DNA of 54,459 nt from Paracoccaceae bacterium (GTDB lineage: Bacteria > Pseudomonadota > Alphaproteobacteria > Rhodobacterales > Rhodobacteraceae), in the NCBI GenBank assembly GCA_016938875.1, contig JAFGTV010000061.1, forward strand, positions 1-54,459. Reading direction: 5' to 3'. The notes beneath the pieces are model-generated. The model saw nothing but the letters and a program-made list of their open reading frames with translations. It did not search any database and had not been told where the DNA came from. Of this stretch, positions 1 through 54,459 are shown one piece after another. The translations under genes were made by a program, and so were the position numbers. Within the stretch, counting starts at the first letter, position 1. Each line of letters begins with the position of its first letter.

Positions 1-78
1 CCCGCCACCGAGACCCCCGGACGCCAAAATCAAAGGCAAAATAAGAACAACGCCAAATACCCCAATCACCTTATCCAC
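1..78 (-). CDS. N-terminus of an unidentified membrane or exported protein, cut by the window edge
   Basis: Reading leftward from a GTG codon at 78, an open frame of 26 codons runs off the window edge without a stop. It encodes a Lys-containing start followed by a strongly hydrophobic stretch (GVFGVVLILPLILASG) that looks like a first membrane segment or signal anchor, then a Gly-rich turn. A GGTGAG ribosome-binding-like sequence lies just upstream. The codons (ATT, TTG, CTT) are less GC-rich than those of the neighbours. The protein cannot be identified from 26 residues, and the call rests only on hydrophobicity and the open frame. Confidence 0.4.
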   Translation of the reverse strand, partial: MDKVIGVFGVVLILPLILASGGLGGG

Positions 79-337
79 AGACTCACCGGGGTATCCGTGT
101 GGCCTGCGGGCGAGTCTTTTCTTCCGGCAAGGGCCCGTGGCCGGACGGCCGCAGCGGCGGCGCCGAGGTTACAGGCGGGTCCGGTGGCAGGAATGGGCCT
201 GGTCGGCCAGGCCCATGGCAGCGTGCCTCGGGCCGATGGGTATCCCGGCGCATCCGGGGGCGCATCCGGGCCGGCGATTGATCGGCCTCCCGGCACGGGC
301 TATGCACAGGACCGAACATCGGCAGAGAAGCATCGCA
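79..337. other. Intergenic region upstream of cobU
   Basis: This 259-base GC-rich stretch separates the leftward partial gene from cobU. I looked for the conserved boxes of a cobalamin riboswitch because cobU is a B12 gene, and I do not see them. The cobU frame stays open upstream to about 137, but its translation there is Arg/Pro/Gly-rich and does not look like protein. Confidence 0.5.
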
Positions 338-844
338 TTGGGAAACGTCATCCTCGTCACCGGCGGCGCCCGGTCCGGCAAGAGCCGTCACGCCGAGACA
401 CGCGTCACGGCAATGACCGGCGCGCCGGTCTATATCGCCACGGCCCAGGCCCATGACGACGAGATGCGGGCGCGTATTGCCCATCACGTGATCCAGCGTG
501 GCGAGGGATGGACCACCATCGAAGAGCCCCTCGATCTGCCGGGCGCATTGAAGCGGACGGACGGACAGGGGCCGCGGCTGGTCGATTGCCTGACCTTTTG
601 GCTGGCCAACCTGATGATGGCCGATCGCCAATGGCAGATCGAGGCAGACGCGCTGATCGCGGTTCTGGCGCAACAGGTCAGCCCCGTGGTTCTGGTCTCG
701 AACGAGGTTGGCATGGGCATCGTGCCTGAGAACGCCCTCGCCCGGGCCTTTCGCGACGCGCAGGGCTGGCTGAACCAACGCGTTGCCAGTGCCGCCGACG
801 AGGTGGAGTTCGTCGTCGCGGGCCTGCCGTTACGGGTGAAGTGA
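338..844 (+). CDS. cobU: Bifunctional adenosylcobinamide kinase / adenosylcobinamide-phosphate guanylyltransferase
   Basis: CobU/CobP phosphorylates adenosylcobinamide and then transfers GMP to make AdoCbi-GDP, a late step of B12 nucleotide-loop assembly in the cytoplasm. The P-loop TGGARSGKS is at about residues 8-16. The RIAHH segment carries the His expected for the guanylylated intermediate. The C-terminal block VSNEVGMGIVPEN and the ending VAGLPLRVK are typical of the family. The TTG start at 338 gives 168 residues, the family's usual length, with AGAGAAG 7 bases upstream. An ATG at 302 would add 12 residues but lacks a ribosome-binding site. No other cobalamin gene is in the window, so it is isolated from its pathway here. 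Confidence 0.9.
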   Translation: MGNVILVTGGARSGKSRHAETRVTAMTGAPVYIATAQAHDDEMRARIAHHVIQRGEGWTTIEEPLDLPGALKRTDGQGPRLVDCLTFWLANLMMADRQWQIEADALIAVLAQQVSPVVLVSNEVGMGIVPENALARAFRDAQGWLNQRVASAADEVEFVVAGLPLRVK

Positions 845-1192
845 ACGCCATCCTGCGCACAGCCATGGCCGATGGCCTGATGGGCAGCCCGGTCTTTCGC
901 ACGGCATGGCCCCGGGGCGCCCAGCAGATCCCGACACCCGCACCCCCGCGACTGGGGCGCCCCCATCCGCCGACGACCCGCGAGGTTTGCGAATGCACGG
1001 GTGGCGGTTGCCATCCAAAGACCGCGCGTTCTGCGCACAGACTTGCAAGGCGGGGGCCGTTCAGCGATCTTTTTGCCTTAGGTCCCCGGATCTTGCAGTG
1101 TTTCCGGGGATCGCCCGGTGCGACGCGAACGGCGCGTCTAGGCGGGCGCAGTTACACCGCGACCGGGACGATCCGGCGAAAGGTCCGAACCC
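845..1192. other. Gene-free leader region upstream of the CDF transporter
   Basis: This 348-base gap between cobU and the cation transporter has open frames on both strands, but their translations are Pro/Arg/Gly-rich and unlike any family. The one visible structure is an inverted repeat at 1083-1110, listed separately. Promoter and leader sequence of the transporter gene presumably lie here. Confidence 0.5.
1083..1110. promoter_or_regulatory. 8-bp perfect inverted repeat in the leader of the CDF transporter
   Basis: TCCCCGGA at 1083-1090 is exactly complementary to TCCGGGGA at 1103-1110, with a 12-base loop. It lies 82 bases before the transporter start. No T-tract follows, so it is not a classical terminator. 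It could be a metalloregulator operator or a leader hairpin; this is inference from position only. Confidence 0.35.
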
Positions 1193-2080
1193 ATGCCCCA
1201 TGATCATACACACGGCACGATTACGTCTGGCGACCTTGGACCGGCCTTTCGTTGGGCGGTGGGCCTGAACACGGCCTATGTGATCGTAGAGGCGGCGGCC
1301 GGGTTTCTCACCGGCTCGCTCGCGCTGCTGGCGGACGCGGCCCACAATCTGACCGACGTCGCCGGCCTGCTGATCGCATGGGGGGCTGCGGTGCTGGGCA
1401 AACGTGCGGCGACGCGCACCCATAGTTGGGGTCTGGGCAGAGCGACGATCATGGCGGCCATGTTGAACGCGACCGCGATCCTGATCGGCGTCGTTTGGGT
1501 CATCTGGCAGGCGGTACACCGCTTTCAGACCCCGGTCGAGGTTCCCGGCCTTGCCATCCTGGTCGTGGCGCTGCTGGGCATTGGGGTGAATACCGGCTCG
1601 GCCCTCTTGTTCATGCGGTTGCGTAAAAACGACCTGAACGCCAGGGGGGCGTTCCTGCATATGGCCGCCGATGCGGCTGTTTCCGGCGCGGTGGTGCTGG
1701 CTGCGGCGGGTATCCTTGTGACCGGATGGTCGTGGCTCGATCCGACTGTCGCCATCGCGGTCAGCCTGCTGATCGCGGTCACGGCTGCGGGGCTCTTGCG
1801 CGAGGCGCTGCATCTCAGTCTCGACGGCGTTCCTCAGATGATCGATCCCGGCGCGGTGGACGACTGGCTGCGCCGACATGAGGGTGTGCGCGATGTGCAC
1901 GATCTGCACATATGGCCGCTTTCAACGACCAAAACGGCCCTTGCCGTGCACGTGGTATGCGATCACGACGACACCGACGCGCTGCTGCACCGGCTGACCG
2001 TGGGCCTCAGGCATGACTTTGCAATCGCGCACAGCACGATTCAGATAGAACGAACGGCGTGCGGCGTGAATTTTGAGTAG
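1193..2080 (+). CDS. Cation diffusion facilitator (CDF) family metal exporter
   Basis: This 295-residue inner-membrane transporter is predicted to export Zn2+, Co2+ or Cd2+ by proton antiport, with six membrane helices. The TM2 metal site is visible in LADAAHNLTD and the TM5 site in HMAADAAVS (HxxxD). The short His-rich N-terminus (MPHDHTH) and the C-terminal cytoplasmic domain with VRDVHDLHIW are characteristic of CzcD/ZitB-type members. GAAAGG lies a few bases before the ATG. Cobalt is an attractive substrate next to cobU, but the TM2 residues fit zinc-type members equally well, so the metal is not determined. Confidence 0.9.
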   Translation: MPHDHTHGTITSGDLGPAFRWAVGLNTAYVIVEAAAGFLTGSLALLADAAHNLTDVAGLLIAWGAAVLGKRAATRTHSWGLGRATIMAAMLNATAILIGVVWVIWQAVHRFQTPVEVPGLAILVVALLGIGVNTGSALLFMRLRKNDLNARGAFLHMAADAAVSGAVVLAAAGILVTGWSWLDPTVAIAVSLLIAVTAAGLLREALHLSLDGVPQMIDPGAVDDWLRRHEGVRDVHDLHIWPLSTTKTALAVHVVCDHDDTDALLHRLTVGLRHDFAIAHSTIQIERTACGVNFE

Positions 2081-2146
2081 GCGTCCACCCATCGCGTTCC
2101 GGCACGCCAGGACGCCGCGCGGCGGCTGTTCCGGGGTCCGCGTAGG

Positions 2147-3112
2147 TCAGCAATAGGTTCGTTGGTCGAGGTCGATATGCGCGATCGCGCGCTCGCACTC
2201 TGACAGAAAGGCGGCCTCTGCATCCGACATGCGGCGGTTGGGGTTGGTCAGGAGGTAGATGTTCACAAGCGGCAGGTTGTCATAGGGCGGAAGCTGACGG
2301 AGCCGGTTGAGGTCCACATCGCGACGGGCAACATGAAGCGGCAGCGCACCGATCCCGATATTCGCCACGATCATGCGCCGCAATTCGTGCAGGTTCGACG
2401 ACACGCCGCGCCACCCTGTCGTGATCTTTGCCCGGGCCCGCAACCGGGCGACAGGCTCCAGCGGGCCGCCTTCGGTCTCGGTCTGGAACGAAACCGAGGG
2501 TTCCCCCTCGAGATCGGCCAGATCAATCTCGTCGCGGGAAAACAACTCGTGGCGCGGCCCGCAGAACAGGCCAAAATACTCGCGGTAGAGCACAGAGGCT
2601 TTCAAACCTGTCGGAATTTTGTGCAAAAGACAGATTCCAAGGCCCGTGCGGTTCTGGCTGACGCGGCTGACAATTTCTTCGCTCTCGGCCACTGTGAACG
2701 CAAATGTCACCTTTGGGTGCTTTGTCGCAAAGCCATGCAGCATGTCGTCGAAATGCTCTGAGATGACGTGTGACGCCACCGCAATCGAGATGTGGCCACG
2801 CAAATCCTCGCCGCCGATTTCCAGAAGGGACGGCAGTTGCGAGATAGACCCGAAGATTGACGAGCATTGCGAATAAAGCACCTGTCCTGCGCGGGTGACT
2901 TTGAATTCATTGGGTTTTCGGATGATAAGCCGCTGACCCGTGACCTGTTCCAGCCGCTTTAGCGCCGAAGAGATCGTCGGCTGCTTCAACCCCAGGAAAT
3001 CGGCCGCGCGAGAGATCCCGCGTTGTTCGACAACCACCATGAAGGTGCGCAGGAGATTCCAATCGAGCTGCCAGGGGAACCGTTGTTCATAAGGCCTCAT
3101 CATAAATCTCAT
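2147..3112 (-). CDS. LysR family transcriptional regulator
   Basis: This 321-residue protein has an N-terminal winged helix-turn-helix at about residues 16-75 (WNLLRTFMVVVEQRGIS, AADFLGLKQPTISSALKRLE) followed by a periplasmic-binding-protein-like effector domain. It is transcribed divergently from the amino-acid transport and catabolic operon starting at 3252, the classical LysR arrangement, so it most likely senses the imported compound or a catabolite and controls that operon. The start is uncertain. ATG at 3112, 3103 and 3100 are all in frame and none has a strong Shine-Dalgarno; the later starts would leave the AT-rich control region entirely upstream. Confidence 0.9.
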   Translation of the reverse strand: MRFMMRPYEQRFPWQLDWNLLRTFMVVVEQRGISRAADFLGLKQPTISSALKRLEQVTGQRLIIRKPNEFKVTRAGQVLYSQCSSIFGSISQLPSLLEIGGEDLRGHISIAVASHVISEHFDDMLHGFATKHPKVTFAFTVAESEEIVSRVSQNRTGLGICLLHKIPTGLKASVLYREYFGLFCGPRHELFSRDEIDLADLEGEPSVSFQTETEGGPLEPVARLRARAKITTGWRGVSSNLHELRRMIVANIGIGALPLHVARRDVDLNRLRQLPPYDNLPLVNIYLLTNPNRRMSDAEAAFLSECERAIAHIDLDQRTYC

Positions 3113-3251
3113 CTATGTTAAGAATTCACATTATTTATTTGCGCGATGATTCCGGCCGTGCAAGCGTTTTTGTCAAGGCGGCCCGGTGTACCCGACCGTT
3201 TGCCCGGCCCGGAGCTGAAACAAGCCGCCAATGCACCAACAGGAGAATGAC
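3098..3251. promoter_or_regulatory. Divergent promoter/operator region between the LysR gene and the catabolic operon
   Basis: An AT-rich patch at about 3098-3145 stands out from the GC-rich surroundings and separates the two divergent transcripts. It contains CATA at 3101-3104 and TATG at 3114-3117, an inverted repeat with a 9-base centre that fits the loose T-N11-A LysR box, plus a GAATTC palindrome. It overlaps the possible LysR start codons, which would suit autoregulation. Assignment as operator is inference. AGGAG at 3240-3244 is the ribosome-binding site of the binding-protein gene. Confidence 0.5.
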
Positions 3252-4043
3252 ATGACCAAGCGCAGAACCTTTATCAAAACCGCCGTCGCCGCGGGCTCCT
3301 TCGGCCTGGCCGGCCTTGCGACCACCCTGCCCGCCTCGGCCGACGAACTGGCCAAGCTTGAGGACGCCGGCGTGATGCGGATCGCCATGTCGGGCGCGTA
3401 TCCGCCGTTCAACTTCGTCAATGACCAGAACGAAGTTGTCGGCTTTGATCCGGCGATCGGCACCGAAATCGCCAAGCGGATGGGCCTTGAGGTCGAGATC
3501 ATCACCACGGCGTGGGACGGTATCATCGGCGGGCTGCTGGCCAATAAATACGACGCCATCGTAGGGTCGATGTCGATCACCGACGAGCGCAAGAAAGTCG
3601 TCGATTTCGTCGGCCCCTACTACCGGATGAGCCGCGGCATCTTCGTGGCCGACGGCAGCGATGTGAAAAGCCTGGACGATCTCGCCGACGCGACCATCGG
3701 CGTGACGCTGGGCGAAACCCATGAAGAGTGGGCCAAGGACCAGGGTTACAAGGTGCGCACCTACAAGGGTCTGCCCGAACTTTTGCTGGAGCTTGAGAAC
3801 GGGCGCATCGACGCCATCGTGACCGATGACATCCCGGTCCTGCTCGCGATCCGCGAAAACGGCAAGGCAATCGTTCAACTCGACACATCCGGCCTAGAGG
3901 GCGTGGCGGATCAGGCCGGCATCGCCGTGCGCAAAGGCAACCCCGAACTTGTCGCGGCAATGCAGGCGGCACTGGACGCGATGCAGGCGGACGGCACCTA
4001 TCTTGCGATCGCCAAAGAGTGGGTCGGCGGCGACATCCGCTAA
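3252..4043 (+). CDS. ABC transporter substrate-binding protein, polar amino acid type, with twin-arginine-like signal
   Basis: This 263-residue periplasmic binding protein (bacterial extracellular solute-binding family 3) captures an amino acid or related polar compound for the importer encoded next. The leader reads TKRRTFIKTAV, then a hydrophobic stretch and a PASADE cleavage region. The RRxFIK core resembles a Tat signal, unusual for these proteins, which mostly use Sec. The mature protein shows AYPPFNFV, VGFDPAIGTEIAKRMG and SMSITDERKK, all family hallmarks. AGGAG 7 bases upstream fixes the ATG at 3252 rather than 3231. First gene of the operon. Confidence 0.9.
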   Translation: MTKRRTFIKTAVAAGSFGLAGLATTLPASADELAKLEDAGVMRIAMSGAYPPFNFVNDQNEVVGFDPAIGTEIAKRMGLEVEIITTAWDGIIGGLLANKYDAIVGSMSITDERKKVVDFVGPYYRMSRGIFVADGSDVKSLDDLADATIGVTLGETHEEWAKDQGYKVRTYKGLPELLLELENGRIDAIVTDDIPVLLAIRENGKAIVQLDTSGLEGVADQAGIAVRKGNPELVAAMQAALDAMQADGTYLAIAKEWVGGDIR

Positions 4044-4049
4044 GCCAGC

Positions 4050-4090
4050 CCGGCCGGCCCGCGCCCATCCGGGCCCGAGGCCGGCCGTTT
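4050..4090 (+). terminator. Long GC hairpin after the binding-protein gene, probable attenuator
   Basis: CGGCCGG at 4051-4057 pairs with CCGGCCG at 4081-4087, and GGCCCG (4056-4061) with CGGGCC (4070-4075) can form an inner alternative stem. TTTCCCCCC follows. Such a structure between a binding protein and its permeases commonly raises binding-protein mRNA over downstream mRNA. The T-tract is short, so readthrough into the permeases is expected. Confidence 0.5.
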
Positions 4091-4118
4091 CCCCCCGTAA
4101 CCGTAAGGGCCGATCCAA

Positions 4119-4766
4119 ATGGACTGGGAGCTCATTCTCAAGGTCTACCCGTATTTCCTTGAGGCCGCGTGGGTCACGATCCAGCTGTCGGTATTGACCG
4201 TCGCGCTGGGTCTGGTTTGCGGGGCGTTGGGGGCGGCGGCACGGCTCTCGCGTTTTGCGCTGCTACGGTTCCTGGGGGCGGCCTATGTCAGCGTCATTCG
4301 CGGCACACCGGCGCTGATCCAGCTCTTCCTGCTTTACTTTGGCGGGCCCCAGATCGGGATCCAGCTGGACGCGTTCGAGGCCGGCGTCATCGGCCTTGGG
4401 ATCAACATCGGCGCCTACATGACCGAGACCATGCGCGGCGCCATCATTTCCGTCGATCGCGGTCAGGGCGAGGCTGCGCGCACACTCGGCCTGTCGCAGT
4501 TCCAGGCCTTTCGCAAAGTGGTGCTGCCGCAGGCGCTTCGTCTGATGATCCGTCCGCTGGGCGTGAACATCAACGCACAGATCAAGGGGACCGCCCTGGT
4601 CGCCGCGATCTCTGTGGTCGAACTGACCTATACCGCCCAGCGTTATATCGGCTCGACCTACAAGCCGTTCGAAATGTTCATGCTCTCGGGCCTGCTCTAC
4701 ATGGCCATCATTTATGCAACCGGGAAAGGGATCACCTATCTCGACAGCCGGGTGCGCCTGCAATGA
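4119..4766 (+). CDS. ABC transporter permease, polar amino acid (HisM/HisQ) family
   Basis: This 215-residue inner-membrane subunit has about five helices. The family's N-terminal YFLEAAWVTIQLSV block is present, as is the cytoplasmic EAA loop that contacts the ATPase ([22 protein letters not shown]). It should pair with the second permease encoded 27 bases downstream to form the heteromeric channel. It sits 75 bases after the binding-protein gene, across the hairpin at 4050-4090. Confidence 0.9.
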   Translation: MDWELILKVYPYFLEAAWVTIQLSVLTVALGLVCGALGAAARLSRFALLRFLGAAYVSVIRGTPALIQLFLLYFGGPQIGIQLDAFEAGVIGLGINIGAYMTETMRGAIISVDRGQGEAARTLGLSQFQAFRKVVLPQALRLMIRPLGVNINAQIKGTALVAAISVVELTYTAQRYIGSTYKPFEMFMLSGLLYMAIIYATGKGITYLDSRVRLQ

Positions 4767-4793
4767 TCCGCCAATGCCTGAAAGGAGCCTGCC

Positions 4794-5450
4794 ATGGGGC
4801 TTGATTTCTCCGTCGTCCCCGGCTGGCTGGACACGATCTTGCTCGGTGGGCTCTGGACCATTGCCATCACCCTGAGCGCCGCAGTGCTGAGTTTTGTGGG
4901 CGGCATCCTCTTTGCGGTGATCGCGCTTTATGCACCTTGGATCGTGCGCCAGCCGTTTCGACTGTTTGCCTGGCTGTTCATGGGCACACCGCTGCTGCTG
5001 CAATTGTTCCTGATCTATTTCGGCCTGATCCAGATCGGCATCAACCTGCCCGCTTTCGTTGCCGGCGTGATTGGCCTGGGCCTGCATTTTGCTGTCTACA
5101 ACTCGGAACTGATCCAGACGGCCATCGTCGCCGTCGACAAGGGCCAGATGGAGGCCGCGCGCACCCTCGGCCTGTCGCGCAGCCAGGCCTTGCGCAAGGT
5201 CGTGGTCCCGCAGGCCGTGCGCGACGTGATCCCGCCGATCGGCAACAACATGATCGCGCTTTTGAAAGACTCCGCGCTGGTCTCGGTGATCGGGGTCGGA
5301 GAGCTGACGCTGTCGGCCCAGCTTGCCATTGGCCGCACCTACCGGCCGTTTGAATTCTACCTGGTGGCCGCTGTTTGCTACTACATCATCAACCTCGGGA
5401 TGGAGGCTGTGTTGCGCCGGATCGAACGCCGCACCGCGCTCTCCCGCTGA
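4794..5450 (+). CDS. ABC transporter permease, polar amino acid family (second subunit)
   Basis: This 218-residue membrane protein is paralogous to the preceding permease. Its EAA loop reads [20 protein letters not shown] and is followed by [21 protein letters not shown], the conserved TM block of glutamine/histidine-type permeases. AAAGGAG lies shortly before the ATG at 4794. With its neighbour it forms the translocation channel for the substrate delivered by the binding protein at 3252. Confidence 0.9.
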
Positions 5451-5467
5451 GCCCGCGAGGAACAGCC

Positions 5468-6238
5468 ATGACCGACCCCCAGCATTTCGTCGAAATTCGC
5501 CACGCCCAGAAATCCTATGGCAAGTTCGAGGTTCTCAAGGATATCAGCCTGACCGTCGAACGCGGACAGATCGTGGCGATCATCGGCCCCTCCGGCTCGG
5601 GCAAGTCCACGCTTTTGCGCGCGATCAACGATCTGGACCCGCTGACAGGCGGCGAGATCTGGCTAGACGGCGTGCAGGTGAACAAGAAGCTGCCGCACCG
5701 CCAATACGAAAAGCACATCAACGCGATGCGCCAGCACGTCGGGATGGTGTTTCAGCACTTCAACCTGTTCCCCCACCTCACCGTGCGCGAGAACGTGACG
5801 ATGGCGCCCAAGCTGCTGAAGGGGATTTCCGAGGATGAGGCGAACAAACTCGCTGAGGAACAGCTCAACCATGTCGGGATGATCGAACGGATCGACTACT
5901 ATCCGTCGCAACTCTCGGGCGGGCAGAAACAGCGCGTTGCCATCGCCCGGGCACTGGCCATGCGGCCCAAGTTGATGCTTTTCGACGAGGCGACGTCGGC
6001 GCTCGACCCCGAACTGGTCGAAGAGGTGAACCAGGTCATGAAAACCCTCGCCGAGGAGCACATGACCATGATCATCGTCACCCACGAAATGGACTTTGCC
6101 GCCTCGGTCTGCGACCGGGTGCTGTTCATGGATCAGGGCGTCGTGGTCGAGGAAGGGCCGCCCGAAAAGGTCTTTCGCAATCCCGACCAGGAAAGAACCC
6201 GCGAGTTTCTGCGAAAACACCTGGAAGGTGCCAAGTGA
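5468..6238 (+). CDS. ABC transporter ATP-binding protein, polar amino acid (GlnQ/HisP) family
   Basis: This 256-residue ATPase energises the importer. Visible motifs are Walker [10 protein letters not shown]-loop [10 protein letters not shown], signature LSGGQKQR, Walker B LMLFDEAT and switch His in VTHEM. The ATG at 5468 is preceded by GAGGAA. An in-frame start at 5375 lies inside the upstream permease and its extra residues do not match the family. The gene ends in GTGA, which overlaps the GTG start of the aminotransferase by 4 bases, so transport and catabolism are translationally coupled. Confidence 0.92.
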
Positions 6239-7590
6239 TCGACCAACCCTCTCACCTGTTTTACCAGTCCCGCAATCCCCGCCCCTTTCTCGACCGTGGC
6301 GAAGGCATCTATCTCTTCGACCAGTCGGGCAAGCGTTTCATCGACGGCTCGTCGGGGGCGATGGTGTCGAATATCGGCCATTCCGATCCGCGTGTGCTGG
6401 CGGCCATGAGGGCACAGATGGACCGCGCCACGTTTGGCTATCGCCTGCATTTCCGCACCGAAGCGTCGGAACAACTGGCGACGAAAACGGCGGCCATGAT
6501 GCCCGATGGGCTTGACCGGGTATTTTTCGTCTCGGGCGGGTCCGAAGCGGTGGAAAGCGCGGTCAAACTGGCCCGCCAATACGCCCTGACCCAAGGCCAG
6601 GCGAACCGCTGGAAAGTGATCTCGCGCTTTCCCTCTTATCATGGCTGCACCTTGGGGGCGCTGGCGCTGACCGGGTACGATCCGCTGGCGCGTCCGTTCG
6701 ATCCGATGATGAACGACATGCCCAAGATACCGGCGCCCACCACCTATCTGGACCGCGACAACCTGACAGAGCACGATCGCGGACTGAAATACGCCGAGAT
6801 GCTGCGCGACCGTATCCTGGCCGAAGGGCCCGAAACGGTGCTGGCCTTTATCATGGAGCCGATCGGCGGTGCATCGACGGGGGCCCTGGTCGCGCCCGAC
6901 AGCTATTACGGCCGCGTCCGCGAAATCTGCGACGAGTTCGGCGTGCTGCTGATCTACGACGAGGTGATGACCGGCGCCGGGCGCACCGGCAAATTCCTCG
7001 CAGCCGAACATTGGGGCATCACCCCCGACATCGTTGCCCTGTCCAAGGGGTTTGGCGCGGGCTATGTGCCGCTGGGGGCCACGGTGGCGGGCCCCGGGAT
7101 CGTCGAGCCGATCCTGGACGCCGGCGGTTTCCTGCACGGCTTTACCTATGCCGGCAATCCGCTTGCCTGCGCCGCCGGGCTTGCCGTCCTGGGCGTGCTC
7201 GAAACCGACGGGCTGATCGACAACGCCGCCCGCATGGGCGACATCCTCAAGGCGCGGCTCACCGGGCTGATGGATCGTTACCCCTTTATCGGCGATGTGC
7301 GCGGCAAGGGGCTGTTGCTGGCGTTCGAGCTGGTCTCGGACCGCGAAACCATGACACCCCTGCCCAAAGGGCTGAACGCGTTTCACGAGTTGGTCGAACT
7401 GGCCTACGAGCGCGGCCTGATCATCTATGCGCGCCGCACGCGGGGCGGTGTCGAAGGGGATCATTTCCTGGTCTGTCCCCCGCTTATCGTGACCGAAGCG
7501 CAGATCGACGAAATCATGGCCATCCTGACCGACGGCCTGGACGCGCTGGCAACAAAACTGGGGCTTGCGATCATGGAGGGCGCGGCATGA
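6235..7590 (+). CDS. Class III aminotransferase, candidate beta- or omega-amino acid:pyruvate/2-oxoglutarate transaminase
   Basis: This 451-residue PLP enzyme of the omega-aminotransferase subgroup has [20 protein letters not shown] for cofactor phosphate binding, [13 protein letters not shown] for the PLP-ring Asp, and [15 protein letters not shown] holding the Schiff-base Lys. A GTG start overlaps the upstream ATPase gene by 4 bases. Followed by a CoA-transferase and thiolase with no oxidoreductase, its best-fitting role is to convert a 3-amino acid to a 3-oxo acid for CoA activation. That role is inferred from the operon; sequence alone gives only the subgroup. Confidence 0.88.
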
Positions 7591-7700
7591 TGGGCGCGCA
7601 GACCGTGCAAGGCCAGCCAGAAAACGCCCCCCCACGCATCCGGGTTGATCTGCTATTCGGGCCGCCTCGGACGCTTGCCCCGCACGAGGCGGCGGCATGA
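7587..7700 (+). CDS. Possible 37-residue coupling ORF between the aminotransferase and CoA-transferase genes
   Basis: A short frame starts at ATG 7587 inside the aminotransferase ATGA stop and ends in the ATGA that starts the CoA-transferase alpha subunit at 7697. Both junctions are therefore 4-base stop/start overlaps. The 37-residue product resembles no family I know. If translated, it would carry ribosomes across an otherwise untranslated 106-base gap. It may equally be chance; there is no homology evidence. Confidence 0.3.
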   Translation: MMGAQTVQGQPENAPPRIRVDLLFGPPRTLAPHEAAA

Positions 7701-8389
7701 GGCTGGCCGACAAATCCACGACGATGCAAGAGGCCCTTAGCGGACTGGGGGACGGCGCGACCGTAATGGTCGGCGGGTTCGGCGTGCCGGGCACCCCGTT
7801 TACCCTGATCCGCGACCTGGTGCGGTTGGGCCTGCGGAACCTGACGGTGATCAAGAACGACGCCAATGAGACCGGAATGGGCATCGACCACCTGCTTGCC
7901 TCGGGGCAGGTCACCCGCCTGATCACCACCCATATCGGCCTGAACCCGCGCGCCATCGAGATGATGAATTCCGGCGCGATCGAGGTCGAGTTCAACGCCC
8001 AAGGCATCCTTGCCGAGCGGATCCGCGCGGGTGGCGCGGGGCTTGGTGGCATCCTGACCGATATCGGTGAAGAGACGGAACTGACCGCGGGCAAACCGCG
8101 CATCGAGATCGCCGGAAAGCGCCTTGTCGTCGAAACCGCCCTGCGAGCCGACGTGGCGCTGATCCATGCCGAGCGGGCCGATCCGTTCGGCAACCTGCGC
8201 TACGTTGCGACCGCGCGCAATTTCAATCCGTTGATGGCCATGGCCGCCGACCGCGTGATCGCCGAGGCAGAGCGTATCGTGCCGCTTGGCGATCTGGCGG
8301 GCGATGATGTCCACACCCCCGGCCCTTTTGTCGACCATGTGGTCGCGTTGGGCCCCCTCAGCGAGGAATACGCCGTTGTCCGACGCTAG
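7697..8389 (+). CDS. 3-oxoacid CoA-transferase-type, subunit A
   Basis: This 230-residue subunit belongs to the family I CoA-transferases (AtoD, ScoA, PcaI type). These move CoA from succinyl-CoA or acetyl-CoA to a carboxylic acid. The VGGFGVPGTP block near residues 22-31 is the family's GGFGxxGxP oxyanion motif, and LRADVALIHAERADPFGNL matches the second signature. It overlaps the subunit B start by about 14 bases, so the subunits are made stoichiometrically. With the following thiolase the likely substrate is a 3-oxo acid; the acid itself is not identifiable. Confidence 0.9.
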   Translation: MRLADKSTTMQEALSGLGDGATVMVGGFGVPGTPFTLIRDLVRLGLRNLTVIKNDANETGMGIDHLLASGQVTRLITTHIGLNPRAIEMMNSGAIEVEFNAQGILAERIRAGGAGLGGILTDIGEETELTAGKPRIEIAGKRLVVETALRADVALIHAERADPFGNLRYVATARNFNPLMAMAADRVIAEAERIVPLGDLAGDDVHTPGPFVDHVVALGPLSEEYAVVRR

Positions 8390-9029
8390 GAACAGGATGG
8401 TCGCCCGCGCCGCCCGCGAAATCGCGCCGGGCATGGTGGTGAACCTGGGGATCGGGTTGCCGACCAAGGTGGTCGACCACCTCGACCCGGATCTTTCGGT
8501 GTGTCTGCATACCGAGAACGGGTTATCGGGGATTGGCCCGACGCTGCCGCCCGAATGCGCCAACAGCAATCTGATCGACGCGGGCGGCGCCTATGTCTCG
8601 ACCGTGCCGGGATCTGCCTTTTTCGACAGTGCGGTCAGCTTTGCGCTGGTGCGCTCGGGGCGGCTTGATCTCACCATGTTGGGCGCCTTCGAGGTTTCGC
8701 AATCGGGGGATCTGGCCAACTGGAAAATCCCCGGCAGGTTCTCTCCGGGCGCGGGCGGCGGCATTGAACTGGCCCAAAAGGCGCGCCGCGTCGTGGTGCT
8801 GACCACCCACACCGATCGCGCCGGCAACCCAAAGCTAAAGGATACCTGCACCCTGCCGATCACCGCGCGGGGCTGTGTGGCGCGTATTTTCACCGACATG
8901 GCCGTGATCGACGTCACGCCCGCGGGATTTGCGCTGATCGAACTGGCCCACGGGGTAAGCGCGGCCGAGGTATGCGCGGCGACCGGCGCGGCGCTGGCCC
9001 TGCCCCGTGGCGACATCCCAACCTTTTGA
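8376..9029 (+). CDS. 3-oxoacid CoA-transferase-type, subunit B
   Basis: The 217-residue beta subunit carries the catalytic Glu in LHTENGLSGIGP (the S/T-ENG signature) and the VNLGIGLPT N-terminal block. The end IELAHGVSAAEVCAATG is typical of AtoA/PcaJ/ScoB proteins. I chose TTG 8376, which has GAGGAA 7 bases upstream and gives the family-like N-terminus SDARNRMVARAAREI. An ATG at 8397 is the alternative. It forms the active heteromer with the subunit encoded at 7697. Confidence 0.88.
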   Translation: MSDARNRMVARAAREIAPGMVVNLGIGLPTKVVDHLDPDLSVCLHTENGLSGIGPTLPPECANSNLIDAGGAYVSTVPGSAFFDSAVSFALVRSGRLDLTMLGAFEVSQSGDLANWKIPGRFSPGAGGGIELAQKARRVVVLTTHTDRAGNPKLKDTCTLPITARGCVARIFTDMAVIDVTPAGFALIELAHGVSAAEVCAATGAALALPRGDIPTF

Positions 9030-9037
9030 GAAAGCTG

Positions 9038-10330
9038 ATGGATCAAACCCTGCAAACCCGTCTTATCAATGCCGTTGACGCCGCTTTCGACGATCAGATC
9101 GCGTTTCTGTGCGAACTCACCGCGCATCCCTCGACGCGCGGCAACGAGCAGAGCGCGCAGGACTTCATGGCCGACGCACTGGCGGGCCGGGGCTATGAGG
9201 TCGACCGCTGGCGGATCGACGTGGACGAAATCCGCCATATGCCGGGATTCTCGCCGGTTCTTACCCCCTATGATGACGCCGTGAACGTGGTCGGCATCCA
9301 CCGCAGCCGCACAGGGACGGGCCGCTCGCTGATCCTCAACGGTCATGTCGATGTCGTGCCCGAGGGGCCGCTGGATATGTGGGACAGCCCCCCCTTTGCG
9401 CCCCATGTGGCCGACGGCTGGGTCTATGGGCGCGGCGCGGGGGATATGAAGGCCGGGCTTGCCTCCAACCTCTTTGCGCTGGATGCCTTGCGGCGCGTTG
9501 GCCTGGCCCCTGCGGCGGACGTGTTCTTTCAGTCGGTGGTCGAGGAGGAATGCACCGGCAATGGCGCGCTGGCCTGTCTTGCACGCGGCTATAGGGCCGA
9601 CGCGGCGCTGATCCCCGAACCCTTTGCCGAAACCCTGGTGACCGCCCAGCTGGGTGTGCTGTGGTTCCAGGTGCACCTGAAGGGGCTGCCGACGCATGTG
9701 GCCTATGCCGGCAGCGGCGCCAACGCGATCGAGGCCGCGGTCCCGCTCATCTCGGCGCTGCACGAGATGGAGGCACGCTGGAACGCCCCCGAAAACCGCA
9801 GCCCCGGCTACGCGCATATGGACCACGCGCTGAACCTCAATATCGGCAAGATCGAAGGCGGCGATTGGGCCAGCTCGGTGCCTGCATGGTGTGTCTTTGA
9901 TGTGCGCATGGCGATCTTTCCGGGTCAGAGCATCGAGGCGGCCAAGGCCGAAATCGAGGCGGTGCTGATGGCGGCGGCCCGGGACAACACATTTTTGAAG
10001 AATGCGCTTCCGCAGATCGTCTATCACGGCTTTCAGGCCGAGGGGTACGCGCTGTCCGATGACCGGGGCGACACCGCCGCCGCCGCCATCGGCGCCCTTG
10101 AGGCGGCCCATGGCACCGTCACCGGTGGCGTGCTGGACCGTGCCGCGATTACCGCCACCACCGATGCGCGCTTCTTTGGCCTTTATGCCGATACGCCCGC
10201 GTTGGTCTACGGCCTGCGCGCCGAGGCGATCCACGGCTTCAACGAGCGGGTCGAGATCGAAAGCATGCGGCGTGTGACGCAGACCACCGCGCTGTTCATC
10301 GCCGACTGGTGCGGCACCGAAGACATCTGA
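9038..10330 (+). CDS. M20 family metallopeptidase-like deacylase (ArgE/DapE/ACY1 type)
   Basis: This 430-residue zinc hydrolase probably cleaves an N-acyl amide. Metal and catalytic residues are visible in [11 protein letters not shown] (first His and the following Asp), [10 protein letters not shown] (bridging Asp) and [10 protein letters not shown] (catalytic Glu-Glu). The mid-protein dimerisation domain includes [20 protein letters not shown] 9038 has GAGAAAG just upstream. Inside an operon for amino acid uptake and beta-oxidation-like cleavage, it suggests that the imported compound, or a form of it, carries an N-acyl group. The true dapE is a separate gene at 33469. Confidence 0.88.
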
Positions 10331-10344
10331 GCAGGACACCCCCA

Positions 10345-11520
10345 ATGCGCCAAGCCGTCATCGTCTCTACCGCCCGCACGCCGATCGGCAAGGCCTATCG
10401 CGGGGCGTTCAATAACCTCGAAGGGCCCAGCCTGGCCGCCCATGCAGTTCGCGCCGCCGTCGCGCGGGCAGGGCTAGAGGGGGGCGAGATCGAGGATGCC
10501 GTATTTGGGGCGGCGCTTACCCAGGGCTCTACCGGTGTCAACGTCGCGCGCCACATCGCCCAGGCCTCGGGCCTGCCCGATGGCGTTGCGGGCGTGACCG
10601 TGGATCGGCAATGCGCCTCAGGGCTGAACGCGCTGGCCATCGCCGGGCATATGGTTGCGCATGAAGGGGCGGCCGTGGCGCTGGCCGGCGGGCTTGAGAG
10701 CATCTCGCTCGTGCAGGAAAGCCACTGGAACGACTACCGATACCGCGACCCCAGCGTTCGCGACGGGTATTACTTGTCGATGCTGGAAACCGCCGAGGTC
10801 GTGGCCGAACGCCATGGTGTCAGCCGCCAGGCGCAAGACGCCTATGCGCTGGAAAGCCAGGCGCGCACCGCGCGGGCACAGGCGGACGGCCTGTTCGCCG
10901 ACGAGATCATCCCCGTAGAGGCGGTCAAACTGGTAAAGGACAAGGCCACTGGCCAGATCCACGAGCAAGCGACACGGCTTGAGGCCGATGAATGCAATCG
11001 CCCCGGCACCACCGCCGAGGGGTTGGCCAGCCTCGTCCCGGTTTTGGGCCAGGGCAAGACCGTCACCGCAGGCAATGCCAGCCAGCTTTCGGACGGCGCG
11101 GCGGCGCTTGTGGTCATGGAGGCCGGCGAGGCGTCACGGCGCGGGCTGCAACCGTTGGGGGCCCTGCGCAGCTTTGTCGTTGCCGGTGTCGCCCCCGAGG
11201 AAATGGGGATCGGACCGGTGGTGGCCATCCCGCGCCTTCTGGGGCGCGCGGGGCTCAGGATCAGCGACATAGACCTGTGGGAGATCAACGAGGCCTTCGC
11301 CGCCCAACTGGTCTATTGCCGCGACCAGCTGGAGATCATGCCCGATCGGTTGAACGTCAACGGCGGGGCCATCTCGATCGGCCATCCCTATGGCATGTCG
11401 GGGGCGCGCATGGCAGGCCATATCTTGCGCGAGGGGCATCGGCGCGGCGCACGCTGGGGGGTCGTTTCGATGTGCGTCGGCGGGGGCCAGGGTGCGGCAG
11501 GATTGTTCGAAATATTCTGA
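10345..11520 (+). CDS. Acetyl-CoA acyltransferase (thiolase)
   Basis: This 391-residue thiolase II-type enzyme splits 3-oxoacyl-CoA with CoA. The nucleophilic Cys lies in [16 protein letters not shown] near residue 88. The His and second Cys blocks are [17 protein letters not shown] and [15 protein letters not shown]. The second block reads GMSGAR where most thiolases have GxTGAR, a minor difference. It is the last gene of the operon begun at 3252 and supplies the thiolytic end of the proposed pathway. Confidence 0.92.
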
Positions 11521-11948
11521 CGGGCGCACCGTTTTCCACAGCGACGGGGTGCGAATGCGCCATCGGTCCGACCCGTCACCCCGGACCCGCTGAACCGATC
11601 CGCTTGCGCCCCCCGCCGCGCAGACGATCGGTCGCAAAGCGGGCGACATGCCGACGCTCACGGCACACCGCCTGCCACGTCCCGCGATCCCCTGACCGAT
11701 GCACAAGGGCGCCACCAGCACGCCGCCTTTCACCCCCTGTGGCGACAAAACTTTCGGCACGGCTGTGGCCGCCGCAGTCAGGGCATGGGCGCGATATCCG
11801 CCCGATGGGGCTATGGATGCGACGCGTGGCCTTGCCGTGATGGCTTTCGCACGGGCCGGATCAAATCAAATTCAATGAATAACCGGTATCGGTCCCGTCC
11901 CCCAAGGGGACAGCACCGAAGATGTCGGCCCGATACCCTTGATTTTAC
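11521..11948. other. Gene-free region between the catabolic operon and tRNA-Pro
   Basis: This 428-base gap has no frame with protein-like composition. Its last 65 bases hold a nested palindrome (11885-11937) close to the tRNA. The stretch at 11860-11890 is locally AT-richer (AAATCAAATTCAATGAATAA). Confidence 0.5.
11885..11937 (-). terminator. Nested inverted repeats downstream of tRNA-Pro, probable terminator structure
   Basis: GGTATCGG (11885-11892) is complementary to CCGATACC (11930-11937). Inside them GTCCCC (11897-11902) pairs with GGGGAC (11906-11911) across a 3-base loop. For the minus-strand tRNA this lies 12 bases after the CCA end and is followed by an A/T-rich stretch (GGTTATTCATTGAATTT). 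For plus-strand transcripts TTGATTTTA follows, so it may also end readthrough from the thiolase operon. Confidence 0.45.
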
Positions 11949-12025
11949 TGGTCGGAGTGAGAGGATTCGAACCTCCGGCCCCTGCCTCCCGAAGACAGTG
12001 CTCTACCAGGCTGAGCTACACTCCG
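11949..12025 (-). tRNA. tRNA-Pro (CGG anticodon)
   Basis: The minus strand reads a complete 77-base cloverleaf. The acceptor CGGAGTG pairs with CACTCCG, the D arm contains TAGCTCAGCCTGGTAGAGCA, and the anticodon stem CTGTC/GGCAG encloses TTCGGGA with anticodon CGG. The T arm is GGAGGTTCGAATCCTC. Discriminator A and an encoded CCA (11949-11951) follow. It decodes CCG proline codons, which are common in this GC-rich genome. Confidence 0.97.
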
Positions 12026-12071
12026 ACCGAGTGGGTGCGGATTACAGCGCGGCGCGGGGTTTGGCAAGGGG

Positions 12072-13022
12072 TCAATCCTGCGCCTCTTCAGCCCGCAGAA
12101 GCGCGGGGTCGGGCGCCATGCCGGGCCGGTCGGTGGCGTGCAGCGCGGGCTGGGTTTGCGAGACATGCGCCCGCCCCTCGCGCAGGAACACCGCCAGCCC
12201 GCTGGCCGCGATCACGCATGACCCCAACAGCGTCGCGCCATCGGGCGTTTCGCCGAAGAAAACCAGGCCCAGCGCCACCGCCCAGAGCATCTGGGAATAC
12301 TGCATCGGGGCGACCACCACCGCCTCGGCCGCGCGATACGCCGCGATCAACAGCGTCATCGCCAACAGCGCGCCCCCCGCCACCAGCGCCATGCCGCCCA
12401 GGTGCGGCAGCGACATCGGACGATAGACCAGCGGCAAAAGGGCCCCCATCACCAGCGTGTTGGCCAGCATCGGGTACAGCAACAGCACGACCGTGCGTTC
12501 CTGGTTGCCGATCTTGCGCATGATGACCGCGACCAACGCGCCACTGACCGCCGCCACCAGCGCGGCGAGATGACCCAGGCTCAGGTCCACGCCGCCCCCC
12601 GGGCGCAGCACGATCAGCACCCCCACCATGCCCAGTGCCACCGCCGCCCAGCGGCGCGGCCCCACCCGTTCGCCCAGGATCGGCACCGACAGCGCGGTGA
12701 TGATCAGCGGCGTGGCAAAGATGATCGCATAGGTCTGCGCCAGCGGGATCGTGGAAAAGGCATAGAATGCGCTCAGCATGGTGGACATCACCGCGACGGT
12801 GCGCAGCGCACTCCAGCCCGGGCAACGGGGCCAAAGGCTGCCGCCGGCGCGGTCACGGATCAGGATCAGCGTGACCCAGGGAAACCCCAGCACCACTGTG
12901 AAAAACACGATCTGGATGGCGTCGTAATGGGCGCCCAGCGCCTTGACCACGGCATCATGCCAGGAAAAGACGGCAAAGCCCGCCAGGGCAAACCCGGCGC
13001 CCCGTAGATTGGCAGAAATCAT
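12072..13022 (-). CDS. DMT (drug/metabolite transporter) superfamily EamA-type exporter
   Basis: This 316-residue protein has about ten membrane helices in two homologous EamA halves. FATPLIITALSVPILGERVGPRRW (split around residue 110) and SQMLWAVALGLVFFGETPDG are the matching helix-end motifs of each half. It probably exports a metabolite or amino acid. A Glu/Asp-containing polar tail of about 35 residues follows the last helix. GGGGA upstream of ATG 13022 serves as ribosome-binding site. It lies between leuB and tRNA-Pro on the same strand; substrate unknown. Confidence 0.88.
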   Translation of the reverse strand: MISANLRGAGFALAGFAVFSWHDAVVKALGAHYDAIQIVFFTVVLGFPWVTLILIRDRAGGSLWPRCPGWSALRTVAVMSTMLSAFYAFSTIPLAQTYAIIFATPLIITALSVPILGERVGPRRWAAVALGMVGVLIVLRPGGGVDLSLGHLAALVAAVSGALVAVIMRKIGNQERTVVLLLYPMLANTLVMGALLPLVYRPMSLPHLGGMALVAGGALLAMTLLIAAYRAAEAVVVAPMQYSQMLWAVALGLVFFGETPDGATLLGSCVIAASGLAVFLREGRAHVSQTQPALHATDRPGMAPDPALLRAEEAQD

Positions 13023-13109
13023 CGGACCGTCCCCCGGATGATGGACGCGCCCAACCTTTCGCGAATGCGGCGCGCTGGCAAGTCCCGGCGCGCCGCGTTC
13101 GTCATGGGA

Positions 13110-14216
13110 TCAAAGGCTCGCGTCCAGCGCGGCCAGGATCGCGTCGCCCATTTCGGCCGTGCTGGCGGGGGTGTCGCCCTCGGCCTGCATCAGGTCGGCG
13201 GTGCGCACGCCGTCGGCCAGCACCTGTTCCACGGCCTTTTCCAGCCGCGTCGCCTCGTCCCCCTGATCAAAGGAATAGCGCAGCGCCATCGCAAAGCTGA
13301 GGATACAGGCAATCGGGTTGGCCTTGCCCTGCCCGGCGATATCGGGCGCGGAGCCGTGCACCGGTTCATACAGCGCCTTGGGCCGGCCATTGGCCATCGG
13401 CGCGCCCAGGCTGGCCGAGGGCAACATCCCCAGGCTGCCGGTCAGCATCGCCGCCACGTCCGACAGCAGGTCGCCGAACAGGTTGTCGGTCACGATCACG
13501 TCGAACTGCTTGGGCCAGCGGCACAGCTGCATGCCGCCCGCATCGGCATACATGTGGGTCAGCTCGACATCCGCGTATTCCTCGTCATGCACCTTTTGCA
13601 CGACTTCGCGCCACAGGATGCCCGACTCCATCACGTTGGCCTTCTCCATCGAGCAGACCTTGTTGCCGCGCCGCCGGGCCAATTCAAAGGCCGACCGCGC
13701 TACCCGCTCGATTTCCGATTCGGTATAGCGCTGGGTGTTGATGCCGACCCGCTCGTTGCCCTCTTCGAAGATGCCGCGCGGTTCGCCGAAATAGATGCCG
13801 CTGGTCAGTTCGCGCACGATCATGATGTCCAGCCCCGCCACCACGTCGCGTTTCAGCGAACTGAAATCGGCGAGCGCGTCGAAACACTGCGCCGGGCGCA
13901 GGTTGGCATAAAGGTCCATCTCCTTGCGCAGGCGCAGCAAGCCGCGCTCGGGCTTTACGCTGAAATCGAGGCTGTCGTATTTCGGACCGCCCACAGCCCC
14001 CAGCAGGACCGCGTCGACCTCTTGGGCCTTGGCCATGGTGGCATCGGACAGCGGTACGCCGTGCACGTCATAGGCGGCACCGCCCACCAGATCCTCGGTC
14101 ACGTCGAATTTCAGACCGCGCTTGGCCCCGAACCAGTCGATGATGCGGGTGACCTGGGCCATGACCTCGGGGCCGATGCCATCGCCGGGCAGGATCAGAA
14201 GAGAGGGGTTCGTCAT
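13110..14216 (-). CDS. leuB: 3-isopropylmalate dehydrogenase
   Basis: LeuB oxidatively decarboxylates 3-isopropylmalate to 2-oxoisocaproate in leucine synthesis. ATG 14216 gives 368 residues, the normal length, with AAGGAAAA upstream. The start [13 protein letters not shown], the substrate-binding [16 protein letters not shown] region, [11 protein letters not shown], and the cofactor region [20 protein letters not shown] (here LYEPVHG) all match. It is separated from leuCD (16484-18520) by two unrelated genes on the same strand. Confidence 0.97.
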
Positions 14217-14275
14217 GGGCGTATTTTCCTTGTGCAAAAGGGGTGGCAAGGGCCTAGCCGCTCGCCCCCTCTGGG

Positions 14276-15379
14276 TCAAGGCAGGGCGATATCCAGCCAC
14301 ACCAACCGGTGTCGCGAGGCAGTTGCGACCAGATCGGCGAGCGCGCCGTCCTCGGGCCAGACAACCCCTGACCCGAGCACCGCCAGGTCGGCAGAGGGCA
14401 GCACGTAGTCCACCCGCAGATTGCCCGGCCCGGCATCGTCCCAATCGGCGGTGTCCAGCGCCGGATCGCCCCGCTGCACCGTATTCGCGCCGCCCTGGAT
14501 CTGCGCCGCCGCAACGCCGCCACCGCTGCGCGGGGTCGGATCGACCAGGCGCAGATCGGCCAGCAGATCCACCATCGCCGCGCTGCGCCCGTCGCCGTCG
14601 GCGGGATCCAGGTTGGCATCACCCAGCACGACAAACCCTGCCTGTGGCGGCGGCGCCCCGCCCAGCGCGCCATCCAGGTAGAGCGACCACAGGCGCAGCT
14701 CGTCCCGGTTGCGCAGGCCGTTGCGATCCTCGGGGCCATCGAAAACCGGCGGGCTGGCGTGAAAGGCCAAGAGATGCAGCACCGTGTCACCCACCCGCAC
14801 CGGCACGTCCCAATGCCCGGTATCCGACAGCCGCTGCACCGCCTGCGCCTGGGCCGAGGGGAACGGACGGCCGTCGATGCGCGGCAGGGTGGCGCCGGGC
14901 AGATCGACCCATAACAGGCCCGAGAAATCCCGCGCCGCGCTGTCCTCTATCGGATAGCGCGACAGGATCGCCATGCCGTCCTGCCCCGTGAAATAGCCAA
15001 AGCCCTGGGCATCGCCCGGCCCGCCCGTGCGCCCGTCGCCGTCCAGGTCCAGCCCGGTGCGCAGCCCGGTATTGGGGGGCAGTGCAAAAAGGTAAGGATA
15101 GTCCAGATCGCGCCGCCGCAGCAGGTCCGCCAGCGCGGCCAGGGCCAGCCCGTCCATGTCGTAATCGATGCCCTGCAACAGCACGATGTCGGGCCGCGCC
15201 GCGACGATCACCGCGACAATGGCCTGCACCTGGGGATCTTTGCCACCCGATATATCGCGCAGCAGCAGGCCCGGCCCCTTGCGGGAAAGTTCGGTGTTGT
15301 AAGTGGCCAGACGCAGCACATCCGCGCTGGCCATCCCGGCGGCCAGCGCCAGGATGACGGCGATCAGGCTGGCGCGAAT
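14276..15379 (-). CDS. Endonuclease/exonuclease/phosphatase family protein, probably secreted
   Basis: This is an EEP-fold hydrolase. LRLATYNTE near the N-terminus, [10 protein letters not shown] (where many members have LQEVD), [26 protein letters not shown] and LRVDYVLPS give the metal-binding and catalytic pattern. A signal peptide ([19 protein letters not shown]) is in frame, but no ATG, GTG or TTG precedes it. The only plausible initiator is ATT at 15379, with GAGGG 6 bases upstream; ATG 15334 would cut the signal off. It overlaps the end of the membrane-protein gene. Substrate unknown. Confidence 0.8.
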
Positions 15380-16236
15380 GCCGGACCCTCGGAAGGGGCG
15401 GCGCGGCGGCGCTGTTCGCGGATCATATCGGCAATGCGACCGATCGCGATGCCACGCATGAACAGGCTGGCAGGAAGCAGGGCCCATGCAGAGATCGTCC
15501 AGATCAGGGTTTGCGGATTGGTCAACGAGAACGGGTCGAAGAGCGCCGTTGACGACTTTATGACCACCGGGATCACGAAGGGCAGAACGAAACCCAACGC
15601 CACGTTGAACCGCGCATCGCGCGACAGCCGCTCGACCACGTCGCCCCCCGCGGTGGGATCGAAGGTCGGCAGATTGACCCAGACATTGAACGCCCCGTTG
15701 CGCGACGGCCAGCCATTCACCCGCGCGGCAATCACGAAAAGCGCCAGCGACAAGAGCGAGATCAGATACGCCATCCCGGCCGAAATGCTGACCAGTTGCA
15801 CCAGCGCAGGCGGTGCATCCGCCGGAAGCAGGAGCGAGAAAAGCCGCACGGGGCTGTAGGGAAAGTCGATGGCCTGGGCGATCAGCACGCCGATGGCCCG
15901 CGCGAATTCGGAACTCGGGGTCGGGTCGAACTCTCCACGGCAGATCAACGTCAGGACCAGAACGGTCAGGAACATCGACAGAAAGCGGATGCGGTTGAAC
16001 GGCGGCGCATCCCGAAACTCGACCAGGCCGGGATAGGTCGCGGAATATTCGAACCCCGTCAGCAGGGCCGCAAAGATACACAGCAAGACGACGATCTGGG
16101 TCACGTCCCGAGAGACATCGGGCAACAGCAGGGACGGCGTCGCGATCAGCAACACCACCAACATTGCGCGCACGATGGCGCCGGTCATTCGTGTCACCAC
16201 GTCCCTTGCCCCTTGATTCGACCCCGCGCGCTTCAT
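15364..16236 (-). CDS. Conserved hypothetical membrane protein
   Basis: This 290-residue protein has about six hydrophobic segments (for example AIVRAMLVVLLIATPSLLL, FLSMFLTVLVLTLIC, SAGMAYLISLLSLALFVIAA and the last near LIWTISAWALLPASLFM), an Arg-rich end and no enzymatic motif I recognise. Its 3' end overlaps the phosphatase-family gene by 16 bases if that gene starts at ATT 15379, so the two probably act together. It is flanked by leuD and leuB on the same strand, a neighbourhood I recall from other Rhodobacteraceae. Function unknown. Confidence 0.75.
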   Translation of the reverse strand: MKRAGSNQGARDVVTRMTGAIVRAMLVVLLIATPSLLLPDVSRDVTQIVVLLCIFAALLTGFEYSATYPGLVEFRDAPPFNRIRFLSMFLTVLVLTLICRGEFDPTPSSEFARAIGVLIAQAIDFPYSPVRLFSLLLPADAPPALVQLVSISAGMAYLISLLSLALFVIAARVNGWPSRNGAFNVWVNLPTFDPTAGGDVVERLSRDARFNVALGFVLPFVIPVVIKSSTALFDPFSLTNPQTLIWTISAWALLPASLFMRGIAIGRIADMIREQRRRAAPSEGPAFAPA

Positions 16237-16404
16237 GTCAGCGCCGCCGTGTCGGATGATTTCCGCTTATGGTTGCGGGTTGCCATACCTGTGCCCCGTT
16301 TTTGCCCAGATTCACGTCGTCCATCAATATCTGGTTAAGGTTAACGATTCCTTTAGGGCATTTTCGTGGAAGAACTGTCGCCACATTGCATCAATACCGA
16401 AGCG

Positions 16405-16431
16405 AAAACGGGCCGCCCGATCGGGCGGCCC
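16405..16431 (-). terminator. Rho-independent terminator after leuD
   Basis: GGGCCGCCC and GGGCGGCCC (16410-16431) form a perfect 9-bp stem around GATC. On the minus strand, the direction of leuCD, the stem is followed by GTTTTCGC. It lies about 55 bases beyond the leuD stop, so it separates leuCD from the membrane-protein/phosphatase/leuB genes. Confidence 0.75.
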
Positions 16432-16483
16432 AACATCTTGTGATTGTGCCACTTGTGGGCACAATTCGCGGGAAAATCCCGAA

Positions 16484-17089
16484 TCAGACCCAGGGGCGGG
16501 ACTGCTCCATCTGCGACTCGAACCCGTCGATGGCGGCGGCCTTCTCCAGCGTCAGGCCGATATCGTCCAACCCTTCCAGCAGGCAATGCTTGCGGAACGG
16601 GTCCACGTCGAACGCGATCTCTTCGCCATCCGAGGTGAGGATGACCTGGTTTTCCAGATCCACCGTCATCCGCGCATTGGCGCCCTTTTCGGCATCTTTC
16701 ATCAGCACATCCACCTGCTCCTGCGGCAGGGCGATGGGCAGGATGCCGTTCTTGAAGCAGTTGTTGAAGAAGATGTCGGCAAAGCTGGGCGCGATGACAC
16801 AGCGGATGCCGAAATCCTTGATCGCCCAGGGCGCATGTTCGCGCGACGAGCCACAGCCGAAATTGTCGCCCGCGACCAGGATTTCTGCCGCGCGCCAGGC
16901 CGGCTGGTTCAGAACGAAATCGGGGTTCTCCGCGCCGGTGTCGTCATAGCGCATCTCGTCGAACAGGTTGACGCCCAGGCCGGTGCGCTTGATCGTTTTC
17001 AGGAACTGCTTGGGGATGATCATATCGGTGTCGATATTGACCAGCGGCAGGGGCGCCGCGATCCCGGTGATCTTGGTGAATTTGTCCAT
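16484..17089 (-). CDS. leuD: 3-isopropylmalate dehydratase small subunit
   Basis: The 201-residue LeuD subunit joins LeuC to isomerise 2-isopropylmalate to 3-isopropylmalate. Key blocks are [32 protein letters not shown] (swivel-domain substrate loop) and the IMP-like end [18 protein letters not shown]. It starts 12 bases after leuC ends, in one operon. The terminator at 16405-16431 follows. Confidence 0.97.
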
Positions 17090-17101
17090 TCCGGTATCTC
17101 C

Positions 17102-18520
17102 TCAGACCGTTTCGGCCATGAATTCGCGAATGTCGGTCAGGTGTCCGGTGACCCCCGCCGCCGCGGCCATCACCGGGCTCATCAGGTGGGTGCGCCCGCC
17201 GCGGCCCATGCGCCCCTCGAAGTTGCGGTTGCTGGTCGCCGCACAGCGTTCGCCGGGGGCCAGTTGATCGGGGTTCATGCCCAGGCACATCGAACAGCCC
17301 GCAAGGCGCCATTCAAAACCCGCATCGGTAAAGATCTGGTCCAGGCCCTCTTGCTCGGCCTGGGCACGCACCAGGCCAGAGCCGGGGACGACCATGCCGC
17401 GCACACCGGGGGCCAGCTTGCGTCCCTTGAGAACGCCAGCGGCGGCGCGCAGATCCTCGATCCGGCCATTGGTGCACGACCCGATAAAGACCGCGTCGAC
17501 CTTGATCTCGGTCAGCGGCGTTCCGGGGGTCAGCCCCATGTAGTCCAGCGACCGCTGCGCGGCCTCGGCCTTGCCACCGGAAAAATCGGCGGCGGCGGGC
17601 ACGGTGCCGGTGATCGGCAGCACATCCTCGGGCGAGGTGCCCCAGGTCACGACCGGCGCGATATCCTCGCCGCGGATGGTCACGACCTTGTCCCAATGGG
17701 CATCATCGTCGGAATAAAGCGTTTTCCACCAGGACAGCGCGGCTTCCCACTGGGCGCCCTTGGGCGCGTGGGGGCGGCCCATCACATAGTCGAACGTGGT
17801 CTGGTCCGGCGCGATCAAGCCCGCGCGTGCGCCGCCCTCGATCGCCATGTTGCAGACGGTCATGCGGCCCTCCATCGACAGTGACCGGATCGCCTCGCCG
17901 CAATATTCGATGACATAGCCGGTGCCGCCGGCGGTGCCGGTCTGCCCGATCACCGACAGGGTGATGTCCTTGGCGGTCACGCCGGGGGCCAGTTTCCCGG
18001 TGATCTCGACCTTCATGTTCTTGGACTTTTTCTGGATCAGGGTCTGGGTGGCCAGCACATGTTCCACCTCGGACGTGCCGATGCCGTGCGCCAGCGCCCC
18101 GAATGCGCCATGGGTCGCGGTGTGGCTGTCGCCGCACACGACCGTCATGCCCGGCAGGGTCCAGCCCTGTTCGGGGCCGACGATATGCACGATGCCCTGG
18201 CGCACGTCGGAAACCGGATAGTAGTTGATCCCGAAATCACGCGCGTTCTTGTCCAGCGCCTCGACCTGGATACGGCTTTCCTCGGTCATGTTGGCCACGA
18301 CCTCGCGGCCGGGCGTGGTGGGCACGTTGTGATCGGGCACGGCGATGGTCTTATCGGGGGCACGCACGGTGCGTCCGGTCATGCGCAGCCCCTCAAAGGC
18401 CTGCGGGCTGGTGACCTCGTGCACGAGGTGGCGGTCGATATACAGCAGGCAGGTACCGTCCTGGGCCTGATCGACCAGGTGGGCATCCCAAATCTTGTCA
18501 TAAAGCGTCTTGCCGGTCAT
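17102..18520 (-). CDS. leuC: 3-isopropylmalate dehydratase large subunit
   Basis: This 472-residue aconitase-family subunit carries the [4Fe-4S] cluster. The ligands are in [14 protein letters not shown] and [32 protein letters not shown] (here split by family convention) holds substrate-binding residues. GGAGAG lies just upstream of ATG 18520. It is the first gene of leuCD, divergent from the MscS channel across 232 bases that must hold the leu promoter; I see no leucine-rich leader peptide there. Confidence 0.97.
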
Positions 18521-18752
18521 GGAACTCTCCGCGGCTGATGTTCGGTATATGTCGAAACGTCGGAAGCGGCCGCCTCATAGGCGGGCCAGCACCGAATGCG
18601 CCGCGCCGAAAAAACGCCAGGGCAGGCGCGCGCGGTCGTCCATGTCGAAGATGCGTTTCATGTCCGCCCAGATACTCCCTGCTGCGGCACCGATCAAGGG
18701 CGCGCTTGTCCGCCCGCGCAAAGCCATGCAAAGCTGCGCGAAAGGAGTGCGG

Positions 18753-20081
18753 ATGGATACCGACACGATCCCGATCCTCGAACAGCTGATCGCGCTGGCC
18801 GACCAGGCCCGCAGCTTTGGCGACAGCCTGACCCATCCGGGCTGGCGACTGTATCAGATCGGCATCGTGCTGGGGCTGCTGGCGCTGGCGCAGGTCGTCG
18901 CCTGGACCCTGCATGAGCGGCTGCGCGACTGGCTGCGGGACCGCACGGGCTGGCCCAAGGGGCGGTTGCGCGCCGGGCTGGTCTTGTTGAAACGACTGCG
19001 GCTGATCGCCTTTATCGCGCTGGCCTGGACCCTGGTCTGGGTCATGCGAGAGATAACCTGGCCCTCGCGCAGCTATCTGATCGCCCTGGCGGCGACGCTG
19101 GCCACGGCCTGGCTGTTGGTGGGGCTGGCCGCGCGGCTGGTGCACAACCCGTTTCTCAGACGCATGGTCACCTGGGGGCTGTGGATCTATGTCACGCTCT
19201 ACTACCTGGGGATAACCGCCGAGGCTGCCGGTTTCCTGGATGGCATCGCCATGCAGTTCGGCGAATTTCACCTGTCGCTGCTGACCCTGATCAAGGCGGC
19301 GGTGGTGACCGGGGCGCTGTTCACCGGGGCGCGGCTGATCGCCCAGACCTCTGCCGCGCAGATCCGCACGAACGAGGACATATCGCCCTCGATGCGGGTG
19401 TTGATCGTCAAGGTCTTGCAGGTCGCACTGTATGGAACGGCGCTTTTCGCCGGGCTAAAGGCGGTGGGGTTCGACCTGACCGGGCTGGCGGTGCTGTCGG
19501 GCGCGATCGGCGTCGGCCTTGGGTTCGGGCTGCAAAAGGTGGTCTCGAACCTGGTCTCGGGCGTCATCATCCTGCTGGACAAGTCGATCAAGCCGGGCGA
19601 CGTGATTTCCCTTGGCGATACGTTCGGATGGATCAACGCGCTGGGCGCGCGCTATGTCTCGGTCGTCACCCGCGACGGCAAGGAATACCTGATCCCGAAC
19701 GAGGATCTGATCACCAGCCAGGTGGTCAACTGGTCCCATTCCAATGAATTCGTCCGGCTGGACCTGTTCTTTGGCACCTCGTATGGCGACGACCCGCACC
19801 AGGTGCGCAAGATCGCGGTGGCCGCCGCCAACGGCGTGGCGCGCGTGCTCTCCTCGCGTCCGCCGGTCTGCCATATCGTCGGCTTCGGCGACAGCTCGGT
19901 CGACTACATCCTGCGATTCTGGATCACCGACCCGACCGAGGGGCTGACCAATGTGCGCGGCGCGGTCTACCTGGCGCTGTGGGACGCGTTCCGGGAAAAC
20001 GGTATCTCGATCCCCTTCCCCCAGCGCGAGATCAAGCTGTTGCAAGGCAGCCAGGTGCGCACCACGGACCTGGCGGACTAG
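18753..20081 (+). CDS. MscS family mechanosensitive ion channel
   Basis: This 442-residue channel releases solutes on osmotic downshift. About five helices precede the conserved pore region, where TM3 is rich in Gly/Ala (LSGAIGVGLGFGLQKVVSN), followed by LDKSIKPGDVI and the beta domain (YVSVVTRDGKEYLIPNEDLI). It ends with the usual alpha/beta C-terminal domain. It is longer than MscS (about 286 residues) because of extra N-terminal helices. AAGGAG 6 bases before ATG 18753 fixes the start; upstream in-frame residues are not protein-like. Confidence 0.92.
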   Translation: MDTDTIPILEQLIALADQARSFGDSLTHPGWRLYQIGIVLGLLALAQVVAWTLHERLRDWLRDRTGWPKGRLRAGLVLLKRLRLIAFIALAWTLVWVMREITWPSRSYLIALAATLATAWLLVGLAARLVHNPFLRRMVTWGLWIYVTLYYLGITAEAAGFLDGIAMQFGEFHLSLLTLIKAAVVTGALFTGARLIAQTSAAQIRTNEDISPSMRVLIVKVLQVALYGTALFAGLKAVGFDLTGLAVLSGAIGVGLGFGLQKVVSNLVSGVIILLDKSIKPGDVISLGDTFGWINALGARYVSVVTRDGKEYLIPNEDLITSQVVNWSHSNEFVRLDLFFGTSYGDDPHQVRKIAVAAANGVARVLSSRPPVCHIVGFGDSSVDYILRFWITDPTEGLTNVRGAVYLALWDAFRENGISIPFPQREIKLLQGSQVRTTDLAD

Positions 20082-20140
20082 TCTTGCAGCACGCCCCGGC
20101 GACCCCCACCTTTGGGGTATCTTGTCGAAAGGCCACGCAG

Positions 20141-20719
20141 ATGCGTCCCGTCCCGCTTCTCTTTGCCGTTGTCCTGGCCGCGCTGCCCGCCAGCGCCGAA
20201 ACCTATCGCGGCTATGACCAGGCCCCCTATACCGTCACCCGCCAGACCGGCGCCGTCGAGTTGCGCCAATACGCGCCCCGCACCGTGGCCGAGGTCATCG
20301 TCAGGGGCAGCCGCACCGCCGCGGTTCAGCGCGGGTTCAGCGAACTGGCGAGCTATATCTTTGGCAAGAACGCCACCAAGGAGAAAATCGCCATGACCGT
20401 CCCGGTGGGCCAGCGCGAAACACCGCGCGGCTGGATCATCCGCTTTACCATGCCCCCCGGCACCACCGCCGCCAGCCTGCCCCGGCCCGAAAATTCCGCC
20501 ATCGTGGTCAAACGCCTGCCCGCCGAACGCCTGCTGGTGATCCGCTTTGACGGTCGCGCCACCCAGGCCCGGCTGGACGAGATGGACGCGGCCCTGCGCG
20601 CCCAGGCAGACCGCCAGGGGATCACGCTGACCGGGGCGCCGCAGCTGATGTTTTACGACGATCCCTTCACCATGCCGTGGAACCGGCGCAACGAGATTGC
20701 CTATAGCGTGGCCCCTTGA
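20141..20719 (+). CDS. SOUL family heme-binding protein, exported
   Basis: This 192-residue protein has a signal peptide (MRPVPLLFAVVLAALPASAET) and the SOUL/HBP fold. YTVTRQTGAVELRQYAPRTVAEV, YIFGKNATKEKIAMTVPVGQ, RFTMPPG and the end FYDDPFTMPWNRRNEIA are hallmarks. Bacterial members are thought to bind or scavenge heme in the periplasm, but their role is poorly defined. CGAAAGG lies about 10 bases upstream of ATG 20141. It follows the MscS gene by 59 bases. Confidence 0.88.
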   Translation: MRPVPLLFAVVLAALPASAETYRGYDQAPYTVTRQTGAVELRQYAPRTVAEVIVRGSRTAAVQRGFSELASYIFGKNATKEKIAMTVPVGQRETPRGWIIRFTMPPGTTAASLPRPENSAIVVKRLPAERLLVIRFDGRATQARLDEMDAALRAQADRQGITLTGAPQLMFYDDPFTMPWNRRNEIAYSVAP

Positions 20720-20741
20720 CGCCGCGCCGCCCGTCGCTGCA

Positions 20742-20769
20742 TTGAGATTTCACCGCCCCGATGTTACAT
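20742..20769 (+). promoter_or_regulatory. Candidate sigma-70-type promoter for the rsfS operon
   Basis: TTGAGA (20742-20747) and TTACAT (20764-20769) are separated by 16 bases and match the -35 and -10 consensus at five and four positions. They lie about 50 bases before the AGGAGG at 20812 and are AT-rich relative to the flanks. Identification is by eye only. Confidence 0.45.
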
Positions 20770-20820
20770 TGAAGACAAGCCCAGCGCCGGGGCCCAGGCG
20801 GCGCGCATCCTAGGAGGACG

Positions 20821-20880
20821 ATGTCCTGTCTCACCACGCAGAGGCGGCCCATGACGGGGCCGCACCGACCGCAGCCATGA
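20821..20880 (+). CDS. Possible 19-residue leader ORF coupled to rsfS
   Basis: ATG 20821 follows AGGAGG (20812-20817) and opens a 19-codon frame. It ends at TGA 20878-20880, overlapping the ATG of rsfS (20877) in an ATGA. The strongest ribosome-binding site in this area thus points at this frame and not at rsfS. The 3-base spacing to ATG is short. The same AGGAGG is 8 bases from CTG 20826, which is in the rsfS frame, so a CTG-initiated longer RsfS is the competing explanation. Confidence 0.3.
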   Translation: MSCLTTQRRPMTGPHRPQP

Positions 20881-21242
20881 CCGGGCTTCCGATGGCACTG
20901 TCCAGCGAAGAGTTGCTGGAGTATATCCTGACATCGCTCAACGACGACAAGGCCGAGGACGTGATCGCCATCGACCTGCGCGGGCGTTCCAGCATGGCCG
21001 ATTACATGGTGATCTGCTCGGGCCGCTCGACCCGCCAGGTCTCGGCGATCTCGGAAAAGCTCAAGGATCGGCTGAAAGACGATCTCGGTCGCGCGGCCAA
21101 GCTTGAGGGCAAGGGCCAAGGCGACTGGGTGCTGGTCGATGTGGGCGACGTGATCGTGCATGTCTTCCGCCCCGAGGTGCGCGAGTTCTACCAGCTCGAA
21201 AAGATGTGGCTGCCCGCGGGCGCGGCGACCGCCCAGACCTGA
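20877..21242 (+). CDS. rsfS: Ribosome silencing factor RsfS
   Basis: RsfS (DUF143) binds ribosomal protein uL14 and blocks subunit joining in slow growth. KAEDVIAIDLRGRSSMADYMVICSGRS (start of the domain), GDWVLVDVGDVIVHVF and REFYQLEKMW are the family core. From ATG 20877 the protein has 121 residues; ATG 20892 is a shorter option and CTG 20826 a longer one. No good Shine-Dalgarno precedes ATG 20877, which overlaps the stop of a 19-codon leader frame. rlmH starts on the base after its stop. Confidence 0.92.
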   Translation: MTGLPMALSSEELLEYILTSLNDDKAEDVIAIDLRGRSSMADYMVICSGRSTRQVSAISEKLKDRLKDDLGRAAKLEGKGQGDWVLVDVGDVIVHVFRPEVREFYQLEKMWLPAGAATAQT

Positions 21243-21713
21243 ATGCGGCTGCATATCTGCGCGGTCGGCCGGTTGCGCGCCGGCCCCGAACAGGCCCTGA
21301 TCCAGGACTATACCACCCGTTTCGACCGCACCGGCCGGGCGCTGGCCCTGGGGCCGCTGTCGCTGATCGAGGTCGAGGACCGCAAGGGCGGCGGCAAGGC
21401 CGCCGAGGCCCGGCTGTTGGAACGGGCCCTGCCCGCAGGGGCACTGGTCTGCGCGCTGGACGAACGCGGCAAAACGCTCAGCTCGCCGGATTTTGCGGCC
21501 ATGCTGGCGCGCTGGCGCGATGCGGGGCGCAGCGATGCGGCCTTTGTCATCGGCGGGGCGGACGGGCTGGACCCCACGCTCAGGGATCGGGCCGATGCCA
21601 CGCTGTCATTCGGCAAGATGGTCTGGCCGCACATGCTGGTGCGCGTAATGCTCAGCGAACAGCTCTACCGCGCGGCCTCGATCCTGGCGGGTGGCCCGTA
21701 TCACCGCGCCTGA
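21243..21713 (+). CDS. rlmH: 23S rRNA (pseudouridine1915-N3)-methyltransferase
   Basis: RlmH is a 156-residue SPOUT-fold enzyme that methylates pseudouridine 1915 in helix 69 of 23S rRNA, using S-adenosylmethionine. The knotted cofactor site FVIGGADGLDP and the end MVWPHMLVRVMLSEQLYRA with the terminal YHRA tail are diagnostic. It directly abuts rsfS (TGA then ATG), a common pairing of ribosome-maturation genes. Confidence 0.96.
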   Translation: MRLHICAVGRLRAGPEQALIQDYTTRFDRTGRALALGPLSLIEVEDRKGGGKAAEARLLERALPAGALVCALDERGKTLSSPDFAAMLARWRDAGRSDAAFVIGGADGLDPTLRDRADATLSFGKMVWPHMLVRVMLSEQLYRAASILAGGPYHRA

Positions 21714-21741
21714 TCGTCCCCTTGGTCCAAACACCCAAACC

Positions 21742-21761
21742 CGCGCCCCGCACCGGGCGCG
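21742..21761 (+). terminator. GC hairpin between rlmH and gpmI
   Basis: CGCGCCC (21742-21748) pairs with GGGCGCG (21755-21761) over a 6-base loop. No T-tract follows, so termination would be partial or Rho-assisted. It sits in the 147-base gap before gpmI. Confidence 0.3.
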
Positions 21762-21860
21762 CCTGAATCGGCCTGGCCCGCGGGACCGCACCCCGGTTGG
21801 CCGTGGTTGTCCTCGCGCCCGCACAGGCCTAAAACGGACGCAATCGTGAAAGGGCCTTTG

Positions 21861-23381
21861 ATGACCACACCCAAACCCGTTGTCCTTTGCATCCTCGACG
21901 GCTGGGGCATCGGCCCCACGCCCGAGGGTAACGCGCCAGTCCTGGCAGATACGCCGAATTTCGACCGGCTGATGGCAACCTGCCCGAATGCACGGCTGAC
22001 GACCCACGGCCCCGATGTTGGCCTGCCCAAGGGGCAGATGGGTAATTCCGAGGTCGGGCACACCAATATCGGCGCAGGCCGCGTGGTGGCGATGGACCTG
22101 GGCCAGATCGACCTGGCGATCGAGGATGGCAGCTTTTTCAAGAATCCAGCCCTGCTCGACTTCATCGCGCGGCTTCAGGCCAGCGGTGGAACGGCGCATC
22201 TGATGGGGCTGGTCTCGGATGGTGGGGTGCATGGGCTGACCACGCACATGCTGGCCGCCGCGGGGGCGATCACCCGGGCCGGGGTGCCGGTGGCGATCCA
22301 CGCCATTACCGATGGCCGCGACGTGCCGCCGAAATCCGCCGATGGCTATATCGCGGCACTTCAGGCCGACCTGCCCGAGGGCGCCCATATCGCCAGCGTG
22401 ATCGGGCGCTATTACGCGATGGACCGCGACAACCGCTGGGCGCGGGTGCAACTGGCCTATCACGCCATGGCCAATGGCCTGGGCGAAGAGGCCGACACCG
22501 CGACCCAGGCCGTTGCCGATGCCTATGCGCGCGGCGAAACCGACGAGTTCATCGAACCCACGGCGATCGCCGATGCGCCGGGGATGCGCGACGGGGACGG
22601 GCTGTTCTGCCTCAACTTTCGCTCGGACCGGGCGCGCGAGATCCTGCGCGCCTTTGCCCAGCCCGATTTCGACGATTTCGAGACCGGCAAGCGCCCACAG
22701 CTGGCCGCAATCCTGGGGATGGTCGAATATTCCGACGCCCATAACCAGTGGATGACCACGGTCTTTCCCAAGCGCAACATCGTCAACACCCTGGGGGCCT
22801 GGGTGGCCAAGCACGGGCTGCACCAGTTTCGCCTGGCCGAGACCGAGAAATACCCCCATGTCACCTTCTTTCTGAACGGCGGCAAGGAAGAGCCCGAGGT
22901 CGGCGAGGATCGGTTCATGCCGCCCTCGCCCAAGGTGGCCACCTATGACCTGCAACCCGAGATGAGCGCGCCCCAGGTCGCCGAGAAACTGGTCTGGGCG
23001 ATCGGTCAGGGATACGACCTGATCGTGGTGAACTTCGCCAATCCCGACATGGTCGGCCATACCGGCGTGATCCCCGCCGCGATCAAGGCCTGCGAGGCGG
23101 TGGATACCGCCCTGGGTCAGGCGCTGGCCGCGCTGGAGCAGGCCGGCGGGGCGATGATCGTCACCGCCGATCACGGCAATTGCGAAACCATGATCGACCC
23201 GGTGACCGGCGGGCCGCACACCGCGCATACCCTGAACCCGGTCCCGGTGATCCTGGTCGGCGGGCCGGCGGGGGCGCGGCTGCATGACGGGCGGCTGTCG
23301 GACCTGGCGCCGACGCTGCTGGCGCTGATGAACCTGCCCCAGCCGCCCGAGATGACCGGCCACAGCCTGATCGACGGATGA
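21861..23381 (+). CDS. gpmI: 2,3-bisphosphoglycerate-independent phosphoglycerate mutase
   Basis: This 506-residue Mn2+-dependent enzyme interconverts 3- and 2-phosphoglycerate in glycolysis and gluconeogenesis. VLCILDGWGIG holds the first metal Asp, and MGNSEVGHTNIGAGR holds the phosphorylated Ser. ITDGRDVPPKSADGY, FRSDRAREI, NFANPDMVGHTG and VTADHGNCE complete the phosphatase-domain metal site. ATG 21861 matches the family start; an upstream in-frame ATG at 21807 adds unlike residues. Its ATGA end overlaps the EnvC-like gene. Confidence 0.97.
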   Translation: MTTPKPVVLCILDGWGIGPTPEGNAPVLADTPNFDRLMATCPNARLTTHGPDVGLPKGQMGNSEVGHTNIGAGRVVAMDLGQIDLAIEDGSFFKNPALLDFIARLQASGGTAHLMGLVSDGGVHGLTTHMLAAAGAITRAGVPVAIHAITDGRDVPPKSADGYIAALQADLPEGAHIASVIGRYYAMDRDNRWARVQLAYHAMANGLGEEADTATQAVADAYARGETDEFIEPTAIADAPGMRDGDGLFCLNFRSDRAREILRAFAQPDFDDFETGKRPQLAAILGMVEYSDAHNQWMTTVFPKRNIVNTLGAWVAKHGLHQFRLAETEKYPHVTFFLNGGKEEPEVGEDRFMPPSPKVATYDLQPEMSAPQVAEKLVWAIGQGYDLIVVNFANPDMVGHTGVIPAAIKACEAVDTALGQALAALEQAGGAMIVTADHGNCETMIDPVTGGPHTAHTLNPVPVILVGGPAGARLHDGRLSDLAPTLLALMNLPQPPEMTGHSLIDG

Positions 23382-24550
23382 GGCGGGCACGCGGCCCCCT
23401 TCTGGCGCTGATGCTGGCGGGGCTGGCCCTGCCCGCGCCCGGCCAGACGAACGTGGCCCCGACCGATCAGGCCCAGGCCGACCCCGCCACAACCGCCCGC
23501 GCCGCGGCCGAGGCGTTGCGCGCCGCCGGGCTGACCCTGCAAGAGGCAAAGCGCGCCAGCGACCGCGTGGCCGCGATGACCGAAACCATCCGCGCCTACG
23601 AAGACGGGCTGGCCGCCCTGCGCGAGGGGCTGCGCCGGGTCACGATCCGCGAACAGGCCATCGCGATGGACCTGGATGCCCGCCGCGAAGAACTGTCGCG
23701 CCTGCTGGGGGTTTTGCTGGGCATGCAGCGCACACCCGAGGCGTTGCTGCTGCTGCACCCGTCGGGGCCGGTGGGCACCGCACGCGCGGGCATGTTGTTG
23801 GGCGAGATCACCCCCGCCCTGCAAGCCCGCGCCGAGGCCCTGCGCACCCAACTGGAAGAGGTCGCCCTGATGCGTGCCTTGCAACAATCGGCCGCCGATT
23901 CCCTGGCCGAGGGTCTGACCGGCGTGCAGCGCGCGCGCACCCAGCTGTCGCAGGCCATGTCCGAACGGCGCGACCTGCCGCGCCGCTTCGCGTCTGATCC
24001 CGACCGGCTGCGCGAGTTGCTGCAAAGCAGTGACACGCTGGATGGGTTTGCCGGGGCGCTGCTGGGTGTCGATGGCACCGCCCCCCCGTCCAGCACGCCG
24101 CCCGACTTTGCCGCCCGGATGGGTCAACTGCCCCTGCCGGTCGAGGCGACCGTGCTGCGCGGCTATGATCAGCCCGACGCCGCGGGTATCCGCCGCCCCG
24201 GCCTGGTCCTGGCCACGCGCCCGCTGGCGCTGGTCACAACGCCGGTTCCGGCCACGATCCGGTATCGCGGCCCGCTGCTGGACTACGGAAATGTGATGAT
24301 CCTGGAACCCGCCGAAGGCTATCTTCTGGTGCTGGCGGGTCTGTCGCAGGTTTATGGTGACGAAGGAGAGGTTCTGCCCGCCGGCAGCCCGATAGGGTTG
24401 ATGGGTGGGGCGGACCCAAAAACAAGTGCGTTTGCGGACGCTGCGTCAGAAGGCAGTGGCGCAGCCCGGTCGGAAACGCTTTATATGGAACTCAGACAGG
24501 GCGGCAGCCCAGTGGACCCGGCCCCGTGGTTCGCGAGAGACAAGGATTGA
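23378..24550 (+). CDS. EnvC-like murein hydrolase activator with degenerate LytM domain
   Basis: This 390-residue periplasmic protein has a signal peptide (MRRARGPLLALMLAGLALPAPG), a long Ala/Arg/Glu-rich coiled coil to about residue 230, and a C-terminal M23/LytM-like domain (YGNVMILEPAEGYLLVLAG, then ETLYMELRQGGSPVDPAPWF). The zinc-binding His residues of active M23 enzymes are absent, which fits EnvC-type proteins that activate amidases at the division septum and do not cut peptidoglycan themselves. It overlaps gpmI by 4 bases and precedes ctpA, a neighbourhood common in alphaproteobacteria. Confidence 0.85.
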   Translation: MRRARGPLLALMLAGLALPAPGQTNVAPTDQAQADPATTARAAAEALRAAGLTLQEAKRASDRVAAMTETIRAYEDGLAALREGLRRVTIREQAIAMDLDARREELSRLLGVLLGMQRTPEALLLLHPSGPVGTARAGMLLGEITPALQARAEALRTQLEEVALMRALQQSAADSLAEGLTGVQRARTQLSQAMSERRDLPRRFASDPDRLRELLQSSDTLDGFAGALLGVDGTAPPSSTPPDFAARMGQLPLPVEATVLRGYDQPDAAGIRRPGLVLATRPLALVTTPVPATIRYRGPLLDYGNVMILEPAEGYLLVLAGLSQVYGDEGEVLPAGSPIGLMGGADPKTSAFADAASEGSGAARSETLYMELRQGGSPVDPAPWFARDKD

Positions 24551-24557
24551 GGACGCC

Positions 24558-25901
24558 ATGAAGAGATTTGCGATGGCCGCGCTTGGCGGCACCATTGCCG
24601 GGACGATCCTGGCCACCCAGGTGGCAGGCCCCCTGCTTGCGCAGGAAACGAACCGCAAAAGCTCTGTCTATGAGCAGTTGGACCTTTTCGGTGACGTGTT
24701 CGAGCGGATCCGTGCGCAATATGTCGAAGAGGTGGACGAGCGTGACCTGATCGAGGCCGCGATCAACGGCATGCTGACCTCGCTGGACCCGCATTCCAGC
24801 TATTTGCCGCCCAAGGATTTCGACAACATGCAGGTGCAGACCCGCGGCGAGTTCGGGGGCCTCGGCATCGAGGTCACCCAGGAAGAGGGCTTCGTCAAGG
24901 TTGTCTCGCCGATCGACGGCACCCCCGCCGACGAGGCCGGGATCGAGGCGGGCGATTTCATCACCCATGTAGACGGCGAAAGCGTGCTGGGCCTGACGCT
25001 GGATCAGGCGGTGGAACTGATGCGCGGCCCGGTGGGCAGCGAAATCGTCATCACCGTGGTGCGCGAAGGGGCCGACGAGCCCTTTGACGTGACCATCATC
25101 CGCGACACGATCAAACTGACCGCGGTGCGTTCGCGCATCGAGGGGGACACCGTGGTGCTGCGGGTGACGACCTTTAACGACCAGACCTATGTCAACCTCG
25201 AGGCCGAGTGGGAAAAGTCGGTCGAGGAACTGGGCGGCATCGAGAACGTCAACGGCGTGGTGCTGGATCTGCGCAACAACCCCGGCGGTCTGTTGCCCCA
25301 GGCGATCAAGGTCTCGGATGCGTTTCTGGATGCCGGCGAGATCGTCTCGACCCGTGGCCGCGATCCCCAGGACAGCGACCGCTATAACGCCACCCCCGGC
25401 GATCTGACGGGGGGCGAACCGATGGTGGTGCTGATCAACAACGGCTCTGCCTCGGCCTCTGAAATCGTCGCGGGTGCGCTCAAGGATCACCGCCGTGCGA
25501 TCGTCGTGGGCACCCGCAGCTTTGGCAAAGGTTCGGTTCAGACCGTCATGCCGCTCAAGGGCGACGGGGCGATGCGGCTGACCACGGCGCGCTATTACAC
25601 GCCGTCGGGCCGTTCGATCCAGGCACTGGGCGTGTCCCCCGACATCGTGGTGGCCCAGCCGCCGCGCAACCCTGCCGCAAATGCCGAGGACGAGACCGGG
25701 ACCACGGCGCGCCGTACCCGGTCAGAGGCGGATCTGCGCGGTGCGCTGATCAATGACAGCATGACCGAGGACGAGCGCAAGCAAGCCGAGGAAGAGCTGA
25801 AAAAGGCCGAGGATGCCGCCAAGCTGCGCGAAGAGGATTATCAGCTGGCCTATGCCATCGACATCCTCAAGGGCTTCTCCGCGCTCGAAACCGAGAACTG
25901 A
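24558..25901 (+). CDS. ctpA: Carboxy-terminal processing protease, S41 family
   Basis: This 447-residue periplasmic serine protease has a signal peptide (KRFAMAALGGTIAGTILATQ), a PDZ domain at about 90-175 (GLGIEVTQEEGFVKVVSPIDG) and the S41 core. The catalytic Ser is in NGSASASEIVAGAL and the Lys dyad partner in RSFGKGSVQ. A charged Glu/Lys-rich tail follows. Homologues cut peptidoglycan hydrolases and their regulators, so placement after an EnvC-like activator suggests a joint cell-wall role. GAGGA before ATG 24558 fixes the start, 7 bases after the upstream stop. Confidence 0.95.
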   Translation: MKRFAMAALGGTIAGTILATQVAGPLLAQETNRKSSVYEQLDLFGDVFERIRAQYVEEVDERDLIEAAINGMLTSLDPHSSYLPPKDFDNMQVQTRGEFGGLGIEVTQEEGFVKVVSPIDGTPADEAGIEAGDFITHVDGESVLGLTLDQAVELMRGPVGSEIVITVVREGADEPFDVTIIRDTIKLTAVRSRIEGDTVVLRVTTFNDQTYVNLEAEWEKSVEELGGIENVNGVVLDLRNNPGGLLPQAIKVSDAFLDAGEIVSTRGRDPQDSDRYNATPGDLTGGEPMVVLINNGSASASEIVAGALKDHRRAIVVGTRSFGKGSVQTVMPLKGDGAMRLTTARYYTPSGRSIQALGVSPDIVVAQPPRNPAANAEDETGTTARRTRSEADLRGALINDSMTEDERKQAEEELKKAEDAAKLREEDYQLAYAIDILKGFSALETEN

Positions 25902-25904
25902 TCC

Positions 25905-25940
25905 AGGAGGGGCCGGCGCCCGCCGCCGGCCCGCACGCCC
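25905..25940 (+). promoter_or_regulatory. Hairpin inserted between Shine-Dalgarno and start codon of rppH
   Basis: AGGAGG at 25905-25910 is 30 bases from the rppH ATG, too far for normal initiation. Between them GGGCCGGC (25910-25917) pairs with GCCGGCCC (25925-25932) over a 7-base loop. If this 7-8 bp GC stem forms, only 8-9 bases remain between the Shine-Dalgarno and ATG. No other in-frame start exists after the ctpA stop, and the ATG gives the family's normal N-terminus. The mechanism is inferred from geometry and resembles the known case of phage T4 gene 38. Confidence 0.5.
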
Positions 25941-26426
25941 ATGACCCCTGACGAAATCGAACAACTGCCCTATCGCCCCTGTGTGGGCGTGATGCTGATG
26001 AATGGCGCGGGCCACGTCTTTGTCGGCCAACGCATCGACACCGAGATCGCCGCCTGGCAAATGCCCCAGGGCGGTATCGAGCCCGGCGAAGAACCCCAGG
26101 CCGCCGCCCTGCGCGAGCTGTGGGAAGAAACCGGCATCCCCGCCGACCTGGTCGAGGTCGTGGGCCGCACCGGCGACTGGATCAATTACGATCTGCCGCA
26201 CGAACTGGTGCCCAAGATCTGGAAGGGGCGCTATCGCGGGCAAAAGCAGCTTTGGTTCCTGATGCGGTTTCTGGGGACCGACGCGCAGATCGACATCGCC
26301 ACCGATCATCCCGAGTTTTCGGAATGGGCCTGGCTGGCGCCCGATCACCTGGTCCAAAGCATCGTTCCGTTCAAGCGCGAGGTCTATGCCCAGGTCGTCG
26401 AAAGCTTTGCCGACCACTTGGGCTGA
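25941..26426 (+). CDS. rppH: RNA pyrophosphohydrolase, Nudix family
   Basis: RppH removes pyrophosphate from 5'-triphosphorylated mRNA, triggering decay. The 161-residue protein begins [19 protein letters not shown], typical of the family, and carries a full Nudix box at about 44-66 (GGIEPGEE ... RELWEETGI). It follows ctpA by 39 bases on the same strand. The spacer holds an unusual Shine-Dalgarno/hairpin arrangement (25905-25940). Confidence 0.95.
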
Positions 26427-26521
26427 CCCGCCCGGCGCACCGCCCCTGCCGCAGGCCGCGAATCGGCCATCGCACGCGTCCGCATCAATGGACGGTCCCT
26501 GCAAGATGCAGCTTAACAAAA

Positions 26522-26536
26522 GAACAAAAGGTGAAT
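26522..26536 (+). promoter_or_regulatory. LexA-box-like site upstream of dnaE2
   Basis: GAAC-AAAAGGT-GAAT matches the alphaproteobacterial LexA consensus GAAC-N7-GAAC with one mismatch in the last base. It ends 16 bases before the dnaE2 start codon, where a repressor would block transcription or early elongation. DnaE2 genes are well-known SOS genes in this class. Confidence 0.6.
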
Positions 26537-26539
26537 ATC

Positions 26540-26581
26540 ATGCCGAGTCACCATGTTCGCAGAATTATCCGCCACCTCTAA
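26540..26581 (+). CDS. Possible 13-residue upstream ORF overlapping the dnaE2 start
   Basis: ATG 26540 has AAAAGG 6 bases upstream (26526-26531), while the dnaE2 ATG at 26553 has no ribosome-binding site of its own. The 13-codon frame runs through the dnaE2 start in another register and stops at 26579-26581. Translating it could hold down, or re-initiate into, the mutagenic polymerase. There is no homology evidence, so it may be chance. Confidence 0.25.
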   Translation: MPSHHVRRIIRHL

Positions 26582-29495
26582 TTTCAGCTTCCTGATCGGG
26601 GCCTCGCACCCCGAGGAATACATGCGCCGCGCGGCCCTGCTGGGGTTGGGGGCGCTGGCGATCGCCGATGAGAATTCGGTCGCCGGCGTGGTGCGCGCCC
26701 ATGCCGCCGCGCGCGAGATCGCCCGCCAGGTCGATCTGCGGCGCCAGGCCGACAAGGACCCCATCGGCCCCCCGCGCCCGGCCCATATCCCCGCCCCGCC
26801 CAGCGCGCCGATCTATACCATCCCGCGCCTGATCCCTGCCGCCCGGCTGGTGCTGACCGACGGCTTCGCCGCCACCGCCCTGCCGCGCGACCGCGCCGCC
26901 TGGGGGCGACTTTGCCGGATGCTGTCGGCCGGGCGGCTCAGGGCGGCCAAGGGCGCCTGCACGCTGGGCCTGGATGATCTGCTGGAATGGGGCACGGGGA
27001 TCGAGTTCCTGCTGCATCCGCCACAAGACCCGGCCCAGACGCGCGGCGCGGGCGAATGGCGGACACAGGCGGAACGGCTGACGCGCCGCTTGCCCGGGCA
27101 GGTCGCACTGGTGATGGCGCCGACCTATGACGGGCAGGATGCCGCCCGCTTCGCCCAGCTCGCCACACTGGCCGATACGCTGGCCATCCCCGCTGTCGCC
27201 TCCGGCGCGCCGATGATGCACCACGGGCACCGCCGCCGCCTGGCCGACGTGCTGAGTGCGATCCGAACCGGCACCCGTGTCGATCAACTGGGCCGTGCCG
27301 CACTGGCCAATGCCGAACAGCGCCTGCGCTCAGGGCCCGAGATGCTGCGCCTTTTCGCCGAGCATCAAGCCGCCGTTCACCACAGCGCCACCATCGCCAC
27401 GCGCTGCACCTTTTCGCTGGATCAGTTGCGCTATGACTATCCTTCCGAACTGCAGAACGGCGAAACCGCCGCCCAGCGGCTGGCCCGGCTGGCCTGGGCG
27501 GGACTGGACGACCGCTATCCCGATGGCGCGCCGGATCGGGTGCGCAAGATGCTGACCCATGAACTCAGCCTGATCGCGAAACTGCGCTATGAACCCTATT
27601 TCCTGACCGTGAACGACATCGTTGCCTTTGCCCGCTCCCGCGGCATCCTGTGCCAGGGCCGCGGATCGGCGGCCAATTCGGTGGTCTGCTATTGCCTGGG
27701 CGTCACCTCGGTCAGCCCCGAGATCGGCACCATGGTGTTCGAACGCTTCGTGTCCGAGGCCCGCGACGAACCCCCAGACATCGACGTGGATTTCGAGCAT
27801 GAGCGGCGCGAAGAGGTGATCCAGCACATCTATGACCGTTATGGCCGCCACCGCGCGGGCCTGTGCGCCACCGTCATCCACTATCGCGGCAAACGCGCGG
27901 TGCGCGAGGTCGGCCGCGCCATGGGCCTGTCCGAGGACACGCTGGCCGCCATGTCCAGCCAGATCTGGGGCTGGGGCGCGGGCGGCGCGATCCAGGACCA
28001 CCGCCTGCGCGAAATCGGCCTGGACCCCGGCGATGCGCGCCTGAAACGCACGCTGGACCTGATCGAGGAGATCCAGGGCTTCCCCCGCCACCTGTCGCAA
28101 CATGTCGGCGGCTTTGTCATCACCGAGGGGCGGCTGGACGAACTGGTCCCCATCGAAAACGCCACGATGCAGGGGCGCACCGTCATCTGCTGGGACAAGG
28201 ACGATATCGACAGCTTAGGCATCCTCAAGGTCGACGTGCTGGCCCTGGGGATGCTCACCTGCATCCGCAAGGCCTTCGAGATGATCGAACGGCATCATGG
28301 CACCCGCCTCGACCTCGCCAGCCTGCCCCCCGAGGATCCGCGCGTCTACGACATGCTCTGCGCGGCCGACAGCCTGGGCGTTTTCCAGGTGGAAAGCCGC
28401 GCGCAGATGAACTTCCTGCCCCGGATGCGCCCGCGCTCGTTCTATGACCTGGTGATCCAGGTCGCGATCATCCGCCCCGGGCCCATCCAGGGCGACATGG
28501 TCCACCCCTACCTGCGGCGGCGCGGCGGCGAGGAACAGGTGCGCTTTCCCTCTGACGCGCTGGGCGCTGTGCTGGGCAAAACGCTGGGCGTACCACTGTT
28601 TCAGGAACAGGCGATGCAGATCGCGATCATCGGCGCGGGGTTCACCCCGGACGAGGCCGACCGACTGCGCCGCGCCCTGGCCACCTTCAAGAAACACGGG
28701 TCGGTCGGCGACTTTCGCACCCGCTTTCTGCGCGGGATGGCGCAAAACGGCTATGCGCGCGAGTTTGCCGAGCGATGCTTTTCCCAGATCGAGGGGTTCG
28801 GTGCCTACGGCTTTCCCGAAAGCCACGCCGCCAGCTTTGCGCTGCTGGTCTATGCCTCGGCCTGGATCAAGAACCACCACCCGGCGATCTTCGCCTGCGC
28901 GCTGCTCAATTCCCAACCCATGGGCTTTTACGCCCCCGCCCAGATCGTGCGCGATGCCCGCGCGCACGGGGTCACGGTGCGCCCCGTATGCATCAACGCC
29001 AGCCACTGGGACAACATCGTGGAACCCGATGGCCAGGGCGGCCTGGCGCTGCGGCTGGGGTTCCGCCAGATCAAGGCCCTCCCCGAGCAAGAGGCCACCT
29101 GGATCACCGCCGCCCGCGGCAACGGCTATCAAAGCGTCGAGGATGTCTGGCGCCGCGCCGGCCTGCCCCCCGCGCTGATCCAGACCCTGGCCGAGGCCGA
29201 CACCTTTGCCGCGCTGGGCCTGTCCCGCCGCGCCGCCCTGTGGGCCGCCCGCGCCCTGACCGCGCCCGGGACGCTGCCACTCTTCGCGGGCGATCTCGAC
29301 GGCGAAGGGATCACCGAACCCCACATCCCCCTGCCCGCGATGCACGAGGGCGAAGAGGTGGTCGAGGATTACCTCGCCCTGCACCTGACCCTGCGCCGCC
29401 ATCCCGTGGCACTGATCCGGCGGCGCCTGACGCCGGGCTTGGTCCCCACCGCCCCGGCGCCCAGGCTCACGCCCCAGGCACTTGCCGCGCATTAA
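26553..29495 (+). CDS. dnaE2: Error-prone DNA polymerase, DnaE2 type
   Basis: This 980-residue C-family polymerase of the SOS translesion mutasome begins with the PHP-domain block AELSATSNFSFLIGASHPEEY. The palm carries CQGRGSAANSVVCYCLGVTSV and the catalytic Asp pair in PPDIDVDFEHERR. FPRHLSQHVGGFVI, the finger-domain block VIIRPGPIQGDMVHPYLRRR (split here by convention) and the helix-hairpin-helix/OB region follow. It is slightly shorter than many DnaE2 proteins (about 1050-1100). The partners imuA and imuB, often just upstream, are not in the window. A LexA-like box precedes it. Confidence 0.93.
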   Translation: MFAELSATSNFSFLIGASHPEEYMRRAALLGLGALAIADENSVAGVVRAHAAAREIARQVDLRRQADKDPIGPPRPAHIPAPPSAPIYTIPRLIPAARLVLTDGFAATALPRDRAAWGRLCRMLSAGRLRAAKGACTLGLDDLLEWGTGIEFLLHPPQDPAQTRGAGEWRTQAERLTRRLPGQVALVMAPTYDGQDAARFAQLATLADTLAIPAVASGAPMMHHGHRRRLADVLSAIRTGTRVDQLGRAALANAEQRLRSGPEMLRLFAEHQAAVHHSATIATRCTFSLDQLRYDYPSELQNGETAAQRLARLAWAGLDDRYPDGAPDRVRKMLTHELSLIAKLRYEPYFLTVNDIVAFARSRGILCQGRGSAANSVVCYCLGVTSVSPEIGTMVFERFVSEARDEPPDIDVDFEHERREEVIQHIYDRYGRHRAGLCATVIHYRGKRAVREVGRAMGLSEDTLAAMSSQIWGWGAGGAIQDHRLREIGLDPGDARLKRTLDLIEEIQGFPRHLSQHVGGFVITEGRLDELVPIENATMQGRTVICWDKDDIDSLGILKVDVLALGMLTCIRKAFEMIERHHGTRLDLASLPPEDPRVYDMLCAADSLGVFQVESRAQMNFLPRMRPRSFYDLVIQVAIIRPGPIQGDMVHPYLRRRGGEEQVRFPSDALGAVLGKTLGVPLFQEQAMQIAIIGAGFTPDEADRLRRALATFKKHGSVGDFRTRFLRGMAQNGYAREFAERCFSQIEGFGAYGFPESHAASFALLVYASAWIKNHHPAIFACALLNSQPMGFYAPAQIVRDARAHGVTVRPVCINASHWDNIVEPDGQGGLALRLGFRQIKALPEQEATWITAARGNGYQSVEDVWRRAGLPPALIQTLAEADTFAALGLSRRAALWAARALTAPGTLPLFAGDLDGEGITEPHIPLPAMHEGEEVVEDYLALHLTLRRHPVALIRRRLTPGLVPTAPAPRLTPQALAAH

Positions 29496-29514
29496 GAACT
29501 TTCATGCCTCCGGC

Positions 29515-29538
29515 GGGGATATTTTCAACCAGAAGAAG
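29515..29538 (+). repeat. Copy 1 of the GGATATTT...ACCAGAAGAAG repeat
   Basis: GGGGATATTTTCAACCAGAA continues to GAAG at 29538, about 20 bases after the dnaE2 stop. Related copies occur at 29664-29686 (inverted), 38537-38558, 38568-38590 (inverted) and 47808-47830, every time between convergent genes. With the inverted copy downstream it could form a long-range stem. Confidence 0.7.
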
Positions 29539-29663
29539 CAACGGACCATTAACCTTGATGCGCCATGCTTTTCCTGCGGTACAGGCGGGGACGCCGATGA
29601 CCGCACCAGGAGAAGGCCCCCTGTCCCCCCTTGTCACAAGGCCCGGACGGGGGCTGAGCTGCC

Positions 29664-29686
29664 CCTTCTTCTGGTCTGAAATATCC
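29664..29686 (-). repeat. Copy 2 of the repeat, inverted, near the end of the transglycosylase gene
   Basis: CCTTCTTCTGGTCTGAAATA and the following TCC are the reverse complement of the GGATATTT...ACCAGAAGAAGG repeat, 45 bases beyond the minus-strand transglycosylase stop. The pair 29515/29664 brackets the gap between dnaE2 and that gene. Confidence 0.7.
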
Positions 29687-29730
29687 TCGCCGAAGGCAGC
29701 CGACGCAGTCGGCTAACCGAGCGGGATCAC

Positions 29731-31059
29731 TCACCTCAGGCGCTTGAGGATTTCCAAGCTCGCATACCCGTCCGGGATCATCCCGACGGACCGCTGGAAC
29801 GCGCGCACCGCCAAGATCGTGTTCGGTCCGATCTTGCCGTCGATCCCGCGGGTGTCGAACCCGGCGCGGGTCAGGCGCTCTTGCAGCTCCTTGCGTTCGG
29901 CGAATTTCAGGGCGCGGTCATCGCGCGGCCACTGGGCACGGATGGCGGGGCCGCCCTTGATCCGGTCCGACAGGTGCCCGACGCCGATCACGTAGGCATC
30001 GGCGGTGTTGTAGCGCTCGATCACCGCGAAGTTGTCGAAGATCATGAAGGCCGCCCCCCGCGCGCCAGCCGGCAGCAGGATCGAGGCGCGCCCGTGGTTC
30101 GGCACCGCGCGGCCATCCATGTCACGCACCCCCAGCGCCGCCCAATCGGCGGGGCGTTTCATCACCCCACGATCGGCCAGCCGGTGGTCAAAATCGCGCG
30201 GCAGCTTTACCTCGACCCCCCAGGGCTGTCCCTTGGTCCAGCCAAAGCGTGCCAGGTAGGCCGCGGTCGAGGCCAGCGCGTCGGCGGGATCGTCGCTCCA
30301 GATGTCGCGCTTGCCGTCGCCGGTGAAATCCACCGCATAGGCCAGGTAAGAGGTCGGGATGAACTGGGTATGCCCCATCGCGCCGGCCCAGCTGCCGGTC
30401 ATGTGGCGCGCATCGGTATCGCCGGCCTGGATGATCTTGAGCGCGGCGATCAATTGCTGTTCGAAAAACGCGCCGCGACGCCCATCATAGGCCAGGGTTG
30501 CCAGCGCCTCGATGATCGGGGTGGAGCCGCGATAGGCGCCATAGGCGCTTTCCAGGCCCCAGATCGCAACGACGACCTCTTTGTCGACGCCATAGCGGGC
30601 CTCGATCCGATCCAGCAGGCGGGCATGTTCGCGTAGCGCCGCGCGCCCGTTCTGGATGCGGGTCTCGGAGGCGGCGCTATCGAGGTAATCCCAGATCGTC
30701 TTGGTGAATTCGGACTGGTTGCGGTCCCGTTCAATCACGTCGGTGTTATAGCGTGCGCCTGCAAAGGCCGCATCGAACGTCGCCCCAGAGATACCGCGCG
30801 CCGCGGCCCGGCTGCGAAACCCCTCGATCCAGCGTTGAAAGCCGCGATTCGCGGTCGAGACCTGAACCTGCATCAGGGGCACCTCGGTTGCGGCGACGGG
30901 GCGGGGTTGGGGACGGGGACTGGTCAGGGCGGCCAGGTGGTCCGTCAGCGGGCGGGGATTGGGGCGCAGGGACCGGTCCAGACCCGCGGCCCCAGCGCTG
31001 GCGGCATCCAGTGCAAGCCCCGCGAGGATCAGGGCGGCCATGGCTTTGGTGGGGAACAT
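29731..31059 (-). CDS. Lytic murein transglycosylase, MltB-like with peptidoglycan-binding domain
   Basis: This 442-residue exported enzyme cleaves peptidoglycan to 1,6-anhydromuropeptides. After a signal peptide (residues 1 to about 25) and a Pro/Arg-rich linker, the MltB-type domain has the catalytic Glu in WGLESAYGAYRG (about residue 170), then SWAGAMGHTQFIPTSYLAYAVDFTGDGKRD in consecutive blocks. A C-terminal PG_binding_1 domain (DGKIGPNTILAVRAFQ) follows. No lipobox Cys is seen, so it is probably soluble and periplasmic. Confidence 0.93.
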   Translation of the reverse strand: MFPTKAMAALILAGLALDAASAGAAGLDRSLRPNPRPLTDHLAALTSPRPQPRPVAATEVPLMQVQVSTANRGFQRWIEGFRSRAAARGISGATFDAAFAGARYNTDVIERDRNQSEFTKTIWDYLDSAASETRIQNGRAALREHARLLDRIEARYGVDKEVVVAIWGLESAYGAYRGSTPIIEALATLAYDGRRGAFFEQQLIAALKIIQAGDTDARHMTGSWAGAMGHTQFIPTSYLAYAVDFTGDGKRDIWSDDPADALASTAAYLARFGWTKGQPWGVEVKLPRDFDHRLADRGVMKRPADWAALGVRDMDGRAVPNHGRASILLPAGARGAAFMIFDNFAVIERYNTADAYVIGVGHLSDRIKGGPAIRAQWPRDDRALKFAERKELQERLTRAGFDTRGIDGKIGPNTILAVRAFQRSVGMIPDGYASLEILKRLR

Positions 31060-31157
31060 CTGCTCATACCTTTCCGGCTTTGGGCAGAGTGTAGCGCTGC
31101 GTGAAAGGAACGCAAAGTGGGCAATGGAAAAACGCGCCGGGGCCTGCCGGATTTCGC

Positions 31158-33416
31158 CTAGCGCCGGGTGCGCGATACCTTGCGCTTGGTCCTGGCGGCC
31201 TTGGCCTTGGCGTGGGCAGCCTTGCGGCGGGGCGGGCGCCCCTTGCCGCTGGATGGGCCGCGCGCGCCGATGGCCTTGTCCTCCAGCGACAACAGCTCCA
31301 GCGTCAACCCGCCGGTGACCGGCACCGCCGCCGACAGGCGCACGGTCACGCGCTGACCGATGCCGATTTCCAGCCCGGTATCGGCGCCCATCAGGGTCTG
31401 GGCCTCGCGGTCGTAGTGGAAATATTCGCGCCCCAATTCACGGATCGGGATCAACCCGTCGGCGCCGGTTTCGTCCAGTTTGACGAAGACGCCGAACCGC
31501 GCGATGCCGGAAATCCGCCCGGTAAATTCGCTGCCCACCCGTTCCGACAGATAGGCGGCCAGATAGCGGTCGGTGGTGTCGCGTTCGGCCACCATCGAGC
31601 GGCGCTCGGTGTCCGAGATGTGCTGGGCGGTGGCCTCCAGCTCGTCGATGTCCTCGGGGCTCAGCCCGTCCTTGCCCCAGCCGTGGGCGGTGATCAGCGC
31701 GCGGTGCACGATCAGGTCGGCATAGCGGCGAATGGGCGAGGTGAAATGCGCATAGGACCGCAGCGCCAGGCCGAAATGGCCGAAATTCTCGGGCGTGTAA
31801 TAGGCCTGGGTCATCGAGCGCAGGGTCGAGATGTTGATCAGTTCCGAGAAATCGGTGCCCATCGCCTGATCCAGAAGGTCGTTGAGGTGGCGGGTTTGCA
31901 GCACCTGCCCCTTGGCCAGCGTGAACCCCGAGGCGGCGGCGACATCGCGCAGCGCATCCAGTTTCTCGGGGCTGGGTTCCTCGTGGACGCGGAACAACAG
32001 CGGGCGGCGCATCCGGGTCAGCTCCTCGGCCGCGGCGACGTTGGCCAGGACCATGAATTCCTCGATCAGCCGGTGCGCATCCAGCCGCTCGCGGAAGTTC
32101 ACTGATTTGACGTGGCCATCCTCGGACAGCTCGATCCGCCGTTCCGGCAGATCCAGATCCAGCGGCTGACGGGTTTTGCGCGCGCGGGTCAGCGCGTGAT
32201 AGGCCCCGTAAAGCGGCACGATCACGTCATCGAGCAGCGGCGCGGTCTTGTTCGACGGCGCGCCATCGCGGGCCTCTTGCACCTCGGCATAGCTCAGCGC
32301 GGCGGCCGATTGCATCAGCCCGCGGGTAAAGCGATGCGAGAGCTTTTGCCCCTGGGCGTCGATCTTGATGCGCACGGCGACACAGGCGCGCGGCACCCCC
32401 TCGTGCAGGCTGCACAGATCGCCCGACAGACGGTCGGGCAGCATCGGCACCACCCGGTCGGGGAAGTAGCTGGAATTGCCGCGCTTGCGCGCCTCGCGGT
32501 CCAGCGCGGAACCGGGGCGCACGTAATGGGCCACGTCGGCGATGGCGACCCAGATCACGAACCCGCCCTCGTTTTTCGGGTCGTCGTCGGGGGATGCCAG
32601 CACCGCGTCGTCGCGGTCGCGCGCGTCGGGTGGGTCGATCGTGACCAGCGGCAGGGCGCGCAGATCCTCGCGGTTTCCCAGCCCGGCGGGCTTGGCGCGG
32701 TCGGCCTCGGCGATCACGTCGTCGGGGAAGGCGTCGGGAATGCCATGCTGGTGGATCGCGATCAGGCTGACGGCCTTGGGCGCGGTGGGATCCCCCAGCC
32801 GGTCCACGATGCGCGCCCGCGGCAGGCCCATGCGGCCCCGCGGCCCGGCCAGTTCGGCCTCGACCAGTTCGCCGTCCTTGGCGCCATGGGTGGCGTCGCC
32901 GGGCACCATCCATTCCTTGTCCGCCCCCTTGTCGATGGGCACGATGCGCCCGCCCTCGGTCCCCTTGCGGAACACCCCCAGGATGCGTTGCGGGTTCGAG
33001 CCGATCTTGCGGATCAGCCGGGCCTCATAGTGATGTTCTTCGCCGCTGACCTCTTGCAGGCGGGCAAGGATGCGATCCCCCGCGCCCAGCGCCGGGTCGC
33101 TGTCGCGCGCGATGAACAGAATGCGCGGCTCTGCCCCCTCGCCATGCCATTCCAGCGGCTTGGCGAACAGATCGCCCTCGGCATTGGGGGGCAGCACCTG
33201 CAACACGCTGACCGGCGGCAAACGCTCGGGGTCGCGATAGCTCTTGCGGCGTTTCTCCAGGTGCCCCTCGTCGGCCAGTTCCTTGAGCACGCGCTTCAGC
33301 TCGATCCGGGCGGCGCCCTTGATCCCGAACGCCCGCGCGATATCGCGCTTGGCGGTCTGGGTGGGGTGGGTGGCGATCCAGTCAAGGATCTCGGGCTTGG
33401 AGGGGATGCGTGTCAT
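31158..33416 (-). CDS. rnr: Ribonuclease R
   Basis: This 752-residue 3'-5' exoribonuclease degrades structured RNA. A winged-helix N-terminus (EILDWIATHPTQTAKRDIARAFGIKG) and cold-shock domains precede the RNB domain with TIDPPDARDRDDAV, the Mg2+-binding Asp cluster. Near the C-terminus is an S1 domain (EFTGRISGIARFGVFVKLDE), then a Lys/Arg-rich tail (KGRPPRRKAAHAKAKAARTK) that should bind RNA. ATG 33416 matches the family start. It lies 52 bases downstream of dapE on the same strand. Confidence 0.96.
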   Translation of the reverse strand: MTRIPSKPEILDWIATHPTQTAKRDIARAFGIKGAARIELKRVLKELADEGHLEKRRKSYRDPERLPPVSVLQVLPPNAEGDLFAKPLEWHGEGAEPRILFIARDSDPALGAGDRILARLQEVSGEEHHYEARLIRKIGSNPQRILGVFRKGTEGGRIVPIDKGADKEWMVPGDATHGAKDGELVEAELAGPRGRMGLPRARIVDRLGDPTAPKAVSLIAIHQHGIPDAFPDDVIAEADRAKPAGLGNREDLRALPLVTIDPPDARDRDDAVLASPDDDPKNEGGFVIWVAIADVAHYVRPGSALDREARKRGNSSYFPDRVVPMLPDRLSGDLCSLHEGVPRACVAVRIKIDAQGQKLSHRFTRGLMQSAAALSYAEVQEARDGAPSNKTAPLLDDVIVPLYGAYHALTRARKTRQPLDLDLPERRIELSEDGHVKSVNFRERLDAHRLIEEFMVLANVAAAEELTRMRRPLLFRVHEEPSPEKLDALRDVAAASGFTLAKGQVLQTRHLNDLLDQAMGTDFSELINISTLRSMTQAYYTPENFGHFGLALRSYAHFTSPIRRYADLIVHRALITAHGWGKDGLSPEDIDELEATAQHISDTERRSMVAERDTTDRYLAAYLSERVGSEFTGRISGIARFGVFVKLDETGADGLIPIRELGREYFHYDREAQTLMGADTGLEIGIGQRVTVRLSAAVPVTGGLTLELLSLEDKAIGARGPSSGKGRPPRRKAAHAKAKAARTKRKVSRTRR

Positions 33417-33468
33417 GGACCTGAGGTAGCACGCACGCCCCGCCCCGTCAGCCGGAAACCGGGGCCGC

Positions 33469-34617
33469 TCAGGCGAAATAGTCGCGCAGGATGCGCGCAT
33501 AGATGCGTTTCAGCGCCTCGATCTGGGCGATTTCAACCCGCTCATCGACCTGGTGCATGGTCTTGCCCACCAGCCCGAATTCCACCACCGGGCAGTGATC
33601 CTTGACGAACCGCGCATCCGATGTCCCCCCCGAGGTCGAGGGCTCGGGCGCCTGGCCGGTTTCGGCCTCGACCGCCTGGGCCACCAGCGCCGACAGCGCA
33701 CCCGGCGGCGTGACAAAGCTCTCGCCCGAGACCTGAACCTCCATCTCGATGCGGATGCCGGTTTCATCGGTGACCTTGGCCGCCTCGGCCTGCAACCAAT
33801 CGGTCAGGCTGTCCGAGGTATGCGCCTCGTTGAACCGGATGTTGACCGTGGCGCGGCACAGGCCCGGAATGACGTTGTTGGCCGGGTTGCCGGTGTCAAA
33901 GGTGGTGACCGCCAGCGTCGAGGGATCGAAATGGCGCGTACCCTCGTCCAGGCTATGGGCCGCCAGGCGTTCGACCAGCCGGGCCAGGGCCGGAATCGGA
34001 TTCTGCGCGCGATGCGGATAGGCGGAATGGCCCTGCACCCCGTGGGCAGTGAAATAGGCGGTCATGGACCCGCGGCGGCCGATCTTCATCATGTCGCCCA
34101 GGGTTTCGCGGCTGGTCGGTTCGCCCACCAGGCAGACGGTCATATGCTCGCCCTCATCGGCCATCCAGTCCAGGATCGCGGTCGTGCCGTCGACCGCGTC
34201 GCCCTCTTCGTCGCCGGTGATGGTGATCACGATCGCGCCGTCGGGGGGCGTGTCGGTGACCATGTCGATTGCCGCCGCGACAAAGGCCGCAACCCCCGAC
34301 TTCATGTCGGTCGCACCGCGCCCCCACAGCCAGCCATCGCGGATCTCGGCGCCAAAGGGGTCGGCGGTCCAGGCGGCGGTATCGCCCGCGGGCACCACAT
34401 CGGTATGCCCGTTAAAGCCAAAGCTCTGGCCATGTCCCCTGGCCCCCCAACGGGCAAAGAGGTTGGCCACGCCGCCCCGGTCCACCCGATGACAGGTGAA
34501 CCCCGCCGCCGTCAGACGGGTTTCCAGCAGGCCGAGTGCCCCCCCCTCGCTGGGTGTGACCGAGGGGCAGCGGATCAGATCGGCGGTCAGGGCAACGGGG
34601 TCGGTGGGCTGGGTCAC
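33469..34617 (-). CDS. dapE: Succinyl-diaminopimelate desuccinylase
   Basis: DapE hydrolyses N-succinyl-LL-diaminopimelate in lysine and peptidoglycan synthesis. The GTG start at 34617 gives 382 residues, the usual length, with AAAGGA 8 bases upstream. Zinc ligands and catalytic residues are in [33 protein letters not shown] and [17 protein letters not shown] near residue 328 is DapE-specific and distinguishes it from the M20 deacylase at 9038. dapD is 2 kb upstream on the same strand, beyond an oppositely oriented Hint gene. Confidence 0.95.
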
Positions 34618-34941
34618 GGGCGCGGTCCTTTGATATGTCTGCGCACCAGCGATAGCCCGCGGGCCGGGACGCTGCAATGTTGCACAGGCGTGACAAATGC
34701 CGGGCACGGCGCGATCGCCGCTTACCATGGCCGCGCGATTGCGCCATGATCGCTCAAAGATAACAGCCCCAGGCAGGCTGAGGGATCACGCCCACGGCCC
34801 GCGGCCCGATCGAGCGGTCAGATCGAAGAGGACAGGCGCAGATCGCCACGCCGCGCTGGCCCGGGCCGCGAATGGAACAGGCATGACGGCAGCACGCGGC
34901 AGCACGACCCGGTCCGCAACGCCCCGAAGCGGGGGCGCGAC
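34618..34941. other. Gene-free divergent region between dapE and the Hint-domain gene
   Basis: This 324-base gap lies between two divergent genes and must contain both promoters. Composition is GC-rich throughout apart from short patches near 34740-34765 (GATCGCTCAAAGATAACAG). I found no convincing inverted repeat or -35/-10 pair. Confidence 0.45.
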
Positions 34942-36033
34942 ATGAGTTGGATCGCCGTGGCCGAACCCAACGCCGCCACGCCCGCAAACCCTACCGCACC
35001 GCCCACCGATACGTCCTGCGCAACAGGCACCGACACCTTCCTGATGCGCGGCAGCCTGCACCTGGAGGCCGACCTGGGCCGCGCCCATCTGAAAGAGGGC
35101 ACCTTGGTGCTGATGCACTGCCCCGGTGAAACACCCCGCCACCTGTCGATCCAGATCACGCCCGGCGGCCATGTGGTTCTGGCCCACAGGATGGGACGGC
35201 ACCGCTATCAGGTGACGCTGGACCGGGGCGCGATGCATCTGTCAGGACGTATCCGGCTGACGCTGTCATGGAACGTGCCCGCCCATTGGGGCCTGATCTC
35301 ACTGGCCGAGGCCGCGAACGGGGCGTTGATCCAAAAGGAATTCACCGACCCCCTACCGCTGAGCAGGGGGGATGCCGACCACCTGGCGCAGGGGGGCGCC
35401 GGGGTGCATTTCCATCCCGGCGTGGATTGTCTTGCGATCTCGGATCGGCTGATGCCGGTGGGGGTCAGCCCAAGCTTTGCCGCGGGCACACCGCTGCGCA
35501 CCCCGGGTGGACATACCGCCGTCGAGCAGTTGCGCCCCGGCGATCTGGTCGAAACCCGCGACAACGGCGCCCAGCCGATCCGCTGGATCGGCGCGCACGA
35601 GGTGCCCGCCTGTGGTCAGGCCGCGCCGGTGCAATTGTTCGCGCCCTATCTGGGTCTGCTGCGCGATGTGATCGTCGCCCCCGATCAACGGCTGCTGATG
35701 GCCGGTGCCGAGGTCGAGTATCTCTTTGGCGAAGAGGAGGTGCTGATCGAGGCCCAGGGCCTGTGCCAAAGCCCGTTTGCCGCGCCGCGACGGGGGCAAA
35801 AGGTGATGCGCTATTTCCAGGTGCTGCTGGACCGGCACGAAATCCTGGAGGCCGCCGGTTGCCCGATGGAGAGCCTTTTTATCGGCCGCCTGCGCGAGAT
35901 GCCCGAGGTTCAGGCCACCACCATCCTCAGCGGGATCAAGGCCGTGAACCTGCCCTGCCACACCGGGCTGGCCCGCCGCGCCCTGCGCGACTTTGAGGCC
36001 GCAACCCTGCGCGCGGCCCTGATGAGCCGCTAG
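34942..36033 (+). CDS. Hint-domain (intein/hedgehog-like) protein with Ser at the usual first Cys
   Basis: This 363-residue protein has an N-terminal region of about 170 residues without clear homology, then a Hint module of the type common in Rhodobacteraceae: FAAGTPLRTPGGHTAVEQLR, PGDLVETRDNGAQPIRWIG and the aligned block APYLGLLRDVIVAPDQRLLM. The family normally starts with Cys (CFxxGT). Here the residue is Ser178 (PSFAAGT), which could still support an N-O acyl shift or could mark lost autoprocessing. Its stop shares a CTAG with the convergent small gene. Biological role unknown. Confidence 0.8.
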   Translation: MSWIAVAEPNAATPANPTAPPTDTSCATGTDTFLMRGSLHLEADLGRAHLKEGTLVLMHCPGETPRHLSIQITPGGHVVLAHRMGRHRYQVTLDRGAMHLSGRIRLTLSWNVPAHWGLISLAEAANGALIQKEFTDPLPLSRGDADHLAQGGAGVHFHPGVDCLAISDRLMPVGVSPSFAAGTPLRTPGGHTAVEQLRPGDLVETRDNGAQPIRWIGAHEVPACGQAAPVQLFAPYLGLLRDVIVAPDQRLLMAGAEVEYLFGEEEVLIEAQGLCQSPFAAPRRGQKVMRYFQVLLDRHEILEAAGCPMESLFIGRLREMPEVQATTILSGIKAVNLPCHTGLARRALRDFEAATLRAALMSR

Positions 36034-36362
36034 TCGGCGTCGAAAAACGGCTCCATCTGCGCGACGATCACCGCGTTCTCGGCCAGGGCGCGGGCCATCA
36101 GGGCCTCTTCCTCTGGCGGGATCTCGTGGCCCATGGCGCGGCGCTCCTCGGCGGTGCCATGTCCGGTGACATCCAGCGGCGCCAGGCCGGCCTGTTTCAG
36201 AACGGCAACGGTTTCGCGCACCGCCTCGCCCTCGTCCACGCCGGTGGCATAACAGATCAACCCCGCCCCCGAGGCCCCCTTGGGCAGCCCGTCATCGGCC
36301 TTGCGCCCGACCTCGATCAGCAGGGTGTAAACCTGTTGGGGGCGTTTGGGTTTGTCGCTCAT
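36030..36362 (-). CDS. Conserved hypothetical protein, 110 residues
   Basis: This small soluble protein starts MSDKPKRPQQVYTLLIEVGR and continues with GASGAGLICYATGVDEGEAV and a Glu-rich C-terminus. It shows alpha/beta periodicity, no signal peptide and no enzymatic motif I recognise. It follows the 117-residue exported protein and dapD on the same strand, so it may be in the dapD transcript. Its TAG stop overlaps the TAG stop of the convergent Hint gene inside one CTAG (36030-36033). Confidence 0.75.
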   Translation of the reverse strand: MSDKPKRPQQVYTLLIEVGRKADDGLPKGASGAGLICYATGVDEGEAVRETVAVLKQAGLAPLDVTGHGTAEERRAMGHEIPPEEEALMARALAENAVIVAQMEPFFDAD

Positions 36363-36384
36363 GTCATGCCTTTCGCGGATCGGG

Positions 36385-36738
36385 TCAGGGGCAGCGGATC
36401 AGCGCGCTGGCATATCCGTCGCGGATCACCACGATGCCATTCGCGCTGCGCATCAGCATGATGCGTTCGCTGTAAGTAACACCCTCACCCGCGCATTGCC
36501 CATCATAGAGCGTCGCCGCCATGCCGCGTACCGGCACCGGGTTGGTCAGGGCACACTTGTTTTCCACCCCGTAAAACGTCCCGTTCATCACCGCCAGCGC
36601 GCCGCCATCCATCCCCACAGACCGGCAATCCCAACCCTGCGCCCAGGGCGCATCAGGGCGGTAAAGGCCATCATAGGCATCGGCGGCGGCCGCCCCCGGT
36701 CCCAGCACCAAGACAGCACAGACCGCAACCAGACGCAT
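36385..36738 (-). CDS. Small exported hypothetical protein with four cysteines
   Basis: This 117-residue protein has a signal peptide (MRLVAVCAVLVLGPGAAAAD) and a mature part with four Cys (GWDCRSV, NKCALT, GQCAGEG, IRCP), spaced for two periplasmic disulfides. No family is recognised. ATG 36738 has TAGG close upstream; an in-frame GTG at 36750 would add four residues and overlap the dapD stop by 8 bases. Position between dapD and the 110-residue gene suggests cotranscription. Confidence 0.7.
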   Translation of the reverse strand: MRLVAVCAVLVLGPGAAAADAYDGLYRPDAPWAQGWDCRSVGMDGGALAVMNGTFYGVENKCALTNPVPVRGMAATLYDGQCAGEGVTYSERIMLMRSANGIVVIRDGYASALIRCP

Positions 36739-36742
36739 CGGC

Positions 36743-37570
36743 CTAGTCACGCAACAGCTCGTTGATGCCGGTCTTGGACCGGGTCTGGGCGTCCACCCGT
36801 TTCACGATCACCGCGCAGTAGAGGTTCACGCCGTTCTTGGACGGCATCGAGCCGGCAACCACCACCGAATAGGGCGGCACCTCGCCATACATCACCTCGC
36901 CGGTGTCGCGGTCGACGATCTTGGTCGATTTGCCGATGAACACGCCCATGCCCAGCACAGACCCCTCGCGCACGATGCAGCCCTCGACCACCTCGGAGCG
37001 GGCACCGATAAAGCAGTTGTCCTCGATGATCGTGGGCCCGGCCTGCATCGGTTCCAGAACACCGCCGATGCCCACGCCCCCCGACAGGTGCACGTTCTTG
37101 CCGATCTGCGCACACGAACCTACGGTCGCCCAGGTGTCGACCATGGTGCCGCTGTCCACATAGGCCCCAAGGTTCACAAAGGACGGCATCAGCACAACGC
37201 CCGGCGCGATAAAGGCCGATTTGCGCACGATACAATGGGGCACCGCGCGAAAGCCCGCCGCCTTCCACTCGTTATCGCCCCAGCCCTTGAACTTGCTGTC
37301 GACCTTGTCCCACCAATGACCGCCTTGGGGGCCACCGTCCTGTTGTTCCATATCCTTCAGCCGGAACCCCAGCAGAACCGCCTTTTTCGCCCACTGGTTG
37401 ACGCGCCAATCACCATTTTCCTGCCGCTCGGCCACGCGCAGGGTGCCCGCATCCAGCGCGTTCAGGGTATCCTCGATCGCCTCGCGGGTTTCGCCGCCAG
37501 TGCTGGGGGTAATCGTGTCGCGCGCCTCCCAGGCGGCTTCGATGGCGGCTTCGAGTTGGGCGTTGGACAT
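36743..37570 (-). CDS. dapD: 2,3,4,5-tetrahydropyridine-2,6-dicarboxylate N-succinyltransferase
   Basis: This 275-residue enzyme succinylates tetrahydrodipicolinate in the succinylase branch of lysine/DAP synthesis, feeding the substrate that DapE (33469) later deacylates. The left-handed beta-helix hexapeptide repeats are visible from about residue 115 ([20 protein letters not shown], then [20 protein letters not shown]). The end [16 protein letters not shown] is typical. GGAGAG lies before ATG 37570. It is divergent from the LOG-family gene across 91 bases. Confidence 0.96.
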
Positions 37571-37661
37571 CGGTCTCTCCTCGGAAAACGTGACTGGCCT
37601 CGTTGGGCGTCAGGCTATAGACGCAAGAGGCCCCCGGCGCAATCCAAGCGAGTAGAGGCCC

Positions 37662-38480
37662 ATGAGCAACGACACCCCCCGCCCGTTCCGCGATGCCTAT
37701 GCCGACATTGAAACCGTCCGCGAAATCCCCGACACCCCCCAGACCCGTGCGCCCGCCTATCGCCTGGCCTTTGCCGATCCCGAGTTCCTGTGCCGCGACG
37801 AGCTGCGCCCCGTGCGCCTGCAACTGGAACTGCTGAAACCCGAACTGGTGATGAGCGAATACGGCATCGAAAGCACCATCGTGCTGTTCGGCAGCGCGCG
37901 CATCCCGGAACCGGCCAAGCGTGACACCGCACGGACGAAAACCCTGGCCGACTTTACCCGCTACTACGACGAGGCGCGCGAATTCGCCCGGCTGATGACC
38001 GCGAAAAGCCAGGCCAACGGAAAAAGCAACGTCATCGTAACCGGCGGCGGACCGGGCATCATGGAGGCCGGAAACCGCGGCGCAGCCGAGGCAGGCGGCG
38101 TGTCGATCGGGCTGAATATCGTGCTGCCCCATGAACAGGCGCCCAACGAATGGGTCACGCCCGATCTGTGCTTCAACTTTCACTATTTCGGCATCCGAAA
38201 GATGCACTTTTTGCTGCGCGCCTCGGCGATCGTGATCTTTCCCGGCGGCTTTGGCACGCTGGACGAGATGTTCGAGGCGCTGACCCTGATCCAGACCGGA
38301 CGCATGGCGCCGGTGCCCTTTTTGCTGTTCGGCCGGTCATTCTGGGAAACCGTCATCAACTGGGACGCCCTGGCCGAGGCCGGCACGATCACCCGCGCGG
38401 ATCTGAGCCTGTTCAGCTTTGTCGAAACGGCGCAAGAGGCCGTCGCGGTCATCGAAAACTGGACCCCGCCCGCCCGATAA
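37662..38480 (+). CDS. LOG-family / TIGR00730 Rossmann-fold protein
   Basis: This 272-residue protein belongs to the lysine-decarboxylase-like LOG family, whose characterised members hydrolyse nucleoside 5'-monophosphates (cytokinin-activating phosphoribohydrolase). TGGGPGIMEAGNRGAAEAGG and FPGGFGTLDEMFE (the PGGxGTxxE motif) mark the active site. It is longer at the N-terminus than the minimal plant-type LOG (about 190 residues), like bacterial TIGR00730 proteins. The physiological substrate is unknown. It ends against the hairpin at 38537-38590. Confidence 0.85.
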   Translation: MSNDTPRPFRDAYADIETVREIPDTPQTRAPAYRLAFADPEFLCRDELRPVRLQLELLKPELVMSEYGIESTIVLFGSARIPEPAKRDTARTKTLADFTRYYDEAREFARLMTAKSQANGKSNVIVTGGGPGIMEAGNRGAAEAGGVSIGLNIVLPHEQAPNEWVTPDLCFNFHYFGIRKMHFLLRASAIVIFPGGFGTLDEMFEALTLIQTGRMAPVPFLLFGRSFWETVINWDALAEAGTITRADLSLFSFVETAQEAVAVIENWTPPAR

Positions 38481-38536
38481 CCCGGCAAGGCGCGCCCCGC
38501 CCGCGCCGCGCGCCCAGCCGACCGGGTGGGTTTTTT

Positions 38537-38590
38537 GGATATTTAGAACCAGAAGAAGCCCGCATCCCCTTCTTCTGGTTTTAAATATCC
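38537..38590. terminator. Inverted pair of the GGATATTT...AGAAGAAG repeat forming a bidirectional terminator-like hairpin
   Basis: The forward copy (38537-38558) and inverted copy (38568-38590) can form a stem of about 22 bp with a single G.T wobble and a loop of about 9 bases. It is preceded by TTTTTT (38531-38536). It lies between the convergent LOG-family gene and rlmN. The forward sequence matches the repeats at 29515 and 47808. Confidence 0.7.
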
Positions 38591-38647
38591 ATTCGACGCG
38601 GGTCAGGGGCACGCCGGACACATGACGTGAGACCCCGGCCAAACGGC

Positions 38648-39877
38648 CTAGTGCACGTCGGGGGCGTCGGGGCGGCGGACGATGCGTTCGGGTTGCGGCA
38701 GCCCCGCCTCGGCAGCAATCTCAAAGCGGTTCTTGCGCGAGCGTTCGGTGGCCGATTTCAACTGCCCACAGGCGGCCATGATATCCTCGCCACGCGGGGT
38801 GCGGATCGGGCTGGCATAACCGGCCTTGTACAGGATGTCGGCAAAGGCCTGAATCCGCGCCCAGTCCGAGCGTTCATAGGGCGCGCCGGGCCATTCGTTG
38901 AACGGGATCAGGTTGATCTTGGCCGGGATGCCCTGGATCAGTTTCACCAGGCGGCGGGCGTCCGCATCGCTGTCGTTGACGTCCTTGAGCATCACGTATT
39001 CAAAGGTGATGCGTTCGGAATTCGACAGTTTGGGATAGGCGCGCAGGGCCGCGAAAAGTTGATCCAGCGGGTATTTGCGGTTGATCGGGACCAGCTTGTT
39101 GCGCATCTCGTCGGTCGTGGCGTGCAGCGATACCGCCAGCAGACAGCCGATTTCCGTCGCGGTGCGCCCGATTTCCGGCACGACGCCGCTGGTCGACAGG
39201 GTGATCCGGCGGCGCGACAGCGAGATCCCCTCGCCGTCCATGGTGATCTGCATCGCGTCGCGCACCGCCTCGAAGTTATAGAGCGGCTCGCCCATGCCCA
39301 TCAGCACGACGTTGGAAATCAGCCGGGTTTCGTCCTTGGGCGCGCGGCCGGGTTCGGGCCATTCGCCCAGATCGTCGCGCGCCAGCATGATCTGGCCGAC
39401 GATTTCGCCCGCCGTCAGGTTGCGCACCAGCCGCTGGGTGCCGGTGTGGCAGAAGGTGCAGGTCAGCGTACACCCCACCTGGGAAGAGATGCACAGCGTG
39501 CCGCGCCCCTCTTCGGGGATATAAACGACCTCGACTTCGTGGCCACCGGCGATGCGCACCAGGTATTTGCGGGTGCCGTCGGCCGAGACGTGGCGGCTGA
39601 CCACCTCGGGCAGATCAATGGTGAAATGCTCTGCCAGCAGGGCGCGATAATCCTTGGCAAGGTTGGTCATCGCGCCAAAGTCGCGCACGCCCTTGTGATA
39701 GATCCACTGCCACACCTGGTTCACCCGCATGCGGGCCTGTTTCTCGGGGGTGCCGGCGGCGATCAGCGCGTCGTGCATCTGCGGGCGGGTCAGGCCCACC
39801 AGGTTCTTGTGATCCGCCTGGGGCAGCTTGCGCGGGATCGGCATCGCCTCGGGGGTGATCGGGGGGGTCGCGGTCAT
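38648..39877 (-). CDS. rlmN: 23S rRNA (A2503-C2)/tRNA (A37-C2) methyltransferase, radical SAM
   Basis: RlmN methylates C2 of A2503 in 23S rRNA and A37 in some tRNAs. The radical-SAM cluster Cys are in [11 protein letters not shown] (CxxxCxxC). [10 protein letters not shown] is the GEP-like SAM motif, and the C-terminal catalytic Cys is in [22 protein letters not shown] is also family-specific. ATG 39877 (MTATPP) has GGAG 9 bases upstream; an ATG at 39892 is possible but lacks one. Confidence 0.95.
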
Positions 39878-39992
39878 CTTGCGCGTCTCCATCGGGTAAG
39901 ACGACCCGGATATAGGATTCGTGGCGGGAAATAAACATCCCGCGCAGGGACGAACCTTGCGCGGGCCAAGTCGTGTCGCGGGTCAGTGGGCG

Positions 39993-40526
39993 TCAGTTGC
40001 CGCCGCAGCGGCGTTCGGCCTCTTCCATGGCGGCGGTGAAACCCAGCAGCGAGAAGGTATCCTGGGTCTGCGTGCCACGCCCGGAGCGTCCGGTCAGCAC
40101 CGCCTCGGCGCCACGCTTCATCGAGGCGATGATCTTGGCATCGTCGGCCTTGGATGCGGGCCAGGCCCATTCGCCATCCGTGAACAGGTCATAGCTGTCA
40201 TCGCCGACCTGCATCTTGACCGTCGAGTCCTTGGCAAAGGGATAGCCGCCGGTAAACGATACCTCGCCGGCCACACCCGCGCCGGGGCGGAAGGTGATGA
40301 ACAGCAAGATCTCGCCGCGGCGCACGGATACCACGCGCCCTTCCTTGGTGTTGACCGTCTGTTTGGGCGGCGACACGCCCCAGCATTCTGTCGGGTCATC
40401 CTCGACAAACACGTTCCAGTCGGTCTTGACCGCGACGTTGTTGGTCGATTCCTCTTGCGCCTGGGCGGACACTGCCATCAGCGCCATCATTCCACCCGCA
40501 AGGGCCATTCGCATCCAGGATGTCAT
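39993..40526 (-). CDS. Invasion-associated locus B (IalB) family exported protein
   Basis: This 177-residue protein has a signal peptide (MTSWMRMALAGGMMALMAVSAQA) and the IalB-like beta domain: DWNVFVEDDPTECWGVS, ILLFITFRPGAGVAGEVSFTGG (in parts) and the C-terminal ERRCGGN. Two Cys may form a disulfide. Family members are periplasmic or outer-membrane-associated and linked to host-cell entry in Bartonella, but most are of unknown role in free-living bacteria. GGAGG lies 11 bases before ATG 40526; a TTG at 40532 has better spacing. Confidence 0.8.
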   Translation of the reverse strand: MTSWMRMALAGGMMALMAVSAQAQEESTNNVAVKTDWNVFVEDDPTECWGVSPPKQTVNTKEGRVVSVRRGEILLFITFRPGAGVAGEVSFTGGYPFAKDSTVKMQVGDDSYDLFTDGEWAWPASKADDAKIIASMKRGAEAVLTGRSGRGTQTQDTFSLLGFTAAMEEAERRCGGN

Positions 40527-40607
40527 GTTCAACACAGCCTCCAGCCGTCCTTGCCTCTGATCCCGCCCGATCGTCCGACTTTCCGGAGCGTTTCCAGTAG
40601 CCCGGCG

Positions 40608-40631
40608 GGTTGCAACTCGATAATCGCAACC
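40608..40631. promoter_or_regulatory. Inverted repeat in the divergent region between the IalB-like and asparaginase genes
   Basis: GGTTGC (40608-40613) and GCAACC (40626-40631) are separated by 12 bases in the 176-base divergent gap. An operator for either gene is possible. The match is short and unsupported by other copies in the window. Confidence 0.25.
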
Positions 40632-40702
40632 TAACGTAGTCGCGCCGAATTGTGAAAGCCCCCTTGGCATAAAATTGCGCATTCGTGACGAAAGGAAACG
40701 AC

Positions 40703-41701
40703 ATGTCCGAGGCCGTGGAAATGGTGGAAATCTGGCGCGGTGGCATGGCCGAGTCGCGCCATCGCGGCCATGCGGTGATCTGCGATGTCCAGGGCCAGGT
40801 GGTTCAGGCCTGGGGCGATCCCGACATGCTGATCCTGCCGCGGTCCTCGTGCAAGATGATCCAGGCCCTGCCGCTGATCGAAAGCGGGGCGGCGGACGCC
40901 GCTGGCCTGGGGGTCGAGGAACTGGCGCTGTCGTGCGCCTCGCATCAGGGCGCGCCGCTGCATGTGGATCGCGTGACGCGCTGGCTGGACGGGATCGGCA
41001 TGGCCGAGGCTGATCTGCGCTGCGGCGCGCAGCCCACCCGCGACCCGGCAGAGCGTGACAGGATGATCCGCGCGGGCGAGTTGGCAAACCAGGTCCACAA
41101 CAATTGCTCGGGCAAGCATGCGGGGTTTCTGACCTTGGGACAGCGGCTGGGTGCGGGGCCTGAATATGTCGACCCCGCCCACCCCGTGCAGCAGGCCGTG
41201 CGCGCCGCGTTCGAGGATGTGACCGGGATGGACAGCCCCCGGTTCGGCATCGACGGCTGTTCCGCCCCCAATTTCGCCACCAGCGTGCATGGGCTGGCCC
41301 GTGCCATGGCATTTTTCGCAGCCGCCCGCCCCGATGCGGGCGATGCACGCGCCCGCGCCGCCGGGCGGCTGGTACAGGCGATGATGGCCCATCCCGACCT
41401 GGTCGCCGGCGAGGGGCGGGCCTGCACCGAACTGATGCGCGCCATGGGTGGCAAGGCCGCCGTCAAGACCGGTGCCGAGGCGGTGTTCGTCGCGATCCTG
41501 CCCGAACTGGGCCTGGGCGTCGCGCTGAAGATCGAGGATGGCACGACCCGCGCCGCCGAGGCGGCGATCACCGGCATCCTGTCCCAACTGGGCGTTCTGG
41601 ATCCCAACCATCCCGCCGCGCGCAAACGGCTGGGCGCGCCGATCACCAACTGGCGCGGGATCGAGACCGGCGAGATCAGGTTGGCAGAGGGGTTTGCCTG
41701 A
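40703..41701 (+). CDS. Asparaginase, asparaginase II (thermolabile-type) family
   Basis: This 332-residue protein matches the alphaproteobacterial asparaginase II family, distinct from E. coli AnsA/B. Features are the N-terminal VEIWRGGMAESRHRGHAVI, PRSSCKMIQALPLIESGAA, LSCASHQGAP, NNCSGKHAGFL and IDGCSAPNFA, with conserved Ser/Lys/Cys residues around the proposed active site. It would hydrolyse asparagine to aspartate and ammonia in the cytoplasm. AAAGGAAA precedes ATG 40703. It is 66 bases before a PLP enzyme gene on the same strand. Confidence 0.9.
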   Translation: MSEAVEMVEIWRGGMAESRHRGHAVICDVQGQVVQAWGDPDMLILPRSSCKMIQALPLIESGAADAAGLGVEELALSCASHQGAPLHVDRVTRWLDGIGMAEADLRCGAQPTRDPAERDRMIRAGELANQVHNNCSGKHAGFLTLGQRLGAGPEYVDPAHPVQQAVRAAFEDVTGMDSPRFGIDGCSAPNFATSVHGLARAMAFFAAARPDAGDARARAAGRLVQAMMAHPDLVAGEGRACTELMRAMGGKAAVKTGAEAVFVAILPELGLGVALKIEDGTTRAAEAAITGILSQLGVLDPNHPAARKRLGAPITNWRGIETGEIRLAEGFA

Positions 41702-41767
41702 CACACGGGCTTGCCATGGGGGGGGATTGCGGCCCACAGTGGGGTGGCCGCTGGGAACAGGACCGCC

Positions 41768-43042
41768 ATGACCCACCCGCTGATGCAGCGTCGCGCCCGG
41801 CTGATGGGGCCGAACGTGCCCACCTTTTACGCCGATCCGGTGCATATCGTGCGCGGCGATGGGGTCTGGCTGTGGGATGCCGACGGGCGGCGCTATCTCG
41901 ACGGCTATAACAACGTCCCCCATGTCGGCCATTGCCATCCCCGCGTGGTCGAGGCCATTGCCCGCCAGGCCGCCACGCTGAACACCCACACCCGCTATCT
42001 GCATGACACCGTCCTGGATTACATCGAGCGTCTGACCGCCACGATGGGCCACGGGCTGAGCCAGGCGATCATGGTCTGCACCGGGTCCGAGGCCAACGAT
42101 GTCGCCCTGCGCATGGCCCAGGCCGTGACCGGCGCCACTGGCATCATCGCCACCGACAACACCTACCACGGCAATACCACCGCGGTCAGCGCGCTTTCGA
42201 CCCGCCGCCCGCCGATCGGCGGCTATCCCGGCCATGTCCGGCTGGTGCCCGCCCCCGACAGCCTGTCCCCGCTGGGTGGCAGCGCCGAGGGCCAGGCGCG
42301 CGCCTTTGCCGATCACATCGCCCGCGCCATCGTCGAGCTGGACGAGGCCGGGCATGGGCTGGCCGGGGTCATGCTGTGCCCGTTCTTCGCCAACGAGGGG
42401 TTCCCCACCCTGCCCAAGGGCTTTCTGGACCCCGCCGCCCAGGTGATCCGCGATGCCGGCGGGCTGATCCTGGCCGACGAGGTGCAGCCCGGATTTGGCC
42501 GGCTGGGCAGCGCATTTTGGGGGCATGAGGTGCTGGGCTTTGCCCCGGACGTGGTCACCCTGGGCAAACCGATGGCCAATGGCCACCCGGTCGGCGCGGT
42601 GGTGACGCGGCCCGACATCATGGCCGCGTTTCGGGGCGCGTTCGGCTATTTCAACACCTTCGGCGGCAACCCGGTTTCGGCCGCCGCCGCCCTGGCCACC
42701 CTTGATGTGATCCAGGACGAAGGCTTGCAGGAAAACGCCCGCGTGGTCGGCGCCTATGCGCTGGAGCGGATGGGCGCGCTGACCCATCCGCTGCTGGCCC
42801 AGGTGCGCGGACAGGGGCTGTTCTTCGGCGCGGAATTCGTGATGGACGACGGCACACCCGCCAGCGATTTCGTCGCAACCCTGGCCGAAGGGATGCGCGC
42901 CCGTGGGGTTCTGGTGAACCGGATCGGACGGGCGATGAATACCCTCAAGATCCGCCCGCCGATGCCGTTTTCACGCGAGAACGCCGATCTCATGATGGAT
43001 ACGCTGGCCCTGGTGCTGGCCGAAACAAAGGTGCCCCGATGA
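41768..43042 (+). CDS. Class III PLP enzyme resembling AGXT2L-type phospho-lyases
   Basis: This 424-residue fold-type I PLP enzyme carries blocks recalled from the ETNPPL/PHYKPL phospho-lyases: [71 protein letters not shown] (Schiff-base Lys) and [16 protein letters not shown]. Those enzymes split phosphoethanolamine or 5-phosphohydroxylysine into an aldehyde, ammonia and phosphate. The next gene, overlapping by 4 bases, is an APH-fold kinase able to make such a phospho-substrate. Ordinary transamination (alanine:glyoxylate type) cannot be excluded. Confidence 0.8.
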
Positions 43043-44025
43043 CCCAGGACGACACCCTGCCCCTGGCCCAAGAGGCCGCTAAGCACTGGCGCGGCTGCAC
43101 CGACCCCCACCTGATCTCGCACCGCGAAAACGCGGTCTACGCCGTCACCCTGCCCGCGGCCGAGAAAGGCGTGCTGCGCCTGCACCGCCGCGGCTATCAA
43201 AGCGAAGAGGCGATCCGGTCCGAGCTGTGGTGGTTGGACGCGCTGGCCAGTGCCGGCCTGTCGGTCCCCCGCCCCCAGCATACCGTCGACGGCGCCCTGC
43301 TGACGCAACTGGCCGATGGGCACGTGGCCTCGGTGCTGGCCTGGATGCCGGGGGCCGCATTGGGCACGGGCGGCACCCCGCTGCCCGGATCGCCCGATGA
43401 ACAGATGCGCCTTTATGCCAGTGCCGGACGCGCCATCGCCAACCTGCACGTCACCACCGATCGGCTGACGCTGCCGCCGAACTTTGCCCGCCCGCATTGG
43501 GATATCGACGGGCTGCTGGGCAGCGCACCGTTCTGGGGCCGATTCTGGGACCACCCCGCCGCCACCGAGGGTGAGTCCATCGTGATGTCAGAGGCGCGCC
43601 GATTTGCCCGCGAAAAGCTGACCGACTTCGCCGCCCGAGGCGGCGACCAAGGGCTGATCCACGCGGACCTGCTGCGCGAAAACATCCTGTTCGACGGGCC
43701 CCACGCGCATCTGATCGACTTCGACGATTGTGGTTTTGGGTTTCGACTCTACGACCTGGGCACGGCCCTGACGCCCAACCTGGAGGAACCCGCCCTGGAC
43801 CGGATCGCAACGGGGCTGATCGAGGGGTACGCGACCCTGCGCCCGCTTTCGGACGGGGACCTGGCGATGCTGCCCGTGTTCGTAATGCTCAGGACGCTGG
43901 CCTCTGTCGGCTGGACGATGCCGCGCCTGGCGCCTGGCGATCCGCGCATCCGCGCCTATCTGAACCGCGCGGTGCGCACGTCCCACGCCGTGCTGGAGGG
44001 GCAGCCGCTTTTCCACCTGGGCTGA
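43039..44025 (+). CDS. APH-fold phosphotransferase, candidate amino-alcohol (hydroxylysine/ethanolamine-like) kinase
   Basis: This 328-residue kinase of the aminoglycoside/choline phosphotransferase fold has the catalytic loop LIHADLLRENILFD and the metal-binding LIDFDDCGFG. VLRLHRRGYQSEEAIRSEL supplies the ATP-binding beta strands and Glu. The hydroxylysine kinase HYKK/AGPHD1 has the same fold. Coupling by a 4-base overlap (ATGA) to the phospho-lyase-like gene suggests it phosphorylates the lyase substrate. Specificity is not readable from sequence; homoserine- or choline-type kinases are alternatives. Confidence 0.8.
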   Translation: MTQDDTLPLAQEAAKHWRGCTDPHLISHRENAVYAVTLPAAEKGVLRLHRRGYQSEEAIRSELWWLDALASAGLSVPRPQHTVDGALLTQLADGHVASVLAWMPGAALGTGGTPLPGSPDEQMRLYASAGRAIANLHVTTDRLTLPPNFARPHWDIDGLLGSAPFWGRFWDHPAATEGESIVMSEARRFAREKLTDFAARGGDQGLIHADLLRENILFDGPHAHLIDFDDCGFGFRLYDLGTALTPNLEEPALDRIATGLIEGYATLRPLSDGDLAMLPVFVMLRTLASVGWTMPRLAPGDPRIRAYLNRAVRTSHAVLEGQPLFHLG

Positions 44026-44027
44026 GA

Positions 44028-44055
44028 CCGCCCGCCTGGCCAGGCGCCGGGGCGG
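44028..44055. terminator. Palindrome between the convergent kinase and pncB genes
   Basis: CGCCTGG/CCAGGCG (44033-44046) is a perfect 14-base palindrome flanked by CCGCCC and GGGCGG. It fills the 33-base gap between two convergent stop codons and could stop transcription on both strands. No T-tract is present. Confidence 0.4.
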
Positions 44056-44058
44056 GAT

Positions 44059-45351
44059 CTAGACGACCACTTCCATCGCGGTCTGCTTGCCCACGCCGAA
44101 CACCCGTTTATAGCGCGCGATTTCATCGGCGGGACCCATCGCCTTGTTGGGGTTGTCCGACAGTTTCACCGTGGGCCGGCCATTGGCGCTGACCGCCTTG
44201 CAGACCAGCGAAAACGGCGCAAGCGCGTCGTCGGGCACCAGCCCGCGGAAATCATTGGTCAGCAGGGTGCCCCAGCCAAAGCTGACCTTGGCGCGACCGT
44301 CGAAACGGTCCTGCAACTCGATGATCTTGTCGACATCCAGCCCGTCCGAAAAGATGATCAGCTTCTGCCGGGGATCCTCGCCGCGGCTCTTCCACCAGGC
44401 GATGGCGGTTTCCGCGCCTGCTGACGGGTCGCCAGAATCGATGCGAATCCCGGTCCAGCCTGCCAGCCAGTCCGGCGCATTCCGCAAAAAGCCCTCGGTG
44501 CCATAGGTGTCGGGCAGGATGATGCGCAGGTTGCCTTCGTGTTCCTCTTGCCAGTCGGCCAGAACGCGATAGGGGGCCTGGCGCAGCTCTTCGTCGGTTT
44601 CGGCCAGGGCGGCATAGACCATGGGCAGTTCATGGGCGTTGGTGCCGATCGCCTCGATATCGCGGTGCCGGGCGATCAGGCAGTTCGACGTGCCCACAAA
44701 GCGGTGGCCCAGCCCCTCGCTCATGGCCTGCACGCACCAGTCCTGCCACAGAAAGGAATGCCGCCGCCGGGTGCCGAAATCAGCCACGCGCAGGTGGTCA
44801 TAGGCGCGCAGGCGCTCCACCTTTTCCCACAGCTTGGTCATCGCGCGGGCATAGAGCACCTCCAGCTCGAACTTGCCCAGATGAGCCAGCACCGCGCGGC
44901 TGCGCAGTTCCATCAGAACGGCCAGCGCGGGGATTTCCCACATCATCACCTCGTGCCATTTGCCCTCGAATGTCAGCTCATACTGACCGTCGCGCCGTTC
45001 CAGGGTGTAGGGCGGCAATTGCAGCCCCTCGAACCACTCCATGAAATCAGAACGGAACATCTGCCGCTTGCCGTAAAACGTGTTGCCGCGCAGCCAGGTG
45101 CTTTCGCCGCGGGTCAGGCGCAGGGTGCGGATATGATCCAGTTGTTCGCGCAGCTCGCCCTCGTCGATCAGATCGGCCAGGCGGATATCGGTCGACCGGT
45201 TGATCAGCGAAAAACTGACATGGGTGTCGCGCCGGTTGCGAAAGACCGACTGGCACATCAACAGCTTGTAGAAATCCGTGTCGATCAGGGACCGGACGAT
45301 CGGGTCGATCTTCCACTTGTGATTATAGACGCGGGTGGCGATATCCACCAT
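44059..45351 (-). CDS. pncB: Nicotinate phosphoribosyltransferase
   Basis: PncB makes nicotinate mononucleotide from nicotinate and PRPP in NAD salvage. The 430-residue protein has [17 protein letters not shown] near the N-terminus, [30 protein letters not shown] and [17 protein letters not shown] in the phosphoribosyl-binding barrel. ATG 45351 lies one base after the pncA stop, with GAGCCCTGAG upstream, so the two are coupled. Confidence 0.95.
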
Positions 45352-45352
45352 C

Positions 45353-45961
45353 TCAGGGCTCCAACACGATACGGGCGTCCAGCATCGTCGTGCGCGCATC
45401 CTCAAGCGAGCCGTTGAGGTCGATGCCCCGGCAGGCCCCCTCCAGCACGGTCACGGCATAGCCCAGCCGCACCGCGTCCAGCGCCGAGTAAAGCACGCAG
45501 AAATCAGTGGCGAGGCCAACCAGCGTAACGTGGTCGATCCCCCTGGCGGACAGGTAATCGTCAAGCCCGGTGGGGGTTTCATGGTCATTCTCGAAAAACG
45601 CGGAATAGCTGTCGATTTCCGGGCGGAACCCCTTGCGCACGATGTGATCGGCCTTGGCCACGTCCAGATCGGGGTGGAATTCGGCGCCGGGGGTATCCTG
45701 CACGCAATGCACGGGCCACAGGATCTGGGCACCATACGGCATCTCGATCACCTGATACGGGGCCATGCCGGGATGGTTCGCAGCGAAAGAGCTGTGATCG
45801 GCGGGGTGCCAGTCCTGGGTCAGGACACGGGTCTGAAACTCGTCCAGCAGGGCGTTGACGCGCGGCACGATCTCGTCGCCGCCGGGAACGGCAAGCGCGC
45901 CGCCGGGGCAGAAATCGTTTTGCACGTCAATCACGATCAGGGCTTCGTTGGCGGGTCGCAT
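45353..45961 (-). CDS. pncA: Nicotinamidase
   Basis: This 202-residue isochorismatase-fold amidase deamidates nicotinamide to nicotinate for PncB, its downstream neighbour. Catalytic Asp is in [13 protein letters not shown], Lys in HIVRKGF and Cys in [14 protein letters not shown]; metal-binding residues are in [19 protein letters not shown]-type sequence precedes ATG 45961. This pair gives a complete nicotinamide-to-NaMN salvage route. Confidence 0.95.
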
Positions 45962-46066
45962 GGGCCTTCCTCCGGTCGCTGTCGCCTTGGGGTTACGCAG
46001 GTGACCCGCTCAGGTCAATGGTCCGGTCTTGCCGCACCCATGGGTCAGGGCCTATCAGTTCAACCC

Positions 46067-47008
46067 ATGTACATCATCGCCGCGCTCTATCATTTCACCC
46101 GGTTCGACGATCCCGCCGCCCTGCGCGACCCGCTGTTGGCGGTCTGCAAGGGGGGCGGGGTTTGCGGATCATTGTTGCTGGCCCGCGAGGGAATCAACGG
46201 CACTATAGCAGGTCCGCGCGACGGCGTGGACGCGGTTCTGGCCCATATCCGCGCGCTGCCCGGCTGCGCCGCGCTGGAGTGGAAGCAGAGCACCGCCCAG
46301 ACCCGCCCCTTTGGCCGGATGAAGGTCCGGCTGAAACGCGAGATCGTCACCATGGGCCTGCCCGATGTCGATCCACGCGCGGCGGTCGGCCATTACGTCG
46401 CGCCCGGGAACTGGAATGCCTTGCTGCGCGCCGATGACGTGGCGGTGATCGACACGCGCAACGCCTATGAGGTGGCAATCGGCACGTTCGAGGGCGCAAT
46501 CGACCCCGGCACGCGGTCGTTTCGCGACTTTCCCGCCTGGTGGCAGGCCAACCGCCACCGCTTTCACAACAAGCGGGTGGCGATGTTCTGCACCGGCGGT
46601 ATCCGGTGCGAGAAATCCACCAACTACCTGTTGTCCCAAGGGGTCGAGGAGGTGTTCCACCTCAAGGGCGGGATCCTGAAATACCTCGAAGAGGTGCCGC
46701 AAGAGGACAGCCTGTGGCAGGGCGCCTGCTTTGTGTTCGACGGGCGGGTGTCGGTCGAACACGGGCTGCGCGAGGGGCCGCATGTGCTGTGCCATGCCTG
46801 CCGCCGCCCGCTGGCGCCGCAGGATCTGAGCCATCCCGACTATGAGCAGGGCGTGTGCTGTCACCACTGTGTCGACGAATATTCCCCCGCCCAGCGCGCC
46901 CGGTTCCGCGAACGCCATCGCCAGGTCGCCCTGGCCCGGGCGCGGGGCGAGGCCCACCTCGGGCCACATCAGCCAGAGCCGACTCGACGTCGCGCAAACG
47001 AGCCCTAG
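46067..47008 (+). CDS. trhO: Rhodanese-like tRNA uridine(34) hydroxylase
   Basis: TrhO (UPF0176) oxygen-dependently hydroxylates U34 of certain tRNAs. The 313-residue protein starts YIIAALYHFTRFDDP, continues with an acylphosphatase-like domain (LAREGINGTIAG) and a rhodanese domain with the active loop FCTGGIRCEKST. The C-terminal CHACRRPL and CCHHCVDEY Cys clusters may bind zinc. ATG 46067 matches the family start; ATG 46040 is an in-frame alternative. Confidence 0.92.
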   Translation: MYIIAALYHFTRFDDPAALRDPLLAVCKGGGVCGSLLLAREGINGTIAGPRDGVDAVLAHIRALPGCAALEWKQSTAQTRPFGRMKVRLKREIVTMGLPDVDPRAAVGHYVAPGNWNALLRADDVAVIDTRNAYEVAIGTFEGAIDPGTRSFRDFPAWWQANRHRFHNKRVAMFCTGGIRCEKSTNYLLSQGVEEVFHLKGGILKYLEEVPQEDSLWQGACFVFDGRVSVEHGLREGPHVLCHACRRPLAPQDLSHPDYEQGVCCHHCVDEYSPAQRARFRERHRQVALARARGEAHLGPHQPEPTRRRANEP

Positions 47009-47042
47009 TTTTTCTCAACCACAGTTCGCAAAGGCCCCGCGC

Positions 47043-47729
47043 ATGCTGCATGTCGTTACCCCTACGACCGTCTCGAACCGCTCGATCCTGAAGATCCGCA
47101 AGGTGCCGCGCGCACTGATCGGGCATGGGATGTCGGTGCTGCCGTCGGGGTCGATGGGGCGGTCGATCTTTTGGCGAATGGCGATGGAAATCTCGTTCCT
47201 GCGCTATTGCGCGGCGCTGACGCCGTTTCCGGTGCTGATGCTGATCTTTCCCGACAGCGCGCTGCCGATCGGGCAGTTTCCGGCGGTGATGTTCCTGGCG
47301 GTCTTCCTGGTCGAATCGCGGCTGTTGTCGGTGGACAATCCCGAACGACGCCGCCGCCTGATGCCCGAGGAAGAGGCCGAGCGCGGCGCCGATATCGCCA
47401 AGGTGCGCGGCCGCGAGATCCTGACCCGCATCGCCGCCGGGCGCGGGATGAAGGCCGGCGCGCTGCACCTGGTGATCGAGCAATCCGCGCTGGCGCGGAT
47501 TCCGCCGATCACCATCGTTTCGGTGCAGACCGACCAGCCCGAGCCGCAGGTGATGGACCTGGACGAGGCCGAGCGCGCGCTGATCCGCGATACCCTGTTC
47601 GACCGCGAATTCACCGAGCAGCGCATGCACATCACCAGCCTGGCGCTGGGCCGGTTCCTGCATGACGTGACGCTGGAGGCGCAATCGGTGTCGGCCCATG
47701 CCAGGCTGGAGGCGCTGGCCTCGGCATAA
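47043..47729 (+). CDS. Conserved hypothetical membrane-anchored protein
   Basis: This 228-residue protein has two adjacent hydrophobic segments at about residues 47-90 (ALTPFPVLMLIFPDSALPIG, PAVMFLAVFLVES), then a charged cytoplasmic region (PERRRRLMPEEEAERGADIA, VRGREILTRIAAGRGMKAGA). It ends with helices rich in His/Glu. No family is recognised. It lies 34 bases after trhO and ends at a repeat-associated terminator region (47784-47832). Translation from ATG 47043 removes a non-protein-like upstream extension. Confidence 0.7.
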   Translation: MLHVVTPTTVSNRSILKIRKVPRALIGHGMSVLPSGSMGRSIFWRMAMEISFLRYCAALTPFPVLMLIFPDSALPIGQFPAVMFLAVFLVESRLLSVDNPERRRRLMPEEEAERGADIAKVRGREILTRIAAGRGMKAGALHLVIEQSALARIPPITIVSVQTDQPEPQVMDLDEAERALIRDTLFDREFTEQRMHITSLALGRFLHDVTLEAQSVSAHARLEALASA

Positions 47730-47783
47730 GGCCAAGACCGGGGGCGGGCCATCGGTTTCACCTTGCTGCGCAAGACGATCAGC

Positions 47784-47832
47784 TGGGGGCGCTGCCCCCA
47801 GACCCCCGGGATATTTTCGACCAGAAGAAGGG
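47784..47832. terminator. GC hairpin joined to a copy of the GGATATTT...ACCAGAAGAAG repeat
   Basis: TGGGGGC and GCCCCCA (47784-47800) form a 7-bp stem over GCT, followed by ACCCCCGGGATATTTTCGAC and the CAGAAGAAGG repeat end (47808-47830). It lies between the convergent membrane-protein gene and the VWA gene, like the other copies, so it probably helps terminate one or both transcripts. Confidence 0.6.
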
Positions 47833-47854
47833 GGCGCCAGGGGCCGCGAACCGT

Positions 47855-49219
47855 TCAGCGGTTCAGGCTGAGCACCCGGCCAAAAGGGGCGCCGCCGGGC
47901 GGCGGATCGCCGGGCACCGCCCAGACCACCGGCAGCCCCTTGGGCGGGGGCGGGCCAAAGGGCCCCTGAAGGTCGGTCAGGATCACGATGGCCGATGGCG
48001 AGAGGGCAAGCGCCTCTTCCATCACCTGGATGAACGAGGTGCCGCCATCGCGGCTGAAGAGCACATCGGTGATCCGTTTTTCCCAGACCCCTCCGCCCAT
48101 CACGTGGCGGCTGCGCACGGCCTGATCGAAGACCAGCACATGGGTCTCGGCCCCGGTCCGTTTGGCGATTCCGGCCAGTTGTGCGGCGAACATCGCCAGC
48201 AGCGAACTCTCGACCGATCCGGAGCTGTCGATACCCACCACCACCTTTGGGATTTCTCGTTCGCGCAGCCAGCCGGATTCGTAGGCCGGTTCCGGCCCGC
48301 CGTTTTCGCGCGCGTCGCTGTCGCGCGCCAGCCAGCGGCGGGCGGGACGGGTGCCCAAGGGCTGGGGGTTTTGCATCACCGCGCGCGCGACCAGTCCGCG
48401 CAAGACCACCTCCCACGGGGTGTGGACCTGGGGCAGATCCGCAAGGCGGTGGCCCAGTGCGCCGATGCCGTGCCCGGCCAGCCGTCCGGCCTGCATCGCG
48501 CGGGCGACGCGCTGGCGCCATTCGGCGTCATCCTCGGTGCCAGCGCCGTTGTCGGTGTCCGTGCCGTCGGACTGAAGGTCGGGGGCAAACCCCTGGGCGT
48601 CGGCATAGGCGCGGGCGGCCTCGGCCACCGCGCCGCCGGGGCGGGGACGCGGGCCGCCCTCGGATCCGTGACCGTGACCCGCGCCCTGTCCGCCGCCGCC
48701 GGACCGTTCCCCCCGATCGCCAGGGCGGGTGGAATTCGGGGCATCGCCGTCCTGCATCAGGCGGATATAGAGCCGCTCTGCGTCATAGGTGGTGATCGCC
48801 TCTTGGGCGTGCAGATCCTCGCGGGTGGCGGCCTTGAGCAGCCCGGTCAGCCGCACGCTGGGCCGGGGCAGGATATGACCGGCCAGCATCAGCGTTTCGT
48901 TGACGATGGCATCGGTCGCCAGGTTGAACAGATCGGCATCGAACCGGTCGCCAAACCGGATGAACATCGCGCGCGAGCGTGGCGCGTGGCGAAACGCGAT
49001 ATGCAGGATGTGGTGGGCGGCCAGGCCCACCTGTTCGGGCAGGCTGAGCCCCTCGAACGCGGGGCCATAGCGGATCACCTGGCCATCGGTCCAGGCGGGT
49101 CCGGCCTGGGCATCGCTGTCGGCATGGGTGCACCACAGTGCCAGCGCGGCAAAGGCGGGGTCCTGCTCGGCCAGCTTTTGCAGCGCGCGGGTGGCGCGGG
49201 TGGAATGGCGCAACGCCAT
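47855..49219 (-). CDS. VWA-like domain protein with metallopeptidase-like N-terminus, MoxR partner
   Basis: This 454-residue protein begins with a region like the DUF2201 putative metallopeptidases. AAHHILHIAFRH (about 68-78) resembles an HExxH helix with His at the Glu position. A Gly/Asp/Arg-rich middle (about 155-230) is low-complexity. The C-terminal VWA-like domain has the MIDAS motif VGIDSSGSVESS and GGTSF. Such proteins act with MoxR AAA ATPases, and the gene directly follows one (3-base gap). The target complex is unknown. Confidence 0.85.
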   Translation of the reverse strand: MALRHSTRATRALQKLAEQDPAFAALALWCTHADSDAQAGPAWTDGQVIRYGPAFEGLSLPEQVGLAAHHILHIAFRHAPRSRAMFIRFGDRFDADLFNLATDAIVNETLMLAGHILPRPSVRLTGLLKAATREDLHAQEAITTYDAERLYIRLMQDGDAPNSTRPGDRGERSGGGGQGAGHGHGSEGGPRPRPGGAVAEAARAYADAQGFAPDLQSDGTDTDNGAGTEDDAEWRQRVARAMQAGRLAGHGIGALGHRLADLPQVHTPWEVVLRGLVARAVMQNPQPLGTRPARRWLARDSDARENGGPEPAYESGWLREREIPKVVVGIDSSGSVESSLLAMFAAQLAGIAKRTGAETHVLVFDQAVRSRHVMGGGVWEKRITDVLFSRDGGTSFIQVMEEALALSPSAIVILTDLQGPFGPPPPKGLPVVWAVPGDPPPGGAPFGRVLSLNR

Positions 49220-49222
49220 GGG

Positions 49223-50341
49223 TCAGACCAGCCCCGCCTCTTTGCGATCCTGGGCATAGGCGCGATAGGCGTCATGGGCCAGAAAGCGCGGGCCCAGGTC
49301 CAGCTCCAGCCCCTTGCGGATCAGCCCCTCAAAGCCATAGGTGCACAGCTCTCCGAGTGGCATGCGGGTGAACTCGGGCTCTTCGCGCAGGCGGGCAAGG
49401 TTGCGAATGTCGGCCATGATGTCGATCACGCCGGTCACGTTGCGCGCATCCAGGATCCCGATCAGCCCGTAGATCAGCGCGTTCAGCCCGTGCATCGACA
49501 CAGGGTAAAGCGCGATGCGGGCCTTTGGGTCGGCCTCAAGCATATCCTGCACCTGGACGGTGGCGGCGATGTCATCGGCGATCAGGGCGAATTCGGCAGC
49601 GACGGCATCGCCCACGGTGCCCGCGATCAGCACGTTGCGCATGCGTCGGTCGGGCACGGCCCCCATGATCTGGCTGACCCGTTCCCAGCTGCGCGGCGTG
49701 GTGGCGATCAGGTGGCCCTGTTCCAGCGCCTGTTCGGTGGTGTCCAACAGATCGGCGCGGGTCTTGATGAACGCCACCACCGTGGGATGCAGCCCCGTAG
49801 GCACCGCGTAATTGTCCAGCCAGTCGCCCGCGGCGGCCTGGACATGCAGGTGGATCAACCGATCCGACAGGGCGGTGTTCATCTGATAGGCGATCGCGCC
49901 ATCCTCGACCGTGTTTCCGGCCGCGACGATAAAGACGTTGTCGGGCAATCGGTGCCGCCCCACCCGCCGTTCCTGCAACAGGCCATAGACCGTGGGTTGC
50001 AGCATCGGCGAGGCGGCGGTCAACTCATCCAGAAACAGCACCGAAGGGTGGTTCAGATCATCGGGCAGATCCTCGGGGCGGTACCATTTCGTCTTTTGCG
50101 TGGTGTGGTCGTAATAGGGCAGGCCGCGCAGATCCTGCGGCTCGATCGTGGTCAGGCGCAGATCGAACAGCCGCGCGCCGATCTCTTTGGCCAATTGTTC
50201 GACCACCTGGGTTTTGCCCACGCCGGGGCGGCCGTGCATCATGTAAGAGGCCAGGATCTGGCCCGATTGTTGTGCCTGCCAGGCGGCGCGCAGCACGTCC
50301 AGTGCCTCGCCCGCCGATACCTTCATCGCGTTTACGCTCAT
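49223..50341 (-). CDS. MoxR-type AAA ATPase
   Basis: This 372-residue AAA+ ATPase has Walker A HGRPGVGKTQVVEQLA, Walker B SVLFLDELTAAS, sensor 1 VFIVAAGNTVEDG and arginine-finger region LSDRLIHLHV. MoxR proteins act as chaperones that insert metals or mature complexes together with VWA-domain proteins, here the gene encoded next. GGAGG is 4 bases before ATG 50341; ATG 50326 is a less likely start. Confidence 0.9.
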   Translation of the reverse strand: MSVNAMKVSAGEALDVLRAAWQAQQSGQILASYMMHGRPGVGKTQVVEQLAKEIGARLFDLRLTTIEPQDLRGLPYYDHTTQKTKWYRPEDLPDDLNHPSVLFLDELTAASPMLQPTVYGLLQERRVGRHRLPDNVFIVAAGNTVEDGAIAYQMNTALSDRLIHLHVQAAAGDWLDNYAVPTGLHPTVVAFIKTRADLLDTTEQALEQGHLIATTPRSWERVSQIMGAVPDRRMRNVLIAGTVGDAVAAEFALIADDIAATVQVQDMLEADPKARIALYPVSMHGLNALIYGLIGILDARNVTGVIDIMADIRNLARLREEPEFTRMPLGELCTYGFEGLIRKGLELDLGPRFLAHDAYRAYAQDRKEAGLV

Positions 50342-50528
50342 CCCGCCTCCGGTTTATCCGATCCGGTTGGAACCTAGCGCGGCAGCCGCGCCGATCACCC
50401 CCCAAGCCGCACATAGGCAGGCCGTCGCAACCCGGCCCGCAATTTCAGCAGGCGAGATGGGGCGTCGGATCCTGCTTGGTCCGGGGCAGATGAACAGACC
50501 CGGCGCGGCAAAGGCAAATGGGAAATCG

Positions 50529-52256
50529 TCATGGACCGGATTGAGAGTCGGGTCGGGGATCAGGTTGCGGATCGGGCGCAGGCGCGCGGTCGGCCAGCAA
50601 AAGGGTGGTCTTGGCGATACGCCGCACCGTCTTGAAGATATCCTCAAGCGCCTCTGTCATCTCGACCTCGCGGGCATAGGTCCGCGCGCGTTCCGGCGCG
50701 TCGGCATGCAACCGCATCAACTGGTGGCGCGAGATGTCGTCGACGATCCCGGTAATCCGCCCTTTGGTGGCGCGCACGGCAAGGGCCTGATCGGCATCCT
50801 CGGCCTCCAGCGCGTCCAGCGCAGCGTGCAGCGCCGCCAGAACCCCCTCATGCAGGCGGGCGATCGACTGGGCCGTGGCCGGAGAGATACGGATCTGTTC
50901 ATCCAGCCGCTTGCGCGCCGAGGTGATCATGCCGGTGGCGATCTGATCGCCGATATGTTCCAGGTCGTTGGCAATGCGCACCAGCGCCATCAACCGCCCC
51001 GACTGGGCCTCGGACAGATCGCGCAGGCTGATCTGGCGCAGGTATTCGACAATCGCCCGGTGCAACAGATCGACCGGCCGATCCATCACGTAGACCCTGT
51101 CCAGATGCAGCCTGCTGCCCGACACCAGGCCGGGCCAGGCCGCACCCAGCATGTCCTGCACCAACCGGCCCAGGCGCAGAACCTCCAGCCGGGTGGCATC
51201 CAGCGCGATCGCCGGCACGTCCAAAACCTGCGGGTCCAGGTGGCGCGGCGCGTGGCTGGTTTCGGGCGCGCGGTCGGCCTCGGGGATCAGCCATTCGGCC
51301 AGGCGCGATATCCACGGCGTGATCCAGATGAACAAAAGTGCGTTGCCCAGGTTAAAGATCGTATGGACATTGGCGATCTGGCGCGGCGCCTCGGCCATGG
51401 CGCGAAAGGTCGGATCCATCATCGGATAGCCCGGGGTAATCGCGCGGGCCAGATCGGCCAGCGGTCCAATGAACCCGATCCACAGCATCACCCCCGCGAC
51501 GTTGATCATGGTATGGATCAGCGCACAGCGCACCGCCGCGCGCGGCTTGCCGATACTGGCCAGGAACGCGGTCACACAGGTTCCGATATTGGCCCCCATG
51601 GCCAGCGCGATCGCGGGTTCCAACGTGATCAACCCCTGCCCCGCCATCACGATCAACAGCCCCGTCGTCGCCGAGGACGACTGCACCACCGCCGTGAACG
51701 CCGCCCCCGCCAGCACCGCCAAAAGCGGATTGTCGAGCGAGGGCACCAACGCCACAAAGGGCGGATAGCTGCGCAACGGGGCCATGGCATCGGCCATCAG
51801 GCCCATCCCGAAAAAGATCAGCCCCAGCCCCAGAACCACCCGCCCGTATTCCCGCAGATCATCGCGCCGCGCGATAAACGAGGTGAAAAACCCAACCGTG
51901 AGAATCGGCATCGCCCAGGCCGCCACGTCAAAGGCCAAGAGCTGCGCGGTGACGGTGGTGCCGACATTGGCCCCCAGGATCACCGCCACGCTTTGTCCCG
52001 TGGTCATCAGCCCCGCCGAGATGAACCCGACCATCAACACCGTGGTCACCGACGAGGATTGGATCGCGGCCGTGGTCAGCGTGCCCGCCAACAGACCGCG
52101 CAACCGGTTGCGCGTCATCGCCGCCAGCAGGGTGCGCAGGTATTCCCCCGCAACCTGGCGCAGCGCGCGGGTCATGATGTCCATTCCGAACAGGAACAGC
52201 GCCAGGCCACCGGCCAGACCCATTCCCAGAACCCAAATCCCGCCGTCGCCGGTCAT
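50529..52256 (-). CDS. Na+/phosphate cotransporter family protein with PhoU-like domain
   Basis: This protein of about 575 residues has two NptA/PF02690 repeats (LAGTLTTAAIQSSSVTTVLM and AAFTAVVQSSSATTGLLIVM, the QSSS signature) in about eight helices. A cytoplasmic PhoU-like helical region from about residue 370 (LRDLSEAQSGRLMALVRIAN, DLEHIGDQIATG) follows. It likely imports phosphate or regulates phosphate flux. GTG 52262 is an alternative start two codons upstream; neither start has a good ribosome-binding site. Confidence 0.9.
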   Translation of the reverse strand: MTGDGGIWVLGMGLAGGLALFLFGMDIMTRALRQVAGEYLRTLLAAMTRNRLRGLLAGTLTTAAIQSSSVTTVLMVGFISAGLMTTGQSVAVILGANVGTTVTAQLLAFDVAAWAMPILTVGFFTSFIARRDDLREYGRVVLGLGLIFFGMGLMADAMAPLRSYPPFVALVPSLDNPLLAVLAGAAFTAVVQSSSATTGLLIVMAGQGLITLEPAIALAMGANIGTCVTAFLASIGKPRAAVRCALIHTMINVAGVMLWIGFIGPLADLARAITPGYPMMDPTFRAMAEAPRQIANVHTIFNLGNALLFIWITPWISRLAEWLIPEADRAPETSHAPRHLDPQVLDVPAIALDATRLEVLRLGRLVQDMLGAAWPGLVSGSRLHLDRVYVMDRPVDLLHRAIVEYLRQISLRDLSEAQSGRLMALVRIANDLEHIGDQIATGMITSARKRLDEQIRISPATAQSIARLHEGVLAALHAALDALEAEDADQALAVRATKGRITGIVDDISRHQLMRLHADAPERARTYAREVEMTEALEDIFKTVRRIAKTTLLLADRAPAPDPQPDPRPDSQSGP

Positions 52257-52408
52257 CGGCACGCCCGGCGCGGGGCGACCGCGCGCGGCGGATCAGGGTC
52301 AAGGGGGGGCAAGAGCCGGGTCATCCCGCGATGATGGGAAATCCCCGCCTGCCGCACAAGCCCGCGCAGCCGATCCGCGATTTGCAGGCGCCTGCGACAA
52401 TCGGGGCA

Positions 52409-52436
52409 TTGTCCGGTGCGGCTCACCACCTATGTA
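52409..52436 (+). promoter_or_regulatory. Candidate promoter for the ABC1-kinase gene
   Basis: TTGTCC (52409-52414) and TATGTA (52431-52436), 16 bases apart, resemble -35 and -10 elements, and TATAACATTTT follows directly. This is the AT-richest patch in the divergent gap. Identification is by eye. Confidence 0.35.
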
Positions 52437-52483
52437 ACACTATAACATTTTCCCCGCCCCACGGCCCAACGAACGAGTTTTCC

Positions 52484-53806
52484 ATGTCCGATACCAAATA
52501 CGACCCCCGCCCCCTTGCCGTTCCCAGCGGCCGCCTGTCCCGGCTGGCCCGGTTCGGCGGCATGGCCTCGGGCATTGCGGGCAACATGGCGCTGAACGGC
52601 GCGCGCGAATTCGCGTCGGGCAAACGACCCCGCGTCAGCGACCTGCTGTTGACCCCGGCCAATGCGCGCAAGGTGGCCGATCAGCTGGCCCACATGCGTG
52701 GCGCGGCGATGAAGGTGGGGCAGCTCATTTCGATGGATGCCGGCGACATGCTGCCGCCAGAGCTGTCGGATATCATGGCCCGGCTGCGGGCGGATGCCCA
52801 TTACATGCCCGGCGGGCAGCTGAAACAGGTGCTGAACGAAAACTGGGGCGAGGGCTGGCTGAAGCAGTTTCAAAAGTTCAACGCCCGCCCCATCGCCGCC
52901 GCCTCGATCGGGCAGGTGCACCGGGCCCAGACCCGTGACGGGCGCGACCTGGCAATCAAGGTGCAGTATCCCGGCGTGCGCAAAAGCATCGACAGCGACG
53001 TGAACAACGTCGCCGGGCTGATGCGGATCTCTGGCCTGATGCCCAAGGAATTGGACATCGCCCCGATGCTGGAAGAGGCCAAGCGCCAGCTGCACGAAGA
53101 GGCCGATTACGAGCGCGAGGGTCACTATCTGGGCCGGTTCGCAGAGTTGCTGGCCGATGCCCCCGATTTCGTGGTGCCCCAGCTGCACCAGGATCTGACG
53201 ACCAAGAACGTGCTGGCGATGGATTTCGTCCAGGGCGTGGCGATCGAAACACTACAGGACGCGCCGCAGGCCGAACGCGACCGGGTGATGCTGCTGCTGA
53301 TCGGGCTGCTGTTTCGCGAGTTGTTCGAGTTCCGCATGATGCAGACTGACCCGAATTTCGCCAACTACAGGTACGAGCCGGAGACCGGGCGATTGATCCT
53401 GCTGGATTTCGGTGCGTCGCGCGAATTCTCGCCAGAGATGGCCGAGAATTTCCGCAGCCTGATGCGCGCGGGACTGAGCGATGATCGCGAAGGGGTGCGT
53501 CAGGCGATCATGGATATCGGCTTTTTCGCGCCTGACACACCGGCCAAGCATCAAGAGACCATGCTGTCGATGTTCGAGATGTCGATGGAACCGATCCGCC
53601 GCCCCGGCGCCTTTGACTTTGCCGACAATGACGTGGCGATGCGGATGCGCGACGCCGGGATGGAACTGGGCGCGGATCGCGATTTCTGGCACATCCCGCC
53701 GATGGACACGCTGTTCATGCAGCGCAAATTCGGCGGGGTCTACCTGCTGGCCAGCCGGATGAAGGCGCGCGTCGATCTGCGCGCGGTGATCGAGCAATAC
53801 CTCTGA
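52484..53806 (+). CDS. ABC1/AarF/UbiB family atypical kinase-like protein
   Basis: This 440-residue protein has the ABC1 family's N-terminal KxGQ motif (AAMKVGQLISMD), Ala-rich loop (AAASIGQVHRA), LAIKVQYPGV with the ATP-binding Lys, and the catalytic-loop equivalent QTDPNFANYRY followed by LLDFGASREF. Homologues (UbiB, ADCK3/COQ8) are ATPases needed for ubiquinone biosynthesis or lipid homeostasis. No membrane helix is obvious at the C-terminus, unlike UbiB, so it may be the soluble paralogue. No ubi genes are adjacent. Confidence 0.9.
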   Translation: MSDTKYDPRPLAVPSGRLSRLARFGGMASGIAGNMALNGAREFASGKRPRVSDLLLTPANARKVADQLAHMRGAAMKVGQLISMDAGDMLPPELSDIMARLRADAHYMPGGQLKQVLNENWGEGWLKQFQKFNARPIAAASIGQVHRAQTRDGRDLAIKVQYPGVRKSIDSDVNNVAGLMRISGLMPKELDIAPMLEEAKRQLHEEADYEREGHYLGRFAELLADAPDFVVPQLHQDLTTKNVLAMDFVQGVAIETLQDAPQAERDRVMLLLIGLLFRELFEFRMMQTDPNFANYRYEPETGRLILLDFGASREFSPEMAENFRSLMRAGLSDDREGVRQAIMDIGFFAPDTPAKHQETMLSMFEMSMEPIRRPGAFDFADNDVAMRMRDAGMELGADRDFWHIPPMDTLFMQRKFGGVYLLASRMKARVDLRAVIEQYL

Positions 53807-53819
53807 TATCCCGAACGAA

Positions 53820-53852
53820 AAGACCCGCCCGCGAGCCTATCGCGGACGGGTC
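53820..53852 (-). terminator. Hairpin terminator after dxs, in a convergent gap
   Basis: GACCCG-C-CCGCGA pairs with TCGCGG-A-CGGGTC around a short loop (stem of about 12 bp with one internal mismatch). On the minus strand, reading out of dxs, it is followed by TTTTCGTT. It may also stop the plus-strand ABC1-kinase transcript. Confidence 0.7.
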
Positions 53853-53875
53853 CAAATACGGTGTCGGGATCCGCG

Positions 53876-54459
53876 TCAGGCGCGAATGGTGCCGAACTGC
53901 GCCGGGGTGATCCCCAACGCCTGCATCGCGGTATCGGCAATGTCGCGGGCTGTCAGGCCAGCCTGGGCATACATCGCCTCGGGGCTGTCCTGCTCGATAA
54001 ACCGATCGGGCAGGGTCATGGTGCGGATCGCCAGACCCCGATCCAGCCGCCCGGTGCGCGCCAGCCAATGCAGCACCAGCGCGCCAAAGCCCCCCTCGGC
54101 GCCATGCTCGATGGTGATCAGGGCCGCGTGGTCCTTGACCAGGCGGGCAATCAGGTCGGTATCCAGTGGCTTGGCAAAGCGGGCGTCGGCGACGGTGACG
54201 GAAATGCCCTTGGCCTCCAACTCTTCGGCGGCGGTCAGGCAATCGGCCAGGGCCGGGCCCAGCGACAACAGCGCCAGCTTGGTGCCCTCTTTCACGATGC
54301 GGCCCTTGCCAATCTCCAGCATCCGGCCGCGTTCGGGCATCTCTGCGCCGACACCCTCGCCCCGGGGATAGCGGAACGCGATCGGCCCCTCGTCATAGGC
54401 CGCAGAGGTCGCGACCATGTCCACCAGTTCCGCCTCGTCAGCGGCGGCCATCACGGTCA
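53876..54459 (-). CDS. dxs: 1-deoxy-D-xylulose-5-phosphate synthase, C-terminal part (cut by window edge)
   Basis: DXS condenses pyruvate and glyceraldehyde 3-phosphate in the first step of the MEP isoprenoid pathway. About the last 195 residues are present: [20 protein letters not shown] and [10 protein letters not shown] from the pyrimidine-binding domain end, then the transketolase C-terminal domain ([48 protein letters not shown]). The thiamine-binding N-terminus lies beyond the right edge. Confidence 0.95.

What the first reader, a model, noticed from the sequence alone, without database searches (positions are those of the whole stretch)
3098..11520. Operon for uptake and thiolytic breakdown of a probable N-acyl or beta-amino acid
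A LysR gene is divergent from four polar-amino-acid ABC genes, then a class III aminotransferase, CoA-transferase A/B, M20 deacylase and thiolase, mostly linked by 4-14 base overlaps or short gaps. No dehydrogenase or hydratase is present. A 3-oxoacyl-CoA could therefore come directly from transamination of a 3-amino acid plus CoA transfer, and the deacylase implies an N-acyl form. The chemistry fits N-acyl-beta-amino acids (for example a beta-lysine-like or 3-aminobutyrate-like compound). I know of no named pathway with exactly this gene set. Pathway and substrate are inferred.
Basis: partly seen in the sequence, partly recalled or inferred. Interest (0 to 1): 0.75.

Follow-up and report, generated by a model that had tools for sequence, protein, structure and literature searches.

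The report
Operon for eating acetyl-beta-lysine
A common set of genes in marine alphaproteobacteria most likely imports and dismantles (acetyl-)beta-lysine, a salt-protection molecule of methane-making microbes, keeping one amino group capped by acetyl while the chain is cut; this would give genes to an old pathway that, as far as I recall, has few or none assigned.

Summary
In detail: LysR divergent from nine genes (four ABC, class III aminotransferase, CoA-transferase A/B, M20 deacylase, thiolase), expected active-site residues present. Of 80 related loci, 65 keep LysR+ABC+aminotransferase, 62 CoA-transferase A/B, 61 M20, 41 thiolase. The logic is read from replacements. [quoted passage not shown] the kits mix in 0 of 80. 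Four of these keep the window's regulator and transporter. Both kits sometimes carry the same small N-acetyltransferase. Rhizobial versions use another aminotransferase, closest to solved beta-transaminases, on plasmids with a lysine-2,3-aminomutase-like gene (9 of 9 rhizobial records listed; adjacent in one). Best reading: (N6-acetyl-)beta-lysine catabolism: acetyl caps the distal amine, the beta-amine is transaminated, the 3-oxo acid becomes a CoA ester and is thiolysed, the cap comes off last, giving 4-aminobutyrate. This matches a recalled Pseudomonas pathway. The window's genome (95% complete) lacks detectable aminomutase, AblB and this acetyltransferase, so it probably imports the acetylated osmolyte. 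Substrate inferred, not assayed.

The parts
2147..3112 (-). LysR-family regulator, divergent from the operon
   Evidence: PF00126/PF03466; 65 of 80 loci keep LysR with the ABC genes and AT; 51-53% identical LysR divergent from the rhizobial cassettes L119-L121
3113..3251 (.). Divergent intergenic region, presumed operator/promoter; ATGTTAAGAATTCACAT at 3115-3131 is palindrome-like
   Evidence: direct reading; the ATGT-N9-ACAT form is in 1 of 66 intergenic regions (the window's own), so not conserved as such
3252..4043 (+). Polar-amino-acid ABC substrate-binding protein (SBP_bac_3)
   Evidence: PF00497; Arg and Asp at ArgT positions 77 and 161 in 61 of 61 aligned sequences, Ser/Thr in place of Asp11 in 61 of 61
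4119..4766 (+). ABC permease 1
   Evidence: PF00528
4794..5450 (+). ABC permease 2
   Evidence: PF00528
5468..6238 (+). ABC ATPase (EhuA/GlnQ-like)
   Evidence: PF00005; TIGR03005 320.7 bits, below its cut-off 345.4
6235..7590 (+). Class III PLP aminotransferase; proposed N6-acetyl-beta-lysine transaminase (EC 2.6.1.65, number recalled)
   Evidence: PF00202; best NCBIfam PRK07483 and PRK06917, both below cut-off; trees
7587..7700 (+). 37-codon ORF with ATGA overlaps to both neighbours, at the place where L001, L002, L030 and L064 carry a GNAT acetyltransferase; possibly a remnant, not shown
   Evidence: no likeness to the GNATs of L001, L002, L064 was seen by eye
7697..8389 (+). 3-oxoacid CoA-transferase subunit A
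   Evidence: TIGR02429 over cut-off
8379..9029 (+). 3-oxoacid CoA-transferase subunit B
   Evidence: TIGR02428 over cut-off
9041..10330 (+). M20 ArgE/DapE-type deacylase; proposed 4-acetamidobutyrate (or its CoA ester) deacetylase
   Evidence: NF005306 622 bits (cut-off 376) and TIGR01910 304 (217.6); NF005373 307 bits, below cut-off 428
10345..11520 (+). Thiolase; proposed 6-acetamido-3-oxohexanoyl-CoA thiolase
   Evidence: TIGR01930 over cut-off; catalytic Cys/His/Cys present

Best explanation
The operon imports and degrades N6-acetyl-beta-lysine (or, in relatives with the acetyltransferase, beta-lysine that is first acetylated on its 6-amine). Steps: (1) ABC uptake; (2) in GNAT-bearing relatives only, acetylation of the distal amine; (3) transamination of the 3-amine to 6-acetamido-3-oxohexanoate; (4) CoA transfer to 6-acetamido-3-oxohexanoyl-CoA; (5) thiolysis to acetyl-CoA and 4-acetamidobutyryl-CoA; (6) return of CoA, possibly by the same CoA-transferase to the next 3-oxo acid; (7) M20 deacetylation to 4-aminobutyrate and acetate, then the GABA shunt. 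The acetyl group acts as a protecting group that keeps the 3-oxo acid from cyclising. Shown: gene content, conservation, the alternative kit BKACE+amidohydrolase behind close relatives of the same aminotransferase, co-occurrence of sister cassettes with a lysine-2,3-aminomutase-like gene. Inferred: substrate identity, chain length, order of steps, every enzyme activity.
For: (a) In 12 of 80 loci BKACE (PF05853) and an HDAC-type amidohydrolase (PF00850; best solved relatives of the L075 copy named acetylpolyamine amidohydrolase) stand together by the AT; CoA-transferase and BKACE co-occur in 0 of 80, M20 and the amidohydrolase in 0 of 80. (b) Four of them (L010, L018, L025, L044) keep the window's LysR, four ABC genes and AT; their AT is 78-80% (median) identical to the CoA-transferase-kit ATs and 66-67% to the other BKACE-kit ATs. 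On the best AT tree each trait needs 3 changes and both switch together in 3 of 3 independent pairs. So the AT product is most simply a free beta-keto acid, and an N-acetyl amine must be opened. (c) One GNAT family occurs with both kits: AT-GNAT-CoA-transferase (L001, L002, L030, L064), AT-BKACE-GNAT-amidohydrolase (L018, L025, L044; Shinella, Phyllobacterium, Pararhizobium plasmids): acetylation and deacetylation in one catabolic operon implies a capped second amine. (d) Rhizobial LysR<>CtA-CtB-M20-thiolase-GNAT-AT cassettes (enzymes 62-70% identical) use a different AT; that of L119 has as best solved matches two beta-transaminases and a beta-phenylalanine aminotransferase. (e) All 9 rhizobial plasmid records listed with M20 at 66-70% (H3-H11) carry a KamA-like gene 79-100% identical to that of Rhizobium sp. 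C104, where it lies 435 bases upstream of the cassette on the same strand. (f) SBP keeps the two zwitterion-binding residues and has lost the acid for a cationic side chain in 61 of 61 (roles recalled). (g) Own genome has SSADH over cut-off.
Against: No enzyme was assayed. The number of swaps is not settled: a tree with one clade for all 17 BKACE rows against the 61 CoA-transferase rows is not rejected (AU p 0.064; without L155 p 0.27); an earlier p of 3.4e-41 also forced eight unassigned rows apart and is not a fair test. The rhizobial KamA belongs to TIGR03822, a hypothetical equivalog ('lysine-2,3-aminomutase-like', 556 bits), well under the cut-off of validated AblA (291 of 525 bits); relatives of it lie beside genX/epmA (H54, H59), so it may serve EF-P; outside C104 it is about 10, 20, 37-47 and 120 kb from M20, and S. 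meliloti plasmids H50-H53 carry it without a listed close M20. The nine records are five species (five are S. meliloti); the two window-type Rhodobacterales plasmids (H1, H2) are not among the 40 listed of 116 KamA records. KamA is over cut-off in 1 of 47 genomes holding these loci, AblB in 0 of 398: the makers of the substrate are elsewhere. The BKACEs of L078 and L151 pass NF053538, named for 3,5-dioxohexanoate. 5 of 80 loci have neither CoA-transferase nor BKACE near the AT; thiolase was not found in 21 of 62 CoA-transferase loci (some end at a contig edge). SBP has a conserved Glu at ArgT position 120 that could hold a cation, and the Shinella SBP, beside a GNAT, has the same Ser. Creatininase-like (17 of 80) and amidohydrolase/racemase-like genes (31 and 29 of 80) in relatives are unexplained.
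Confidence: 0.65

Rival explanations
1. Same chemistry, different chain: the substrate is another N-acetylated diamino beta-amino acid (for example a beta-ornithine-like one), giving beta-alanine or another omega-amino acid.
For: Chain length is fixed by no gene seen; the evidence holds for any beta,omega-diamino acid.
Against: Link of sister cassettes to a lysine-2,3-aminomutase-like gene; N6-acetyl-beta-lysine is a documented major osmolyte of methanogens at high salt (PMC1224877 passages).
Confidence: 0.15
2. One reading: an N-acyl-beta-amino acid with one amine (3-aminobutyrate type) is imported, deacylated first by M20, then transaminated, CoA-activated and thiolysed.
For: Gene content of the window alone allows it; M20 enzymes often cleave N-acyl amines (general knowledge).
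Against: Does not explain an acetyltransferase in the same operons, nor the aminomutase link, nor an acetylpolyamine-type amidohydrolase as replacement.
Confidence: 0.1
3. The cassette handles beta-lysine released from a beta-lysine-containing conjugate or peptide (creatininase-like and M20D genes in relatives opening it), with the GNAT as a detoxifying acetyltransferase.
For: Creatininase-like gene in 17 of 80 loci, DoeB2-like amidohydrolase in 31 and racemase-like gene in 29; ATP-grasp or biotin-carboxylase-like ligase genes near rhizobial cassettes; a weak match of the L001 GNAT to streptothricin acetyltransferase (1.7e-4).
Against: None of these extra genes is in the operon of the window; the GNAT matches six other models better.
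Confidence: 0.07

Closest known systems
beta-Lysine degradation of Pseudomonas (acetyltransferase, N6-acetyl-beta-lysine transaminase EC 2.6.1.65, thiolysis, 4-acetamidobutyrate(-CoA) deacetylase); recalled, not read here
   Same: Every step has a fitting gene family in the window or in its relatives.
   Different: The window has no acetyltransferase. I know of no genes assigned to the pathway; phrase searches of the held library gave 1 paper (unrelated by title), 0 and 2 (neither on this by title).
Bacillus subtilis kamA-yodP-yodQ-yodR-yodS-yodT cluster (gene order recalled; KamA BSU19690 and YodT BSU19740 read in passages of PMC6522883)
   Same: Class III aminotransferase, M20, CoA-transferase A/B (families of yodQ-S recalled).
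   Different: Bacillus makes its own beta-lysine (KamA) and its genes are sporulation-controlled; here there is an ABC importer, LysR and thiolase, no KamA or AblB. Window proteins stay below the cut-offs of PRK06917 and PRK06915, which I take (recall) for the Bacillus-type models; each was over cut-off in 1 of 14 controls, not named.
Clostridial lysine fermentation (KAM, 5,6-aminomutase, dehydrogenase, Kce, ammonia lyase; figure legend in PMC3149608)
   Same: BKACE/Kce-type enzyme in the replacement kit; beta-keto acid intermediate.
   Different: Transamination instead of dehydrogenase, acetyl cap, no 5,6-aminomutase in the operon; the BKACEs tested are nearer NF053538 than Kce.
Ectoine uptake and degradation (EhuABCD, Doe/Eut; recalled)
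   Same: EhuA-like ATPase, M20-type deacetylase, ABC import of an osmolyte.
   Different: No ectoine hydrolase in the operon; beta-keto acid chemistry instead.

Membership tests
N6-acetyl-beta-lysine degradation (Pseudomonas type, recalled) | Acetyltransferase for the 6-amine of beta-lysine | tested here: not met
   No linked GNAT in the window; GNAT family model A1 finds 0 matches at E<=1e-15 in the 95%-complete own genome; a copy is seen in 7 of 62 CoA-transferase-kit relatives, one (L007) with stops. Not needed if the acetylated form is imported
N6-acetyl-beta-lysine degradation (Pseudomonas type, recalled) | Transaminase acting on the beta-amine | tested here: inconclusive
   Class III AT; its product is most simply a beta-keto acid because BKACE accompanies close relatives; sister cassette uses a beta-transaminase relative; no assay
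N6-acetyl-beta-lysine degradation (Pseudomonas type, recalled) | CoA activation and thiolytic cleavage of a 3-oxoacyl-CoA | tested here: met
   TIGR02429, TIGR02428, TIGR01930 over cut-off; gene families only
N6-acetyl-beta-lysine degradation (Pseudomonas type, recalled) | Deacetylase for 4-acetamidobutyrate or its CoA ester | tested here: inconclusive
   M20 ArgE/DapE family, an acetylpolyamine-type amidohydrolase in its place in relatives
N6-acetyl-beta-lysine degradation (Pseudomonas type, recalled) | Growth on and enzymatic conversion of beta-lysine | not testable with these tools
   needs experiment
Bacillus kamA-yodPQRST cluster | Lysine 2,3-aminomutase and AblB-type acetyltransferase | tested here: not met
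   no match in the own genome
Bacillus kamA-yodPQRST cluster | PRK06917 aminotransferase and PRK06915 M20 over cut-off | tested here: not met
   426 of 535 bits and 307 of 428 bits; each is the best scorer of the own genome, the AT only just (426.3 against 424.0)
Clostridial lysine fermentation | 5,6-aminomutase, 3,5-diaminohexanoate dehydrogenase, Kce | tested here: not met
   none among the genes of the operon; not sought elsewhere in the genome

The most novel reading that the evidence does not exclude
Marine and saline-habitat Rhodobacterales carry a dedicated, widespread salvage route for N6-acetyl-beta-lysine, the osmolyte of methanogenic archaea, with acetyl kept as a protecting group through chain cleavage, and evolution has built the back half of it from two unrelated sets of enzymes (CoA-transferase/thiolase/M20 versus BKACE/HDAC-type amidohydrolase). 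This would give genes to orphan enzymes such as EC 2.6.1.65 and define an archaea-to-bacteria osmolyte flow.
Probability: 0.4. Interest if true: 0.75.

Novelty: new variant of a known kind. Interest (0 to 1): 0.62.

Why it matters
If right, it assigns genes (aminotransferase, CoA-transferase, thiolase, two unrelated deacetylases, acetyltransferase, importer) to a pathway known to me only from old biochemistry, and suggests that about one genus in five of this family (59 of 295 genomes with the aminotransferase) may live partly on an archaeal-type osmolyte. In the plasmid records read the same genes are annotated as 'aspartate aminotransferase family', 'ArgE/DapE family deacylase' and 'histone deacetylase family', so database records would gain a function. 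It also offers a natural case of two non-homologous enzyme kits behind the same importer and first enzyme.

Tried and rejected
Rejected: missing-oxidoreductase idea (not needed; BKACE loci show the keto acid can come from the aminotransferase). GABA transaminase for the AT: 245.5 of 676 bits. Deinococcus KamA neighbourhoods: no cassette; a Bacillus plasmid CoA-transferase lies by biotin and 3-hydroxybutyrate genes and a Peribacillus one in what looks like an aromatic-compound cluster, neither relevant. Paracoccus KamA: no cassette in the stretch. Azospirillum and Nitratireductor M20 relatives of 50-55% lie in other operons, so M20 alone is not diagnostic. AblB hits in Pseudomonadota: 63 of 398 genomes at E<=0.001, none over cut-off; no cassette gene at E<=1e-15 in any of the 33 short loci L081-L113. 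LysR operator: the palindrome form is in 1 of 66 regions. GNAT remnant in the window's 106-base gap: no likeness seen. Of the four own-genome GNAT hits I read only the best: it lacks the family's YxQDL stretch. The paper search for yod genes gave one relevant paper.

Changed on checking: the AU test was unfair, since eight unassigned rows were held on the other side; repeated against the 61 CoA-transferase rows only it does not reject one BKACE clade (p 0.064; 0.27 without L155), so 'three swaps' holds for the best tree only. My odds did not rest on the number of swaps and are unchanged.

Limits: the 80 loci are the best 80 of 183 found by patterns from this aminotransferase, so they lean to close relatives; identity thresholds were set by hand (33-60%); gene picks held wrong-strand ORFs and were replaced by the tblastn table. 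Trees are 'quick' ones; three pairs cannot reach significance in the sign test (p 0.25). L038 and L062 have no row in the trees. 13 rows (seven other class III ATs of the own genome, the three rhizobial ATs, L117, L123, L127) were dropped between the 99-row tree and the 86-row tree. In Rhizobium sp. CB3171 (L153) the operon has GNAT and amidohydrolase but no BKACE.
Full report
Observation. The window holds LysR 2147-3112 (-) facing a run of nine genes on the + strand: SBP 3252-4043, two permeases, ATPase, class III aminotransferase (AT) 6235-7590, CoA-transferase A 7697-8389 and B 8379-9029, M20 deacylase 9041-10330, thiolase 10345-11520. Pfam and NCBIfam agree on the families. Among the models shown, NCBIfam gives no function-specific name over its cut-off to AT, M20 or thiolase: AT is nearest PRK07483 and PRK06917 (both below cut-off), M20 passes only the general subfamilies PRK06837 and TIGR01910, thiolase only TIGR01930. 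Residues expected for catalysis are conserved across the relatives aligned.

Conservation. A scan of genome contigs with the AT gave 183 relatives, of which the best 80 were kept. By tblastn with hand-set thresholds: LysR+SBP+P1+P2+ATPase+AT in 65 of 80, CoA-transferase A and B in 62, M20 in 61, thiolase in 41; all ten genes in 41. The AT loci reach Rhodobacterales, Hoeflea and other Hyphomicrobiales, Aestuariispiraceae and Woeseiaceae (titles, labels). In a spread of 295 genomes of the window's family 59 have a close AT.

A second kit. In 13 of 80 loci the AT is accompanied by BKACE and in 13 by an HDAC-type amidohydrolase, both together in 12 (families of one copy each; closest solved relatives of the L075 amidohydrolase are named acetylpolyamine amidohydrolase, and of the L078 BKACE DUF849/3-keto-5-aminohexanoate cleavage protein). 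CoA-transferase with BKACE: 0 of 80. M20 with the amidohydrolase: 0 of 80. Neither CoA-transferase nor BKACE: 5 of 80 (L065, L071, L072, L074, L079). Four loci with the second kit (L010, L018, L025, L044) have the same regulator and four ABC genes as the window; their ATs are 78-80% (median) identical to first-kit ATs and 66-67% to other second-kit ATs, and on the best tree they sit inside the first-kit clade. On an 86-row AT tree (78 rows assigned to a kit, 76 with both traits seen) each trait needs three changes and both switch together in three of three independent pairs. Against this, a tree holding all 17 BKACE rows together against the 61 CoA-transferase rows is not rejected (AU p 0.064; p 0.27 without L155), so one exchange could suffice. 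Among tree rows the pairs were 60 CoA-transferase/M20, 16 BKACE/amidohydrolase, no mixed row, two with one trait unseen. BKACE enzymes cleave free beta-keto acids with acetyl-CoA (established knowledge; one studied relative takes neutral beta-keto acids such as 3,5-dioxohexanoate, PMC11961710 passage). So the product of this AT is most simply a beta-keto acid and its substrate a beta-amino acid, and what the deacylase removes is most simply an acetyl on an amine.

A cap. One GNAT family (16 rows aligned, 48% mean column identity, invariant Q-D motif) recurs: between AT and CoA-transferase in L001, L002, L030, L064; beside LysR in L007 (with stops), L023, L029; between BKACE and the amidohydrolase in L018, L025, L044 and on plasmids of Shinella, Phyllobacterium and Pararhizobium; near the AT in L072, L077, L079. 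Together 13 of 80 loci. An acetyltransferase and a deacetylase in one catabolic operon make sense if the acetyl is a protecting group on a second amine. The own genome has no member (E<=1e-15), no AblB and no KamA match; with 95% completeness this suggests import of the acetylated compound. Across 48 genomes with such loci searched (G000 and 47 others), 22 have a match to the GNAT family at E<=1e-15.

Link to lysine. Plasmid searches with M20 found rhizobial cassettes LysR<>CtA-CtB-M20-thiolase-GNAT-AT (L119, L120, L121) and, in Rhizobium sp. C104, kamA-like - CtA-CtB-M20-thiolase-GNAT (L115; a class III AT is annotated only at the far edge of that stretch). Enzymes are 62-70% identical to the window's and LysR 50-53%. 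Their AT is not of the same family: the one searched (L119) has as best solved matches two beta-transaminases and a beta-phenylalanine aminotransferase. In one search, 12 of 95 records have M20 at 60-80% identity and 11 of these are listed: H1 and H2 are window-type Rhodobacterales operons, H3-H11 are rhizobial. All nine rhizobial ones also hold a KamA-like gene at 79-100% identity to that of C104 (H41-H49): five species, adjacent in one (435 bases), about 10 kb (R. bangladeshense), 20 kb (R. leguminosarum), 37-47 kb (S. meliloti) and 120 kb (S. medicae) from M20 in the others. H1 and H2 are not among the 40 listed of 116 KamA records. Against the link stands that the gene is of TIGR03822, a hypothetical equivalog, not of validated AblA (two copies tested), that relatives occur beside epmA/genX, and that S. 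meliloti records H50-H53 have it without a listed close M20.

Ligand hints. Against E. coli ArgT the SBP family keeps Arg77 and Asp161 (61 of 61) and replaces Asp11 by Ser or Thr (61 of 61), with Trp for Phe52, Thr for Leu117, Glu for Ser120 and His for Gln122 (61 of 61 each). From memory, Arg77/Asp161 hold the amino acid's carboxylate and amine and Asp11 the lysine side-chain ammonium. A zwitterion with an uncharged tail, as N6-acetyl-beta-lysine is, would fit; the new Glu leaves room for doubt. The Shinella SBP, whose operon has a GNAT, has the same Ser, so this does not separate the two import forms.

Mechanism. Best reading: import; (acetylation); transamination to 6-acetamido-3-oxohexanoate; CoA transfer; thiolysis to acetyl-CoA + 4-acetamidobutyryl-CoA; CoA return; deacetylation to GABA + acetate; then succinate (SSADH over cut-off in the own genome; a GABA transaminase was not identified, though eight class III ATs are present). 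In the second kit BKACE does in one step what CoA-transferase and thiolase do in two. The free 6-amino-3-oxo acid would be expected to cyclise (chemical reasoning), hence the cap. Thiolase was not found in 21 of 62 first-kit loci, where one encoded elsewhere would have to serve.

Known and new. The chemistry is that of the Pseudomonas beta-lysine pathway as I recall it from 1970s-80s papers (EC 2.6.1.65 and acetamidobutyrate deacetylases), which I could not read here. The B. subtilis kamA-yodPQRST cluster is the nearest gene set; its order is recalled, while the locus tags of kamA and yodT and the statement that the role of KamA is undetermined and YodT uncharacterised come from passages of PMC6522883. 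N6-acetyl-beta-lysine as methanogen osmolyte: passages of PMC1224877. Library searches (listings seen only, several capped) showed no paper assigning genes to this degradation; the library holds open-licence PMC papers only. Hence: new variant of a known kind, with gene assignment as the new part.

Noticed in passing
window 40685-44025: Asparaginase-like gene, a second class III aminotransferase (nearest PRK06148, below cut-off) and an APH-family-like phosphotransferase in one run (first and last named by eye); looks like the parts of PRK06148-type kinase-aminotransferase fusions kept as separate genes.
   Followed up: partly
L009, L011, L026 and others (31 and 29 of 80 loci): A DoeB2-like M20D amidohydrolase and an alanine-racemase-like gene follow the first kit, and in L155 the BKACE-amidohydrolase kit; perhaps they open a conjugate or change stereochemistry of the substrate.
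   Followed up: partly
L001:5081-5872 and 16 other loci: A creatininase-family hydrolase gene is found in 17 of 80 loci, mostly between the SBP and first permease genes; role unknown.
   Followed up: no
L115, L119, L120, L121, L153: Rhizobial plasmids with the cassette also carry ATP-grasp or biotin-carboxylase-like ligase, CapA, MFS or dimethylformamidase-beta-like genes in one or another record; may be a biosynthetic cluster using beta-lysine.
   Followed up: no
G402:C1:561353-561646 (L007 genome): The GNAT copy in Planktotalea arctica carries in-frame stops, as if the acetyltransferase is being lost.
   Followed up: no
L116:7395-8994: CoA-transferase of the S. meliloti ml46 pSymA cassette is annotated as five pieces; the cassette seems decayed there.
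   Followed up: no
G000:C58:155837-157012: Own genome has EctB over cut-off (588 of 552 bits), so the organism probably makes ectoine and lives in saline settings.
   Followed up: no
L066-L068, L071, L073-L075, L080: In 8 of 80 loci a TRAP transporter (DctM counted) is present and the ABC importer genes are not seen.
   Followed up: partly
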